A DNA stretch of 60,223 nt from Dokdonella fugitiva (GTDB lineage Bacteria > Pseudomonadota > Gammaproteobacteria > Xanthomonadales > Rhodanobacteraceae): NCBI RefSeq assembly GCF_014138265.1, contig NZ_JACGXL010000002.1, positions 911,737 through 971,959 of the forward strand, in the 5' to 3' direction. Positions 1 to 60,223 of this stretch are shown here, piece by piece. The notes beneath the pieces are model-generated. The model had not been told where the DNA came from, did no database searches, and was given only the letters and a program-made list of their open reading frames with translations. The position numbers and the translations under genes were made by a program. How positions within the stretch are numbered: the first letter of the stretch is position 1; the number at the start of each line of letters is the position of its first letter.

Positions 1-846
1 TGCACGGTGATCGCGAGCTTCACGATCGACACGCACACGGTGACGCCGAGCGTCTCGGGCGGCAACGGTGCGATCAGCCCGTCGACCCCGCAGGCCGTGA
101 ACCACGGTGCGACCATCGCGTTCACGTTGACACCGGCCGCGAACTACCACATCGGCAGCGTGGCCGGCACCTGCGGCGGCAACCTCGCCGGCAACGTCTA
201 CACGACGAACGCCGTCACGGCCGACTGCACGGTGATCGCGAGCTTCGCGATCGACACGCACGTGGTGACGCCGAGCGTGAGTGGCGGCAACGGCACGATC
301 AGCCCGACGACGCCGCAGACCGTCAACCATGGCGCGACGGTGAACTTCACGCTGATGCCGGTGGCGGGCTATCACGTCGTGACGCCGCTCGGTGGCAGCT
401 GCGCCGCGGGCACGCTCGTGGGCACGAGCTACACGACCGGGCCGGTCACCGCCGACTGCACGGTCGTGGCGAGCTTCGCCGCGAACCCGCCCGACCACAT
501 CAAGTTCCTGCAGCAGCCGGCCAACGTACCGCGCGGCGACCGCCTCGGCGCCGTGCAGGTAGCGATCGTCGATGCGTTCGACAACGTGATCACGACCGAT
601 TCGACCTCGCAGGTCACGCTCGCGACGACCGCGTGCGGCGGATCGATCGCCCTCGAGCAGGCCACCGTGAGCAGCGGCATCGCCTCGTTCCCGGCGAACG
701 CGACGCAGCGCTTCTACACGCTGACCAGCGGCAGGACCTTGAGCGCGACGAGTGCCGCCCTGAGTGGAACGAGCGGGGTGTTCGGCGTGGCGCTCGCCGG
801 CAGCGAGCTCGTGTTCGCCGACGACTTCGATCTCTGCCGACTCTGA
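1..846 (+). CDS. C-terminal part of a secreted repeat protein (5' end outside window)
   Basis: The frame is open from base 1, so the start lies upstream. It shows near-identical beta-rich repeats of about 75 residues (the boundary word TGCACGGT recurs at 1, 226 and 457, giving 225- and 231-bp periods). Each carries VTPSVSGGNG near its start and a Cys pair around G-x-x-Y-T-T-x-x-V-T-A-D-C, which could form a disulfide. The style resembles divergent InlB B-repeats of surface adhesins. An Ig-like segment follows (starting DHIKFLQQPANV), then the C-terminal tag VFADDFDLCRL. A similar tag ends the beta-helix protein near 39.9 kb. It is probably an exported surface or adhesion protein; the actual role is unknown. 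Confidence 0.75.
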   Translation, partial: CTVIASFTIDTHTVTPSVSGGNGAISPSTPQAVNHGATIAFTLTPAANYHIGSVAGTCGGNLAGNVYTTNAVTADCTVIASFAIDTHVVTPSVSGGNGTISPTTPQTVNHGATVNFTLMPVAGYHVVTPLGGSCAAGTLVGTSYTTGPVTADCTVVASFAANPPDHIKFLQQPANVPRGDRLGAVQVAIVDAFDNVITTDSTSQVTLATTACGGSIALEQATVSSGIASFPANATQRFYTLTSGRTLSATSAALSGTSGVFGVALAGSELVFADDFDLCRL

Positions 847-869
847 GCCGGCCTGTTGGACTCCTATTC

Positions 870-899
870 GACCCCGCTTCGGCGGGGTCTTTTTTTTTT
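870..899 (+). terminator. Rho-independent terminator of the repeat protein gene
   Basis: A perfect stem GACCCCGC / GCGGGGTC with a short TTCG loop is followed at once by ten T residues (890-899). It lies 24 bases after the stop codon. Confidence 0.93.
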
Positions 900-955
900 C
901 GGGACCCGCCAGCGCTTGCGTTCATGCGCGCGCCTGTCGAAGATCGGCGCACCCG

Positions 956-1411
956 ATGGAGGTGTCGATCGTGTCCGAATCCGCCTTGCGCCTCGGCGTG
1001 CGCAGTGCCGGCAGCGTGCTGCTGATCTCGAGCGGCGTGCACGCGAGCGTGCATTACCGCGCGTTCGTCGACACCGCGTCGTTCGACGCGCCGCGTCGCG
1101 CGCTCATGCAGGCGATGCGCGGGTACGCGATCCTGCCGCGCTGGGGTGTCGACGCGTGGACGATGCTGTGCGGCTACAGCCTGTGCTTCGCGATCCTGCT
1201 CATGCTGAGCGGAACGCTGCTGTGGTGGATGGGCAAGCACCTCGTCGCGAACCGCCTGCGGCCGCTCGCGACCGCGACGGCGCTCGTGCTGTCCGCCGGT
1301 GTCGCATTCATCGCGCTGCTCGACCCGATGCCGGTGCAGATGAGCGTGCTCGCACTCGCGGCAGCGAGCCTGGCCGCCGGTGCCCTGTTCGGTCGCGTCC
1401 CGCGCGCCTGA
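956..1411 (+). CDS. Small four-helix membrane protein
   Basis: A 151-residue protein of unknown function. It has a short charged N-terminus, then about four hydrophobic stretches (around residues 14-30, 60-80, 95-115 and 118-140), with a W-W-M-G-K-H segment after the second. It begins 57 bases after a strong terminator, so it is transcribed separately from the gene before it. The ATG at 956 (MEVSIV) was chosen because it is the last ATG before the hydrophobic core and upstream codons look non-coding; a GTG at 971 is possible. It converges on the porin gene with about 20 bases between stops. Confidence 0.6.
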   Translation: MEVSIVSESALRLGVRSAGSVLLISSGVHASVHYRAFVDTASFDAPRRALMQAMRGYAILPRWGVDAWTMLCGYSLCFAILLMLSGTLLWWMGKHLVANRLRPLATATALVLSAGVAFIALLDPMPVQMSVLALAAASLAAGALFGRVPRA

Positions 1412-1432
1412 CGGCGCGCCACGAAGCGTCGC

Positions 1433-2536
1433 CTACCAGCGCGCCTCGAGGTCGAACAGAACGCGTCGCGTGTGATCGGCGATGCCGTCGCGCTGCTCGC
1501 GGAACCCGGCGAGGCGCAGGCTCACGCGGTCGGTGATGCCGTAGCCGATCCACGGCATCGCGCCGTGCGCGAAACTGTGGAACCACCAGTCGTCTTCGCT
1601 GAATGCGGCGAGCACCGCGTCGCGCTGCTGGCGCTGCCAGGCGAAGCCGAGTTCCCATCCGTGCGCGCGGCGGCGATCGCCCGCGACGAGGCTCAGGCGC
1701 GCGCCGTCGGCGTCGTCGTCGGCGCCGAGGTTGCGCACGAGGTCGATGCGCGCCTCGAATGGCCAGTCGCCGAATGCGTGCCGGCCGACGAGCTGCAGGT
1801 CGAGCAGGCGGAAATCGCTGGTGAAGCCGCTCGGCGTGCGCAGGTTGGTGCGGCCAAGGCCGTTGTTCGCGAGCCGGTCGATGTCGTCGAAGTCGATCAG
1901 CGAGAGCAGCACGGCGCCGTTGCTCGGCGCGCCTTCGTGCCAGCGCCAGGCGACCTGCAGCGCGCCGATGCGCGAGTCGTCGCCGTACAGGTGCTCGCCG
2001 GCGAACGCACCGGCGGTCAGCTGCAGGCGATTGAAGTCGCCGAGCGCGATGCCGTGGTCGATGCTGATGCCGGCCGGGCGCAGGTCGCGGTCCCACACCA
2101 GCGGCGACAGCTCGAGCGGCAGTGGCGCCTTGCCGAACAGCAGCGAGGTCGCCTCGCCCGGACGCCAGCGCACGAACAACTGGTCGAGCGCGGCGGCGTC
2201 GCTGCGCTCGTTGTCGTTGTTGATGCGGTTGTCGCGGTTCGCATCGGAGCCGAGCGCGAACTTGAGCGCACCGCCGATCTCGAGGTCCGCGCGCGGCGTC
2301 CACGCGACGCCCGCCCGCACGCGGCTGCGCGCGCGTTCGAGCGTCGGGCTCGGCCGCACGCCGGGTATGCCGTTCGTGTGCTCGTAGCGCACGGTTGCGT
2401 CGCCCGACCAGTTCAGCGTCGACGCGGGCGGCACGTCGGCCGGCGCCGCGAGCAGGGGGTCGTCGGTCGCCTGCGCCGCGGCGCAGGCGGGTCCGGCGAG
2501 CAGGGCGAGGCGGCACAACAAGGCGAGGCGGCGCAT
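1433..2536 (-). CDS. Putative outer-membrane porin (beta-barrel)
   Basis: A 367-residue protein. It has a signal peptide (about 20 residues, MRRLALLCRLALLAGPACAA), then alternating hydrophobic and polar strands typical of a beta barrel, ending in an aromatic residue (DLEARW) as outer-membrane proteins do for BAM assembly. Internal features include YEHTNGIPGV near the N-terminus and a D-A-N-R-D-N-R-I-N-N-D-N loop, which looks able to bind calcium. It resembles the putative porin/alginate-export-like class; the substrate is unknown. Its ATG is 2 bases from the kinase stop codon, so it is the last gene of a cupredoxin-kinase-porin operon. Confidence 0.65.
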   Translation of the reverse strand: MRRLALLCRLALLAGPACAAAQATDDPLLAAPADVPPASTLNWSGDATVRYEHTNGIPGVRPSPTLERARSRVRAGVAWTPRADLEIGGALKFALGSDANRDNRINNDNERSDAAALDQLFVRWRPGEATSLLFGKAPLPLELSPLVWDRDLRPAGISIDHGIALGDFNRLQLTAGAFAGEHLYGDDSRIGALQVAWRWHEGAPSNGAVLLSLIDFDDIDRLANNGLGRTNLRTPSGFTSDFRLLDLQLVGRHAFGDWPFEARIDLVRNLGADDDADGARLSLVAGDRRRAHGWELGFAWQRQQRDAVLAAFSEDDWWFHSFAHGAMPWIGYGITDRVSLRLAGFREQRDGIADHTRRVLFDLEARW

Positions 2537-2538
2537 GC

Positions 2539-5217
2539 TCAGACCCTCAGGCGGGCGAGATCGGCGGCGAGTTCGGCCGCGGAAGCGTAGCGTTCGTCCG
2601 GCACGCGCTGCAGGCAGCGCAGGATCACGCTTTCGAGATCGGGCGGCACCTCGGGCCAGAGCGCCGAGGGTCGCGTCGGCTCCTGCTGCATCTGCGCCAT
2701 GTAGATGTCCATCGTCGACTTGCCGCTGAACGGCAACCCGCCGCAGAACATCTCGGTCATGAGCACGCCGCAGGACCAGATGTCGGCACGCTCGTCGACC
2801 TCGCCGCCGGCGAGCTGTTCGGGCGCGCAGTAGTTCGGCGTGCCGAGGAAGGTGCCCGGCTCGGTGTGGCCCGGCTGGACTCGCGCGGTCGGTCGCGCGA
2901 TGCCGAAGTCCATGAGCTTGGCGTTCGCGTTCGCCTCGAGGATGAGGTTCTCCGGCTTGATGTCGCGGTGCAGGACGCCGACCGCGTGCGCGGCGCCGAG
3001 GCCGGCCGCGAGCTGGCGCGCGATGCGCAGGCCGGCCGAGTAGGGCACGCGCTTGGCATCGCGCAGCAGGTAGCGCAAGGTGAGGCCGCGCACGTATTCC
3101 ATCGAGATGTACGGCACGCCGCCGATCTCGCCGAAGTCGAACGTGCGCAACACGTTCGGATGGGTGATGCGGCGGGCGAGCTTGATCTCGTCCTTGAGGC
3201 GCTCGAGCTGGCTGCCGTCGGTGAGCGCGCCGGGCTTGACCATCTTCAGCGCGACGAGGTCGTTGAGCTCGAGGTCGTTCGCCTTGTAGACGACGCCCAT
3301 GCCGCCTTCGCCGAGCACCGAGACGATGCGGTAGCGGTTGCCGAGCACGGCGCCCGGGACGATGCCGAGCGCGGTCTTCGCGCCCGGTGCAGGGGCCTGT
3401 GCGCGACGTGCCTCCGCGCGCACGACCGTGTGGTCGGTCGGCAGCTCGCTCGCGGCGCGTTGCCAGACGCCGGCGAGCACGGCCGCGCGCGGCTTCGCGC
3501 TGTACGCGCCGGTGACGGCCTGCACCGCGGTCGCGCCGTGTTCGCGCGCGAGCGCCTCGCCGAGCGTGCCGAGCGTGAGCAACTGGCCGGGTGCGGCGTC
3601 GCAGAGCAGGCGGTGCACCTGCGCCTGAGGCATGCCGAGCAGCGCGTCGCCGCCGTGCAGCAGCTCGCCTTCGACGACGCTGCCCGCCGGCGCCGGCTGG
3701 CGCTGCGCGGTCGAGGCGTCGAGCAACGCGCCCCAGCACGCGAGCGCGCGGCGGTGCGCCTCGTCGCCGTCGAACGCGAGCAGCCAGCGCGCGCCCTCGG
3801 CAACGTGCAGCTCGGCCGCGTGCGTGCGCGCGACGTCGTCGAGCCGCGCCTGCAGCGCGCCGAGGTCGGCGATCGCCTGCGCCGGCGTCGCGTCCGCGCG
3901 TTCGGCCAGCAGGTGGCGGAACTCGACGCCGAGCAGGGTCGCCGGCGCGCGCCGCGGCACCGTGTCGGTCGCCGCGCGCCGGCGCGTCGGTGCATCCGGC
4001 ACGACGTCGGCCACGGGTTCGGGCAGGAAGCGCGCGAGGTGGCCGACGTAGCCTTCCATGTCGCTCTTCTCGCGCAGTTCCGACAGCAATGTGTCGAACG
4101 AGCGCGAGAGGCGGCCCAGATCATCATTGCCGCCGCTGCCGATGCGCGCCTGGTAGTTGCCCGCAGCGGCTTCCTCGGCCGCCTGCGCCATTCGCCGCAC
4201 CGGACTCAGGATGCCGCGCGAGAGCAGCAGCGAGAGCAGCAGGGCGGCGATCATCGAAGCGAGGCCCGCGAGCGCGACCCAGTTGAGGATCGCGCGATAG
4301 CCCGAGACGAAGCGGTCCGCGGACGCGAGCACGAGCACGCTGCCGAGCTTGCCGTCCGCGCTCGTGCCCATCGGCCGTGCGCGGCCGATCCATTCCTGGC
4401 CGGCGAAACGCACGCGGAACTGGTCGACGCCGCGACCGCCGTCGAGTGCCGAGCGCACCGACGGTTCGAGCGCGGCGATCGCCGGCGCGAGCTCGGCGCT
4501 GTTCGCCGCGTCGAGCGAACTCGCCGCGAGCGTGACCTTGCCGCCGGCGGGGATGCGGAACGCGACCTGCGCGCCGCTCGCCTGCGCGACTTTCTTCGCG
4601 AGCGCGTCGTCGACGCCTTGCGCGAGCAGCAGGTAGCCGAGCAGGTCGCGGTCCTGCACGATCGGCATGATCGTCGCCTGGTAGAGCTGGTCGCGCTGGC
4701 GCCAGTAGCCGGCGAACGGCGGCGTGTCGTGCAGCGCGGCGGCGACGAGCGGATCCTCGGCGAGCGACTCCTGCACCGACTCGTTGCGGTCGCTGCGCAC
4801 GAGCGTATTGCCCTGGCCGTCGAGCAGGATGCCGAGGTCGAAACCGAACTCGCGCTGGCGCTCGAGCAGCAGGTCGCGCATCGAGCTGAGGTCGGGGCCG
4901 CTCTGTCCTTCGACGCCGGGCAGCGCGCCGCCGCCGGCGGCGCTGCCGATGTAGCGCGCAAAGCCGGAATCGGACGCGACGAGGCGCGCGTTCGACTGCA
5001 GCGTCTCGAGGCGGTGCTGTTCGAACTCGCGCTGCACCGCGTCGCTCGTCGCGACCGCCTTGTCGAGCGCGTCGGTCGCGATGCGCTGGCCTTGCGTGTA
5101 GGTGACGAACACCGCGGCGCCGAGCGCGAGCGCGATCAGCAGCGCGGTCGCGAGGAAGAAGCGCAGCGCGAGCGGCAGGGTGAAGCCCTTCGCAGGGGAA
5201 TTCTCAGTAGCCGGCAT
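2539..5217 (-). CDS. Membrane-anchored sensor Ser/Thr protein kinase
   Basis: An 892-residue protein. TM1 is about residues 17-40, an extracytoplasmic sensor region 41-308 (Cache-like by layout), TM2 310-333, HAMP 334-386. A middle region 420-595 resembles a degenerate class III cyclase or ATP-binding module (inference). The Hanks-type kinase spans 629-890. The kinase is complete: glycine loop GEGGMGVVYK, invariant Lys in VALKMVK (658), HRDIKPEN (750-757), DFG (770-772) and APE (798-800). It should phosphorylate Ser/Thr in response to a periplasmic signal. The start overlaps the cupredoxin stop by 14 bases, so the two are co-translated; the porin follows 2 bases later. Confidence 0.9.
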   Translation of the reverse strand: MPATENSPAKGFTLPLALRFFLATALLIALALGAAVFVTYTQGQRIATDALDKAVATSDAVQREFEQHRLETLQSNARLVASDSGFARYIGSAAGGGALPGVEGQSGPDLSSMRDLLLERQREFGFDLGILLDGQGNTLVRSDRNESVQESLAEDPLVAAALHDTPPFAGYWRQRDQLYQATIMPIVQDRDLLGYLLLAQGVDDALAKKVAQASGAQVAFRIPAGGKVTLAASSLDAANSAELAPAIAALEPSVRSALDGGRGVDQFRVRFAGQEWIGRARPMGTSADGKLGSVLVLASADRFVSGYRAILNWVALAGLASMIAALLLSLLLSRGILSPVRRMAQAAEEAAAGNYQARIGSGGNDDLGRLSRSFDTLLSELREKSDMEGYVGHLARFLPEPVADVVPDAPTRRRAATDTVPRRAPATLLGVEFRHLLAERADATPAQAIADLGALQARLDDVARTHAAELHVAEGARWLLAFDGDEAHRRALACWGALLDASTAQRQPAPAGSVVEGELLHGGDALLGMPQAQVHRLLCDAAPGQLLTLGTLGEALAREHGATAVQAVTGAYSAKPRAAVLAGVWQRAASELPTDHTVVRAEARRAQAPAPGAKTALGIVPGAVLGNRYRIVSVLGEGGMGVVYKANDLELNDLVALKMVKPGALTDGSQLERLKDEIKLARRITHPNVLRTFDFGEIGGVPYISMEYVRGLTLRYLLRDAKRVPYSAGLRIARQLAAGLGAAHAVGVLHRDIKPENLILEANANAKLMDFGIARPTARVQPGHTEPGTFLGTPNYCAPEQLAGGEVDERADIWSCGVLMTEMFCGGLPFSGKSTMDIYMAQMQQEPTRPSALWPEVPPDLESVILRCLQRVPDERYASAAELAADLARLRV

Positions 5218-5863
5218 CGCTGGCCCTTCCGTATGGCTTGCCGAATTTGTTGAGGTGCGGCGGCACGCGTTTCTGCGTGAGGTCGAGCTGGATCGCGAGC
5301 GGCTTGCCGCCGGCCGCGAGCTTCTGGTGCCACGGTGTCGCGCGGTCGTGCCAGACGACGAGGTCGCCGCTGCCCGAAGGCAGGCCCTTGAGCACGAACT
5401 TGCCGGCCGCGTCGGGGTGGGTGAAGTACGGCGTGTCGAGCACGAGGATGTGGCCGACCATCGACTGGTGCACGTTGCAGAACACGCGCACGTAGCCCGC
5501 CTGCGGGAACGCGACCGTCTTGCCGTCGCCGTTGCCGTACACGCCGACGTCGAAGGTGTTCGCCGGCGAAGTCGAGAACGCGTTGTGCAGGATCGGGTCG
5601 CGGTTCGGGAAGCGCACCTCGCTGCCGACCGTGATCGGCAGGATGCGCGGCGTGAACTGCTTGCGCTGCGTGCCCATCACGTAGGGTTCGCTCGCGGGCG
5701 CGACCTTGGGCGGATTCGCCGGCCGGAAGTAGACGACCGCATCGGCCGCCTCCTCGCTGCGCAACGCCTGCCCGTCGGAGACGAGCGCCACGCTGCCCGA
5801 AAGCTCCGCCGACCACACCGGAGCCGACACGACCATGGCCAGAGCCAGCCAACAAGCACGCAT
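5204..5863 (-). CDS. Periplasmic cupredoxin-domain protein (blue-copper-like)
   Basis: A 219-residue exported protein with signal peptide MRACWLALAMVVSAPVWSA. The body has a plastocyanin-like fold signature with a full type-1 copper ligand set: His in DPILHNAFS, then Cys, His and Met in VFCNVHQSMVGH. A carboxypeptidase-regulatory-like beta region follows (AAGKFVLKGLPSGSGDLVVW). It resembles methylamine-utilisation/plastocyanin-type proteins found beside sensor kinases. It is the first gene of a three-gene operon with the kinase (14-base overlap) and porin, so it may present a copper or redox signal to the kinase; that link is inferred. Confidence 0.8.
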   Translation of the reverse strand: MRACWLALAMVVSAPVWSAELSGSVALVSDGQALRSEEAADAVVYFRPANPPKVAPASEPYVMGTQRKQFTPRILPITVGSEVRFPNRDPILHNAFSTSPANTFDVGVYGNGDGKTVAFPQAGYVRVFCNVHQSMVGHILVLDTPYFTHPDAAGKFVLKGLPSGSGDLVVWHDRATPWHQKLAAGGKPLAIQLDLTQKRVPPHLNKFGKPYGRASDAGY

Positions 5864-6064
5864 CCGTCTTTCCCCTCAGTCGCGGCGGATGGACGACGAC
5901 CGCAGGGCGGCCTCCCGCGTCGATCCCGCCTGCATCATAGAACAAGGCACCGCGCCGGCGCCGGACCGCACACGATGCGGAACGGCGGACCTCGGACCCC
6001 AGTGGACCGGGCATCGCGGCATTGCATGACACGTCGCGACGCAGGATGCACGGGCGATCGCCGC

Positions 6065-6094
6065 AAAAGGAAAGGCCGCCCGGAGGCGGCCTTT
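6065..6094 (-). terminator. Terminator of hppA
   Basis: The stem AAAGGCCGCC / GGCGGCCTTT has a 4-base loop. Read on the minus strand it is followed by CC and four T residues. It lies 24 bases beyond the hppA stop codon. Confidence 0.85.
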
Positions 6095-6118
6095 CGACGT
6101 TGCCGGTGACGCGTCCGC

Positions 6119-8170
6119 TTACAGCAGCGGCACGAGCAGCAGGGCGACGATGTTGATGATCTTGATCAGCGGGTTGACCGCCGGGCCGGCTGTGTCCTTG
6201 TACGGATCGCCGACGGTGTCGCCGGTGACCGCGGCCTTGTGCGCATCCGAGCCCTTGCCGCCGAAGTGGCCGTCCTCGATGTACTTCTTCGCGTTGTCCC
6301 ACGCGCCGCCGCCGGTCGTCATCGAGATCGCGACGAACAGGCCGGTCACGATCGTGCCGATGAGCAGGCCGCCGAGCGCCTGCACGCCGGCCAACGGTCC
6401 GCCGATGAAGCGGAATCCGAATGCGACGACGATCGGCACGAGCACCGGCAGCAGCGACGGCACCATCATCTCCTTGATCGCCGACTTGGTCAGCAGGTCG
6501 ACCGCGCGCGAATAGTCCGGCTTGGTCGTGCCTTCCATGATGCCCTTGATCTCGCGGAACTGGCGGCGCACTTCCTCGACCACCGCGCCGGCCGCGCGGC
6601 CGACCGCTTCCATCGCCATCGCGCCGAACAGGTACGGGATGAGGCCGCCGATGAGCAGGCCGATGATCACGTAGTGGTTGGAGATGTCGAACGTGTAGAT
6701 CTGGTCCGGATGCTCGACGCCGAGCTTGTGCGTGTAGTCGGCGAACAGCACGAGCGCGGCGAGGCCGGCCGAGCCGATCGCGTAGCCCTTGGTGACCGCC
6801 TTGGTCGTGTTGCCGACCGCGTCGAGCGGATCGGTGACCGCGCGCACTTCCTTCGGCAGCTCGGCCATCTCGGCGATACCGCCCGCGTTGTCGGTGATCG
6901 GGCCGTACGCGTCGAGCGCGACGATCATGCCGGTCATCGACAGCATCGCGGTCGCGGCGATCGCGATGCCGTACAGGCCGGCGAGGTGGTAGGCGCCCCA
7001 GATCGCCGCGCACACGGCGAGCACCGGCCACGCGGTCGACTTCATCGAGATGCCGATGCCGGCGATGATGTTGGTCGCATGGCCGGTCGTCGATGCCTGC
7101 GCGACGTGGCGCACCGGGGCGTATTCGGTCGCGGTGTAGTACTCGGTGATGACGACCATCGCGCCGGTCAGGATCAGGCCGATCACGGCGCAGCCGAACA
7201 CGTTCATTGCGCCGTACTGGCTGCTCGCCATGAGCTGCGTCGTGACCGGGTAGAACGCGATCAGCGCGAGGACGCCCGAGACGATCACGCCCTTGTACAG
7301 CGCGGTCATGATCTTCCCGCCGGAATGCTTGACGAAGAACGTGCCGATGATCGACGCGACGATCGACACGCCGCCGATCACGAGCGGATAGAGCACCGCG
7401 TTCGCGCCCGCCTGCGCCGCCATCACGCCGCCGAGCAGCATCGTCGCGATCAGGGTGACCGCGTAGGTCTCGAACAGGTCGGCCGCCATGCCGGCGCAGT
7501 CGCCGACGTTGTCGCCGACGTTGTCGGCGATCACCGCCGGGTTGCGCGGATCGTCCTCGGGGATGCCGGCTTCGACCTTGCCGACGAGGTCGGCGCCGAC
7601 GTCGGCGCCCTTGGTGAAGATGCCGCCGCCGAGGCGCGCGAAGATCGAGATCAGCGAGGAGCCGAACGCGAGGCCGACCAGCGCGTGGAGCGCCTGGTCC
7701 TGCGTCTTGCCCATGTGCACGAGCGTGACGAAATAGCCGGCGACGCCGAGCAGGGCGAGGCCGACGACGAGCATGCCGGTGATCGCGCCGCCGCGGAACG
7801 CGACGCTGAGCGCGGCCGGGATGCCGCTGCGCGCGGCTTCTGCGGTGCGTACGTTCGCGCGCACCGAGATGTTCATGCCGATGTAGCCGGTGAGGCCGGA
7901 CAGGATCGCGCCGAGCGCGAAGCCGATCGCGGTCGGCCAGTCGAGGGCGAAGCCGATCACGACGAACAGCACGACGCCGACCAGGCCGATCGTGCGGTAC
8001 TGGCGGTTGAGGTAGGCGCGCGCGCCTTCCTGGATCGCCGCCGCGATCGCCTGCATGCGCTCGTTGCCGGCGGGCTTGGCGAGAATCCAGCGTATCGACC
8101 ATCCGCCGTACAGGATCGCGAGCACCGCGCAGGCCAGCGCGATCGTCAAACCGTGTTCATGGAACAGCAT
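6119..8170 (-). CDS. hppA: Membrane-bound proton-translocating pyrophosphatase (K+-independent type)
   Basis: A 683-residue, about 16-helix inner-membrane pump that couples PPi hydrolysis to proton export. Substrate-site motifs are present: [39 protein letters not shown] and [18 protein letters not shown]. The Lys in GNTTKA (K+-dependent enzymes have Ala there) marks it as K+-independent. The ATG at 8170 was chosen over the longer frame because GGGAGGG sits 5 bases upstream and MLFHEHGLT begins the first helix. pfp lies upstream on the same strand, so PPi is both a phosphoryl donor and an ion-pump fuel here. Confidence 0.96.
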
Positions 8171-8235
8171 CGAACCCTCCCTTGACTCACAGGACTGATA
8201 GGAAACCCCGGGAAACAGCGCGGTTACTCCGCCGG

Positions 8236-8241
8236 AGTATA
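8236..8241 (-). promoter_or_regulatory. Candidate -10 of an hppA promoter
   Basis: TATACT on the minus strand, about 65 bases before the hppA start, lies in the 260-base pfp-hppA gap. No convincing -35 box was found at 16-18 bases, so this is only a candidate. It would allow hppA expression independent of pfp. Confidence 0.3.
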
Positions 8242-8400
8242 GCCATGCCCCGAAGCGACGCGCATTGGCGCGGCGCAACACGCCGCTGAGGTCGATGCGG
8301 GCGGGATTTCGCTCGCGGAAAGGGGCGCCCGCGGCCGGCCCGGCCGGCGGGTCGGATGGCGCGCTCGGGCTGCGGTGGGGCGTGGTCGACCGGCCGGGTC

Positions 8401-8441
8401 GATCAGTCGGCGCCCATCAGTCGGCGCCGATCAATCGGCGA
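8401..8441. repeat. Three 14-bp direct repeats across the pfp stop codon
   Basis: The unit ATCAGTCGGCGCC (with one variable flanking base) occurs at 8401, 8415 and, slightly diverged, 8429. The third copy overlaps the pfp stop codon (8431-8433). The repeats probably arose by slippage or local duplication of the gene end. Each copy contains TCA, i.e. TGA on the coding strand, but only the first-met one ends pfp. Confidence 0.6.
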
Positions 8442-9690
8442 TGTCGTAGCGCGGCAGCTTGCGGCGCACCGCCGCGTTCTTCAGGCGCACGTAGTCGGGC
8501 AGGCCGTCGCGCAGGTACGTCGGCGGGTCCTCGCCGCGGATCAGCGGTTCGAGGTAGCGGCGCGCGGCCGCGGTGATGCCGTAGCCGTCGCGCGAGATGA
8601 AGTTCTTCGGCAGCTTCTTCTCGTGGTTGGCGACGCGTTCGAGCGACGCGGGTTCGATCTTCCAGCGGTACGGCGCGTCGGACGTGCGCACGATCACCGG
8701 CATGACCGCGTTCCTGCCGGCGAGCGCGTACTCGACCGCGGCCTTGCCGACCGCCCAGGCCTGCTCGGCGTCGGTCTTCGAGGCGAGGTGGCGCGCCGAG
8801 CGCTGCAGGTAGTCGGGCAGCGCCCAGTGGTACTTGTAGCCGAGCTTCTGCTTGACGAGCTGTGCGAGCACGGGCGCGACGCCGCCGAGCTGGGCGTGGC
8901 CGAACGCGTCGCGCGTGCCCGCTTCGGCGAGGAACTGGCCCGCGGTGTTCTTCAGCCCTTCCGACGCGACCACGGTGCAGTAGCCGACGCGTTCGACGGT
9001 CGCCTTCACGCGCGCGAGGAAAGCATCCTCGTCGAACGCGACCTCGGGGAACAGGATCAGGTGCGGCGGATCGCCCGCCTTGCGCGCGGCGAGCCCGCCC
9101 GCGGCGGCGATCCAGCCCGCGTGCCGGCCCATGACCTCGACGATGAACACCTTCGTCGAGGACGCGCACATCGACTCGACGTCGAGGCTCGCCTCGGCCA
9201 CCGACACCGCGGTGTACTTCGCGACCGAGCCGAAACCGGGGCAGCAGTCCGTGACCGCGAGGTCGTTGTCGACCGTCTTCGGCACGCCGATCACGTTGAC
9301 CGGGTAGCCGAGCTCGCGACCGATCTGCGAGATCTTCAGCGAGGTGTCGGCGGAGTCGTTGCCGCCGTTGTAGAGGAACCAGCGGATGTCGTGCGCCTTC
9401 AGCACCGCGATCAGGCGCTCGTACTGGGCGCGGTTCTGCTCGAGCGACTTCAGCTTGTAGCGGCACGAGCCGAACGCGCCGCCCGGCGTCCGGCGCAGCG
9501 CCTTGATCGCGGCGGCGCTTTCCTTCGAGGTGTCGATGAGGTCCTCGCGCAGGGCGCCGATGATGCCGTTGCGCGCGGCGAGCACGGGCACCTTGCGCCG
9601 GCGCGCGGTGTCGATGACCGCGGCGGCGGTCGCGTTGATGACCGCGGTGACCCCGCCCGATTGCGCGTACAACAGCTTGCCCTGGCTCAT
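8431..9690 (-). CDS. pfp: Pyrophosphate-dependent 6-phosphofructokinase
   Basis: A 419-residue enzyme. It reversibly phosphorylates fructose 6-phosphate with PPi instead of ATP. The donor specificity is visible: GGND (Asp where ATP enzymes have Gly) and PKTVDND (Lys where ATP enzymes have Gly). MGRHAGWIA is the substrate-binding motif. A reversible PPi enzyme serves glycolysis and gluconeogenesis, which fits Lysobacterales. hppA follows downstream on the same strand and adk is divergent, 152 bases away. Start MSQGKLLYAQSGG is supported by alignment with the family. Confidence 0.95.
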   Translation of the reverse strand: MSQGKLLYAQSGGVTAVINATAAAVIDTARRRKVPVLAARNGIIGALREDLIDTSKESAAAIKALRRTPGGAFGSCRYKLKSLEQNRAQYERLIAVLKAHDIRWFLYNGGNDSADTSLKISQIGRELGYPVNVIGVPKTVDNDLAVTDCCPGFGSVAKYTAVSVAEASLDVESMCASSTKVFIVEVMGRHAGWIAAAGGLAARKAGDPPHLILFPEVAFDEDAFLARVKATVERVGYCTVVASEGLKNTAGQFLAEAGTRDAFGHAQLGGVAPVLAQLVKQKLGYKYHWALPDYLQRSARHLASKTDAEQAWAVGKAAVEYALAGRNAVMPVIVRTSDAPYRWKIEPASLERVANHEKKLPKNFISRDGYGITAAARRYLEPLIRGEDPPTYLRDGLPDYVRLKNAAVRRKLPRYDIAD

Positions 9691-9732
9691 TGCCGATCCT
9701 TTTCGTCCACGTTCCGGCGCGGTCGGCGTGGT

Positions 9733-9761
9733 TTGACACCATTCTGGCCAGCCGCTAGCGT
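9733..9761 (+). promoter_or_regulatory. Candidate adk promoter
   Basis: A perfect -35 TTGACA (9733-9738) is followed 17 bases later by a weak -10 TAGCGT (9756-9761). It lies about 80 bases before the adk start, within the divergent pfp/adk intergenic region. Confidence 0.4.
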
Positions 9762-9842
9762 TGTCGCCATTCTAGGCGCGCCGAGGGGCGCGTCGCGTCC
9801 CCCATCGTGAGCATGAGCGCCGCGCGGCGCCATCGGAGCACC

Positions 9843-10409
9843 ATGCGACTCGTTCTACTCGGCGCGCCCGGTTCGGGCAAGGGCACCCAGGCCGAGCTGC
9901 TCAAGGCCACGCTCGGCGTGCCGCACGTCTCCACCGGCGACCTGCTGCGCGCGGCGGTCAAGGCCGGCACGCCGCTCGGCCTCAAGGCGAAGGCGGTCAT
10001 GGAGGCCGGCCAGCTCGTCTCCGACGACATCGTGCTCGCGATGCTCGAGGAGCGCCTCGCCCAGCCGGATGCGAAGGCCGGTTTCATCCTCGACGGCTAT
10101 CCGCGCAACGTCGCGCAGTGCGCCGCGCTCGAAAAACTGCTCGCGCGCATCGGCCAGCCGCTCGAGGTCGCGATCAAGCTCGACGTGCCGAGCGAACTCA
10201 TCGTCGAACGCATCGCCGGCCGCGCCGCGGCGCAGGGCCGCAAGGACGACACGCCGGAAACCGTGCGCGAACGCCTGCGCGTGTACACCGAACAGACCGA
10301 GCCGGTCGCCGGCCACTTCGCCGAGATCGGCAAGCTCGCGGTCGTCGACGGCGTCGGCGAGCTCGCCGAGGTGTCGGCGCGCATCGTCGCGGCGCTGCCG
10401 CGCGCCTGA
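9843..10409 (+). CDS. adk: Adenylate kinase (short-lid type)
   Basis: A 188-residue cytosolic enzyme interconverting AMP + ATP and 2 ADP. P-loop GAPGSGKGTQ is at residues 7-16, the AMP-binding STGDLLR and GFILDGYPR motifs are present, and RAAAQGRKDDTPETVRERL is the short lid (no zinc or long insertion). The ATG at 9843 has GGAG 5 bases upstream and begins exactly at the family consensus MRLVLLGAPG; the 12-residue longer frame is not needed. A small membrane protein and mpl follow on the same strand. Confidence 0.97.
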   Translation: MRLVLLGAPGSGKGTQAELLKATLGVPHVSTGDLLRAAVKAGTPLGLKAKAVMEAGQLVSDDIVLAMLEERLAQPDAKAGFILDGYPRNVAQCAALEKLLARIGQPLEVAIKLDVPSELIVERIAGRAAAQGRKDDTPETVRERLRVYTEQTEPVAGHFAEIGKLAVVDGVGELAEVSARIVAALPRA

Positions 10410-10446
10410 TCGAACGCGGCGCGCACGCGTCGCGACGGACGCGGGC

Positions 10447-10971
10447 ATGGACGAACGGCACGATTCCCTCTTCGCGCGCGTGCTCGGGCTGTGCCTGCTG
10501 CGCACGGCGCCGCAGGACTTGCCGCATGCGCCCGCGCTCGTCGCCGGCTTCGGCGTCGCCGGTGTCGCGCTCGCGACCGTCGTCGGTGCCGCGGTCGGTG
10601 AAGCCGACGACCTGCTGCCGCGCGCGCTGCTTTCCACCGCGGTCCTGCTCGGCTCCAGCGCGATCGCACTCGCGGTACGGCGTCTCGGCCACCGCTGGGT
10701 GCAGACCGCGACCGCGCTGCTCGCGAGCGACTTCGTCATGTCGCTGGTGCAGACGCCGTTCCTGCTCGCGATGCTGCCGATCACCGATCCGCCCACCGCA
10801 ACCCAGGCGCTGCTCGGCTGGGTCCTCGTCCTGACGTTCTTCTGGCAGCTCGGCGTCAACGCGCACATCATGCGCCACGCGATGGATGCTGGTTTCGGCT
10901 TCGCGCTCGTGCTCGTCGCGACCTGGGCGATCGCGAACTGGTCACTCGCCCACCTGCTGCTCGGCGGCTGA
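10447..10971 (+). CDS. Five-helix inner-membrane protein of unknown function
   Basis: A 174-residue protein with about five transmembrane helices (around residues 30-50, 58-78, 84-108, 116-138 and 145-170) and no recognised catalytic motif. It lies 37 bases after adk and 29 before mpl on the same strand, so probably in one transcript. The position next to mpl recurs in related genomes as far as I recall, but no role can be read from the sequence. Confidence 0.7.
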   Translation: MDERHDSLFARVLGLCLLRTAPQDLPHAPALVAGFGVAGVALATVVGAAVGEADDLLPRALLSTAVLLGSSAIALAVRRLGHRWVQTATALLASDFVMSLVQTPFLLAMLPITDPPTATQALLGWVLVLTFFWQLGVNAHIMRHAMDAGFGFALVLVATWAIANWSLAHLLLGG

Positions 10972-11000
10972 GCGGACGCGCCACACGGAGACATCGAGTC

Positions 11001-12446
11001 TTGAAGCTGCACATCCTCGGCATCTGCGGCACCTTCATGGGCGGCATCGCCGCGCTCGCGCGCGAACTCGGCCACGACGTCGAAGGCTCGGATGCGAACG
11101 TGTATCCGCCGATGTCGACCCAGCTCGAACGGCTCGGCATCGTGCTCAAGCGGGGTTACGCCGCGGAGAACCTCGTGCCGCCGCCGGAGCTCGTCGTCGT
11201 CGGCAATGCGATGACGCGTGGCAACGCCGCGGTCGAGCACATGCTCGACGAGCGCCTGCGCTACGTGTCGGGCCCGCAATGGCTCGGCGAGACCGTGCTT
11301 GCGACACGCCGCGTGCTCGCGGTCGCCGGTACGCACGGCAAGACGACGACGACCTCGCTGCTCGCGTGGATCCTCGAATCGGCCGGCCGCGATCCGGGTT
11401 TCCTCGTCGGCGGCGTGCCGGCGAACTTCGGTGTGTCGGCGCGACTGGGCGGCGTTTCCCTCACCCCACCATCAGCATCCGCCGATGGTCCCCCCCTCTC
11501 CCGCTTCGCGGGCGAGGGACGGATGTCGCCGCCTGCGGCGGCGGATTTCGTGATCGAGGCGGACGAGTACGACACCGCGTTCTTCGACAAGCGCTCGAAG
11601 TTCGTGCACTACCGGCCGACGATCGCGATCCTCAACAACCTCGAATACGACCACGCCGACATCTTTCCCGACGTCGCGGCGATCCAGCGCCAGTTCCACC
11701 ACCTCGTGCGCACGGTGCCGCGCAACGGGCGGTTGATCGTCAATGCCGAGGACGCACGCCTCGCGGAAGTGCTCGCGCAAGGCTGCTGGACGCCGGTCGA
11801 GACGTTCGGCGTCGACGCCGGCGACTGGCGCGCGCGGCTCACCGCGCCGGACGGCTCGTCGTTCGTCGTCTCGCACGCAGGCAGCGAGCTCGGCTTGGCC
11901 GAGTGGACACTGGGCGGTCGCCACAACGTGATGAATGCACTCGCCGCGATCGCGGCCGCGCACGCGGCCGGCGTCGCGCCGGCCGACGCGATCGCCGCGC
12001 TCGCGACGTTCCGCAACGTCGCGCGGCGCATGGAACTCGTCGCCGAGCACGCGGGCATCCGCGTCTACGACGACTTCGCCCACCATCCGACCGCGATCGC
12101 GACCACGCTCGCCGGCCTGCGCGCGAAGGTCGGCACGGCGCGCATCCTCGTCGGCATGGAGCCGCGCTCGAACTCGATGCGCATGGGCGCGCACGCGGAC
12201 GAACTCGCGCCGTCGCTCGCCGATGCCGACGCGGTCGTATTCCTCAAGCGACCGGAACTGCCGTGGGACGCCGCGCGCATCGTCGACGCGCTCGGCGGCC
12301 GCGGCCGCACTGCAGCGAGCGTCGACGCGCTCGTCGACGCGCTGCTCGCGCAGGTGCACACGGGCGACCACGTCGTGTTCATGTCGAACGGCGGCTTCGA
12401 GAACGCGCCGCGCCGGTTCGCCGCGGCACTCGCAGCGAAGGGGTGA
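11001..12446 (+). CDS. mpl: UDP-N-acetylmuramate:L-Ala-gamma-D-Glu-meso-DAP ligase, with an in-frame insertion
   Basis: A 481-residue cytosolic Mur-ligase-family enzyme that reattaches recycled tripeptide to UDP-MurNAc. Motifs: N-terminal MKLHILGICGTFMGG, P-loop GTHGKTTTTS (110-119), FVIEADEYD, DFAHHPTAI and EPRSNSMRMG. It starts with TTG at 11001 with CGGAG about 10 bases upstream, since the family start MKLHILGICG falls there. It is longer than the usual about 457 residues because residues 152-181 are an extra stretch encoded by a palindromic repeat element (separate entry). That stretch lies in a surface linker between RLGG and DFVIEADEYD, so activity may be retained. Confidence 0.95.
   Translation: MKLHILGICGTFMGGIAALARELGHDVEGSDANVYPPMSTQLERLGIVLKRGYAAENLVPPPELVVVGNAMTRGNAAVEHMLDERLRYVSGPQWLGETVLATRRVLAVAGTHGKTTTTSLLAWILESAGRDPGFLVGGVPANFGVSARLGGVSLTPPSASADGPPLSRFAGEGRMSPPAAADFVIEADEYDTAFFDKRSKFVHYRPTIAILNNLEYDHADIFPDVAAIQRQFHHLVRTVPRNGRLIVNAEDARLAEVLAQGCWTPVETFGVDAGDWRARLTAPDGSSFVVSHAGSELGLAEWTLGGRHNVMNALAAIAAAHAAGVAPADAIAALATFRNVARRMELVAEHAGIRVYDDFAHHPTAIATTLAGLRAKVGTARILVGMEPRSNSMRMGAHADELAPSLADADAVVFLKRPELPWDAARIVDALGGRGRTAASVDALVDALLAQVHTGDHVVFMSNGGFENAPRRFAAALAAKG
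11454..11543 (+). repeat. Palindromic repeat element inserted in frame within mpl
   Basis: Ninety bases interrupt the otherwise contiguous Mpl sequence (RLGG then DFVIEADEYD in the E. coli-like arrangement). The core at 11494-11518 is a stem CCCTCTCCCGC / GCGGGCGAGGG with a TTC loop and one mismatch, flanked by CTCACCCCACC. This matches the style of repeats that litter intergenic DNA in Lysobacterales. The length is a multiple of three and adds 30 residues without a stop. Confidence 0.8.
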
Positions 12447-12535
12447 GGCGAGACCGGGGACAGCCGTCGTCGGCGATCGATCGGCGCGGCGCTGCGCCGC
12501 GTTCCGCCGCCGTGCTTTTTCGCTAGACTGGCCGC

Positions 12536-13126
12536 GTGCCGCTCGTCGACATACCGCTGTTCCCGCTGTCCGCCGTGCTCTTCCCGGGCGGCCCGCTCAG
12601 CCTTCGCATCTTCGAACGCCGTTACCTCGATCTCGTGCGCGACTGCGCGCGCGACAGCGCCGGCTTCGGCGTCTGCCTGATCCTCGCCGGGCGCGAGGCG
12701 GGCGAGCCGGCCGTGCCCGCCGCGATCGGCACGCTCGCGCGCATCACCGACTTCTGCACCTTGCCGGACGGCCTGCTCGGCATCAGCGCCGAGGGCGGCG
12801 AGCGTTTCCAGGTCGCGACGACGCGCGTGCGCGACAACGGCCTCGTGCACGGCGAAGTCCGCCTCTGGCCGGACGAACCCTGCGTCGAGGTCCCGCCAGA
12901 GCACGGCCTGCTCGCAACGATCCTGGAGCGCCTGCTCGACCAGGTCGGCGGTGCGGTGGCGAAGGTCGATCGCGCGCGTTTCGACGACGCGAGCTGGGTC
13001 GGCTTCCGCCTCGCCGAGATGCTGCCGCTCGCGCAACCGGAGAAGCAGCACCTGCTGCAGATGACCGACCCGCTGCAGCGGCTCGCCCAGTTGCAGCACT
13101 ACATGCCGCGTTTTCAGCGCGGTTAG
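12536..13126 (+). CDS. Lon N-terminal (substrate-binding) domain protein
   Basis: A 196-residue stand-alone LON N-domain protein: IPLFPLSAVLFPGGPLSLRIFERRYLDL is the signature N-terminus (residues 5-32). No AAA+ or protease domain follows. Such proteins occur widely and may bind unfolded polypeptides; their exact role is unsettled. It starts with GTG at 12536, which places the family start MPLVDIPLFPL correctly. A long inverted repeat lies 14 bases after the stop. Confidence 0.88.
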   Translation: MPLVDIPLFPLSAVLFPGGPLSLRIFERRYLDLVRDCARDSAGFGVCLILAGREAGEPAVPAAIGTLARITDFCTLPDGLLGISAEGGERFQVATTRVRDNGLVHGEVRLWPDEPCVEVPPEHGLLATILERLLDQVGGAVAKVDRARFDDASWVGFRLAEMLPLAQPEKQHLLQMTDPLQRLAQLQHYMPRFQRG

Positions 13127-13140
13127 GAAAATCGGGGCGG

Positions 13141-13227
13141 GGAAAACCAGGGTCGGAGTGGACTTTCGGCGACATGCAGGGTTTCATGCCGGCGTCGCTT
13201 CCGAAGTCCACTCCGACCCCGGTTTCC
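13141..13227. repeat. REP-like long inverted repeat
   Basis: The left arm (13141-13169, core GGGTCGGAGTGGACTTTCGG) pairs with the right arm (13201-13227, core CCGAAGTCCACTCCGACCCC) around a 31-base loop. This is the style of REP/RAYT-associated hairpins in Xanthomonadales. It may act as a bidirectional transcript end between the Lon-N gene and the glyoxalase gene. A related word occurs at the IS border near 60115. Confidence 0.7.
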
Positions 13228-13276
13228 TTCTTCACGTGAGTGATCGTCCGCGCCGCCACCCTTGCGAGGAACACGA

Positions 13277-13699
13277 ATGAAATACCTGCACACGATGATC
13301 CGCGTGCACGACCTCGACGCCGCGCTGCGATTCTTCCGCGACGGCCTCGGCCTGCGCGAGACGCGGCGCAAGGAGAACGCCGCCGGCAAGTTCACGCTCG
13401 TCTTTCTCGCCGCCGACGAAACGCCGGATGCGGAGATCGAACTGACCTGGAACTGGGGCTCGGACGAGGACTACGGTTCGGCGCGCAACTTCGGCCATCT
13501 CGCGTTCCGTGTCGACGACATCTACGCGACCTGCGCGCACCTCGCGTCGATGGGCGTCGCCATCAACCGGCCGCCGCGCGACGGCCACATGGCGTTCGTG
13601 CGTTCGCCCGATCGCATCTCGATCGAACTGCTGCAGAAGGGCGACCCGCTGCCGCCCGCGGAGCCGTGGGCGTCGATGCCGAACAGCGGCAGCTGGTGA
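13277..13699 (+). CDS. gloA: Lactoylglutathione lyase (glyoxalase I)
   Basis: A 140-residue VOC-fold protein close to E. coli GloA. Metal ligands are visible: His5 ([10 protein letters not shown]), Glu in IELTWNWG, His in [10 protein letters not shown] and Glu in ISIELLQ. It should convert the methylglyoxal-glutathione hemithioacetal to S-lactoylglutathione. The ATG at 13277 has GAGGA 6 bases upstream. GloA ends soon after this Glu, as here, though the tail [15 protein letters not shown] is lineage-specific. Confidence 0.9.
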
Positions 13700-13782
13700 G
13701 GCATCGACAGCGCGCAAGAAGCGGAGCGCGCGCGTCGCGCGACGGCGGCAATCTCGCGCTTCGTCCGCACGCAGGTCCACCG

Positions 13783-14508
13783 ATGACGCCTTCCGTTCCG
13801 CCACCGCCCGGCGCGGCCTTGCACGCATTCGACGACGGGCGCATCGAGCGCGCGCTCGATGCAGAAGGACACGCGCACGTCGCCGGGTTCATCGATGCGC
13901 GGACCTGCCGCGAACTCGCCGCGTGCTACGGCGACGACGCGCGCTTCCGCAGCACGGTCGTGATGGCGCGCCACGGCTTCGGTCGCGGCGAGTACCGTTA
14001 CTTCGCGTATCCGCTGCCGCCCGTGCTCGCGCAATGGCGCACCGCGCTGTACGAGCGGCTCGCTCCGATCGCGAACCGCTGGCACGCGGCGATGGGCTTG
14101 CCGGCCGACTTCCCGCCCGCGCATGCGGACTTCCTCGCGCGTTGCCACGCGGCCGGACAGCGTCGGCCGACGCCGCTGCTGCTGCGCTACGGCGCGGACG
14201 ACTACAACTGCCTGCACCAGGACCTCTACGGCGAGCACGTGTTCCCGCTGCAGGTCGCGATCCTGCTGTCGCAGCCGGGCGAGGATTTCGACGGCGGCGA
14301 ATTCGTGCTGACCGAGCAACGCCCGCGCATGCAGTCGCGCGCGCAGGTCGTGCCGCTGCGGCAGGGCGACGCGGTCGTGTTCGCGGTCGCCCAGCGGCCG
14401 GTGCAGGGCTCGCGCGGCACGTATCGCGTCGCGATGCGCCACGGCGTGAGCCGCGTGCGGCGCGGGCGGCGCCACACGCTCGGGCTCATCTTCCACGACG
14501 CGCTCTGA
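13783..14508 (+). CDS. 2-oxoglutarate/Fe(II)-dependent oxygenase family protein
   Basis: A 241-residue protein with a double-stranded beta-helix signature: iron ligands His and Asp in CLHQDLYG and a distal His in RVAMRHGVSRV. The Arg in GTYRVAMRHG could bind the 2-oxoglutarate carboxylate. The GEDFDGGEFVLTE motif is typical of this hydroxylase group. The substrate is unknown; relatives are annotated as prolyl-hydroxylase-like proteins. It lies 83 bases after gloA. Confidence 0.82.
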   Translation: MTPSVPPPPGAALHAFDDGRIERALDAEGHAHVAGFIDARTCRELAACYGDDARFRSTVVMARHGFGRGEYRYFAYPLPPVLAQWRTALYERLAPIANRWHAAMGLPADFPPAHADFLARCHAAGQRRPTPLLLRYGADDYNCLHQDLYGEHVFPLQVAILLSQPGEDFDGGEFVLTEQRPRMQSRAQVVPLRQGDAVVFAVAQRPVQGSRGTYRVAMRHGVSRVRRGRRHTLGLIFHDAL

Positions 14509-14521
14509 GCGCGCCGCGGAC

Positions 14522-15172
14522 TCAGCGCTCGCCACGGCGGGCGAGGCGGAAGCGGCAGGCATGGCCGCCGCGCACGAGGCATTCGAGATGCTGCACGGGC
14601 CGGCCGGTCGCCGCCTCCATGAAGGCGAGGTCGAACCGGCAGACGTCCGGATGCGCTTTCGCGAGCGCATGGAACACGCAGTTGTACGCCTCCACCTGGG
14701 TCTCGCCGTCGCGGCGCACCGCGAACGCCTCGTAGCCGAGCGCGTCGAGCTGCTCGGCGAGCGCGTGCGCGGTTTCGTCGTCGTCGACCGCGGCGACGCG
14801 CTCGGCCGCGGCGGCGCCGAGTTCGCGCCCGATCGTTCCGAGCAGATCCTGCACCCCGGCCTTGCCGCTGGACGCGTACAGGTGCTCGAGCACGCTCGTC
14901 GCGACCAGGCCGTAGTTGCGCGGGAACAATTCGCGTCCCGCCGGCTGCAGCACGTAGCGCGCTTGCGGCCGGCCGCCGCTCGGCAACGCGGTGCCGCGTT
15001 CGACGTAGCCGGCGGCGATCAACGCGGTCAGGTGCTGCCGGACCGCGTTGTGGCTGATGCCGAGCGCATCGCAGAGCGTCTCCACGGTCGCTCCCTGCGG
15101 TGAAAGCAGCAGCCGGCGCAGCAGGCGCTGCTGCGTCGGACCGAGCCGGGCGAGCGCGCTCGCATGCTTCAT
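14522..15172 (-). CDS. Winged-helix regulator with a C-terminal cysteine cluster
   Basis: A 216-residue protein. The N-terminal winged helix (residues 12-75) carries GATVETLCDALGISHNAVRQHL as DNA-reading helices and a PSGGRPQARYVL wing. The C-terminal half has four cysteines in the order YNC, DVCRF, LEC and HACRF. This matches the layout of SufR-type regulators, which bind an iron-sulfur cluster. It could sense iron, oxygen or NO; that is inferred. It lies 7 bases after a secreted helical protein on the same strand, so the two are probably co-transcribed. Confidence 0.8.
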   Translation of the reverse strand: MKHASALARLGPTQQRLLRRLLLSPQGATVETLCDALGISHNAVRQHLTALIAAGYVERGTALPSGGRPQARYVLQPAGRELFPRNYGLVATSVLEHLYASSGKAGVQDLLGTIGRELGAAAAERVAAVDDDETAHALAEQLDALGYEAFAVRRDGETQVEAYNCVFHALAKAHPDVCRFDLAFMEAATGRPVQHLECLVRGGHACRFRLARRGER

Positions 15173-15179
15173 CGCGTGC

Positions 15180-15836
15180 TCAACCCGCCTTCGCCGGGAA
15201 CTGCCTGGCGATGCCGTCGGCGAGCGCGTCGGCGATCGTGTCCATGTGCGCCTGCATCGCGCTCCAGGTCTTGGTCGCAGCAGCGGCATCGCCCTTCATG
15301 ATGTCGCCGATCAGGTTCGCGTGGTGACCGGCGTGGGTGACGAGCAGGCCCTTCACCGCGCTTTCGGGCAGGTTGGGATTCGCGGCGGACAGGAATTTCG
15401 CGATCGCGTCCGCGTTCGCGGCGAGGTCCTGCATCGCCTTCGCGCCCGCCGCGCCGTCGCCCGCCTTGCCGGCATCGGTGAGCGCCTTCACGCCAGCCCA
15501 GTGGCCGGCGAGGAGTTCGAGCATCCGCTTGCCCGCGGCGTCGCCGTAGAAGCCGCCGACCGCATCGGCGATCTTCTTCGCGTTGCCGACGACCGCGTCG
15601 GCCGCCTTCTTCGCGCCGGCCGCATCGCCGGCCTTCACCGCGTCGGCGTAGTCGCGCGTGGTCGCGGCATGGCCTTGCCAGAGTTCGCGCATCGCCGCGT
15701 GCAGCTTCGATGCGGCGGGTGCGGTGGCCGGCGCAGTCGTCGCGGGAGCGGCTTGCGACGTCGTCGCGGCCCACGGCGCGGCGACGAGTGCGAGGGTCAG
15801 CGCGAATGCGCCGACGAGGGTCGGGTGTGCGTTCAT
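15180..15836 (-). CDS. Secreted Ala-rich helical protein of unknown function
   Basis: A 218-residue exported protein. A signal peptide runs to about residue 30 (LTLALVAAPWAATTSQAA), followed by an amphipathic all-helical region. His and Asp residues recur (HAAMRELWQGHAATTRDY, LLAGHWAGV, HAGHHANLIGDIM, MQAHMDTIADAL), which could coordinate a metal or heme; this is inferred. GAGGA precedes the ATG at 15836. The Cys-rich HTH regulator follows 7 bases downstream, so this protein is either its partner or its target. Confidence 0.65.
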   Translation of the reverse strand: MNAHPTLVGAFALTLALVAAPWAATTSQAAPATTAPATAPAASKLHAAMRELWQGHAATTRDYADAVKAGDAAGAKKAADAVVGNAKKIADAVGGFYGDAAGKRMLELLAGHWAGVKALTDAGKAGDGAAGAKAMQDLAANADAIAKFLSAANPNLPESAVKGLLVTHAGHHANLIGDIMKGDAAAATKTWSAMQAHMDTIADALADGIARQFPAKAG

Positions 15837-15895
15837 CGGTAGGTTCCTCGAAGGGTCCGCCATGGGGCGGAGCACCATCGTGCCGGCCTGCGCCG

Positions 15896-15921
15896 GATAG
15901 TAAACCCACCTATGTGTAAAG
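15896..15921 (-). promoter_or_regulatory. A+T-rich candidate promoter/operator before the helical protein-regulator pair
   Basis: A short A+T-rich island in G+C-rich DNA holds a direct repeat of GTAAA (15900 and 15916, 16 bases apart). On the minus strand it reads TTTACACATAGGTGGGTTTA then CTATCC. The repeat spacing fits a regulator binding one helix face. No clean -35/-10 pair is seen. Confidence 0.3.
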
Positions 15922-15936
15922 TCCCCCGTGGCGGTG

Positions 15937-17229
15937 TCAGGCGGCTGCGGCGGCGTCCCTGAAGGCCGCGCGCGCGGCTTCGATCGTCACCGCGATGACC
16001 TCGTCCGAATGCGCGATCGAGACGAAACCCGCTTCGAATGCGCTCGGCGCGAGGTAGACGCCGCGCTCGAGCATCGCGTGGAAGAAGCGGTTGAACATCG
16101 CGACGTCGCAGGCGGTCGCCTGTGCGTACGTCTGGACCTTCGCGACGTCGGTGAAGAACAGGCCGAACATGCCGCAGATGCGGTTGACGCTGAGCGGTAC
16201 GCCGGCCTCCGCGGCAGCGGCGACGAAACCGTCGGTGACGAGGCGGGTGCGGCGATCGAGTTCGGCGTGGAAGTCCGGTGTGCGGACCAGGTCGAGCATC
16301 GCGAGGCCGGCGGCCATCGCGACCGGATTGCCGCTCAAGGTGCCGGCCTGGTAGATCGGGCCGGCGGGCGCGATCTGCTGCATGATCTCGCGTCGTCCGC
16401 CGTAGGCGCCGACCGGCATGCCGCCGCCGATGATCTTGCCGAACGTGCTGAGGTCGGGCGTGATGCCGTAGTGCGCCTGCGCGCCGCCGAGCGCGACGCG
16501 GAAGCCGGTCATGACCTCGTCGAAGATGAGCAGCGCGCCGTGCTTCGTGCACAGCTCGCGCAGCGCGGCGAGGTAGCCGTCGCGCGGCAGGATGCAGTTC
16601 ATGTTTCCGGCGACGGGCTCGATGATCAGCGCGGCGATCTCCTCGCCGCTCTCGGCGAACAGCTGCTGCGCGGCCGCGAGGTCGTTGTACGGCAACGTCA
16701 GCGTGAGGTCGGCGAGCGCCTTCGGCACGCCCGGCGAGGTCGGTACGCCGAGCGTGAGCGCGCCGGAGCCGGCCTTGACCAGGAACGCGTCGCCGTGGCC
16801 GTGGTAGCAACCCTCGAACTTCACGATGCGCTGCCGGCCGGTGTAGCCGCGCGCGAGGCGGATCGCCGACATAGTCGCTTCGGTGCCCGAGTTGACCATG
16901 CGCACGACGTCGATCGACGGCACGATCGCGGCGATCGCCTCGGCCATCGTGACCTCCGCCGGGCACGGCGTGCCGAACGAGAGGCCGTCGCGGATCGCGC
17001 GCTCAACCGCGGCGCGCACGGTCGGATGGTTGTGGCCGACGACCATTGGCCCCCACGAGCCGACGTAGTCGATGTAGCGCGTGCCTTCGACGTCCCACAG
17101 GTACGCGCCGTCGGCGCGCGCCGTGAAGAACGGTTCGCCGCCGACCGACTTGAACGCGCGCACGGGCGAGTTCACGCCGCCGGGGATGCGCGCCTGCGCA
17201 CGCTGGAACAGTTCGTGGTTGGTCGTCAT
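15937..17229 (-). CDS. hemL: Glutamate-1-semialdehyde 2,1-aminomutase
   Basis: A 430-residue PLP enzyme converting glutamate-1-semialdehyde to 5-aminolevulinate in tetrapyrrole synthesis. [51 protein letters not shown] and the PLP Lys in [18 protein letters not shown] are all present. The length equals the family's. It overlaps the thiE stop by 4 bases (ATGA), so the genes are translationally coupled. Confidence 0.97.
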
Positions 17230-17864
17230 CGTCGGCTCGCGTCGGGATCGAAGAGGTCGCTGAAGCGGCGCGCGGCCGCGCGCACGTCGCGCGCGCCGAA
17301 CAGCGCCGAGATCACCGCGACGGCGTCGGCGCCGGCGTCGATGAGTCCGCGTGCATTGTCGTGCGTGATGCCGCCGATCGCCACCAGCGGCAGGCCGAAT
17401 GCCTTCGCTTCGCGCAGCAGGCGTGGCGTCGCCACGCGTGCGTGCGGCTTGGTCGGCGAGGCGAAGAACGCGCCGAACGCGAGGTAGTCGGCACCGGCTG
17501 CGGCGTAGTGTCGCGCCCGCTCGATCGAGTCGTAGCACGACACGCCGATGATCGCCCGTGCGCCGAGGCGCGCGCGTGCGGTGGCCGGCGTCGCATCGTC
17601 CTCGCCGAGATGGACGCCCGCGGCGCCGCAGGCGAGGGCGAGGTCGACGTCGTCGTTGACGATCAGCGGCACGCGATGGCGCGCGCACAATGCCTGCAGC
17701 GCGCGGGTCTCAGCGAGCCGGCGCGGCGCATCGGTGGTCTTGTCGCGGTACTGCAGCACGCTCGCGCCGCCGGCGAGTGCGGCCGCGCAGGCGTCGACGA
17801 GGTCGGCGCGCGGACCGTCGCTGATCGCGTACAGGCCGCGCAGGCGGCCGCTCGTGCTCGTCAT
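17226..17864 (-). CDS. thiE: Thiamine-phosphate synthase
   Basis: A 212-residue TIM-barrel enzyme joining HMP-PP and HET-P to thiamine phosphate. Motifs: [43 protein letters not shown] (phosphate loop) and VAIGGIT. The ATG at 17864 gives [17 protein letters not shown]; the longer frame upstream reads low-complexity sequence. It is divergent from rubredoxin and coupled to hemL. No TPP riboswitch was seen in the 105-base upstream gap. Confidence 0.95.
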
Positions 17865-17969
17865 CGTCCGTAACGTCCCGTTCGCGCACGGCCGGGTCGG
17901 CCGTGCTTCCGCGCGCGCGCGCAAGCTGCGAGAATACAAGGCCTTTCGATACCGATCGCCGTCCCCGCA

Positions 17970-18170
17970 ATGTCCGATACCGCTTCCGCCGCCGTCGACG
18001 CGCCCTACCGCACCTTCATGTGCGTGGTCTGCGGGTTCATCTACAACGAAGCCGAAGGCTGGCCCGCGGACGGCATTGCGGCCGGCACGCGCTGGGAAGA
18101 CGTGCCCGAGACCTGGACCTGCCCCGATTGCGGCGTGACCAAGTCCGACTTCGAGATGGTCCAGATCTGA
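17970..18170 (+). CDS. Rubredoxin
   Basis: A 66-residue electron carrier with one Fe bound by four Cys: CVVCG and CPDCG, with [14 protein letters not shown] and [10 protein letters not shown] around them. The roughly 13-residue N-terminal extension is not part of the fold. It is divergent from thiE-hemL, a gene order that is common in Lysobacterales. Confidence 0.96.
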
Positions 18171-18259
18171 AGCCTTCCCTCGAGGCGAGGGTCCTGCGCC
18201 AGCAACGCGCCATCTGGCGTCCCGATTCCGTCATGCGTGCGACGCGGCCACGGCACGGC

Positions 18260-18290
18260 CGGCTGATTGACTGTGGTCGTCAATCAGCCG
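18260..18290. other. Perfect 12-bp hairpin next to a ribosome binding site
   Basis: CGGCTGATTGAC (18260-18271) pairs perfectly with GTCAATCAGCCG (18279-18290) around a 7-base loop. No U-tract follows. Its 3' edge directly abuts and partly includes the CCGGAG that would be the Shine-Dalgarno of the small ORF starting at 18299. Confidence 0.7.
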
Positions 18291-18446
18291 GAGTCGTCAT
18301 GCGCGTATTCGTACCGGTCGAGGATGCCGTCCTCGACCTTGCTTCCGACCAGTCGCTCGTACCATATCGCTGCGGGCTCGCCTGCGCGCACGAACTGCGC
18401 GGCGAGCTCGTCCTGCGCGACGGCGTGTGGAGCGAGCGCGTCGCGC

Positions 18447-21289
<2,843 letters not shown>

Positions 21290-21384
21290 CGGCCGTGCAG
21301 GAGGCGGCCGGCTGACATCGCCGGCCGCGTGGCGCAGCATGATCCACCCGCCATCCGCCCGAACCCCGTCCTGACGCCACCCAC

Positions 21385-22326
21385 GTGCCGCTCGCCCGCA
21401 CCGACAATGCCACCACGCTGTTCGCCGAGGGCGCGGTCAGCACGTTGCGGCTGATCGTCTACCTCGCCTGCGCGATCGGCCTCATGGTGCTCGATCATCG
21501 CGGCAACTACCTCGAGTCGCTGCGCCGCACCGGCGGCGTGCTGATCGAACCGGTGTACCGCCTCGCCGCGCTGCCGGCGAACCTCGCGCGCGCGACGCGC
21601 ACCGCCGTCGCGACGCAGGACCAGCTCGCGAGCGAGAACCGCGCGCTGCGCGAACAGCTGCTGTTCGCGCAGGCGCGCCTCAACCGCCTCGACGCGCTGG
21701 TCGCGCAGAACGCGCGCCTCAAGGGCCTGCTCGACGCGCAGAAGAACCTCGGCCTCACCGTGCAGTTCGCGCGCCTCATCAATGTCGACCTCGACCCGTT
21801 CCGCCATCGCATCGTGCTCGACGTCGGCGCGAGCCAGGGCATCGACGTCGGCCAGCCGGTCATCGACGCACAGGGCGTGATGGGGCAGATCGTCGAAGTG
21901 CTGCCGAACAGCTCGATCGCGATGCTGATCACCGACGCGACGCACGCGATCCCGGTCGTGATCGAACGCACCGGCTTGCGCACGATCGCCTACGGCAGCG
22001 GCGCGATCGATGAACTGCAATTGCCGACGATCCCGATCAGCGCCGACGTCAAGGTCGGCGACCGCCTGCTCACCTCGGGGCTCGGCGGGCGCTTCCCGGC
22101 CGGCTTCCCGGTCGGCGAAGTGCGCCAGGTCGGCCAGGACAAGAGCGGCATGTTCATCGCCGCGGTCGCGCAACCGGCAGCGGCGCTCGACCGCAGCAGC
22201 GAAGTGCTGCTGCTGCGCGACCAGCCGCAGCCGTACGGACCGCCCGCGCCGCAGGACGAAGTCGGCCCGCCGTCCGACCTGGCCGGACCCGCGCCGGCCG
22301 CCGCGCCGGGGACGCCGACGCCATGA
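21385..22326 (+). CDS. mreC: Rod-shape-determining protein MreC
   Basis: A 313-residue bitopic membrane protein: one TM (about residues 20-36), a coiled coil (about 75-115, DQLASENRALREQLLFAQAR) and a beta domain with LDVGASQGIDVGQPVIDAQGVMGQI. The C-terminus is Pro/Ala-rich. It links MreB to PBP2. It starts with GTG at 21385; the mreD ATG overlaps its stop. Confidence 0.95.
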   Translation: MPLARTDNATTLFAEGAVSTLRLIVYLACAIGLMVLDHRGNYLESLRRTGGVLIEPVYRLAALPANLARATRTAVATQDQLASENRALREQLLFAQARLNRLDALVAQNARLKGLLDAQKNLGLTVQFARLINVDLDPFRHRIVLDVGASQGIDVGQPVIDAQGVMGQIVEVLPNSSIAMLITDATHAIPVVIERTGLRTIAYGSGAIDELQLPTIPISADVKVGDRLLTSGLGGRFPAGFPVGEVRQVGQDKSGMFIAAVAQPAAALDRSSEVLLLRDQPQPYGPPAPQDEVGPPSDLAGPAPAAAPGTPTP

Positions 22327-22811
22327 GTCGCCTGCGCGCTCGCACCTGGCTGTTCGCCGGCAGCATCGTCTGCGCGTTCCTGCTGCAGCTGATGCCGTTG
22401 CCGCCGCTGCTCGAACCGCTCAAGCCGTACTGGATCGGCCTCGTCCTCGTGTACTGGGCGATCGAGACGCCCGAGCGCGTCGGCCTCGGCTTCGCGTTCC
22501 TGCTCGGCGTCTCGGCCGACCTGCTCGTCGGCGAGCTGCTCGGCGAGCAGGCGCTGCGCCTGCTCGTGATCGCGTTCATCGTGCTGCGCTTCCGCGCGCG
22601 CCTGCGCTTCTTCCCGGTCTGGCAGCAGGCGCTCGCGGTGCTCGCGCTGCTGCTCAACGATCGCATCGTCATGCTGATGGCGCGCGGGTTCTCCGGCGAG
22701 CCGATGCCGCCTTCGTCGTTCTGGTTGGCGCCGCTGACCGGCATGCTCGCGTGGCCGTTCGTGTTCCTGCTGTTCGACGACCTGCGCGCCCGCCTGCGCG
22801 CGCACGAATGA
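22323..22811 (+). CDS. mreD: Rod-shape-determining protein MreD
   Basis: A 162-residue inner-membrane protein with about five hydrophobic helices (LFAGSIVCAFLLQLMPLPP, YWIGLVLVYWAI, GLGFAFLLGVSADLLVGELLG). It overlaps the mreC stop by 4 bases (ATGA) and precedes mrdA by 13 bases. It is the membrane scaffold partner of MreC. Confidence 0.93.
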   Translation: MSRLRARTWLFAGSIVCAFLLQLMPLPPLLEPLKPYWIGLVLVYWAIETPERVGLGFAFLLGVSADLLVGELLGEQALRLLVIAFIVLRFRARLRFFPVWQQALAVLALLLNDRIVMLMARGFSGEPMPPSSFWLAPLTGMLAWPFVFLLFDDLRARLRAHE

Positions 22812-22824
22812 CGGCGGCCGATCG

Positions 22825-24744
22825 ATGCGCATGCGCCGCTCCCGCGTTCGTGAAGGCCGTTACAAGCCGCTGAAGGAAGCGCGCCACGAGGAGGCGCTGT
22901 TCCGCCGGCGCGCGCTCGCCGGCTTCCTCATCATCGTCGCCTGCCTGGTCGCGCTCGGCGTGCGCTTCTCGTTCCTGCAGATCGAGCGGCACGACGAGTT
23001 CAGCGCTCGCTCGGAGGCGAACCGCGTGCTAACGCGGCCGCTCGCGCCCGCGCGCGGCCTCATCTACGACCGCAACGGCGTGCTGCTCGCCGAGAACGTC
23101 GCTGCGTTCCGCCTCGAGATCACGCCCGAGCAGGTGCACGACCTGCCGGCGACGATCGCGCGCCTCGGCGAGGTCGTGCCGATCAGCGACGACGACGTCG
23201 AGCGCTTCAACGCGTTGCGCAAGAGCAAGCGTTCGTACGAGGGCACGCCGATCCGCCTCAAGCTCTCGGAAGAGGAGATCGCGAAGTTCTCGGTCAACCG
23301 CTGGGCCTTCCCTGGCGTCGACGTCGTGCCGTACCTGACCCGCTCGTACCCGCTCGGCGAGGAATTCGCGCACACGGTCGGCTACGTCGGACGCATCGAC
23401 GAGGCCGACCTCGGCAAACTCGACAAGGGCGACTACGCCGGCACCACGCACGTCGGCAAGACCGGCATCGAGCGCTACTACGAGGATCGCCTGCACGGCG
23501 AGGTCGGCTACGAGAAGATCGAGGTCAACGCCGACCACCGGCCGATCGGCGAGCCGCTCGGCCGCGTCGCACCGAAGCCGGGCGAGAACCTCTACCTGAG
23601 CATCGATGCACGCCTGCAGGAAGCGACCGAGGCCGCGTTCGAGGGCCGCGCCGGCGCTGCGGTCGCGATCGATCCGCGCACCGGCGAAGTGCTCGCGATG
23701 GTCAGCGTGCCGAGCTTCGATCCGAACCTGTTCGTCAACGGCATCGCGAGCGTCGACTACGCCGCGCTGCTCGACGCCGAGGACAAGCCGCTGCTGAACC
23801 GCCTGCTGCGCGGCAACTACGCGCCGGGCTCGACGATGAAGCCGTTCGTCGGCCTCGGTGGCCTCGAGCTCGGCCTGCGCCGTCCCGAGGACACGGTGCT
23901 GTCGACCGGCGAGTTCTTCATACCCGGCCAGTCGCGCGCGTATCGCGACGACGTCCGCGGCGGCCAGGGCCGCGTCGACCTCGTGCAGGCGATCGCCAAG
24001 TCGGTCAACACGTATTTCTATTCGCTCGCGCTCGACATGGGCATCGACCGCTTCAGCGGCTTCATGAGCCGCTTCGGTTTCGGCCAGCCGACCGGCATCG
24101 ACCTCATGGGCGAGGGCAGCGGCGTGCTGCCGTCGCGCGAGTGGAAACGCGGGCGTTTCAACCAGGCGTGGTATCCGGGCGAAACGGTGATCGCGGGCAT
24201 CGGCCAGGGCTACTGGGTGGTCACGCCGCTGCAGCTCGCCAACGCGGTGTCGACGCTCGCCGCGCGCGGCGTGCCGCACACGCCGCACCTGTTGCGTGCG
24301 GTGCAGCGCGGCGTCGATGCGCGGATCGAGCCGCTGCCGCCCGCGCCGCCGCGCAAGAACGTGATCGAGCGCGCGGCGAACTGGGCGTCGGTGCAGCAGG
24401 GCATGCAGGAAGTCGTGCGCAGCGGCACCGCGCGCGGCATCGACGCGGGCTTCCCGTATCCGATCGCGGGCAAGACCGGCACGGCCGAACGCTATTCGCG
24501 CACCGGCACCGAATGGACGAGCATCAGCGCGAGCCCGATCGAGCGCCACCAGGTGCTGTTCGAGGCGTTCACGCCGGCGGACGACGCGCGCATCGCGGTG
24601 ATCGTCGCGCTCGAAGCGGGCCGCAGCGGTGCGCACGACGCCGCACCGATCGCGCGCAAGATCCTCGACGCGTGGCTGCCCGGCGACCAGCAGCGCCAGG
24701 CCGAGCGCGTCGCCGGCGGCGGTGAAGGAGCGGCATCGCCGTGA
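22825..24744 (+). CDS. mrdA: Penicillin-binding protein 2 (elongation transpeptidase)
   Basis: A 639-residue class B PBP cross-linking wall during elongation. Cytoplasmic tail 1-30, TM about 31-50, then the periplasmic dimerisation domain (PLAPARGLIYDRNGVLLAEN). The transpeptidase domain has catalytic Ser336 and Lys339 in GSTMKP, SVNTYF as SxN and GKTGTAE as KTG. It needs RodA, whose gene overlaps its stop by 4 bases (GTGA). Confidence 0.97.
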   Translation: MRMRRSRVREGRYKPLKEARHEEALFRRRALAGFLIIVACLVALGVRFSFLQIERHDEFSARSEANRVLTRPLAPARGLIYDRNGVLLAENVAAFRLEITPEQVHDLPATIARLGEVVPISDDDVERFNALRKSKRSYEGTPIRLKLSEEEIAKFSVNRWAFPGVDVVPYLTRSYPLGEEFAHTVGYVGRIDEADLGKLDKGDYAGTTHVGKTGIERYYEDRLHGEVGYEKIEVNADHRPIGEPLGRVAPKPGENLYLSIDARLQEATEAAFEGRAGAAVAIDPRTGEVLAMVSVPSFDPNLFVNGIASVDYAALLDAEDKPLLNRLLRGNYAPGSTMKPFVGLGGLELGLRRPEDTVLSTGEFFIPGQSRAYRDDVRGGQGRVDLVQAIAKSVNTYFYSLALDMGIDRFSGFMSRFGFGQPTGIDLMGEGSGVLPSREWKRGRFNQAWYPGETVIAGIGQGYWVVTPLQLANAVSTLAARGVPHTPHLLRAVQRGVDARIEPLPPAPPRKNVIERAANWASVQQGMQEVVRSGTARGIDAGFPYPIAGKTGTAERYSRTGTEWTSISASPIERHQVLFEAFTPADDARIAVIVALEAGRSGAHDAAPIARKILDAWLPGDQQRQAERVAGGGEGAASP

Positions 24745-25859
24745 TCGACGAACTCTTCCATGAATGGCGCCATCGCCTGATGTCGATGTGGCGCAAACCG
24801 CGTCTGGACCTGCCGCTGCTCGGTGCGCTGCTGCTGCTCATGGGCATCGGCCTGGCGACGCTGTACAGCGCGAGCGACCTCGATCGCAGCCAGGTGATCT
24901 CGCAGGCGCTGCGCTTCATGCTCGGCCTGCTGCTGATGACGGTGATCGCGCGCGTACCGCCGCTGACCTTGCGCAACTGGACGCCGTGGCTGTACGCGGC
25001 GAGCGTCGTGCTGCTGGTGATCGTCGTGATCCACGGCGAGGGACGCGGCGCGAACCGCTGGCTCGACCTGCGCATCGTCCGCTTCCAGCCGTCCGAGCTG
25101 CTCAAGCTGACGATGCCGATGATGATCGCGTGGTACCTCAACGGCCGGCCGCTGCCGCCAGGCTGGATCACGCTCGGCGCCGCCGGCGCGCTGATCGCCG
25201 TGCCCGCGGCGCTGATCGCCAAGCAGCCCGACCTCGGCACCGCGCTGCTGATCGTCGCGAGCGGCGCGTTCGGCATCTTCCTGTCCGGCCTCGCCTGGTG
25301 GCGCATCGGCGCGCTGCTCGCCGCGTTCGCGGGCGTCGTGCCGGTCGCCTGGCATTTCCTGCACGACTACCAGAAGAACCGCGTGCTCACGCTGCTCGAC
25401 CCCGAGGCCGATCCCCTCGGCAACGGCTGGCACATCATCCAGTCGAAGATCGCCGTCGGCTCGGGCGGCCTGTGGGGCAAGGGCTGGCACCACGGCACGC
25501 AGTCGCGCCTGGAGTTCCTGCCCGAACACACGACCGACTTCATCTTCTCGGTGTTCGCCGAGGAGTGGGGCCTCGTCGGCGTGCTGCTGCTGCTCGCGCT
25601 GTACATCTTCATCATCGCGCGCTGCCTGTGGATCGCCGCCGAGGCGAAGGACACCTACGCGCGCCTGCTCGCGGGCGCGATCAGCATGTCGCTGTTCGTC
25701 TACGTGATGGTCAACGGCGGCATGATCACCGGCATGCTGCCGGTGGTCGGCGTGCCGCTGCCGCTCGTGAGCTACGGCGGCACGTCGGCGGTATCGCTGC
25801 TGGCGGGCTTCGGCGTGCTCATGTCGATCCACGCGCACCGCAAGGTGCTGGCCAATTGA
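24741..25859 (+). CDS. rodA: Rod-shape SEDS glycosyltransferase RodA
   Basis: A 372-residue polytopic SEDS peptidoglycan glycosyltransferase, about ten helices. Motifs: NRWLDLRIVRFQPSEL, AKQPDLGTALLI (catalytic Asp region), GSGGLWGKGW, PEHTTDFIFSVFAEEWG and PLPLVSYGGTS. It starts with GTG at 24741, sharing GTGA with the end of mrdA, so the pair is translationally coupled. Confidence 0.97.
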   Translation: MIDELFHEWRHRLMSMWRKPRLDLPLLGALLLLMGIGLATLYSASDLDRSQVISQALRFMLGLLLMTVIARVPPLTLRNWTPWLYAASVVLLVIVVIHGEGRGANRWLDLRIVRFQPSELLKLTMPMMIAWYLNGRPLPPGWITLGAAGALIAVPAALIAKQPDLGTALLIVASGAFGIFLSGLAWWRIGALLAAFAGVVPVAWHFLHDYQKNRVLTLLDPEADPLGNGWHIIQSKIAVGSGGLWGKGWHHGTQSRLEFLPEHTTDFIFSVFAEEWGLVGVLLLLALYIFIIARCLWIAAEAKDTYARLLAGAISMSLFVYVMVNGGMITGMLPVVGVPLPLVSYGGTSAVSLLAGFGVLMSIHAHRKVLAN

Positions 25860-25971
25860 CGGGCGCCGCGCGGACGGGCACCTTCGCGTCCCTTCCCGCG
25901 AGAGCGTCCCGGCGGCGTGCGCGCCCGCGAACGCCGGTCCGGATAGGATCGCCGCATCGGAGCTGCCGCAC

Positions 25972-26733
25972 ATGAGCGACACCGCGAACGATCATTCGCG
26001 CAAGGATATCGACTATCACGAGGCGATCGCGGCCGAGTACGACCGAGTCGTCGTGGCGCCGCGGCGCGCGAGCATCGATGCGCTGTTCGCACCGCTGTCG
26101 GCGCGGATCCCGCGCGGCGCGCGCATGCTCGACCTCGGCACCGGCACGGGGCACATGCTCGAACGCTACGCCGGCCGCTTCGACGACGTCGTCGCGGTCG
26201 ACCACAGCGACGCGATGCTCGCGTTCGCGCGCGAGGCGATGCGCCGGCGCGGCTGGTCGCACGTGCGCTTCGTCGACGCCGACGCGACGTCGTTCCTGCG
26301 CGACGACGACGGCCGCTACGACCTCGTTACCTGCGTCGGCTTCCTGCACCACCTGCTCGCCGAACAGCGCGTCGCGATCTTCCGCGGAGTGCGCGACCGC
26401 CTCGCCGGCGACGGCCTGCTGGTGATCGCCGAACCGATCGAGACCGATCGGCGCGAGCCGCCGGCGATCGAATGGTGGAACCGGGCCTACCGGCGCCGTC
26501 CCGAGGAGTACCGCGTGCACGCGGAGGATCCCGACGAGGCGCCGTTGCCGCGCGAGCAGCTGCATCGCGAATTCACCGACGCAGGGCTCGCGGTCGTCGC
26601 GGACGGCAGCGGCTGGGAAGTTTTTCCGCGCCCCGGCCTCGCGCCGATGCTGAACCGCTGGGCGATCCGCGCGCTGCACGCGGGATTCGGCGCCGGCGGC
26701 CCCGTCTACTGGGCCTGCTGCCGGCGCGCGTGA
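25972..26733 (+). CDS. Class I SAM-dependent methyltransferase
   Basis: A 253-residue Rossmann-fold methyltransferase. Motif I is MLDLGTGTGHML, motif II VVAVDHSDAML, motif III region RFVDADATSFL and motif IV YDLVTCVGFLHHL. The substrate is unknown. It lies 112 bases after rodA; its place in the elongation cluster is not typical, so it looks like an accessory insertion. The C-terminal HAGFGAGGPVYWACCRRA is Cys-containing. Confidence 0.88.
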   Translation: MSDTANDHSRKDIDYHEAIAAEYDRVVVAPRRASIDALFAPLSARIPRGARMLDLGTGTGHMLERYAGRFDDVVAVDHSDAMLAFAREAMRRRGWSHVRFVDADATSFLRDDDGRYDLVTCVGFLHHLLAEQRVAIFRGVRDRLAGDGLLVIAEPIETDRREPPAIEWWNRAYRRRPEEYRVHAEDPDEAPLPREQLHREFTDAGLAVVADGSGWEVFPRPGLAPMLNRWAIRALHAGFGAGGPVYWACCRRA

Positions 26734-26764
26734 TCGGCGCGCCGGCGCGTGCCGGCGGCGTCGT

Positions 26765-27241
26765 TCAGAGGCAGTGCGTGAGGCCGTCGTAGACCGACAA
26801 CGTCGTGCCGGGCAACGGCGTGTGCAGCGGATCGTCGCCGGCGAGCCCCGCGAGCAGCGCGTCGATCGTCGTGTGCGGCGCGACCGGGATCGGGCATTGC
26901 CAGGTCGGCTGCAGCACCTCGATGCGGCCGGTGGTCGGCACGATCTCCTCGCTGCTCGCGGCGAACGACCAGACGCAGCCGCCGATGCGGCCCGAGCCGC
27001 GCTGCACCGAGCATTCGAATCGCAGCGACGCGATGTTGCTGAAGTCGCCTTCGCAGAACGTATCGCCGCAGACGTCGTCGAAGCCGGTCGCGAGCCGCGC
27101 GCGCAACGAGTACCACGCCTCGTACTGGGCGTCGGTCGTGAAATATCCGTAAGGGTCGGTGTACTGCGTGCGCGCCGTCGATTGCGCGGAAGCGACGCTG
27201 GTGAACATGGCGACGGCGACGAAAAGCACGTGGCGAAGCAT
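26765..27241 (-). CDS. Secreted Cys-containing protein of unknown function
   Basis: A 158-residue exported protein: signal peptide MLRHVLFVAVAMFTSVASA, then YTDPYGYFTTDAQYEAWYSLRARL and FDDVCGDTFCEGDF. It has six Cys in the mature part (VCG, FCE, ECS, GCV, QCP, HCL), suggesting three disulfides. GGAGGA precedes the ATG at 27241. It faces opposite to its neighbours inside the elongation cluster. I recall similar proteins in Lysobacterales but no function. Confidence 0.75.
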   Translation of the reverse strand: MLRHVLFVAVAMFTSVASAQSTARTQYTDPYGYFTTDAQYEAWYSLRARLATGFDDVCGDTFCEGDFSNIASLRFECSVQRGSGRIGGCVWSFAASSEEIVPTTGRIEVLQPTWQCPIPVAPHTTIDALLAGLAGDDPLHTPLPGTTLSVYDGLTHCL

Positions 27242-27450
27242 GGGGATCCTCCGTGGATGCGGTCGTTCGCGCGCGCCGACCCTATGGACGGCGCGGAACG
27301 GGCGCCAGATTGCCGATCGCGAGCGCCGACGGCTGTGGCGCGACATCGTCGTCGCTTGTGCGAAATCCGGCGCGCGCGGCGCGGGAAAGCGGCGATGCCG
27401 CGCGTGCAGGCAGTAGGGCGCGCGCGCGACAACCTGCTAGAGTACGGCGC

Positions 27451-28455
27451 ATGCAGGCATGGCTTCGCGCCGCAGGCGCTCATCTGGTCCTCGTGTCGAT
27501 CTGCCTGCTGGGCGCCGGTCGCGGTGCCGTCGCCGCCGACGATCCCGCTGCCGAGCAACGCGCGTTCGCCGCAGAGGTCGCGCACGACGGCGGGCCGTCC
27601 GAAGCCGCCGTGCTCGCGACGCTCGCCGGCGCCAAGGTGCAGCAGTCGATCCTCGATGCGATCGCGCGACCCGCCGAGGCGACCAAGCCGTGGAGCGAGT
27701 ACGCGCCGATCTTCCTCACCGACAAGCGCATCGACGACGGCGTCGCGTTCTACCGCGCCAACCGCGAACTGCTCGAGCGCGTCGGCAAGGAGTACGGCGT
27801 CGCGCCCGAGTTCGTCGTCGCGATCATCGGCGTGGAGACCAGCTACGGCGCGATCACCGGCAAGTACCGCGTGCTCGACGCGCTGTCGACGCTCGCATTC
27901 CACTATCCGCCGCGCGGCAAGTTCTTCCGCGGCGAGCTCAAGCAGCTGTTCCTGCTCGGCGACACCCACCTCGCCTATCCGATCGACGCGTTGCGCGGCT
28001 CGTACGCGGGCGCGATGGGCTGGGGCCAGTTCATGCCGACGAGCATCGCGAAGTGGGCGAAGGACGAGGACGGCGACGGCCGCATCGATCTCTGGAGTTC
28101 GCTGCCCGACATCACCGCGAGCATCGCCAACTATTTCGCCGACCACGGCTGGCAGCAGGGCCAGCCGGTCGCGGTGCGCGCGCAGCCTGCGGCCGACGCG
28201 CGCGTACTGCCCGATCCCGGCCTCGATCCGGTCTATCCGCTGCAGCAGATGGAAGCCTGGGGCTACGCACCGCTCGAGCGCGTCGATGCCGACACGCTCT
28301 CGACCCTGCTCAAGCTCGACGGCGATCGCGGTCCCGAATACTGGCTCGTGTTCGGCAACTTCCGCGCGATCACGCGCTACAACAAGAGCCCGCTCTACGC
28401 GATGGCGGTGTTCCAGCTCGCGCAAGCGATCGCGCGTGGGGCGGCGACGCCGTGA
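27451..28455 (+). CDS. mltB: Membrane-bound lytic murein transglycosylase B-type
   Basis: A 334-residue exported transglycosylase cutting glycan strands to 1,6-anhydro ends. Signal peptide about 1-29, no lipobox Cys, so probably periplasmic, unlike E. coli MltB. Catalytic Glu129 is in GVETSYGAITGKYRVLDALSTL. SYAGAMGWGQFMPTSIAKWAKDEDGDGRIDLW carries the substrate groove and a calcium-binding-like loop. rlpA overlaps its stop (GTGA). Confidence 0.95.
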   Translation: MQAWLRAAGAHLVLVSICLLGAGRGAVAADDPAAEQRAFAAEVAHDGGPSEAAVLATLAGAKVQQSILDAIARPAEATKPWSEYAPIFLTDKRIDDGVAFYRANRELLERVGKEYGVAPEFVVAIIGVETSYGAITGKYRVLDALSTLAFHYPPRGKFFRGELKQLFLLGDTHLAYPIDALRGSYAGAMGWGQFMPTSIAKWAKDEDGDGRIDLWSSLPDITASIANYFADHGWQQGQPVAVRAQPAADARVLPDPGLDPVYPLQQMEAWGYAPLERVDADTLSTLLKLDGDRGPEYWLVFGNFRAITRYNKSPLYAMAVFQLAQAIARGAATP

Positions 28456-29453
28456 AGCGCACGCGTGCCGTCGCCTGCGCGGGGCTCTGCCTCGCGCTCG
28501 CGGCCTGCGCCGGGCATCGTCCGCGCGAGAACGCGGGCGCGTCGCGGCCGCCCTCGCGCGACGCGTCGCGGCTGCCGCCGGACACGGCGCGGCCGCAAGC
28601 GGAGCGCTACGCGCAGAACGCCGACGACGGTCCCGCGGCGCCGCCGATCGACGTCAGCAAGATCCCCGAGCCGGTGCCCAAGGCGGAGCCGCGCTCGCGC
28701 TACGGCAACAAGGACAGCTACAGCGTGCTCGGCCGCACCTATCGCGTGCTGCCCGATTCGCGCGGCTACGTCGAGCGCGGTATCGCCTCGTGGTACGGCA
28801 ACAAGTTTCACGGCTACATGACGTCGTCGTTCGAGCCGTACGACATGTACGCGTTCACCGCCGCGCACAAGACGCTGCCGCTGCCGAGCTACGCGCGCGT
28901 GACCAACCTCGACAACGGCAAGAGCGTGGTCGTGCGCATCAACGACCGCGGGCCGTTCCACGAGGACCGCATCATCGATCTGTCGTACGCGGCCGCGGTG
29001 AAGATCGGCGTCTGGCCCAAAGGCACCGGCCGCGTCGAGGTGCGCGCGCTCGATCCGGACCATCCCGACGAGCTGCCGCCGTCGCGCGTCGCCAGCGCGC
29101 CGCCGCCGCAACGACGCGCGCTCGGGCCGGTGCCGCCGCCGGTCGCGCGCTCGGCAACGGTGGCGTCCGCGCCCGCCGCGCCGGCTCGCGCAGCGAGCGC
29201 CGATCCTGCGGCCGCGCCGCGCATCTACCTGCAGCTCGCCTCGTTCGGCGAGCGCGCCAATGCGGAGCGCGCGCTCGAGCACGCGAGGCGTGCGGGCCTC
29301 GACCAGGTCGGCATCGAGTCGGTCGCGGTGGCCGGTCGCACCGTGCACCGCCTGCGCATCGGTCCGCTCGCCGACGTCGAAGCGGCCGATGCGCTGAGCG
29401 CGCGCATCGAGCGGCTCGGCTTCGGCGCGCCACGCGTCGCGATCGAGCACTGA
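28452..29453 (+). CDS. rlpA: RlpA-like septal lytic transglycosylase lipoprotein
   Basis: A 333-residue outer-membrane lipoprotein. Signal with lipobox LAAC at about residue 19, then Pro/Ala-rich linker, double-psi beta-barrel (GIASWYGNKFHGYMTSSFEPYDMY, VRINDRGPFHEDRIIDLS) and a C-terminal SPOR domain (IYLQLASFGERANAERAL). SPOR binds denuded glycan at the septum; RlpA cuts it. It starts with GTG at 28452 overlapping mltB. Confidence 0.93.
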   Translation: MKRTRAVACAGLCLALAACAGHRPRENAGASRPPSRDASRLPPDTARPQAERYAQNADDGPAAPPIDVSKIPEPVPKAEPRSRYGNKDSYSVLGRTYRVLPDSRGYVERGIASWYGNKFHGYMTSSFEPYDMYAFTAAHKTLPLPSYARVTNLDNGKSVVVRINDRGPFHEDRIIDLSYAAAVKIGVWPKGTGRVEVRALDPDHPDELPPSRVASAPPPQRRALGPVPPPVARSATVASAPAAPARAASADPAAAPRIYLQLASFGERANAERALEHARRAGLDQVGIESVAVAGRTVHRLRIGPLADVEAADALSARIERLGFGAPRVAIEH

Positions 29454-29562
29454 GCGCCGTTTCGCCTGAACGGTTCGCATCCGTGGCCGCAATTCGCCCG
29501 TGTATTGCCCGACGCGCTCTGCGACAATCGGGGCTTTGTTGTTAGCCGGACCCGACCCCGCG

Positions 29563-30870
29563 ATGAAGCTGCCGTTTCTGTTCGCCCCTGCCGTCCTCCT
29601 CGCCCTCGCCGGCGTTGCCGTGCACGCCGATCCGCCCGCGCCCGCCGCGCAGGCACCCGCCGCGACACCCGCATTGCCGACGCCGCAGCCGGTCGCAAAA
29701 CCCGCGCCGGCGACGCCCGTGCCAGGCGCGACCGGCGCCGGTCCGACGCCGCCGGCACCGGCGATCGACGCGAAAAGCTGGGTGCTCATGGACTACGCGA
29801 GCGGCCAGGTGCTCGCCGAAAGCAACATGGACCAGCGCGTCGCGCCCGCGTCGATCACCAAGGTGATGACGTCGTACGTGGTCTCGGCCGAGATGGCGCA
29901 GGGCAAGATCCACCTCGACGACGAGGTGTTCATCAGCGAGCGCGCATGGCGCTCCGGCGGCGCCGGCACCGACGGTTCGACGAGCTTCCTGCAGCTCAAC
30001 AGCAAGGTGCCGCTGAAGGACCTGCTGTACGGGATGATCATCCAGTCCGGCAACGACGCCGCGATCGCGCTGGCCGAGCACACCGCGGGTTCGGAAGAAA
30101 CGTTCGCCCAGCTCATGAACCAGTACGCGGCGAAGATCGGCATGACCGGTACGCACTACGTCGACGCGAGCGGTCTGCCCAATCCCGACCACTACACGAC
30201 CGCGCACGACGTCGCGCTGCTCTCGCGCGCGCTGATCCACGATTTCCCCGAGGAGTACAAGATCTACGCGATCAAGGACTTCGAGTGGAACGGCATCAAG
30301 CAGCACAACCGCAACACGCTGCTCTGGCGCGACGAGACCGTCGACGGCATCAAGACCGGCCACACCTCGGAGGCGGGCTTCTGCCTCGCGACGTCGGCCA
30401 AGCGTGGCGACCAGCGCCTCGTCGCGGTCGTCATGGGCGCGCCGAGCGAGAAGCAGCGTGCCGACGACAACCAGGAACTGCTCAACTACGGCTTCCGCTT
30501 CTTCGAGACGAAGAAGCTGTACGCGGCGAACACGCCGCTGGCGACGCCGGAACTGTGGAAGGGCGCGGTCGCGAACCTGCCGCTCGGCGTCGCCGAGGAC
30601 GTGCTCGTGACGTTCCCGCACGGGCGCTACAACGAACTCAAGGCGAGCCTCGACATGCCCTCGCGCCTGGTCGCGCCGATCGGCAAGGGCAAGCAGGTCG
30701 GCACGCTCAAGGTGCAGCTCGACGACAAGGTGCTCGTGCAGCGCCCGCTCGTCGCGCTCGACGAGGGCGGCGAGGGCGGCTTCTTCAAGCGCCTGAGCGA
30801 CGGCGCCTGGATGTGGTTCAAGGGCGACGCGGGCGCGAACGTGTCGGCGGCGGCGCCGAAGGGCAACTGA
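29563..30870 (+). CDS. D-alanyl-D-alanine carboxypeptidase (PBP5/6 type)
   Basis: A 435-residue periplasmic carboxypeptidase trimming pentapeptides. Signal peptide about 1-21, then a long Pro/Ala linker (22-66), unusual for PBP5. Catalytic Ser97 and Lys100 lie in SITKVM, SGN in IQSGNDAA, KTG in GIKTGHT. A C-terminal beta domain and an amphipathic end (FFKRLSDGAWMWFKGD) probably anchor it to the membrane. It precedes ybeD as in the E. coli dacA-ybeD-lipB order. Confidence 0.95.
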   Translation: MKLPFLFAPAVLLALAGVAVHADPPAPAAQAPAATPALPTPQPVAKPAPATPVPGATGAGPTPPAPAIDAKSWVLMDYASGQVLAESNMDQRVAPASITKVMTSYVVSAEMAQGKIHLDDEVFISERAWRSGGAGTDGSTSFLQLNSKVPLKDLLYGMIIQSGNDAAIALAEHTAGSEETFAQLMNQYAAKIGMTGTHYVDASGLPNPDHYTTAHDVALLSRALIHDFPEEYKIYAIKDFEWNGIKQHNRNTLLWRDETVDGIKTGHTSEAGFCLATSAKRGDQRLVAVVMGAPSEKQRADDNQELLNYGFRFFETKKLYAANTPLATPELWKGAVANLPLGVAEDVLVTFPHGRYNELKASLDMPSRLVAPIGKGKQVGTLKVQLDDKVLVQRPLVALDEGGEGGFFKRLSDGAWMWFKGDAGANVSAAAPKGN

Positions 30871-30926
30871 ACCCTGTCCCGCGGCGTTGAAAACCGCCGC
30901 GGGCGCCGTCATTTCACGGGCATGGA

Positions 30927-30955
30927 CGAAGCGCCGCACACGATGCGGCGCTTCG
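30927..30955 (+). terminator. Probable terminator-like hairpin between dac and ybeD
   Basis: CGAAGCGCCGCA (30927-30938) pairs perfectly with TGCGGCGCTTCG (30944-30955) around CACGA. A short CGTTT follows, so the U-tract is weak. It may end or attenuate dac transcripts. Confidence 0.5.
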
Positions 30956-31005
30956 CGTTTGGCGCGCCGCGAAGGCCGCGCTTGCCCCGACATCACGGAT
31001 CACCG

Positions 31006-31308
31006 ATGCTGACCGCAATGAAAGACCTCGACGATATCCGCGCCCAATCGCCCGAGCAGGGCTTCCAGTTTCCCGGCGTATTCGAAATCAACGCGATGGG
31101 CAGTGCGTCCGCGCAGCTCGAGCGCAAGGTCGTCGAGGTCCTCGAAGGCCTCGGCCTCGGCGTGCTCGCCGGATCGCAGCGCGTGAAGCCGTCGCGCGCG
31201 GGCAACTACGTGTCGGTTTCGGTGAGCTTCACCTGCCCGTCGCGTGAGCTCTACGACGCCGCACACGCGGCGCTGCGCGCCGATCCCGCGGTGCGCTGGA
31301 CGCTCTGA
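31006..31308 (+). CDS. ybeD: YbeD/DUF493 family protein
   Basis: A 100-residue cytosolic ferredoxin-like-fold protein: GFQFPGVFEINAMG, then YVSVSVSFTCPSRELYDAAHAAL and a C-terminal AVRWTL close to the family ending. It is normally the gene between dacA and lipB. Here lipB is over 3 kb away. The start at 31006 or the ATG at 31018 are both possible. Confidence 0.9.
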   Translation: MLTAMKDLDDIRAQSPEQGFQFPGVFEINAMGSASAQLERKVVEVLEGLGLGVLAGSQRVKPSRAGNYVSVSVSFTCPSRELYDAAHAALRADPAVRWTL

Positions 31309-31335
31309 CGCAGGGGCGTGCCGGTCGGCATCGTG

Positions 31336-31516
31336 GTCGCGCACAGGGTGCGCTCCTACAACGAGTTCCTTCGGCCCGCTGACGTGCGTGCCCGTGCGGT
31401 AGGCCGGACGACCGCAGGTCGGCCGGCATTGCGGCGCCGCCGTCGCGCACAGGGTGCGCTCGAGCGGGCGCCGCGATGCACAGGATGCGCTCCCACGACG
31501 ATCATTCCTTCGGCCG
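31336..31516. repeat. Cluster of short REP-like repeats
   Basis: Three copies of a G-C-G-C-A-C-A-G-G-G-T-G-C-G-C-type palindrome: GTCGCGCACAGGGTGCGCTC at 31336, GTCGCGCACAGGGTGCGCT at 31442, and a diverged TGCACAGGATGCGCTC at 31477. The first and third are followed by a TTCCTTCGGCC word. The style is that of interspersed repeats in Lysobacterales/Pseudomonas genomes. They lie at the border where the ybeD-lipB order is broken. Confidence 0.65.
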
Positions 31517-31550
31517 GGCGCGCGTGCGGATCGGCCGGCGTCACGGTCGC

Positions 31551-32405
31551 TCAGTGGATCACCGGCGGATCGATCGGCGCGTCGGGCGGCCGCCAGCGCC
31601 AGTCCGCCGGCGGGTCGCTGGCGCCGAAGCGTCGCGCGAAGGCCTCGAGGGTGGCCGGCGCGTCGTCGCTCGCGACGAGTGCGTCGAACCACGCGCGTTC
31701 GAGCGCGTCGTCGTACGCGATCCGGCGGTCCACTCCGTCGCGCCACCACGCGAGGCGTCGCGCTCGCTCGCGCTCCCGGCCGTCGAGCGCGTGCAACGCG
31801 CGCAGCACATGTTGCGCATTCGCGATCGTCGTCAGGTCGGTCGATCGGCGGAACACGACGTGCATCGCCGCCGTGCACGCCGCGCGCAGCGCGTGGCGTG
31901 GCTCCGCTTCGCGCGGCGCGCAGGCGGAGAACAGGTGCCCGGCGAGCGAGCCCGAATCCGCCGCGAGCCAGGCGCGGCGGTTCACGTCGTCGACGCCGCC
32001 GGCCGCGCGCAGCTCGGTGGCGATCGCGCGTGCCGCCGTGCCCTGGTGTTCGTCGTAGACGGTGCCGCGGGCCATGTGCGAGAGCGCGGTGCGCTCGTCC
32101 GTGCCCGTGCCGGGCACCGCGAGCGAGAGCGCCCATGCGGCGGCGTTGCGCGGCTCGCGTCGCTGCAGTCGCATCACCGTGCGCGCGGCTGATGGGCTGT
32201 CACGATCGCCGATCAGCGCGATCCATTGCAATGCGAGGTCGTCCGGCTGCTGCGCCGCGCGCGCGGCGAGGCGTGCGACTGCCGCGTCGGCGTCGGTATC
32301 ACCGCTCGCCGCCGCGGCGATGCCGGCCGCGAGCGCAATGCCGGCACACGCGGCGCGCAGCGCGTGTCGTGCGCGCCGCGCGCCGACGCCGGAGGCGTGC
32401 CGCAT
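31551..32405 (-). CDS. Exported Ala-rich protein, one module of the QWxA repeat family
   Basis: A 284-residue protein with a cationic then hydrophobic N-terminus (about 1-33, RAACAGIALAAGIAAAA), likely a signal. Its core [40 protein letters not shown] and HMARGTVYDEH match the module seen twice in the neighbouring 656-residue protein. It ends with PPADWRWRPPDAP. Helical TPR-like packing is likely. Function unknown; it lies 15 bases after its larger paralogue. Confidence 0.65.
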   Translation of the reverse strand: MRHASGVGARRARHALRAACAGIALAAGIAAAASGDTDADAAVARLAARAAQQPDDLALQWIALIGDRDSPSAARTVMRLQRREPRNAAAWALSLAVPGTGTDERTALSHMARGTVYDEHQGTAARAIATELRAAGGVDDVNRRAWLAADSGSLAGHLFSACAPREAEPRHALRAACTAAMHVVFRRSTDLTTIANAQHVLRALHALDGRERERARRLAWWRDGVDRRIAYDDALERAWFDALVASDDAPATLEAFARRFGASDPPADWRWRPPDAPIDPPVIH

Positions 32406-32419
32406 CGCTGCGCCGATGC

Positions 32420-34390
32420 TCAGGGCGACGGTAGGGCCACCTGCTTCTCGCCCGGCGACTGCCAGTCGGCGGGCGGCTCGAGCTTGCCCGCGCGCTGCAT
32501 CGCGAGGCGCAGCGCCTCGGTCTCGCCGTGCGCGAGCGCGTCGCGCAGGTAGCGTCCCATCTCGCTCGGCGTCGACAGACTCCGCATGCCGGCCTGCCAC
32601 CAGTCGAGGCGGCGCGCCTTGGCGGTGTCGTCCGCGGTCATCGCGTCCTGCTTGCGCAACAGCATGAAGCCGATGCGCGTGCCGATCAGCGTGTCGGAGC
32701 GATCGGACAGGATCCGGCCGATCTTCGCGCAGGTGTCCGACTTCTCCGCGCACGCCTTGGAGATCGTCGAGAGCGACCCGACGCCCTGGATCGTGCTCGT
32801 GAATGCGAACATCGCGGCGACCATCGCCGCGCGGTCGTCGTCGGACGGGGGCGTCGGCGTTGCGTCCGACGATTCGGCAACGCCGTCGAGATCGAGATCC
32901 GCCGGCGGCGGGTATTTCTTCGCCGCGGCGCTCCAGACCTCGCCGGCCTCCTTGAGGTGCAGCGCGTAACGCGTGCTCGATGCCATGTGCTGCAGGGTCT
33001 GCGCGCGGTCGATCGCCGCGTCTTCGACCGACAGCGCCCAGGCGGCCGCATTGTCGGGCTCGAGTCGCTGCAGGTTCCGGCGCGCCCGCTCGTCGCCCTC
33101 GCTCGCCGCGACCCATTGCACGAAGGCATCGTCGGGATGCGCTGCGGCGAAATCGGCCAGGGCGGTGGTCGCGTCCGTCTCGGCCGCGTCGCCGGTGCCG
33201 CCCTTCTTCGACGCGGCCGCGTCGAGCATCGCGCGCATCGGTGCCGCCGCGAGCGCGAGCACGCGCATGCGCACGTCACTGTCCGCTCCCATGCCTTCGA
33301 ACAGCTCGCGCGAATAGGTCGTCCAGGTCCGCTCGCCCGCGTCCTCTTCGGAGGCCTGTTCCGCCTCTTGCCGCTTCGCGTCCCAGCCCGTGGGCGGTGT
33401 CGCCGGCTTGCCGAGGCGCGCGAGGCGGCGTCCGGTCGCGGCGATCTCGCTCTTCGCATTGCGCCAGTCGGAAACCACGTCCGCGGGGGCGTCGCGGAAC
33501 GCGTCGGTGTTGCGCATCGGATTGGCGGCGTTCGCCGCGAGCCAGTCGTGCTGGCGCTGCAGGTCGGCGAGATCGGCCGGCGTCGCGCCCGCCGCGGTGA
33601 GCATCTTGAGGCCGGTTTCGCGCAGGGCGAAGCTGTTGCCCTTGCGGGCGAGCAGCATGCCCGCGTCGACGCACCAGCCGAGGCGTTGCCAGGTGCGCTC
33701 GCTGTCGCCGTCGGGTTTGCACGCGGCTTCGAGCGCGTCTTCGGTCGGCGTCGAGCGGTAGCCGGTCTGTTGCAGCGCGCCGAGCAGCGCACGCTCGCCG
33801 ACCGGCGCCTCGCTCCACAGCATCGCCGACAGGTTGGCGCCGGGATGTGCCGTGTACGCGGTGCGCCATTCGGCGATCTCGTCGCCGAGGTGGTCGTCGG
33901 CGCGCGTCGCCGACGCCATGCGCGCGAGGGCGTCGTCGAGTGCGGCGTCATCGTGCCTGGCCTGCGCGAGGGCGACGGCGTACTGCAACGCACCCGCATT
34001 GCCGGGTTCGAGGCGCACGAGGTTGGCGACTTCCGCGACGGGCCAGCGCGTCGGCCCGCACTGGCTGCTGGTGTAGCTGCCGGTATCGGCGGCCATCCAT
34101 TGCACGTACGCGTCCTGCGGCACCGCGCGCGCGGCCTGCGCGACGACGTCCGCGCGCTTCGGACGCAGTGCGCTCGGTGTCTCGTCTTCGCCGAAATAGA
34201 GGCGGCCGGCGAGCACCTGCTGGCGCGGCGACGGGCTCGCGCGCAGCGCGTCGTAGAGGTCGCGCTGCGCCTGCCGGTAGTCGACCGGCGTCGTGCCGCC
34301 GGCGTCGGCGGCGGCAAGCGGTTCCGAGGCGGCCGCGAGGCCGTGGGCGAGTGCGAAGGCGATGCCTGCAACGAGGATTCGTGCCACCAT
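32420..34390 (-). CDS. Exported helical-repeat protein with internal duplication
   Basis: A 656-residue protein with signal peptide [20 protein letters not shown]. Two copies of a module are visible: [18 protein letters not shown] with [19 protein letters not shown] (about residues 95-150), and [19 protein letters not shown] with [16 protein letters not shown] (about 435-480). Both halves end in a P-P-x-x-W word (PPTGW, PPADW). The helical, Ala-rich pattern resembles TPR-type solenoids, without a named family. It lies with its smaller paralogue between ybeD and lipB, opposite strand. Confidence 0.7.
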
Positions 34391-34534
34391 GACTCCCTCC
34401 CGTCGTGTGCGCGTGACGGCAGTCTAGCAACGCGTCAGCGGCGATTCCGGGGTCGATGCGGATCTTGCGAGATTTCGCGCATTCGACCGGTCTTCCTTCT
34501 TGCGCCGCGTGCGCACCGTCCCCATGTCGCCGCG

Positions 34535-35221
34535 ATGTCCCGATCCGTCCTCGTCCGCCGCCTCGGCCGCCAACCCTACGAACCCGTCTGGCGCGCGATG
34601 CAGGCGTTCACCGACACGCGCGGGCCGGACACGCCGGACGAACTGTGGGTACTCGAACACGATCCCGTGTTCACGCTCGGCCAGGCCGGCAAGTGGGAAC
34701 ACGTGCTGCTGCCCGGCGAGATCCCGGTCGTGCCGGTCGACCGCGGCGGCCAGGTGACCTACCACGGCCCGGGCCAGGTCGTCGCCTACCCGCTGTTCGA
34801 CCTGCGCCGGCTCAAGGTCGGCGTGCGCGAACTGGTCGAGCGCATCGAGCAGGCCATCATCGACACGCTGTCGACCTGGAACATCGTCGCCGCACGCCGC
34901 GAGGGTGCGCCGGGCGTCTACGTCGGCGACGCCAAGGTCGCCGCGCTCGGCCTGCGCGTGCGCCGCGGCTGCTCGTTCCACGGCCTCGCGTTCAACGTCG
35001 CGATGGACCTCGAGCCGTTCCACCGCATCAATCCGTGCGGTTATCAGGGCCTCGCCGTCACCCAGGTGCTAGACTTGGGCGGACCAGGCTCGCTCGCCGC
35101 GGTGGAAGCGGTCCTGATCGGCGAACTGGCCCGCCAGTTCGGGCTGGACCCCGTGCCCGCCGCCGCCGAAATCCCCCGCGTTCCGACCGGCGATGCCCCG
35201 CGCGTCGCGCAGCCCGCATGA
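34535..35221 (+). CDS. lipB: Octanoyl-ACP:protein N-octanoyltransferase
   Basis: A 228-residue enzyme moving octanoyl from ACP to lipoyl domains. Motifs: [43 protein letters not shown] with the catalytic Lys, and NPCGYQGL with the catalytic Cys. The ATG at 35218 of lipA overlaps its stop (ATGA). In the usual order it follows ybeD, but here a 3-kb insertion separates them. Confidence 0.97.
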
Positions 35222-36204
35222 ACGACCCCCTGAAGACCATCCCGCTGACCGTCGTCGAGGCGCCCGAAAAGCAGCTCGGCGAAGACAAGATCGCGCGCAA
35301 CCGCGCGGGTTTCGCCGACGCGCCGATGTTGCGCAAGCCGTCGTGGATCCGCGTGCGCATCCCGTCCGGCAACGCGGTCGCCAAGCTCAAGGCGAAGCTG
35401 CGCGAGAACCGCCTCGTCACGGTGTGCGAGGAAGCGTCCTGCCCGAACATCCACGAATGCTTCGGCAAGGGCACCGCGACCTTCATGATCCTCGGCGAAG
35501 TCTGCACGCGCCGCTGCTCGTTCTGCGACGTCGCGCACGGCCGGCCGAAGCCGCCCGATCCGCTCGAACCGGCACACCTGGCCGGCACGATCCGCGACAT
35601 GGCGCTCAAGTACGTCGTGATAACGTCGGTCGACCGCGACGACCTGCGCGACGGCGGCGCCGCGCATTTCGCCGCATGCATCAAGGCCGTGCGCTTCGAG
35701 AATCCCGGCATCCGCATCGAGATCCTGACCCCGGACTTCCGCGGCAAGGGCCGCATGGAGCGCGCACTCGAGGTGTTCGCCGACGAGCCGCCCGACGTGT
35801 TCAACCACAACCTCGAGACGCCGCGCGCGCTCTACCGCGAAGTGCGTCCGGGCGCCGACTACGACTGGTCGCTCGAGCTGCTCAAGCGCTTCAAGGCGCA
35901 GCACCCGGACGTGCCGACCAAGTCCGGCATCATGCTCGGACTCGGTGAAACGTTGGAACAGATCGAGGAAACGTTGAACGATCTGCGTGCGCACGATGTC
36001 GATATGGTTACGATCGGCCAGTACCTGCAGCCGACCGCGCACCACCACCCGGTGCTGCGCTACTGGACGCCCGACGAATTCAAGGCGATCGAGGAGATCG
36101 GCTACCGGATCGGCTTCCAGCACGTCGCGTCGGGCCCGCTGGTGCGTTCGTCGTACCACGCCGACGAGATGGCGCACGCGGCCGGTTACGTTCAGGTTGC
36201 CTGA
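35218..36204 (+). CDS. lipA: Lipoyl synthase (radical SAM)
   Basis: A 328-residue radical SAM enzyme inserting two sulfurs into octanoyl-protein. The auxiliary cluster is [12 protein letters not shown] and the SAM cluster CTRRCSFC (CxxxCxxC). [12 protein letters not shown] near the C-terminus carries the Ser that ligates the auxiliary cluster. It is co-translated with lipB. Confidence 0.98.
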
Positions 36205-36312
36205 GTTAAGTAGAAGGTCCGGGTGATTTCACCCTCGCCAAATTGCCGTGCAGGACGTACGGTTTGTCGGTGTCACGTCGCGAAGTCCCCTTCGCGCCCA
36301 GGAGATTGATTC

Positions 36313-38619
36313 ATGCGGAAGTCGCTGCTCTGCCTCGCCTTGGCCGCCCTCGTCGGCCCGGTCGCGTTCGCCAAACCCACGACCGAGGAAGGCGCCGCGC
36401 CACTGCTCAAGGCGAGCGCGTCGGAGAGCGAGGCCGCGGTCTGGGCGACGCGGTTCCTCACCCATTTCCACTACAAGCCGACGCCGCTCGACGACGCGAT
36501 GAGCGAGCAGATCTTCAAGCGCTACCTCGACGCGCTCGACGGCGACCGCCTGTTCTTCACCCAGGCCGACATCGACAAGTTCGCGCCGTATCGCATCACG
36601 CTCGACGACGCGATCTACAACCAGGACCTCGCCGCGCCGTACGCGATGTTCAACATCTACGAGCAGCGCGTCGGTGAACGCGTCGCCTACGCACGCTCGC
36701 TGCTCGCCAAGGGCTTCGACTTCAGCAAGGACGAGAGCTACGTCTACGAGCGCGAGAAGGCGCCGTGGCCGAAGGACGAGGCCGAGGTCAACGACGTCTG
36801 GCGCAAGCGCATCAAGAACGACTGGCTGCGCCTCAAGCTCGCCGGCAAGGCCGAGAAGGACATCCGCGACACGCTCGACAAGCGCTACGCGAACTACCTC
36901 GACCGCGTGCGCCAGCTCAACAGCGAAGACGTGTTCCAGACGTTCATGAACGCCTACGCGTCGTCGATCGAGCCGCACACGAACTACCTCGGCCCGCGCG
37001 CGTCGGAGAACTTCGACATCGCGATGAAGCTCTCGCTCGAGGGCATCGGCGCGGTGCTGCAGCGCGACGACGACTACACCGCGATCCGCGAGATCGTGCC
37101 GGGCGGCCCGGCCGCGCTGTCCAAGCAGCTCAAGGTCGGCGACCGCGTGGTCGGCGTCGGCCAGGGCGAGAACGGCCCGATCACCGACGTGGTCGGCTGG
37201 CGCCTCGACGACGTCGTCGACAAGATCCGCGGTAACAAGGACACCGTCGTGCGCCTCGAGGTGCTGCCGGCGGACGCGGGTCCGGACGGCAAGCACATCA
37301 CGCTCTCGCTCGTGCGCAAGAAGGTCAGCATCGAGGAGCAGGCGGCGAAGAAGTCGGTCATCGAGATCAAGGACGCGCAGCACACGCGCCGCATCGGCGT
37401 GATCTCGCTGCCGACGTTCTACCAGGACTTCGACGCGCGCCGCCGCGGCGACCGCGACTACAAGAGCGCCACGCGCGACGTCGAGAAGCTGCTCGGCGAA
37501 CTCAAGGCCGACAAGGTCGACGGCGTCATCGTCGACCTGCGCAACAACGGCGGTGGCTCGCTCGCCGAAGCGACCGACCTCACGGGCCTGTTCATCGACA
37601 AGGGCCCGGTCGTGCAGGTGCGCAACGCGAGCGGCCAGGTCGAGGCCGACGCCGACACGCGCGCCGGCATGGCGTGGGACGGCCCGCTCGCGGTGCTCGT
37701 CAATCGCGCATCCGCGTCCGCTTCGGAGATCTTCGCCGCGGCGATCCAGGACTACGGCCGCGGCGTCATCGTCGGCGAGCCGACGTTCGGCAAGGGCACG
37801 GTGCAGAACCTCGTCGACCTCGACGACGTCGCGCACAACGAGAAGCCCGCCTACGGCGAGGTCAAGATGACCATCGCGCAGTTCTTCCGCATCAACGGCG
37901 GTTCGACCCAGCTGCGCGGCGTCACGCCCGACATCAGCTTCCCGCTCACCGTCGACGCGCAGGACTTCGGCGAGTCGAGCTACGACAACGCGCTGCCGTG
38001 GACGTCGATCGCGCCGGCGAAGTACCAGCCGGTCGCCGACCTCAAGCCGATCGTGCCGCTGCTCGCCGAGCGCCATACCGGCCGCGTCGCCGCGAACGGC
38101 GAGTGGAAGAACTTCGAGGCCGACCTCGCCGACCTGCGCACGCTGCGCGAACAGAAGACCGTGTCGCTCAACGAGCAGGTGCGACGCAAGGAACGCGACG
38201 AGCAGGAAGCCAAGCGCAAGGCGCGCGACGCCGCGGTCGGCCACGCGGTGCCCGACGCGGATCCCGCGGCGAAGACGCAAGCCAAGATCACCGACGAAGC
38301 CAAGGACAAGGGCGGCCGCAAGCCGGGCGCCGACGGCAAGAACGGCGTCGCGGGCGCGGACGGCAAGACCAGCGTCGCCGGCGCCACCGCCGAGGACGAC
38401 GGCGACAAGCCCGCCCTGCAGGACGACGGCCTGCAGCCGGACGAGCGCGGCATCTCGACCGAAGTCGCGCGCGAGAAGGAAGCGAAGGAGAAGCGCGACA
38501 TCATCCTCGACGAAGCCGCGCACATCCTCGCCGACGAGATCGGCCTCGTGCGCTCGGATACCAAGCTTGCGCAGCAGGTGCTGCCGCGCGGTGCGGTGGT
38601 ACCGCTCGAGGTGAACTGA
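36313..38619 (+). CDS. prc: Tail-specific (C-terminal processing) protease
   Basis: A 768-residue periplasmic protease. Signal peptide to about residue 20, N-terminal helical region, PDZ (about 250-340), S41 catalytic domain with Ser in ASASASEIFAAAIQDYG and Lys in GEPTFGKGTVQN, then a DUF3340-type tail. An unusual Gly/Asp/Lys-rich stretch (KGGRKPGADGKNGVAGADGK) interrupts the tail domain and may be a linker. It degrades or trims periplasmic proteins, including wall hydrolases. A terminator follows. Confidence 0.95.
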   Translation: MRKSLLCLALAALVGPVAFAKPTTEEGAAPLLKASASESEAAVWATRFLTHFHYKPTPLDDAMSEQIFKRYLDALDGDRLFFTQADIDKFAPYRITLDDAIYNQDLAAPYAMFNIYEQRVGERVAYARSLLAKGFDFSKDESYVYEREKAPWPKDEAEVNDVWRKRIKNDWLRLKLAGKAEKDIRDTLDKRYANYLDRVRQLNSEDVFQTFMNAYASSIEPHTNYLGPRASENFDIAMKLSLEGIGAVLQRDDDYTAIREIVPGGPAALSKQLKVGDRVVGVGQGENGPITDVVGWRLDDVVDKIRGNKDTVVRLEVLPADAGPDGKHITLSLVRKKVSIEEQAAKKSVIEIKDAQHTRRIGVISLPTFYQDFDARRRGDRDYKSATRDVEKLLGELKADKVDGVIVDLRNNGGGSLAEATDLTGLFIDKGPVVQVRNASGQVEADADTRAGMAWDGPLAVLVNRASASASEIFAAAIQDYGRGVIVGEPTFGKGTVQNLVDLDDVAHNEKPAYGEVKMTIAQFFRINGGSTQLRGVTPDISFPLTVDAQDFGESSYDNALPWTSIAPAKYQPVADLKPIVPLLAERHTGRVAANGEWKNFEADLADLRTLREQKTVSLNEQVRRKERDEQEAKRKARDAAVGHAVPDADPAAKTQAKITDEAKDKGGRKPGADGKNGVAGADGKTSVAGATAEDDGDKPALQDDGLQPDERGISTEVAREKEAKEKRDIILDEAAHILADEIGLVRSDTKLAQQVLPRGAVVPLEVN

Positions 38620-38643
38620 TCGCGCCCTGCGCAATGTGGTGAA

Positions 38644-38669
38644 AAAAGGCCCGGGATTCCGGGCCTTTT
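38644..38669 (+). terminator. Rho-independent terminator of prc
   Basis: AAAAGGCCCGG, a GATT loop, CCGGGCCTTTT. It begins 25 bases after the prc stop, and the symmetric A and T tracts could act on both strands. Confidence 0.9.
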
Positions 38670-38794
38670 CGTTGCTTGGCGTGCCTGCGTCCCTCCGACG
38701 AAAGGCAGGGGGCGATACCCACCAAAGTCAGTGTCACTGGTCCGGACGCTCTGGAATGCTCGCTGCCTCGCATTCTCGACGACTGGAGTCCGCC

Positions 38795-39944
38795 ATGCCC
38801 TGCCGCCCGCCCCTGCATCGCCCGACACTCGGACCGGCCGCCCTCGCGCTGCTCGTGCTCGCCTCGGCATCACTCGCCCAGGGCGGAAACGCCGCAGCGG
38901 CACCGCCACCGGCCGGCTGCATCAGCGACGCCGTCGTCACCAGCGACGCCGACGACGGCACCGGCACGCTGCGCTCGGCCGTTGCCGGGCTGTGCGACGG
39001 CGGCACGATCACGTTCGCCGATCGCATCGTGCTCGAACTCTCGAGCGAAATCGTCGTCGACAAGCACGTCACGATCGACGGCAGCAGCGTCGCCGGCGAC
39101 GCCTCGGCCGGCGGCGACGCGCTGGTGCAGATCCGCGGCCGCACCGACGTGCGCAGCTTTCGCGTCACCACCGACGGCGACCTCACGCTGCGCCGCTTGC
39201 GCGTCAGCAACGGCGTGCTGGACGACCTCGGCGGCGGCGTACGCAGCGCCGGCCGGCTCGCGGTGTTCGATTCGCGCTTCGACCACAACGTCGGCGGAAC
39301 CATCAACGGGCTCGGTGGCGGCGCGATCTTCAGCGCCCTCGACAGCGTGCTCGTCGTCGACGGCAGCACGTTCGACGCCAACGACGCGCAGCGCGGATCG
39401 GCGATCTTCAACTCGGGCTCGGCGCAGATCAGCAACAGCACCTTCAGCGGCAACGGCCTGACGCTGCAGCGCGAGGGCGCGATCCAGAATCGCGGCACGC
39501 TCGTCGCCGTCCATCTCACGATCTCCGGCAACGGCAACAACGGCGGATTCGGTGGCGTGTTCGCCTTCAGCGCGGACACGACCTTCGCCAACACGGTCAT
39601 TGCGGGCAACACCGGTACCGAATGCGCCATCAGCGGCGGCACGGTTACCTCGATCGCGCTGCTGGCGCCGGGGGGGCTCGTGCCAGCCGACGCTGTCCGA
39701 CGATCCGCAACTGGCACCGCTCACCGCCAACGGCGGTCCCACGATGACCCACGCGCTGGCCGAGGGCAGCCCCGCCATGGATGCCGGCGACAGCGAATTC
39801 TGTCCGCCGATCGACCAGCGTGGCGTCGAGCGCCCGAACGGATCCGGCTGCGATCTCGGTGCCTTCGAGATCGAACAGGAGCGCCTTTTCCATGACGGAT
39901 TCGACGGCCTGCCGGTACCGGAGGCGGCCCCCTCGAGCCGGTGA
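38795..39944 (+). pseudogene. Secreted parallel beta-helix protein, frame broken at a G7 run
   Basis: Frame one from the ATG at 38795 (GGAG 8 bases upstream) gives a signal peptide, then right-handed beta-helix repeats rich in N-x-G (DGSTFDANDAQRGSAIFNSG, ISNSTFSGNGL). At 39670-39676 a run of seven G breaks the frame; after it frame one reads Arg-rich nonsense to 39895. Dropping one G restores LSDDPQLAPLTANGG, the usual NGGPTMTHAL ending and a C-terminal LFHDGFDG tag, for about 382 residues. This is either a real frameshift, a phase-variable run or a sequencing error. Confidence 0.8.
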
Positions 39945-40051
39945 TTCGCGGTGGCGTGCTTCGCTCGGCGGTGCGCGACGTCCATCCGGGCGCGGCGCGC
40001 AGGCGGCGCATCCGATATCCTCGTGGACCCGATCGCCGCTCGTGTCCGAGG

Positions 40052-41740
40052 ATGACCGATCCGCACTCCGACGCGACGGATTCGCCGCAGGCCCTGCTAC
40101 GGCACTTCGTCGAGGAGATCAGCAGCGAGCTGCAGCTGCAGCCGCTGTTGGCGCGGATCGCCGAATACGCCTGCCTGCTCATCGGCGCCGACGACGGCAC
40201 GATCGGACTGCACGATCGGCACCGGAATCTGATCCGCACCGCCGCGGTCTACCGCATGCCCGAGCGCGAACTGGGCGCCGAGATGGGGCCGGGCGTCGGC
40301 TTGGCGGGTGCCGTACTCGAGTCCGGCCAGCCGGTGGTCGCGCGCTACGGCGACATCGCGCGCATCACATTGCCGGAACTCGCCGACAACCAGGTGATCG
40401 GCGTGCCGATCCACTGGAAGGGCGAGCTCACGGGATTCTTCGGCATCGGCGTTGCGCCGCCGCGCGTTTTGCCGCCCGATGCATTGGAGACGCTGCAGAC
40501 GTTCGCACGCCACGCCGGCATCGCGATCGCGAACGCGCACCGCTACGAGCGTGCGCGCCGGCGCACGGCGCGCTTCGAGCTGGTCGCGCGCGTCGCGAAG
40601 ATCATCAATGCGGGAGCCGATCTCAAATCGATGCTGCAGCAGGCAGCGGACGCCGTGCACGACGTGCTGGAGTTCCCCAACGTCGATATCCCGCTGCTCG
40701 ATCCCGACGATCCCGGCGTGCTGGTCGTGGAGATCCGCGGCGGCGGCTACAAGCGACAGATCCAGGGCATCGATCGCCTTCCGATCGAACGGGGTGTGAT
40801 GGGAAAGGCCGTGCGCGAACGTCGTGCGCAGCGCGTGGACGACGTCGGCGCCGTGCCGGGCTACATCACCCCGCCGACGACCGAGGGCGCGCGCGCCGAA
40901 CTCGCCGTACCGATCTTCTGCGCCGGCGAAGTCGTCGGCGTCGTCAACGTCGAGGGCGAGCAGCCTTACGACGAACTGGATCAGCGCACGATCGAGATCA
41001 TCGCCGACCATCTCGGCATCGCGATCCAGAATGCGCGCTTGCACGAACAGAACCGCGAGGCGGCGGTGTGGCAGGAGCGCATGCGCCTGCGCGGCGAGTT
41101 GCACGACTCGGTGACGCAGATCCTGTCGAGCATCAGCCTCCTTGCACAAGCATTGCCGTCCGCATGGCGCAGCAGCGCGCAGGAGGGCGAACGCCGCGCG
41201 AAACGCCTGGCGGAACTGGCGCAATCGGCCTTCGCGGAAATGCGCGCGCTGTTGCGCGAACTCAGACCCCCGCACGAGAGCCACAGCGGCCGGCACATCC
41301 TGCCGCAGAACCGGGATTTCCTCGGCCTGGATCGCCTGCGCGACGGCGGCCTCGGCGCGGCGCTGCCCAAGCTGCTCGAAGCGATGATCCCCGAGACGCT
41401 GGCGCGGCGGTACCGGTTCGACCGCTATCGACCGCAGCATCTCCCGCACGAGGAGGCCATGTATCGGGTCTGCCAGGAGGCGGTCTCCAACGTGATCCGC
41501 CACTCGGGTGCCCGGGAAGTGGCGGTCGAGGCACATGTCGATGCAAACCACGCCTACCTGTCGATCCGCGACGACGGCGGCGGCCTGCCGCCGACCGCCC
41601 GCGGCGGAATCGGCCTCAAGAGCATGCGCGATCGGCTCGCGCGCCTGGGCGGCGAACTCCAGCTGAAGCCGATGCTGCCGAACGGACTCGACGTCGTCGC
41701 TTGCCTGCCGCGCCGCGACCGCGAGATCGGGAACGCATGA
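40052..41740 (+). CDS. GAF-domain sensor histidine kinase (NarX/LiaS-like)
   Basis: A 562-residue soluble kinase with no TM. GAF1 is about residues 20-165, GAF2 about 175-325, HisKA_3 about 335-400 with phosphoacceptor His351 in GELHDSVTQIL, and an HATPase C-terminal domain with EAVSNVIRHSGA (N box) and DDGGGLP (G1), GIGLKSMRDRL (G2). Signals may be a small molecule, redox state or gas bound by the GAFs; unknown. Its response regulator overlaps by 4 bases. Confidence 0.93.
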   Translation: MTDPHSDATDSPQALLRHFVEEISSELQLQPLLARIAEYACLLIGADDGTIGLHDRHRNLIRTAAVYRMPERELGAEMGPGVGLAGAVLESGQPVVARYGDIARITLPELADNQVIGVPIHWKGELTGFFGIGVAPPRVLPPDALETLQTFARHAGIAIANAHRYERARRRTARFELVARVAKIINAGADLKSMLQQAADAVHDVLEFPNVDIPLLDPDDPGVLVVEIRGGGYKRQIQGIDRLPIERGVMGKAVRERRAQRVDDVGAVPGYITPPTTEGARAELAVPIFCAGEVVGVVNVEGEQPYDELDQRTIEIIADHLGIAIQNARLHEQNREAAVWQERMRLRGELHDSVTQILSSISLLAQALPSAWRSSAQEGERRAKRLAELAQSAFAEMRALLRELRPPHESHSGRHILPQNRDFLGLDRLRDGGLGAALPKLLEAMIPETLARRYRFDRYRPQHLPHEEAMYRVCQEAVSNVIRHSGAREVAVEAHVDANHAYLSIRDDGGGLPPTARGGIGLKSMRDRLARLGGELQLKPMLPNGLDVVACLPRRDREIGNA

Positions 41741-42390
41741 ACGCCGTTGTCCTGCGCCTGATGCTGGTCGACGACCACGCGGTCGTCCGCGAGGGCCTGC
41801 GAGCGGTGCTCGAGGACGGCAATGGCTTCGTCGTCGTGGCCGAAGCGGATTGCGGCGACGACGCGCTGCGCACAGTCGAGGCGGCTGCGCCCGACGTCAT
41901 CCTCATCGACCTCGTCATGCCCGGCCTGCCGGTCGCCGAGACGATTCGCCGCCTCAAGCAGAAGGTGCCCACGTGCCACATCGTCGTCTTCACCAGTTTC
42001 GCCGAGGATGAGCGGTTGCGCGACACGTTGCAGGCGGGCGCGATCGGTTACCTGCTCAAGGATGCGACGCGCGACGACCTCGTGAGCGCGGTGCGCGCGG
42101 TCGCAGAAGGACAGCCGTGGTTCCATGAAACCATGCGGCGGCAGCTCGTCGAGCTGCTGCGCGGCTCCGCGACCGCCGATCCGTTCGCCGCACTCACGCC
42201 GCGCGAGCGCAACGTGCTCGAGCTGATCGGCGAGGGCCTGAGCAATCGGCGCATCGCCACCCGCCTCGGTCTCACCGAAGGCACGGTGAAGGGCTATGTG
42301 AGCACGGTACTCGAGAAGATCGGCGTCGACGATCGCACACAGGCCGCGCTGTACTTCACCCGGGCCAACACCGGCCCGACGACGCGTTGA
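41737..42390 (+). CDS. NarL/LuxR-type response regulator
   Basis: A 217-residue regulator. Receiver: acidic pair VDDH (11-14), phosphoacceptor Asp58 in VILIDLVMPG, Thr/Ser in FTSF, Lys in YLLKDAT. LuxR-type HTH (about 145-210): LTPRERNVLELIGEGLSNRRIA and EGTVKGYVSTVLEKIGVDDRT. It is translationally coupled to the upstream GAF kinase (ATGA), forming one two-component system. Targets are unknown. Confidence 0.95.
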   Translation: MNAVVLRLMLVDDHAVVREGLRAVLEDGNGFVVVAEADCGDDALRTVEAAAPDVILIDLVMPGLPVAETIRRLKQKVPTCHIVVFTSFAEDERLRDTLQAGAIGYLLKDATRDDLVSAVRAVAEGQPWFHETMRRQLVELLRGSATADPFAALTPRERNVLELIGEGLSNRRIATRLGLTEGTVKGYVSTVLEKIGVDDRTQAALYFTRANTGPTTR

Positions 42391-42456
42391 GGCGAACACG
42401 GCGACTACGAGTCCGAGCGGTGCCCGCGCGGTCGCGCGCCAATGGTCCCGCCTCGA

Positions 42457-42723
42457 TCATCCCCGCTTTCGGCGCGGAAGATTCTTGTCGAGGATCGCCG
42501 CCAGGATGAGGCCATAGGAAACGATGCGCAGGATGTAGACGGTCGTGCTTCCCTGCTCGGTCCACTGCCAAGCCACCGTCAAGGCTCGTCCAGCGGCCTC
42601 GAGCAGGAACGAGGCGACGAAGTACAGGAAAAACCGGTCGCGCGTGCGCCGATGGAAGCGCAGGAAGATCAGTGCGGCCGCCATGGCCGCCATCGCGATC
42701 GCGCCTTGCAGGAAATTCGTCAC
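42457..42723 (-). CDS. Small three-helix membrane protein (DUF5985-like), second copy
   Basis: An 88-residue protein: FLQGAIAMAAMAAALIFLRF as helix 1, then FFLYFVASFLLEAAGRAL and VYILRIVSYGLILAAILDKN. The F-R-x-x-R-x-x-D loop after helix 1 is typical of the DUF5985 style. It lies 6 bases after its homologue, in a three-gene minus-strand operon. Function unknown. Confidence 0.75.
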   Translation of the reverse strand: MTNFLQGAIAMAAMAAALIFLRFHRRTRDRFFLYFVASFLLEAAGRALTVAWQWTEQGSTTVYILRIVSYGLILAAILDKNLPRRKRG

Positions 42724-42729
42724 GATGAC

Positions 42730-42987
42730 TCACTCGCCCGAGTTGATCAGGCCGTAAAGGAGCAGGCCAAGGGAAACCAGGGTGATCCACAGGCGCAGGC
42801 CGAGCAGGTCGATCTGCGGGAACACCAGCTTGTCGACGATGAGGATCACGTTGCTGAGCATCAGGCCGCTGAAGCACAGCCCGCTCCACCACAATACTGC
42901 CGATCGCGTGGCGTGGTACGCCCGCAGAAGCAGGAACGCGCACATCAGCGCCGTGAGGGCACACAAGCCGTAGACGAAAATCGCCAT
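42730..42987 (-). CDS. Small three-helix membrane protein (DUF5985-like), first copy
   Basis: An 85-residue protein: FVYGLCALTALMCAFLLLRAY, VLWWSGLCFSGLMLSNVILIVD and LRLWITLVSLGLLLYGLINS. It is similar in layout to the next gene, suggesting a heterodimer. Its ATG lies just past the stop of the upstream 126-residue protein. Confidence 0.75.
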   Translation of the reverse strand: MAIFVYGLCALTALMCAFLLLRAYHATRSAVLWWSGLCFSGLMLSNVILIVDKLVFPQIDLLGLRLWITLVSLGLLLYGLINSGE

Positions 42988-42988
42988 G

Positions 42989-43369
42989 TCATGGGTCCTT
43001 GCGAATGCGAAATGCCTTCGCGAATTGCTCGGCCGTGCGGTCGTGCGCGGCGTGCACGAGTCGGGTCATCGGTACGAGATGCTGCGAATAGGCCAGCTCC
43101 AATCGATCCAGCAATCGGGCGAAATCCTCAGGGCGTGGACGATAGCGATATACCCCTTCAGCCTCTTCGCGGTCGATCACGCCCAGTGTCTCGAGGTCGC
43201 TGAGAATCTTGCAGGCGCGGTCTTCCTCCACGTACAGACGAGGTGCCATTTGCGCTGGCGTCCACGTCTTCGACTCGCGTCGGAACAGCAGGATCGCCTC
43301 GATGTGGGGAATGGTCATCGCATTCGCGAGGACGAGGCGGCGGACATCGGCGGGAATCACATCACTCAT
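42989..43369 (-). CDS. Small winged-helix-like protein in the DUF5985 operon
   Basis: A 126-residue soluble protein. The middle (LFRRESKTWTPAQMAPRLYVEEDRACKIL, then LETLGVIDREEAEGVYRY) looks like a winged helix in which the last part is the wing. It probably binds DNA or a partner; no named family. It is first in the three-gene operon with the two membrane proteins. Confidence 0.6.
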   Translation of the reverse strand: MSDVIPADVRRLVLANAMTIPHIEAILLFRRESKTWTPAQMAPRLYVEEDRACKILSDLETLGVIDREEAEGVYRYRPRPEDFARLLDRLELAYSQHLVPMTRLVHAAHDRTAEQFAKAFRIRKDP

Positions 43370-43467
43370 CGCGTGAATCCAGTACGAGATGCGTGTCTGA
43401 AAGCCTGGGCGACTCGCTCGGGCGAATGCCGGGGGTGATGAGATGACGGACCAGCGCGCGATGTTTC

Positions 43468-44886
43468 TCAGTTTCGTGGCAGCGATACATCGGAGTAGTC
43501 CTGCTCCTCGCTGCCCGAGGTTTGGGCGAGCGCACGGATGAAACGCGTCCGCCATGCCGTGACGTCCTGCCTTCGTAGCGCGGCCATCGACTCTTCCCAG
43601 CGCAGACGCCGGTCGCCCAGCGACATGTCGAGGGCGGCATTCAGCGTACGCGCGGTCGCCTCGATGTCGTTCGGGTTGACGAGCAGCGCGCCGCGCAGAT
43701 CGTTCGCCGCGCCGGCGAAACGGAAAAGCACGAGCACGCCCGGATCGCGCGGATTCTGGCACGCGACGTATTCCTTGGCGACGAGATTCATTCCATCGCG
43801 CAGCGGCGTCACCAGGCCCACGCGCGCGTGCCGGTAGCAGCCGGACAGGACGTCCGGGCGGTAGGTCTTGTTGACGTAGCGGATCGGTGACCAGTCGGCA
43901 TCCGCGAGCTTTCCGTTGATCGAGCCGGCGAGCCGCTCGAGCTGTCGGCGCAGTCGACGGTATTCGGGCACTTCACTGCGCGAAGGCGGTGCGATCTGCA
44001 GCAGGATGACGGAACGGCGCAACGAGGTTTCCTTGTCGAGCAGCTCCGCATACGCCTTGAAGCGCTCGGGAAGGCCCTTGCTGTAGTCGAGGCGGTCGAC
44101 ACCAATGATGAGTGCGCGCGAGCCGATGCTGGCCTTCAACGCTCGCACGGGCTCGAGCTCGCCGGCTGCGGCGGCCTGCTCGGCGGTCCTGTCGACATCG
44201 ATACCGATCGGGAACACGCCGGCCCGCACGCTGTGCCGGCCGCCGCGTATGCTGATGACACCGCGTTCGTTGATCTCGCCGTTCGCTTCCCCGACGATGT
44301 ATTCGCGGAAGGCCTTGAGGTAGGACTCCGTCTGGAATCCCACCAGGTCGTAAGCGAGCAGCGCTTCGAAGAGCTCGCGATGCACCGGCAGCGTGACGAG
44401 AAGCTCGCTGGGCGGGAACGGCGTGTGCAGGAAGAAGCCGATGCGCGAAAGAACCCCAAGTCGCCGCAGCGCCGCGCCGAGCGGGATCAGGTGATAGTCG
44501 TGGATCCAGACCAGGTCGCCGGGGCGGAGCAGGGGAGCCAGCCGTTCGGCGAAATGCGCGTTCACCCGCACGTAGGCTTCGTAGGTCGAGCGCGTGAAGT
44601 CGACCAGGCTCGGGCGAAAATGGAACAGCGGCCAGAGCGTGCGGTTGGCGAAGCCGGAGTAGTAGTCGGTGAAGTCGCGCTGGGTGAGCCCCAGCGTCGC
44701 GTAGGTCACGTTGCCGTCGGTCTGCGTGTTCACCTCGTCCGCGAGGGTCGCGACCACGCGGCCGTTCCATCCGAACCAGATGCCGCCGCTGTCGCGCAAG
44801 GCCGCCATCACGCCCGACGCGAGGCCGCCTGCACCGTGCTCGTTCGGAATCGCGACGCGATTGCTCACGACGACGAGCCTGCTCAT
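43468..44886 (-). CDS. otsA: Trehalose-6-phosphate synthase
   Basis: A 472-residue GT20 enzyme joining UDP-glucose and glucose 6-phosphate. Motifs: VVVSNRVAIP, GGLASGV, YHLIPLGAALR, FFLHTPFPPSE, VDRLDYSKGLPERFKAY and LRDGMNLVAKEYVA. No otsB is in the window. The start at MSRLVVVSNRV (44886) is clear; the frame upstream to 45123 codes for no recognisable protein. Trehalose protects against osmotic and drying stress. A candidate promoter lies about 300 bases upstream. Confidence 0.95.
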   Translation of the reverse strand: MSRLVVVSNRVAIPNEHGAGGLASGVMAALRDSGGIWFGWNGRVVATLADEVNTQTDGNVTYATLGLTQRDFTDYYSGFANRTLWPLFHFRPSLVDFTRSTYEAYVRVNAHFAERLAPLLRPGDLVWIHDYHLIPLGAALRRLGVLSRIGFFLHTPFPPSELLVTLPVHRELFEALLAYDLVGFQTESYLKAFREYIVGEANGEINERGVISIRGGRHSVRAGVFPIGIDVDRTAEQAAAAGELEPVRALKASIGSRALIIGVDRLDYSKGLPERFKAYAELLDKETSLRRSVILLQIAPPSRSEVPEYRRLRRQLERLAGSINGKLADADWSPIRYVNKTYRPDVLSGCYRHARVGLVTPLRDGMNLVAKEYVACQNPRDPGVLVLFRFAGAANDLRGALLVNPNDIEATARTLNAALDMSLGDRRLRWEESMAALRRQDVTAWRTRFIRALAQTSGSEEQDYSDVSLPRN

Positions 44887-45244
44887 GGTTCGAAGCACTC
44901 GCGCGACCGGCGTGCATCGGCGCGAAACATCGCCGAGCCGGATTCCAATGCGCCGGTCACTCGCTCGACGACCTTCGCGTCGATGCGGGTGTCGTGACGC
45001 GACATGTCGACGACCGTCGTGGGTCGGACGCGCAAACAACGATGCAGTCAGCGGATGTGGCCATGGGCGGATCCCCTTCACGGTGCGCGGATCGATCGAA
45101 GCGATCGCGCCTTGCGCGGTCACCGGCCACCGTCCAGATCGAAAGGATCGTCGCTAAACCACCAGCCCCTGCGCTCGAGGTGTACTATACGCCTTCGAGA
45201 CTATATAGCAACGAATGTATCTGGTCGGCCGGAGTCGAGAGCTC
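44887..45244. other. 358-base otsA upstream region with no gene seen
   Basis: Between otsA and the MarR-like gene. It holds the candidate otsA promoter (45184-45211) at its far end and otherwise G+C-rich leader sequence. No convincing open frame with a ribosome binding site was found. Confidence 0.5.
45184..45211 (-). promoter_or_regulatory. Candidate sigma-70 promoter for otsA
   Basis: On the minus strand TTGCTA (45206-45211), a 16-base spacer, then TATAGT (45184-45189). TATAGT also occurs again inside the spacer, giving a direct repeat that a regulator could read. It lies just past the MarR-like gene end and would leave a leader of about 290 bases. Confidence 0.45.
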
Positions 45245-45760
45245 TCAGGAGTCGGCGAGGGGACGGAAGCGCGCGCTGTCGTCGCGGGATTTCATCGCCT
45301 GCAGCACCGCGTCCAGCGATCGGCCGAGCATGGTTCGGGCGGACGGGCTCAACGAGGCGAGCGCGTCGGCGAGGATCCCGACGATCGGACCGGGCGCACG
45401 GGCGAGCAGGCGGCGCGCCTTCGGCGTGATGGTCAGCTCGCTCGCGCGCTGGTCGACGCCGCTCTTCTTCTTCTGCAGGAGTCCCAGCGTCACCAGTTGC
45501 TCGACGAGATTGCTGGCGGTCGGTTGGCGGATCAGCATGGCGCGTGCGAGCGCGGAGATGCCGACGTTCGGTTGCGCGGCGACGATGGCGAGCGCCTGCA
45601 GTTGCGCGCCGCCGATGCCCACCGAGTCTTGGATGGCCTGGTAGTGCTGGCGGGTGGACTGCAGGATGATGCGGAACTTCGCCAGCAGTGCCATCACGTC
45701 TTCCGACGGCACCGCGCTGTTCACTGGTTCGGCAATCGTGTGCTTGCGGGTGCGAGGCAT
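45245..45760 (-). CDS. MarR-family transcriptional regulator
   Basis: A 171-residue winged-helix dimer regulator. LQALAIVAAQPNVGISALARAMLIRQPTASNLVEQLVTLGLL is the HTH and DQRASELTITPKARRLL the wing. It diverges from the ClC-NhaD pair and precedes otsA, so it may control either; ligand unknown. Start MPRTRKHTIAE at 45760; an upstream ATG at 45826 is also in frame. Confidence 0.88.
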   Translation of the reverse strand: MPRTRKHTIAEPVNSAVPSEDVMALLAKFRIILQSTRQHYQAIQDSVGIGGAQLQALAIVAAQPNVGISALARAMLIRQPTASNLVEQLVTLGLLQKKKSGVDQRASELTITPKARRLLARAPGPIVGILADALASLSPSARTMLGRSLDAVLQAMKSRDDSARFRPLADS

Positions 45761-45953
45761 TCGTTGAATCGGCTCGGGTTGCGCGAAAATGTCGGTCCGC
45801 GATCGGATCGAAGGCTGCGATCGCACGAATGGAGTACAGCTCTATCATGAAACCACGGCGGTCGTGTGTGCGAGTCCGGGCAGCGATGCAGACGGAGCGG
45901 GGGCGGGTCCCCGTATTCGCGTGCCGGGCGGATCCGGTTTCGTGAGGCATGGC

Positions 45954-47285
45954 ATGGCGTCCCGCATCGATCGCCTGAAGAACCATGACTGGCTGTCGCC
46001 CCATCAATGGCGGCGACGCACCCTGCTCTGGGGCGGTGCCGTGCTGGTCGGACTGTCGGCGATCCTGTTCGCTCGGGCAAGCGAGGTCGTCTATGGACTG
46101 TTCCTGCGCCTGCTCGAGCACAGCCGCTACTGGCCCCTGCTGCTCACGCCGGCGGTGTTCGCCCTGTTGTCGTGGTCGACGAGCGGTGTCTTCAAGGCCA
46201 CTCGCGGCTCGGGCATTCCGCAGGCGATCGCGGCGCTGCAGGTCGACGACCCGGGATTCCGCGGGCGATTGCTTTCGCTGCGCGTCGCCGCCGGCAAGAT
46301 GGCCCTGACGTTGGCCGCGCTCGCGGCCGGCGCGTCGATCGGGCGCGAAGGTCCGACCGTGCACGTGGGTGCCGGCCTCATGTATGCGCTCGGTCGCCGG
46401 TTCGGCTTTGCCGATCCGCAGGCCGCCGCGCGGTTCGTGCTCGCAGGTGGCGCGGCCGGCATCGCCGCGGCCTTCAATGCGCCACTGGCCGGCGTCGTAT
46501 TCGCGATCGAGGAGATGGCCGGCGCGTTCGAATCGCGCATGAGCGGCGTCGTGCTGACCGCGGTCATCATCGCGGGCGTGGTCTCGCTCGGCATCGTCGG
46601 CGAGTACGCCTACTTCGGCAAGATCACCACCGCGTTCCCGCTCAGCCGCAGCTGGCTGGCGATTCTCCCGTGCGCGCTGGCGTGCGGGCTCGCCGGCGGC
46701 ACGTTCGCGCGCGTGATCCTGCTCGACAGCGGCCGCGTGCTCGCCCGGGTCGCGCGGCTGCGCGAACGATGGCCCGTGCGGTTCGCCGCGGCCTGCGGCT
46801 TCGTGCTGGCGCTGCTCGGTCTGGCCAGCGCCGGCAGCGTATATGGAACCGGCTACGACCAGGCACGTGCGATTCTCGAAGGCGCGGCTCCGGCGCCCTC
46901 CGGGGCGTTCGGCGCACTGAAGTTCCTCGCCAACATCGTGTCCTACTGGGCGAGCATCCCCGGCGGCATCTTCTCGCCCGCACTCGCGGTAGGCGCGGGC
47001 ATCGGCCAGAACATCGCCGCGATCATGCCCGGCGCCGAGTCTTCGGCGGTCGTGTTGCTCGGGATGGCCGGTTATCTCGCCGCAGTGACGCAGGCGCCGC
47101 TGACCTCGGCGATCATTTCGATGGAACTGACCGACAATCGTGACATGGTGATTCCGATCCTCGCCGTCTGCATGCTCGCGCGTGCCGTCTCGTCGCTGGT
47201 CTGCAGGACGCCGGTCTACAAGGCGATCGCGCAGCGCCTCATCCGCGATTTCGAACAGGAACGCATGAAGGGGGCCGCCGCATGA
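45954..47285 (+). CDS. ClC-family chloride/proton antiporter
   Basis: A 443-residue, many-helix ClC protein. Signature GSGIP, GREGPTV (gating Glu), FNAPLAGVVFAIEEM (Glu for proton access), GGIFSPALAVGA, and the PVYKAI Tyr are all kept. A ClC antiporter rather than a channel is therefore likely. It is the first gene of a pair with nhaD; the ATG at 47282 overlaps its stop. The MarR gene is divergent. Confidence 0.93.
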   Translation: MASRIDRLKNHDWLSPHQWRRRTLLWGGAVLVGLSAILFARASEVVYGLFLRLLEHSRYWPLLLTPAVFALLSWSTSGVFKATRGSGIPQAIAALQVDDPGFRGRLLSLRVAAGKMALTLAALAAGASIGREGPTVHVGAGLMYALGRRFGFADPQAAARFVLAGGAAGIAAAFNAPLAGVVFAIEEMAGAFESRMSGVVLTAVIIAGVVSLGIVGEYAYFGKITTAFPLSRSWLAILPCALACGLAGGTFARVILLDSGRVLARVARLRERWPVRFAAACGFVLALLGLASAGSVYGTGYDQARAILEGAAPAPSGAFGALKFLANIVSYWASIPGGIFSPALAVGAGIGQNIAAIMPGAESSAVVLLGMAGYLAAVTQAPLTSAIISMELTDNRDMVIPILAVCMLARAVSSLVCRTPVYKAIAQRLIRDFEQERMKGAAA

Positions 47286-48664
47286 GCCCGGGCGTCCCGC
47301 TGGCCCTGCTGTCCGCGCTCCCGGCCGTCGCCGAAGGCGAGGCCACGAACTTCCACCTGACGGCGCACCCGGTCGGCTGGATCTGCCTGGCGTTGTTCGT
47401 GCTCGCCTACGCGGCCGTGATCCTCGAGGAGCGCATCCACGTCGCCAAGTCGAAGCCGGTCATGCTCGCGGCCGGACTGATCTGGGGATTGCTCGCGTGG
47501 CAGGTCCCGGCATCAGGCAGCGATGCCGTGCGCGCGGCGTTCGAAGGCATGTTCCTCGAATACTCGGAAGTGTTCTTCTTCCTCGTCGTCGCGATGACCT
47601 ACGTGACCGCGATGGGCGAGCGAAACGTCTTCGAAGCGCTCCGCTCGCAACTGACGCGACGCCATCTCAGCTACCGGCAGCTGTTCTGGGTCACCGGCGC
47701 GATCGCCTTCCTGATTTCCCCCGTGCTCGACAACCTGACCACGGCGCTGGTCATGTCGGCGGTCATCCTCGCCGTGTGCTCCGGCAACGCGCGCTTCATC
47801 ACGCTCGCGTTCGTCAACCTCGTGGTCGCCGCCAACGCGGGCGGCGCGTGGAGTGCGTTCGGCGACATCACGACGCTCATGGTGTGGCAGGCGCGCAAGG
47901 TCGAGTTCGCGCAGTTCTTCGCGATCTTCGTTCCGTCGCTGGTCAACTGGCTGGTGCCGGCCGCGATCATGGCCTTCGCCGTGCCGAAGGGGCGGCCCCA
48001 TCCCGCGGACCAGGCCGCGCGGGTCAAGGACGGCGGCATCGGCATCTGCGTGACGTTCGCGATCACCATCCTGATCACGGTCGTCGGCCGCCAGTGGCTC
48101 GGGATGCCGGCCGCCTACGGCATGCTGACCGGCCTCGCGTTGCTCAACATCCTCGCGACCCGCATCGATCGGCGCCAGCGGCGCTACGCCCTCGCGCAAG
48201 GCATCCAGGACGACAACGGCTACTCGATCTTCAGGATCATCGCGCACGCCGAATGGGACACGCTGCTGTTCTTCTACGGCGTGTTCGCCTGCGTCGGCGG
48301 CCTCGCCGCCCTCGGCTATCTCGAACTCGCTTCGCACGCGATGTACGGCGGCTTCGGCTTCACGCTCGCGAACACGGGCATGGGCGTGCTGTCCGCCGTG
48401 GTCGACAACATCCCGATCATGTTCGCCGTGCTCAGGATGGATCCGCCGATGGATCTCGGCCAATGGCTGCTCGTCACGCTGACTGCCGGTGTCGGCGGCA
48501 GCCTGCTGTCGATCGGTTCGGCGGCCGGTGTCGCCCTCATGGGCGTGTCGCGCGGTCTTTACACGTTCAACGCGCATCTTCGATGGAGCGCCGTCATCGC
48601 GCTCGGCTACGTCGCGAGCATCCTCGTGCACCTGTGGCTCAATGCGCGCCTCTTCACCGGTTGA
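47282..48664 (+). CDS. nhaD: NhaD-type sodium/proton antiporter
   Basis: A 460-residue, 12-to-13-helix antiporter of the NhaD/ArsB superfamily. Motifs include HLTAHPVGWICLALFVLAYA near the N-terminus, ISPVLDNLTTALVMSAVI, NAGGAWSAFGDITTLMVW and SAVVDNIPIMFAVL. It exchanges Na+ (and often Li+) for protons. Its start overlaps the ClC stop (ATGA), suggesting coordinated control of chloride, sodium and pH. Confidence 0.94.
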   Translation: MSPGVPLALLSALPAVAEGEATNFHLTAHPVGWICLALFVLAYAAVILEERIHVAKSKPVMLAAGLIWGLLAWQVPASGSDAVRAAFEGMFLEYSEVFFFLVVAMTYVTAMGERNVFEALRSQLTRRHLSYRQLFWVTGAIAFLISPVLDNLTTALVMSAVILAVCSGNARFITLAFVNLVVAANAGGAWSAFGDITTLMVWQARKVEFAQFFAIFVPSLVNWLVPAAIMAFAVPKGRPHPADQAARVKDGGIGICVTFAITILITVVGRQWLGMPAAYGMLTGLALLNILATRIDRRQRRYALAQGIQDDNGYSIFRIIAHAEWDTLLFFYGVFACVGGLAALGYLELASHAMYGGFGFTLANTGMGVLSAVVDNIPIMFAVLRMDPPMDLGQWLLVTLTAGVGGSLLSIGSAAGVALMGVSRGLYTFNAHLRWSAVIALGYVASILVHLWLNARLFTG

Positions 48665-48694
48665 GGCGCGCGCGGATCGCCCGCGGTCCGGGCA

Positions 48695-50068
48695 TCAGGC
48701 GTAGCGGCGCCGCAGGAACTCGAAATACGCGCGCAGCCCCTGCGCCTCGCCGCCGCGCGGCCGACCCGGCTTGTCGGCGTCGTTCCACGAATAGACGTCG
48801 AGGTGCGCCCAGGCCTGCGCCTCGGGGACGAAGCGTTCGAGGTAGAGCGCCGCGGTGATCGCGCCGGCGTGGCGCGAGGCGCCCGCGTTGGCGAGGTCGG
48901 CGACGTGCGAGTCGAGCATCGCCAGGTACGGGCGCCACAGCGGCAGGCGCCAGAGCGGGTCGCGCGTCGCCTGGGCGGCATCGAGCAGCGCGCCGGCGAC
49001 ATCGTCGCGGTTGGCGAACAGCGCGGGCAGTTCGGGGCCGAGCGCGACGCGCGCGGCGCCGGTGAGCGTGGCGAAGTCGAGGATGAGGTCGGGCTTGTGC
49101 TCGGCCGCGTAGGCGAGCGCGTCGCACAGCACGAGGCGACCCTCGGCGTCGGTGTTGTCGACTTCGACGCTGATGCCCGCGCGCGTCGTGATGACTTCGC
49201 CGGGGCGGTACGCGTTGCCGGCGATCGCGTTCTCGACCGCGGGCACGAGCAGGGTCAGGCGCACCGGCAGCTTCGCCGCGAGCACGAGCGAGGCGAGCGC
49301 GATCGCGTGCGCGGCGCCGCCCATGTCCTTCTTCATCCAGCGCATGCCGTCGGCGGGCTTGATGTCGAGGCCGCCGGTGTCGAAGCAGACGCCCTTGCCG
49401 ACGAGCACGAGATGCGGTGCGCCGGCGGTGCCCCACGCGAGTTCGGCGAGGCGTGGCGCGCGGTGGCTCGCGCGACCGACCGCGTGGATGGTCGGGAAAT
49501 TCGCCGCGAGCAGGTCGTCGCCGACCCATTCGCGGTACTGCGCGCCGTGCCGTTCGGCGAGCGTGCGCACGGCGCCGGCGAGTTCGGCCGGGCCCATGTC
49601 CTCGGTCGGCGTGTTGACGAGATCGCGCACCTGGTACGCCGCGGCGCCGAGTGCTTCGATGCGTGTCGCGACCGCGTCGTCGACGACGAGCTGCGCGGGC
49701 TTGCGCGCGGGCTTCTTGTAGCGCGTGAACTGGTACGCGCCGAGCGCCCAGCCGAGCGCGACGTCGCCGGCATCGAGCGCGAGACCGCGCGCGTCGAGCG
49801 TGTAGCGTCCCTCGGGCAGGCGCACCGGCAACGAAGCGAGCGCGAACAGGCCCTCGCGCGCGTCGCAGCCGGCGAGCACGACGCCGGCGCCGCCGTCGGC
49901 GGCCGGCACGAGCACGAAGCGGCCCGCCTCGCCGGCGAAACCGTTCGCCGCGCACCAGCGCCGCACGGTCGCGCCGAGCGCGTCGGCGACCGCGGCGAAG
50001 TTCGTGCGGTCGACCGCGATCAGGGGTGTCGCGCCGTCGGCGTCCTTGGTCATGCTCCACGCATCCAT
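48695..50068 (-). CDS. Leucyl-aminopeptidase-family (M17) peptidase
   Basis: A 457-residue metallopeptidase. Motifs: VGKGVCFDTGGLDIKPADGMRWMKKDMGGAAHAI (metal and substrate Lys), then NTDAEGRLVLCDALAYA (metal Asp, Glu, Arg). It has a shorter N-terminal domain than PepA. GAGGA lies 7 bases before ATG at 50068, so that start was preferred over the next Met at 50053. It probably belongs to an operon with the HAD and binding-protein genes upstream on the same strand. Confidence 0.93.
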   Translation of the reverse strand: MDAWSMTKDADGATPLIAVDRTNFAAVADALGATVRRWCAANGFAGEAGRFVLVPAADGGAGVVLAGCDAREGLFALASLPVRLPEGRYTLDARGLALDAGDVALGWALGAYQFTRYKKPARKPAQLVVDDAVATRIEALGAAAYQVRDLVNTPTEDMGPAELAGAVRTLAERHGAQYREWVGDDLLAANFPTIHAVGRASHRAPRLAELAWGTAGAPHLVLVGKGVCFDTGGLDIKPADGMRWMKKDMGGAAHAIALASLVLAAKLPVRLTLLVPAVENAIAGNAYRPGEVITTRAGISVEVDNTDAEGRLVLCDALAYAAEHKPDLILDFATLTGAARVALGPELPALFANRDDVAGALLDAAQATRDPLWRLPLWRPYLAMLDSHVADLANAGASRHAGAITAALYLERFVPEAQAWAHLDVYSWNDADKPGRPRGGEAQGLRAYFEFLRRRYA

Positions 50069-50197
50069 CGCTGTCCTCGTCGTCGATCGCCGCGGCGTGC
50101 ATGCACTGCGCCGGCGGCCGGTGTACCCGCCGGGCATCGGTATCGAGCGGCGGCGAACGCGGATTGTGCCTCGTCGGGGGCCGCGCGGGGATACCGT

Positions 50198-50920
50198 TCA
50201 GCCGGCCCGGTCGCCCGCGACCGCGTGCGCCTCGATCCAGCGCGCGAGCTCGCCGAGGTCGCGCAGCTCGAGGTCGGGCCGCACGTCCGCGAGCGCCTGG
50301 TGGTCCGGCCAGGCGCCGCCGCCGCGGTTGAGCCAGGCCGTGCGCAACCCGGCCGCGCGCGCGCCGGCGACGTCGAGCCAGGGATCGTCGCCGACGTGCA
50401 GCACCTCGCCCGGCGCGATGCCGAGCGCGTCGCAGGCGGCGTGGAAGATCGCCGCGGCCGGCTTGGCGATGCCGTATTCGCGCGCCGAGATGCAGGCGCG
50501 GAAATGCGTGCGCAAGCCGATGCGGCCGAGGTCGGCGTTGCCGTTGGAGATGCTCGCGAGCGGCACGTGCGCACCGATCGCATGCAGCGCGGGCAGTGCG
50601 TCGGCGTAGCAGTCGACGCGGTTGCGCGCGGCGAAATAAACCTCGTACGCGTCGGCGACGTGCTGGTCGCCGATGCCGCACGCGGCGAACGCGCGCTCGA
50701 GCGTGATCAGGCGCTGCGCGGTGAAGTCGTGCGCGAGGTGCGGGTGCTCGTCCGACACGCGCTCGCGCAGCTCACGCAGCGCGGCGATCGGCCACGCCGC
50801 GGCGACCGGCGCGTGGTGCGTGCGCAGCCATTCGTCGAGCGCCTGTTCGGCCGCGACGATCGCAGGCTCGATCGGCCACAGCGTATCGTCGAGGTCGAGC
50901 GAGACCGCGCGGATGCGCAT
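50198..50920 (-). CDS. HAD-superfamily phosphatase
   Basis: A 240-residue HAD hydrolase. Motif I is LDLDDTLWP (catalytic Asp pair), motif II SISNGN, motif III Lys in EYGIAKPAAAIF, motif IV HVGDDPWLDVAGA. Its substrate is unknown (FMN, nucleotide or sugar phosphate). The start MRIRAVSLDLDDT at 50920 is 15 bases after the stop of the binding-protein gene. Confidence 0.92.
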   Translation of the reverse strand: MRIRAVSLDLDDTLWPIEPAIVAAEQALDEWLRTHHAPVAAAWPIAALRELRERVSDEHPHLAHDFTAQRLITLERAFAACGIGDQHVADAYEVYFAARNRVDCYADALPALHAIGAHVPLASISNGNADLGRIGLRTHFRACISAREYGIAKPAAAIFHAACDALGIAPGEVLHVGDDPWLDVAGARAAGLRTAWLNRGGGAWPDHQALADVRPDLELRDLGELARWIEAHAVAGDRAG

Positions 50921-50937
50921 GACGCCGCGCGCGGGAT

Positions 50938-52260
50938 TCAGTTGCCGCTGGTGCCCGCGCTGACGTTGCCGAACGTCGGCGCCTTCGCGGGTTCGGGCTT
51001 CGCGGGCGCGTCGGCCTTGGCGGTCGCCTTCGGCTTCGCCTCGCCCTTCGGCTTCGCCGGGGCGGCCTTCGCGACCTTCGGCTTGGCCGGCGCGGCGGCC
51101 TTCTTCGGCGCGGCGTCGTCCTTCTTCGCGACCGTGGCCGGCCCGGCCTTCGGTGCGGCGGCCTTCTTCGCGTTCGCCTCGGCGGTCTTCTGCGCCTCGG
51201 CTTCGGCCTGCTTCTTCGCCTCGGCACGCGCGAGGTTCTCGCGCGCGGCCTGCGCGGTGTCGGAGGTCGGCGCGATGCCCTGCTTCGCGGCGAGCGTCGC
51301 GCGCGGTGCGGCGACCGGCGGCGGCGGCGTCGTGCCCGCGGCGAGCGCCGCGGCGGCGACCGCGTCGCGGCCGACGCGCGCGTCGATGAACTTCATGCGG
51401 TCCTCGTTCTTCGCGACGAGGTCGCTCGCGTCCGCGTACGGGATCAGCTGGTGCTTCTTGAGGATCTCCTTCGCCGCCGGGGTGGCGAGGAAATTGCGGA
51501 ACTTGTCGATCGCGGCGAGCTTGGGCGAGTCGGCGCGGTTGACCGAGTAGAGCGTGATGTAGAGCGGGTAGGTGCCGTCGGTGACGTTGCGCACCGAAGG
51601 CTCGACGCCTTCGATCGCCATCGCGCGCACGCCCTTGTTCGCATAGGTGTTGGCGAGCGTGGACAGGCCGAGGCCGGCGGGATCGAGCGTGACCGCTTCC
51701 TCGAGCTTGAGCGTGTTGAGGTACAGGCGCGGCACCGCGACCGGCTGGTCGCCCTTGCGGTAGACGAGTTCGCGCAACGAGTACTCGACGCCGTCGAGCG
51801 GTGCGGCGATGCCGTACAGGTTGATCTCCTTGTCCTCGCCGCCGAGGTCCTTCCAGTTCTTGATGCGGCCGAAGTAGATGTCGTAGACCTGCTTGAGCGT
51901 GAGGCTGCGCACCGGGTTCTTCGGGTGCGTCACCAGCACGGCCGCATCGAGCGCGACTGGCGAGAACTCGAGCGGCGCCTCCTCGGCGCGGCGCAGGTAC
52001 TTGCCGCGCGCGCTGCCGGCGATGTCCGCGCTGCCGTTGGCGACCGCGTCGAGGCCCGACACGGTGCTGAACGGCTGCAGCGTGATCTTGCCGAGCTTCT
52101 GCTTGGCGTACTCCTTGGCGAGGTCGTCCATGATCGCGCGCCCGGTGGCGTGGTCGCCGCGCCAGACGAGGTCGTCCTGCGGGGCGGCGACGGCGGAGCC
52201 CGTGCCGAGCAGTGCGGCGGTGGCGAGCAGCAGCGGGCGAAGGAAGCGGCGTGGCGACAT
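50938..52260 (-). CDS. PstS-like periplasmic binding protein with Lys/Ala-rich tail
   Basis: A 440-residue exported protein. Signal peptide about 1-25. The binding domain (about 30-320) has WRGDHATGRAIMDDLAKEY, VSGLDAVANGSADIAGSAR and LRELVYRKGD, as in phosphate-type binding proteins. It keeps TVSG for an oxyanion site. The last about 110 residues are Lys/Ala/Pro-rich (KPKVAKAAPAKPKGEAKPKA) like histone-H1 tails. No pst transport genes lie next to it, so it may be a sensor or scavenger; ligand unproven. Confidence 0.82.
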   Translation of the reverse strand: MSPRRFLRPLLLATAALLGTGSAVAAPQDDLVWRGDHATGRAIMDDLAKEYAKQKLGKITLQPFSTVSGLDAVANGSADIAGSARGKYLRRAEEAPLEFSPVALDAAVLVTHPKNPVRSLTLKQVYDIYFGRIKNWKDLGGEDKEINLYGIAAPLDGVEYSLRELVYRKGDQPVAVPRLYLNTLKLEEAVTLDPAGLGLSTLANTYANKGVRAMAIEGVEPSVRNVTDGTYPLYITLYSVNRADSPKLAAIDKFRNFLATPAAKEILKKHQLIPYADASDLVAKNEDRMKFIDARVGRDAVAAAALAAGTTPPPPVAAPRATLAAKQGIAPTSDTAQAARENLARAEAKKQAEAEAQKTAEANAKKAAAPKAGPATVAKKDDAAPKKAAAPAKPKVAKAAPAKPKGEAKPKATAKADAPAKPEPAKAPTFGNVSAGTSGN

Positions 52261-52724
52261 GATGTGCGGTTCGTGCGGTGAGCGGAGAGGGGCGCACATT
52301 AGCACGCAGGTCCGGCCCCTGCCGCGACCGCGCGCACAGGCGGGCGGGGCTCGCCGAATGATCCGTCGGGGAAGGCTTCGAAGCGCGGAAAAGCACCGTG
52401 GGTAGGGTGGGACGCAGCGGCGCGGAAACGTGAACGGTTGCGACACGCACCCACCGCGAGTCCCACCGTGCGTTCGGTAGGCGATCTGGCGCGGGTAGGG
52501 TGGGACTTAGCGGCGCGAAACCGTGAACGGTTGCGACACGCACTCACCCCGAGTCCCACCGTGCGTTCGGCAGGCGATCTGGTGCGGGTAGGGTGGGACG
52601 CAGCGGCGCGGAACCGCGAACGGTCGCGACACACACCCACCGCGAGTCCCACCGAGTAGCGTGATGCGCGCGCGCGGTGGGACTTGCCGCTACGCGGCTG
52701 CGTCCCACCCTACCGGCTCCGTCG
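52261..52724. other. 464-base intergenic region with tandem repeats
   Basis: Between the binding-protein gene and degQ. It holds a 93-bp tandem repeat (separate entry) and an inverted copy at 52698-52714. Apparent open frames on both strands only reflect the repeat length (a multiple of three). Confidence 0.6.
52401..52656. repeat. 93-bp tandem repeat, almost three copies
   Basis: Units begin at 52401, 52494 and 52587 with GGTAGGGTGGGAC; the third stops after about 70 bases. Each unit contains GGTGGGAC early and GTCCCACC near its middle, so it can fold into a hairpin. A related inverted word CTGCGTCCCACCCTACC follows at 52698-52714. Confidence 0.85.
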
Positions 52725-54119
52725 TCATTGCAGCAGCAGGTAATACGCCTCGTCGCCGCGCAGCAGGGTCAGCATGAGCTGGCGCGGGTGCGCCGCGAGC
52801 AGGCGCGTGAAGTCGCTCGCGCCGCCGAGGTCGCGGCGGTTCAGTGCGACGATCACGTCGCCATTGCGCAATCCGGCGGCGTAGGCGCGACTGGTCTCGG
52901 CGATGCGGCTCACGCTGACGCCGCCGATGCCCTGGCGGCGCAGCGTGTCGGCGAGTTCGCTGAAGGTGACGCCGGCTAGGCGCGCGTCGAGCGCGTCGCC
53001 CTTGAGCACCGCGAGTTCGGTCGGCTTGAGCGTCGTGCTGATCGTGATGAGCTTGCCGTCGCGCTGCACGCCGACCTCGACCGCCGCACCCGGCGCGGTG
53101 AGGCCTTCGATGTTGTGCAGGTCCTGCTCGCCGGCGACGCTCTTGCCGTTGAGCGTGATGATCACGTCGCCCGCGCGCAGGCCGGCGGTTTCCGCGGGCG
53201 AGTTCGCGCGCACGCGCGTGACGACCGCGCCGTGCGCGCCGTCGAGCGCGAGCACGCGCGCGAGGTCGGGCGTGAGGTCCTGCGCCTCGACGCCGAGCAC
53301 GCCGCGCTTGACCTGGCCGGTCGCGACGAGCTGGCGCAGCACGTCGCTGGCGAGGTTGGACGGGATCGCGAAGCCGATGCCGACGCTGCCGCCCGACGGC
53401 GAGTAGATCATCGAGTTGATGCCGACCAGTTCGCCGCGCAGGTTCACCAGCGGGCCGCCCGAGTTGCCCGGGTTGATCGACGCGTCGGTCTGGATGAAGT
53501 TCTGGAAACCCGAGCCGCGCAGGCCGCTGCGGCCGAGGCCGGAGACGATGCCCGTGCTCGCGCTCTGGCCGATGCCGAACGGGTCGCCGACCGCGACGAC
53601 GAAGTCGCCCATGCGCAGCGCGGCCGAATCGGCGACCGGCAGCGCGGTGAGCTTCTCGGCCGGGATCTGCAGCACCGCGAGGTCAGTGTCGGGATCGGTG
53701 CCGAGCACCTTCGCCTTGAGGGTGCGGCCGTCGGCGAGCGTGACCGCGATGTCGTCGGCGCCGTCGACGACGTGGTTGTTGGTGAGGATGTAGCCCTTGG
53801 CCGCGTCGACCACCACGCCCGAGCCGAGCGACTGCTGCACGCGCTCGCGCGGCATGTTCGGCACCCCGAAGAAGCGGCGGAAGATCGGATCGTCGAAGTA
53901 CGGGTTGCGCACCGCGACGTGCGTCTTCGAGGCGATGTTGACGACCGCCGGCGTCACGCGCTCGAGCATCGGCGCGAGCGACGGCAGCGCCTGGCCGTCG
54001 ATTGCCGGCGGCAGCGCCGCGGTCGCCGGCTGCCCGCCGCCCGTGCTCAACGCACCGAGGGCGAGGCCGATCAGCAACGGCAGCGAGGCGTAGGCGAAAC
54101 GACGGGTGGTCGGGGTCAT
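52725..54119 (-). CDS. degQ: Do-type periplasmic serine protease (DegQ/DegP-like)
   Basis: A 464-residue exported protease and chaperone. N-terminal signal/hydrophobic segment, trypsin-like domain with His in TNNHVVDGADD, Asp in GTDPDTDLAVLQ and Ser in INPGNSGGPLVN. Two PDZ domains follow (about 270-360 and 375-460; NSPAETAGLRAGDVIITLNG). DegQ-like by lack of a long Q-linker. It diverges from nrdJ by 485 bases. Confidence 0.93.
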   Translation of the reverse strand: MTPTTRRFAYASLPLLIGLALGALSTGGGQPATAALPPAIDGQALPSLAPMLERVTPAVVNIASKTHVAVRNPYFDDPIFRRFFGVPNMPRERVQQSLGSGVVVDAAKGYILTNNHVVDGADDIAVTLADGRTLKAKVLGTDPDTDLAVLQIPAEKLTALPVADSAALRMGDFVVAVGDPFGIGQSASTGIVSGLGRSGLRGSGFQNFIQTDASINPGNSGGPLVNLRGELVGINSMIYSPSGGSVGIGFAIPSNLASDVLRQLVATGQVKRGVLGVEAQDLTPDLARVLALDGAHGAVVTRVRANSPAETAGLRAGDVIITLNGKSVAGEQDLHNIEGLTAPGAAVEVGVQRDGKLITISTTLKPTELAVLKGDALDARLAGVTFSELADTLRRQGIGGVSVSRIAETSRAYAAGLRNGDVIVALNRRDLGGASDFTRLLAAHPRQLMLTLLRGDEAYYLLLQ

Positions 54120-54439
54120 GGGCAACGTCCTTGGATGTGTTCGATGGAAGTGTCGATGGTGGAGTCGGGTGCGCGCGCGGAGCTCGCCCGCGGCGCACGC
54201 CACGCTCTGACCGCACGGATAGGCGCCGGTTTCGGCCCATTCAAGCATTGGCGCACCGCCTGCAGGGAGCCGTTCAGTTTCGGCGCCCGGTCGACCCCGG
54301 ATCGACCCTGCGCGCGTCCGATCCAGGCCCCGCCGGGCGTTTTCAAAAGGGTCGCCTGCCACGAATCGCGTCAGATCGCGATTCGCTGTGAGTCAAGCTT
54401 TACTTCATCCGGCGAGCGGCGTAGTTTTGCCCGTCGGCG

Positions 54440-54487
54440 TCACAACATCTTGTGTTCGCCTTGTGCGGCGCAACCTATAGATTGTGC
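54440..54487 (+). promoter_or_regulatory. Tandem NrdR boxes upstream of nrdJ
   Basis: Box 1 (54440-54455) reads TCACAACATCTTGTGT and matches 13 of 16 of the NrdR consensus ACACAATATATTGTGT. Box 2 (54472-54487) AACCTATAGATTGTGC matches about 11 of 16. They are 32 bases apart (three helical turns), as in known NrdR operators. Box 2 covers a candidate -10 (TATAGA, 54476-54481), so repression by NrdR is expected. Confidence 0.75.
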
Positions 54488-54604
54488 CGCGCAACAGATT
54501 GGGTGCAGCAGGAAGCAGGAGGCTGCGTCGCCTCGGGAGGGTGGCGCAGGCATCGGTTGGCAACGTCGGCGTGAGCCGACGGGTAACGGGAGCAAGAAAA
54601 CAAT
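54488..54604 (+). promoter_or_regulatory. Structured leader of nrdJ
   Basis: The about 115-base leader holds several short stems: GCAGC/GCTGC, and a perfect CGTCGGC-GTGA-GCCGACG hairpin (54564-54581) with a GNRA loop, before GGGAGC and the ATG. A published nrdJ RNA motif is known upstream of class II reductases; whether this is it needs a covariance-model search. No cobalamin-riboswitch core was found. Confidence 0.4.
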
Positions 54605-56752
54605 ATGAGCACGGTGCGCCTTGAGCAGCTCGCGCGCGGCGCGGCGGAGATTCCGCTGCAGCCGGCGTCCTACGACATCTGGGACAAGAAATACCGCCTC
54701 AAGTCCAAGCAGGGCGAGCCGGTCGACAAGGACATCGACCACAGCTACCAGCGCATCGCGCGGGCGCTCGCCGAGGTCGAGGAAAACCAGGAAAAGAAGA
54801 CCTACTGGTACGAGCGCTTCCTGTGGGCGCTGCGCCGCGGGGCGATCCCGGCCGGCCGCATCACGTCCAACGCGGGCGCGCAGGAACACAAGCCGAAGAC
54901 CTCGACGATCAACTGCACCGTCTCGGGCACGATCGAGGATTCGATGGACGACATCCTCGAGAAGGTGCACGAGGCGGGCCTCACCCTGAAGGCCGGCTGC
55001 GGCATCGGCTACGAGTTCTCGACCCTGCGTCCGCGCGGCGCGTACGTGTCGGGCGCGGGCGCGTACACGTCCGGGCCGCTGTCGTTCATGGATATCTACG
55101 ACAAGATGTGCTTCACCGTGTCGTCCGCGGGCGGTCGCCGCGGTGCGCAGATGGGCACGTTCGACGTCTCCCATCCGGACGCGCGCGAGTTCATCAAGGC
55201 CAAGCGCGAGGACGGGCGCCTGCGCCAGTTCAACCTCTCGCTGCTGATCACCGACGGCTTCATGGACGCGGTCGAGCACGACGCCGACTGGCCGCTGGTG
55301 TTCCCGATCCACGTGAAGGAGCAGGGCGAGATCGACCTCGCCGACGCCGCCAAGGTGGTCTGGCGCGACTGGCCGACGCACAAGAACTACGTCACGCGCG
55401 ACGACGGCCTGGTCGCCTGCAAGATCTACGGCCACCTGCGCGCGCGCCACCTGTGGGACATGATCATGGTCTCGACGTACGACTACGCCGAGCCGGGCTT
55501 CATCCTCATCGACCGCGTCAACGAGATGAACAACAACTGGTGGTGCGAGAACATCCGCGCGACCAACCCCTGCGGCGAACAGCCGCTGCCGCCGTACGGC
55601 TCGTGCCTGCTCGGCTCGGTCAACCTCACCACGTTCGTGCGCGACCCGTTCGGCCCGAACGCGCGCTTCGACATGGAGGAATACAAGGAAGTCGTGCGCG
55701 TGTTCACGCGCATGCTCGACAACGTCGTCGAGATCAACGGCCTGCCGCTCGCGCAGCAGCGCGCCGAGATCATGGGCAAGCGCCGCCACGGCATGGGCTT
55801 CCTCGGCCTCGGCAGCACGTTGACGATGCTCAAGAAGCGCTACGGCACGGCCGACGCGTGCGCGTTCACGGAGGACGTCAGCCGCGAGATGGCGCTCGCC
55901 GGCTGGGAAGTCGCGCTCTCGCTCGCGAAGGAGAAGGGGCCCGCGCCGATCCTCAGCCAAGACTTCGCCGTCACCGGCGAGATGCTGCGCAAGCGCCCGG
56001 AAATGGCCGCCGACGGCTGGAAGGTCGGCGACGCGATCCCCGGTCGCCTGCTGCACGCGAAGTACAGCCGCTACATGCAGCGCGTGGCCGAAGTGGCCCC
56101 CGCGCTCGTCGCCGAACTCGCCGAGACCGGCGCGCGCTTCACCCACCACAGCTCGATCGCGCCGACCGGCACGATCAGCCTGTCGCTCGCCAACAACGCG
56201 AGCAACGGCATCGAGCCGTCCTTCGCGCACCACTACAGCCGCAACGTGATCCGCGAGGGCAAGAAGTCGAAGGAGAAGGTCGAGGTGTACAGCTTCGAAC
56301 TGCTCGCCTACCGCGAACTCATCAACGGCAAGGCGATGCCGTTCTCGCAGGACCCGGCCGAGAAGCTGCCGGAATACTTCGTCGCCGCCGACGACATCAG
56401 CCCGGTCGAGCACGTCGACATCCAGGCCGCCGCGCAGAAATGGGTCGACTCGTCGATCTCCAAGACCGCCAACGTCCCCACTGCGTACCCCTACGAAGAC
56501 TTCAAGGACATCTACCGCTACGCCCACAAGCAGGGGCTCAAGGGTTGCACCACGTTCCGCTTCAACCCGGCGGCCTTCCAAGGAGTGCTGGTGAAGGAGC
56601 ATGATCTGGCCAACACCACCTACCGCTTCGAACTCGAGGACGGTGAAGTGGTGGAGGTCAAGGGCAACGAAGAGATCGAGTACGATGGTGAAACGCACAC
56701 CGCGGCCAACCTGTTCGACGCGCTGAAAGAAGGCTATTACGGCAAGTTCTGA
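54605..56752 (+). CDS. nrdJ: Class II (B12-dependent) ribonucleotide reductase, catalytic part
   Basis: A 715-residue protein, NrdJa-like. It makes dNDPs or dNTPs from ribonucleotides using adenosylcobalamin to form a thiyl radical. STINCTVSG holds one active-site Cys, and NPCGEQPL the radical Cys and Glu; PTGTISLS is the phosphate loop. The re-reducing C-terminal cysteines are absent and are provided by nrdJb at 58233, as in the Pseudomonas split enzyme. It works with or without oxygen. It is preceded by NrdR boxes. Confidence 0.96.
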   Translation: MSTVRLEQLARGAAEIPLQPASYDIWDKKYRLKSKQGEPVDKDIDHSYQRIARALAEVEENQEKKTYWYERFLWALRRGAIPAGRITSNAGAQEHKPKTSTINCTVSGTIEDSMDDILEKVHEAGLTLKAGCGIGYEFSTLRPRGAYVSGAGAYTSGPLSFMDIYDKMCFTVSSAGGRRGAQMGTFDVSHPDAREFIKAKREDGRLRQFNLSLLITDGFMDAVEHDADWPLVFPIHVKEQGEIDLADAAKVVWRDWPTHKNYVTRDDGLVACKIYGHLRARHLWDMIMVSTYDYAEPGFILIDRVNEMNNNWWCENIRATNPCGEQPLPPYGSCLLGSVNLTTFVRDPFGPNARFDMEEYKEVVRVFTRMLDNVVEINGLPLAQQRAEIMGKRRHGMGFLGLGSTLTMLKKRYGTADACAFTEDVSREMALAGWEVALSLAKEKGPAPILSQDFAVTGEMLRKRPEMAADGWKVGDAIPGRLLHAKYSRYMQRVAEVAPALVAELAETGARFTHHSSIAPTGTISLSLANNASNGIEPSFAHHYSRNVIREGKKSKEKVEVYSFELLAYRELINGKAMPFSQDPAEKLPEYFVAADDISPVEHVDIQAAAQKWVDSSISKTANVPTAYPYEDFKDIYRYAHKQGLKGCTTFRFNPAAFQGVLVKEHDLANTTYRFELEDGEVVEVKGNEEIEYDGETHTAANLFDALKEGYYGKF

Positions 56753-56872
56753 TCGTGCGAACGACGCCCGTGGATGCATGGGCAAGCGGCTTCCGGCGTT
56801 GCGTCATCCGTGTCTCGAGATTCACGTCATCCGTCAGGCTCACACACCAGAGAAACAGGAGAGGGGATCCCC

Positions 56873-57436
56873 ATGCACAGTGAAGGCGGTACGTTGGATG
56901 GTCTGAAAGAAGGCGCGTCGCAGATCGGCAGCTCGATCGCGGACGCCGCCAGTGCGGTCGCCAGTTCGGTCAGCACCGCGGCCTCGGACGCCAAGCAGGC
57001 GGTCGAGAACACCGCGAAGAAAGTCGCCAACAAGGCCGCCAAGGCGCGCAAGCAGGCCGCGCGCAAGGTGAAGGCCGTCGTCGCCAAGGCGAAGCAGGCG
57101 GTCACGAAGAAGGCCGCGGCCGAAGAGAAGGCGGTCAAGAAGGTCGTGAAGAAGGCGAAGAAGAAGGTCGCCGCCGCGAAGAAGGCCGTCAAGAAGGCGA
57201 TGAAGAAGACGCCGGCGCGCAAGCCCGCCGCGAAGAAGGCGGCGAAGAAGGCGGCGAAGAAGGCGGTGCGCAAGGCGGCGAAGAAGGTCGCGAAGAAGGC
57301 TTCCGGCGCGCGCAAGGCCGTGAAGAAGGCGACGAAGAAGGTCGCCAAGAAGGCGATGCGCAAGATGCCGGCCCGCAAGGCCGCCAAGCGCGCACCTGCC
57401 CGCAAGGCCGCGAAGAAGGCTGGCCGTCGCCGCTGA
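56873..57436 (+). CDS. Histone-H1-like lysine-rich protein, first copy
   Basis: A 187-residue basic protein. The first about 45 residues are acidic/neutral and Ser/Ala-rich (GASQIGSSIADAASAVASSV), forming a probable amphipathic helix. The rest is repeats of K-K-A-x-K-K and K-A-V-K-K (KKVAAAKKAVKKAMKKTPAR), like H1 tails and AlgP/HctB proteins. It binds nucleic acid by charge. AGGAGAGGGG precedes the ATG. It lies between nrdJa and nrdJb. Confidence 0.85.
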   Translation: MHSEGGTLDGLKEGASQIGSSIADAASAVASSVSTAASDAKQAVENTAKKVANKAAKARKQAARKVKAVVAKAKQAVTKKAAAEEKAVKKVVKKAKKKVAAAKKAVKKAMKKTPARKPAAKKAAKKAAKKAVRKAAKKVAKKASGARKAVKKATKKVAKKAMRKMPARKAAKRAPARKAAKKAGRRR

Positions 57437-57444
57437 TTCGCAAG

Positions 57445-57480
57445 CACCTTCGGCCGGCCCGCGGCGGCCGGCCGAAGGTG
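57445..57480. other. Perfect 15-bp hairpin between the histone-like genes
   Basis: CACCTTCGGCCGGCC (57445-57459) pairs with GGCCGGCCGAAGGTG (57466-57480) around CGCGGC. No U-tract follows. It may be a processing site, an mRNA end, or a partial transcription block between the two genes. Confidence 0.6.
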
Positions 57481-57510
57481 ACGACGACCCGCGCCGCCGA
57501 GGAGCGAAGC

Positions 57511-57900
57511 ATGGCCACCAAGCGCACCACGATGTACAGCCGAGGCGGCAAGAAGCTCTACGCCGTCCGCAACGCCGACGGTTCGTTCAAGGACATCCAG
57601 AGCTACGCCCGCGCGCACCGCATGGACATGGCGCGCAAGAGCGCCGATGAACTCGCCGGCGCCGCGAAGAAGAAGACCGCGAAGAAGAAAGCCGTGAAGA
57701 AGGCCGCGAAGAAGGCGGTCAGGAAAGTCGTGAAGAAAGTCGCCGCCGCGCGCAAGGCCGTGAAGAAGGCCGTCCGCAAGGTCGCGAGGAAGGCGGTGCG
57801 CAAGGCGCCCGCACGCAAGACCGCCCGCAAGGCCGTGCGCAAGACCGCACGCAAAGCCGCGCCGCGAAAGGCCGCGCGCAAGACGACACGCAGGAAGTAG
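57511..57900 (+). CDS. Histone-H1-like lysine-rich protein, second copy
   Basis: A 129-residue protein. A 45-residue non-repetitive head (MYSRGGKKLYAVRNADGSFKD, then IQSYARAHRMDMARKSADEL) differs from copy one; a Lys/Ala/Arg tail follows (AKKKAVKKAAKKAVRKVVKK). The head may give partner or DNA specificity. GAGGAG precedes the ATG. It shares a direction and short spacing with copy one. Confidence 0.85.
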   Translation: MATKRTTMYSRGGKKLYAVRNADGSFKDIQSYARAHRMDMARKSADELAGAAKKKTAKKKAVKKAAKKAVRKVVKKVAAARKAVKKAVRKVARKAVRKAPARKTARKAVRKTARKAAPRKAARKTTRRK

Positions 57901-58232
57901 ACCCGATACCGGCATGCGCCCGCGCATCGCGCGGCGCATGCCTCGTTCGCCGCCCCGGGCCGGGGGCACCCGCGATACGAAATCCGCCGGCCGCATCCGC
58001 ACCCGAATCCGTTACACCCCGAACACAGACGCGACGCAGCAGATCCACCGATCCACCCGACACCGCTTCATCGAAGACCGATCCACGGACACCGATCCAC
58101 CGTACACCCAGCGACGTCATGCCCGCGCAAGCGGGCATCCATGGCAAGGCGCCCCGATGGATTCCCGCCCCCGGCGGGAACGACGCAAGGCCAGGTTCCC
58201 CTTTACCGCACCACCGCATCCGGACGCACGCA
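57901..58232. other. 332-base region between the histone-like gene and nrdJb
   Basis: It holds a 10-bp stem GGCATGCGCC / GGCGCATGCC (57911-57942), four copies of GATCCAC within 58042-58100, and a palindromic repeat element at 58116-58183. No open frame with a convincing ribosome binding site. Confidence 0.6.
58116..58183. repeat. Two-hairpin dispersed repeat
   Basis: GTCATGCCCGCGCAAGCGGG at the left folds as GCCCGC / GCGGGC, and TTCCCGCCCCCGGCGGGAAC at the right as TTCCCGCC / GGCGGGAA. The ends (GTCAT and ACGAC) are inversely related. The element is a common dispersed repeat type in proteobacterial genomes. Confidence 0.7.
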
Positions 58233-59030
58233 ATGAAGATCAGCAAGAAGATCAAGGGCTACGCCGTCGTCAAGCCCGAAGACACCACCAAGCTCGTGCC
58301 CGCCGCCGAAGCGCCCGACAGCGCGCCGAGCGTGCCGATGGCCGAAATCATCCAGATGCACGAGAAGGTCGAGCGCCCCGAATCGCTGATCGGCGCCACC
58401 TACAAGATCAAGTCGCCGCTGTTCGAGCACTCGCTGTACGTGACCATCAACGACATCGTCCTCAACCAGGGCACCGAGTACGAACTGCGCCGCCCCTTCG
58501 AGATCTTCATCAACTCGAAGAACATGGAGCACTTCCAGTGGATCGTCGCGCTCACGCGCATCATGTCCGCCGTGTTCCGCAAGGGCGGCGACGTGACCTT
58601 CCTCGTGGAAGAACTCAAAGCCGTGTTCGACCCGCGCGGCGGCTACTTCAAGGCCGGCGGCGTCTACATGCCGAGCATCGTCGCCGAACTCGGCGCGGTC
58701 ATCGAGCAGCACCTCAAGATGATCGGCCTGCTGCACGACCCGGAACTCGACGAGCACCAGAAGAAGCTCATCGCCGAGAAGCGCGCCGCCTACGACGCCC
58801 GCTCAAAAAAAAACGCTGAACCCGCCGGCCTGACCATCGAAGGCGCCGGCAACGGCGGCTTCAACGTCTCCTTCGCTGGCGCGGGCGCCGAAACCGCGGC
58901 CAAGGCCGCGACGGAAGCGAACGCGTTCCCGCCCGGCGCCACGATGTGCCACAAGTGCAACACCTCGGCCGTGATCATCATGGACGGGTGTGCTACGTGT
59001 TTGAATTGTGGGTATTCGAAGTGCGGGTGA
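58233..59030 (+). CDS. Class II ribonucleotide reductase, C-terminal part (NrdJb)
   Basis: A 265-residue protein. It includes a TSCPD-like region (VTINDIVLNQGTEYELRRPF, FINSKNMEHFQWIVALTRIM) and a C-terminal CHKC plus GCATCLNCGYSKCG cluster that should reduce the NrdJ active site. It corresponds to NrdJb of the split Pseudomonas enzyme. A run of nine A at 58805-58813 (SKKN) is a possible slip site. The gene ends at a sharp drop in G+C content. Confidence 0.88.
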   Translation: MKISKKIKGYAVVKPEDTTKLVPAAEAPDSAPSVPMAEIIQMHEKVERPESLIGATYKIKSPLFEHSLYVTINDIVLNQGTEYELRRPFEIFINSKNMEHFQWIVALTRIMSAVFRKGGDVTFLVEELKAVFDPRGGYFKAGGVYMPSIVAELGAVIEQHLKMIGLLHDPELDEHQKKLIAEKRAAYDARSKKNAEPAGLTIEGAGNGGFNVSFAGAGAETAAKAATEANAFPPGATMCHKCNTSAVIIMDGCATCLNCGYSKCG

Positions 59031-59075
59031 GGTAGAGGCAGCTAGCTATTGTGCTTCTGCGGCTTGGACTTTTAG

Positions 59076-60074
59076 ATGCTTCCTTCAAAGAATCAAGTCA
59101 GAAATGCCGGAAAGCGGATAGCTGCCGCTCAGGACATCTTTGCAGCGAATGAGGAAGACGTGGAAGTTGTGGACGAATGGCGGAAGGCTCACCTGACTCC
59201 GCTTTCCTCGATCGCGATGTGGCTTCGAAAGCCGTCGATCGATGCAACCGGTTTGGCGCCTGCACAGCGCCTTAAACGTCGCAGCACAGTTTTAGACAAA
59301 CTGATTCAGGGTCGAGCATCAGATGCGTCGACAATGCAGGACCTTGGGGGCTGTCGCCTAATTTTTCCGAACGTTCAGGGGCTTCAGGACTTCCGCAACT
59401 ATCTTGAGACCAAGACACGTGCGGCTCACATGTTGCAACACCATCGTGATAAGTACGATTACATAGCGACCCCGAAGCAGACGGGTTATCGCGGCGTACA
59501 CTACGTGTACGGCTATGAGCCTTCGTCGAGCTCGAATGCCGAACTGAAGGGGCTAAAAATCGAAGTGCAACTTCGCACGGATGTGCAGCATGCGTGGGCT
59601 ACTTCAGTCGAGATTGCGGATTTGGTCTTGGGCGCTAGGACTAAATTTGAAGATGGCACCGGCCGCTACGGCGAGTTCTTTCGAGTTGCAAGCGAACTGC
59701 TTGCCAGGCGTCATGAGGGAATGACTAGCTGCCTTCCAACACTATCGGATCGGGAGCTTTTGGCGGCTTTTCATCGAGAAGAGGGCAGCCACAACTTGTT
59801 GGACCGACTAGATCGTTTGCGTGAGCAGGGTGACCTAAGCAAAATTAAAGAGCATACGGTTCTTGCGTTCCAGACAGATGGAACGCTGGAGATCTTCGGA
59901 TATACAAAAGCGAACCGAGCGGTTGAAAAAGAGCGGGAGTTGATTGACAACCCGAGCTGTGCACACGTCGTATATGTGCGAGCATCGACTCCAAGCGCTA
60001 TTAAGAATTCCTATCGGAACTATCTTACAAACCCCACCGACTTCGTTAAGTTGATGCGTGAAGCTCTGGATTGA
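59076..60074 (+). CDS. Stand-alone RelA/SpoT-type nucleotide synthetase domain protein
   Basis: A 332-residue protein with the synthetase fold but no HD hydrolase, TGS or ACT. Motifs: MQDLGGCRLIF (usually D-x-x-G-x-R), DYIATPKQTGYRGVHYVYGY and EVQLRTDVQHAWA. The last about 140 residues form an extension with no match I know. It has much lower G+C and rare codons compared with its neighbours, no clear Shine-Dalgarno, and an IS3 element beyond. It could make (p)ppGpp/ppApp or act as a toxin/defence synthetase with an autoinhibitory tail; this is inferred. Confidence 0.82.
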   Translation: MLPSKNQVRNAGKRIAAAQDIFAANEEDVEVVDEWRKAHLTPLSSIAMWLRKPSIDATGLAPAQRLKRRSTVLDKLIQGRASDASTMQDLGGCRLIFPNVQGLQDFRNYLETKTRAAHMLQHHRDKYDYIATPKQTGYRGVHYVYGYEPSSSSNAELKGLKIEVQLRTDVQHAWATSVEIADLVLGARTKFEDGTGRYGEFFRVASELLARRHEGMTSCLPTLSDRELLAAFHREEGSHNLLDRLDRLREQGDLSKIKEHTVLAFQTDGTLEIFGYTKANRAVEKERELIDNPSCAHVVYVRASTPSAIKNSYRNYLTNPTDFVKLMREALD

Positions 60075-60122
60075 GCAAGGCGCGCCGAAGGATGAAGTGA
60101 CGCGGAAAAAAAGGGGGCGGAG

Positions 60123-60223
60123 TGGACTACCCCTGATTTTTCGGACACCAGAAAGCGAGGACAATCCTCGCACGGAGGTGTTCGATGGAGAAGCGTCAGC
60201 GATTCACCGCGGAGTTCAAGCGC
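60123..60223 (+). mobile_element. Left end of an IS3-family insertion sequence
   Basis: TGGACTACCCCTGATTTTTC starts a terminal-repeat-like sequence (TG start, CCCCTGATTTTTCGGACACC core), followed by GGAGGTG and a transposase gene. The right end is outside the window. The DNA just before it (GGGGGCGGAG) resembles the REP-like arm at 13141. Confidence 0.75.
60185..60223 (+). CDS. IS3-family transposase OrfA, first 13 codons
   Basis: MEKRQRFTAEFKR is the start of a helix-turn-helix OrfA of IS3-type elements. GGAGGTG sits 4 bases before the ATG. The rest is outside the window. Confidence 0.85.
   Translation, partial: MEKRQRFTAEFKR

Follow-up and report, generated by a model that had tools for sequence, protein, structure and literature searches.

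Palindromic repeats in frame at one turn of the Mpl ligase of Dokdonella fugitiva and its relatives

The mpl gene of the window and its insert

The window, i.e., the whole 60,223-nucleotide stretch of Dokdonella fugitiva DNA that was analysed, carries an mpl gene at 11001..12446 on the plus strand. The frame is open throughout, 481 codons from a TTG at 11001 to a stop ending at 12446. The encoded protein of 481 aa possesses the Pfam domains Mur_ligase, Mur_ligase_M and Mur_ligase_C together with the Mpl-specific AFFDKRSK motif, which identifies it as an Mpl ligase. Its best solved relatives by sequence, 3hn7 and 3eag, are both Mpl, and in the window's genome the gene is the sole match at E<=1e-40. 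The catalytic and ligand positions given in the accessible text of PMC3060825, when mapped by offset, coincide with invariant columns: the P-loop GKT 113-115, Glu186, Asn213, His218, His308, Asn312, Arg343, Asp358 and His361. Glu186 is presumed to bind Mg, a role taken from Glu178 of Psychrobacter Mpl in that text. It lies in the EADEYD motif (11556..11573, plus strand), immediately 3' of the insert described below. In seven chosen pairs, including four with differing turns (G168/G118, G117/G105, G016/G065, G002/G012), dN/dS outside the turn is 0.06-0.17, and the mpl DNA outside the insert is 81-92% identical in the pairs compared. As judged from these sequence comparisons, the gene outside the insert is under purifying selection and its catalytic positions are intact.

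The insert comprises residues 152-181 (11454..11543, plus strand) in the turn between the strand ARLG and the strand FVIEADEYD. It is delimited by a gap in relatives, by turn lengths and by pLDDT. Insert-free relatives match the window's Mpl as residues 1-151 and about 180-481, which confirms the coordinates. An earlier note on this DNA had read the 90 bases as an in-frame palindromic insert, and the open 481-codon frame, the stem and the alignment gap in relatives all agree with it. Its premise that RLGG and DFVIEADEYD are normally contiguous failed. Insert-free sisters have 2-4 residues between them (e.g., ARLGSSDDFVIEADEYD, L061), with turns such as LGSSDD, LGAGAD and LGGADGGD. Therefore, the insert is real but the net gain against these sisters is 26-28 residues, not the 30 which had been claimed.

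The stem CCCTCTCCCGC / GCGGGCGAGGG, previously taken for the element's hairpin, is present with 10 of 11 positions paired, yet the element consists of three hairpins and not of one. These are features without strand. The outer arms of the composite element, TCCCTCACCC / GGGCGAGGGA (11457..11519), form an inverted repeat which is 90% complementary. Hairpin 1, ACCATCAGC-ATCC-GCCGATGGT (11468..11489), emerged from the inverted-repeat search. In the aligned cores of five genomes it reads ACCGTCGGC/GCCGACGGT in three of the four family A sisters, i.e., one pair is altered on both sides. Hairpin 2, CCCTCTCCCGC-TTC-GCGGGCGAGGG (11494..11518), has its arms at 11494-11504 and 11508-11518 and constitutes the dispersed core. 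Hairpin 3, CGCCGCC-TGC-GGCGGCG, is located at 11527..11543. A similar closing hairpin with a stem of 6-8 terminates the Mpl inserts of G013, G007 and G003 and is also found in a copy within a nonribosomal peptide synthetase (NRPS; L296); in G015 it has only 4 pairs. The window's turn folds only moderately stronger than 100 mononucleotide shuffles of the same very high G+C (z -2.4). Neither GTAG nor CTAC, the signature of GTAG REPs, occurs in 11454-11543.

An AlphaFold model was computed from the window's protein and 24 related sequences (mean pLDDT 86, pTM 0.86). Residues 153-178, i.e., the insert, are the sole stretch of at least three residues with pLDDT<50, and the strand 3' of the insert is preserved. 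The top solved structures matching the model are Mpl (3hn7, E 3.3e-52; 3eag, TM 0.92 by target length), followed by MurC. Thus, the insert is predicted to be disordered and the Mpl fold is predicted to be otherwise kept. The insert, a palindromic repeat in frame inside a conserved gene which it leaves intact, is, as a kind, a coding palindrome like the Rickettsia palindromic elements (RPE).

The repeat outside mpl

In the genome of 4.77 Mb the core pattern CCCTCTCCCGC..GCGGGNGAGGG has 24 matches, one of which is in mpl; the reversed control pattern gave none. The whole 90 bases have a single match, mpl itself. What is dispersed in this genome is the 25-nt core and not the insert as a whole. 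The earlier note would have been contradicted by a lack of other genomic copies; the core is present at 23 further places. The 90 bases as the dispersed unit are ruled out: the core alone recurs in the window's genome, and the sisters carry a composite of 59-66 nt. The CCCTCTCCCGC palindromes of the window's genome (contigs 1, 8, 6 and 3) look clustered, with 8 of 24 in C1:955-1099 kb and 7 of 24 in C8:121-135 kb.

A 66-nt query, a hand-written blend of the copies of this repeat (family A), was searched in 16 genomes of the genus. The composite is present in Mpl of five of them: the window's genome (G000), G015, G013, G007 and G003. Outside Mpl, matches of 59-61 bases were obtained at four loci (G004 contig 11, G015 contig 10, G015 contig 1 and G010 contig 10), and many shorter matches proved to be cores. 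In the window's genome the composite occurs once, and there the core alone is dispersed. Six long core-spanning frames of that genome have no Pfam match, so that no further in-frame copy is apparent among those six.

Three of the four composite loci outside Mpl lie in frame within conserved proteins, and the alignments of these to solved RelA, oligopeptidase A and NRPS chains are interrupted at the composite. The RelA of G015 (L298:349-2700, plus strand, contig 10) carries a family-A-derived insert between AHWRYKE and FERKIAWMR. Its loop is 37 residues longer than that of the window's genome, and the repeat is absent in nine other genus genomes read. In the oligopeptidase A (peptidase M3) of G004 (L295:810-3005, minus strand, contig 11) an in-frame insert of 33 residues is located shortly before HEFGH; here the protein is read from the opposite strand of the palindrome, and the sister G005 has no insert. 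An NRPS-like adenylation domain of G010 (L296:1-2403, plus strand, contig 10) is interrupted in frame by the element in the same reading frame as the Mpl insert, yielding LTPPSASADGPPLSRFAGEG. The fourth locus is upstream of a frame which we take to be rodA-like. The in-frame insertion in the manner of RPE, which the earlier note had proposed, is thus matched by the same composite type in three other conserved proteins of sisters.

The same turn among relatives

The turn was compared in 147 genomes, i.e., all 16 of the genus, which was taken whole, 129 others of the family, which were sampled evenly, and two of the order. G006 was excluded because of an assembly gap in its insert, leaving 146 Mpl sequences, 144 of them from the family. 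Outside the sample are four family genomes with an Mpl match, three family genomes without a match and most members of the order. Between SAR and FVIEADEYD the turn normally has 5-8 residues. It is shorter than 10 in 104 of the 146 sequences, has at least 10 residues in 42 and at least 20 in 37. Among the 15 readable genomes of the genus 11 have 20 residues or more. The long turns span 22-72 residues and share no common sequence. When insertions are counted along the whole protein against G011, 37 of 146 Mpl have 10 or more extra residues at the turn, and no other internal site has an insertion of more than 5 residues in any of the 146 sequences. Apart from the internal sites there is an apparent insertion of 20 at the very start, due to the cut gene of G143, and one of 10 at the C-terminus. 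Further long turns are found in L076, L077, L080 and L089, from a set of 80 loci which partly repeats the sampled genomes and is outside the counts. The turns are poor in stops: 4.3 of 6 frames are open compared to 2.8 in shuffles; selection accounts for one of the open frames.

Classes of inserts were assigned by hand-made rules. Class A, the window's element, comprises five Mpl, class B (runs of GGGATT..AATCCC) four, class C (GGGGACGGAGGCAATTAA inverted repeats) two, class D (GGGGTCAGAGT..ACTCTGACCCC) four and class F (CCCTCATCCG..CACCTTCTCCC mosaics) 13. Class R consists of the two sister sequences of G004 and G005, which lack clear symmetry and have no fold above chance (z +0.7 and +1.1). 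Twelve turns are unassigned and 104 sequences have no insert. Some unassigned turns are partly B- or F-like, some look like plain Ala/Pro/Gly expansions (g13, G002). Together with class R they indicate that the turn can lengthen without a palindrome too. The earlier note had named a shared loop in repeat-free relatives as evidence against its reading. Repeat-free relatives mostly have a short turn; a link to a repeat is lacking, however, for 12 of the 42 longer turns and for both turns of class R.

Families A and F are partly alike and C and D share their beginnings; therefore, the turn holds at least five families but at least three unrelated kinds. One event involving one element, as initially envisaged, does not describe this site. 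Near-perfect inverted repeats extend over most of the length of the C and D inserts, of several B and of some F inserts (z to -12.1). Four of five A and eight of 13 F inserts end in a closing hairpin of the type GCNGCCTTCGGCNGC whose stem has at least 5 pairs. The NRPS copy has such a hairpin too, which marks these inserts as mosaics of the BIME kind.

Copies of four insert families (A, B, D and F) are scattered through host genomes. For family D there are 38 full copies in G150 (one of which is the Mpl insert), 6 in G091 and 2 in G117; in G033 the Mpl copy is the only one, and the two genomes chosen for family C have none. Family B gave 30 BLAST hits in G008, 61 in G009, 34 in G010 and 29 in G068, and 8 and 9 in the two family C genomes; not all of these are full copies. 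Family F was searched in 11 of its 13 genomes and in four others. Matches were obtained in 14 of the 15, e.g., 18 in G127, 19 in G080, 65 in G143, 75 in G048 and 2 in G024; the four others have 1 (G065), 7 (G000), 0 (G011) and 1 (G032).

Other proteins were examined for comparison. MurC, a paralogue with the same turn, is insert-free in all 20 genomes fetched, 10 of them from the genus. The RelA loop contains the repeat in one of 10 genus orthologues read (L349 and L359 are one genome, G003 [L357] is unreadable and five genomes have no match), the oligopeptidase A loop in one of 14. Thus, insertions occur elsewhere, yet Mpl is exceptional among these four proteins. E. coli can do without Mpl, RelA and oligopeptidase A but not without MurC, and this difference may be relevant here. 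In G002 (contig 117, L374) the oligopeptidase A loop exceeds that of sisters by 15 residues at the position where G004 has its palindrome, without an assigned repeat.

Two trees of Mpl with differing depth were used to follow the turn. A quick tree was calculated from 144 sequences with the turn removed, leaving out G001 and G143 whose genes are cut by contig ends. On it the insert class changes at least 31 times and the presence of an insert at least 19 times. These minima are inflated because many forks are weak; 59 of 141 are open, and the tree cannot separate gain from loss. A careful tree of 33 rows, in which G001, G143 and G106 were left out, has a bootstrap which is not fully settled. 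It pairs sisters with differing turns, i.e., G168 (C) with G118 (F) at 100/95, G014 (C) with G009 (B) at 96/86, and G002 (14-residue turn) with G012 (8-residue turn) at 100/99. G000 and G015, both A, are joined at 100/98. Identity among the five A cores is 0.85-0.92, and 0.81-0.89 in the rest of the gene. A subset of 15 rows (G152 and 14 of the genus) requires at least 8 changes; when the labels were shuffled 200 times, the mean was 9.3 and the minimum 7. Thus, insert class tracks descent only weakly. G152 itself is assigned to another genus (g5, L173), and its Mpl groups with the window's genus and not with other g5 in both trees (90/77 in the careful one), suggesting a gene transfer or a question of taxonomy.

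Y1 transposase genes (PF01797) were found in 11 of 15 genomes tried, and nine loci were read. In five of these (G015, G091, G150, G008, G009) inverted D repeats stand on both sides of the Y1 gene, and a C repeat is near the gene in G014 and G009. At L361-L366, in five genomes of the family, Y1/RAYT-type genes are flanked by GGGGTCAGAG inverted repeats in a TIRtron arrangement. G150 and G091 carry family D both in mpl and around a Y1 gene, the association expected of a RAYT/TIRYT system. G033, which has D in mpl, has no PF01797 match, and neither has the C-bearing G168 nor the B-bearing G010. The exact family A word CCCTCTCCC is absent from the fetched flanks of the nine loci, including those of G000 (L368), G004 (L367) and G015 (L361). 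L368, whose fetched flank is free of words of families A, B, C and D, is the only PF01797 gene of the window's genome. Within the nine loci read no Y1 partner was found for A, B or F. G032 has 18 PF01797 matches on one chromosome, 16 of them near-equal in score, against 0-3 in the other 14 genomes; this looks like an IS200-like expansion.

Origin of the inserts and known systems

We consider it probable that mobile palindromes land widely and that a flexible Mpl turn of a tolerant enzyme retains them. The window's insert would be a mobile palindromic element (REP/BIME/MITE-like) which landed in mpl and whose translation presumably gives the enzyme a disordered loop, with about 28 residues gained. 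Elements of several families would move in these genomes, D and probably C by means of the adjoining Y1/RAYT-type transposases. Insertions would occur at many places and most copies which hit genes would be removed. Survival would be expected for inserts with a length divisible by three and an open frame, in an exposed turn between two strands, and in an enzyme which can bear them. The turn ARLG/FVIEADEYD would fit all three unusually well, so that inserts may have come, gone and been replaced there many times. The simplest account is that of an exposed turn which varies naturally and tolerates foreign residues, and tolerance seems a better description than selection for a loop. The mobile-element reading is supported by insert-free RelA and oligopeptidase A in sisters of insert-bearing genomes. 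Several findings count against parts of the proposal. A quarter of the sampled species are long at the Mpl turn versus one genome each for the RelA and oligopeptidase A loops, which tolerance alone would have to explain. Some hosts have few other repeat copies (only the Mpl copy of D in G033, 2 of F in G024), no family A mobiliser was found near the PF01797 loci read, and the composite occurs once in the window's genome.

Alternatively, the mpl DNA at this turn could itself attract transposases, e.g., by the G run before the junction, the TTC after it or a single-strand fold, which would make the turn an insertion hot spot and not a place of survival. Three of six C and D inserts (G150, G014, G168) end in TTTT adjoining a TTC/TTT codon and the other three do so within 5-8 bases; the B inserts of G009, G010 and G068 have near-identical junctions on both sides, and MurC with the same protein turn stays empty. 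We nevertheless hold such a target preference to be unlikely. Neither the sequences nor the presumed movers are shared between the families, no mover being known for A, B and F, the left junctions of the five A inserts differ in length, and the A composite is found elsewhere in unrelated sequence contexts. Selection for the loop is another way to account for recurrence across Mpl and for the 11 of 15 readable genus genomes. Lengthening of the turn, close to where the first domain borders on the second, might alter domain opening or substrate binding, with palindromes as a ready source of residues, or hairpins in the mRNA might tune mpl expression. The A peptide LTPPSASADG.PLSR.AGEGR is conserved across five genomes, and the accessible text of PMC3060825 suggests that a loop at this place restricts how far the first domain opens and might account for a higher Km. 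Against this, the long turns vary in length and have no sequence in common, and they are missing from near sisters (on the quick tree, G016 beside G065 and G129 beside G061). Further, between the sisters G000 and G015 the A core diverges about as fast as the rest of the gene (0.864 versus 0.886). Hairpin strength ranges from z +1.1 to -12.1; because of this wide variation an RNA-hairpin function as the driver is not favoured. Taken together, a useful loop has in our opinion little chance of being the explanation.

The turn could also have grown in place by slippage or local repeat recombination, or short alleles could have been replaced between species, with no mobile element involved. The 12 unassigned expansions among 146 Mpl and class R with its fold not above chance would fit. 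We regard this as highly improbable, since inserts of families A, B, D and F have dispersed counterparts in the genome of the host or of a sister, and since the C and D inserts, several B inserts and some F inserts consist of near-perfect inverted repeats with ends close to those of the insert. A bolder version of the retention of mobile palindromes is conceivable but doubtful: the turn may be a natural cassette site at which different mobile palindromes are inserted, lost and replaced repeatedly across the family, by site attraction or favoured loop swapping; repeat DNA would then rewrite one and the same protein segment over and over.

In-frame palindromes are already known outside Rickettsia (PMC3733652, PMC2229807, as far as their accessible text goes). 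RPE are hairpins of 105-146 bp between genes and in frame in conserved proteins; the first report listed 19 reading frames, Gmk is active with its insert, and enterobacterial and Yersinia MITEs also provide in-frame palindromes (PMC2229807, accessible part). The window's insert resembles RPE in kind. In contrast to RPE, which are described from many genes, several repeat families are present here at one orthologous site in GC-rich gammaproteobacteria. GTAG/CGTC REPs and REP dimers inside ORFs of Opitutus, Rickettsia conorii, Thauera and Thioalkalivibrio encode 20-30, up to 82, residues and, in the portion of PMC3733652 available, are distributed over many different genes, many of them for DNA repair, whereas one Mpl turn is concerned here. 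The main text of that paper, as available, contains no match to Xanthomonas, and the letters "mur" match once, apparently in the name of a cited author. It gives GGGGWSAS as the TIR motif of TIRtrons. Like TIRtrons/TIRYT and REPIN/RAYT, family D is an inverted repeat which with GGGGTCAG fits this motif, is dispersed, in G150 in units of about 70-80 bp, and flanks a Y1 gene. Unlike them, a member of family D is inside mpl, A, B and F are not linked to a transposase, and C fits the motif inexactly.

The turn itself has been noticed before. According to the accessible text of PMC3060825, Psychrobacter Mpl (3hn7) has an optional loop 161-171 near the boundary of the first two domains, which is present in Neisseria (3eag) and absent from E. 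coli, and which is suggested to limit domain opening. By counting it is the same turn, seven residues before Glu178. Unlike the inserts reported here it has about 10 residues and is not described in that text as derived from a repeat. Literature on Mpl insertions, on intragenic palindromes at one site, on the repeat motifs themselves and on palindromic repeats of Xanthomonadales/Lysobacter gave, among the matches listed and subscription papers and supplements aside, no orthologous protein site colonised repeatedly by unrelated repeat families. The Mpl turn provides many natural replicates for the question whether selfish palindromes build protein segments, as the same loop is empty or filled by at least five families. 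In addition, it points to a place in a Mur-type ligase where insertions are tolerated, and serves as a warning that annotation and structure pipelines may take repeat DNA for protein loops. In G006 (L062 / L163) the Mpl insert holds a run of N amid AAGGGGG-like repeats, and a palindrome may have broken the assembly.
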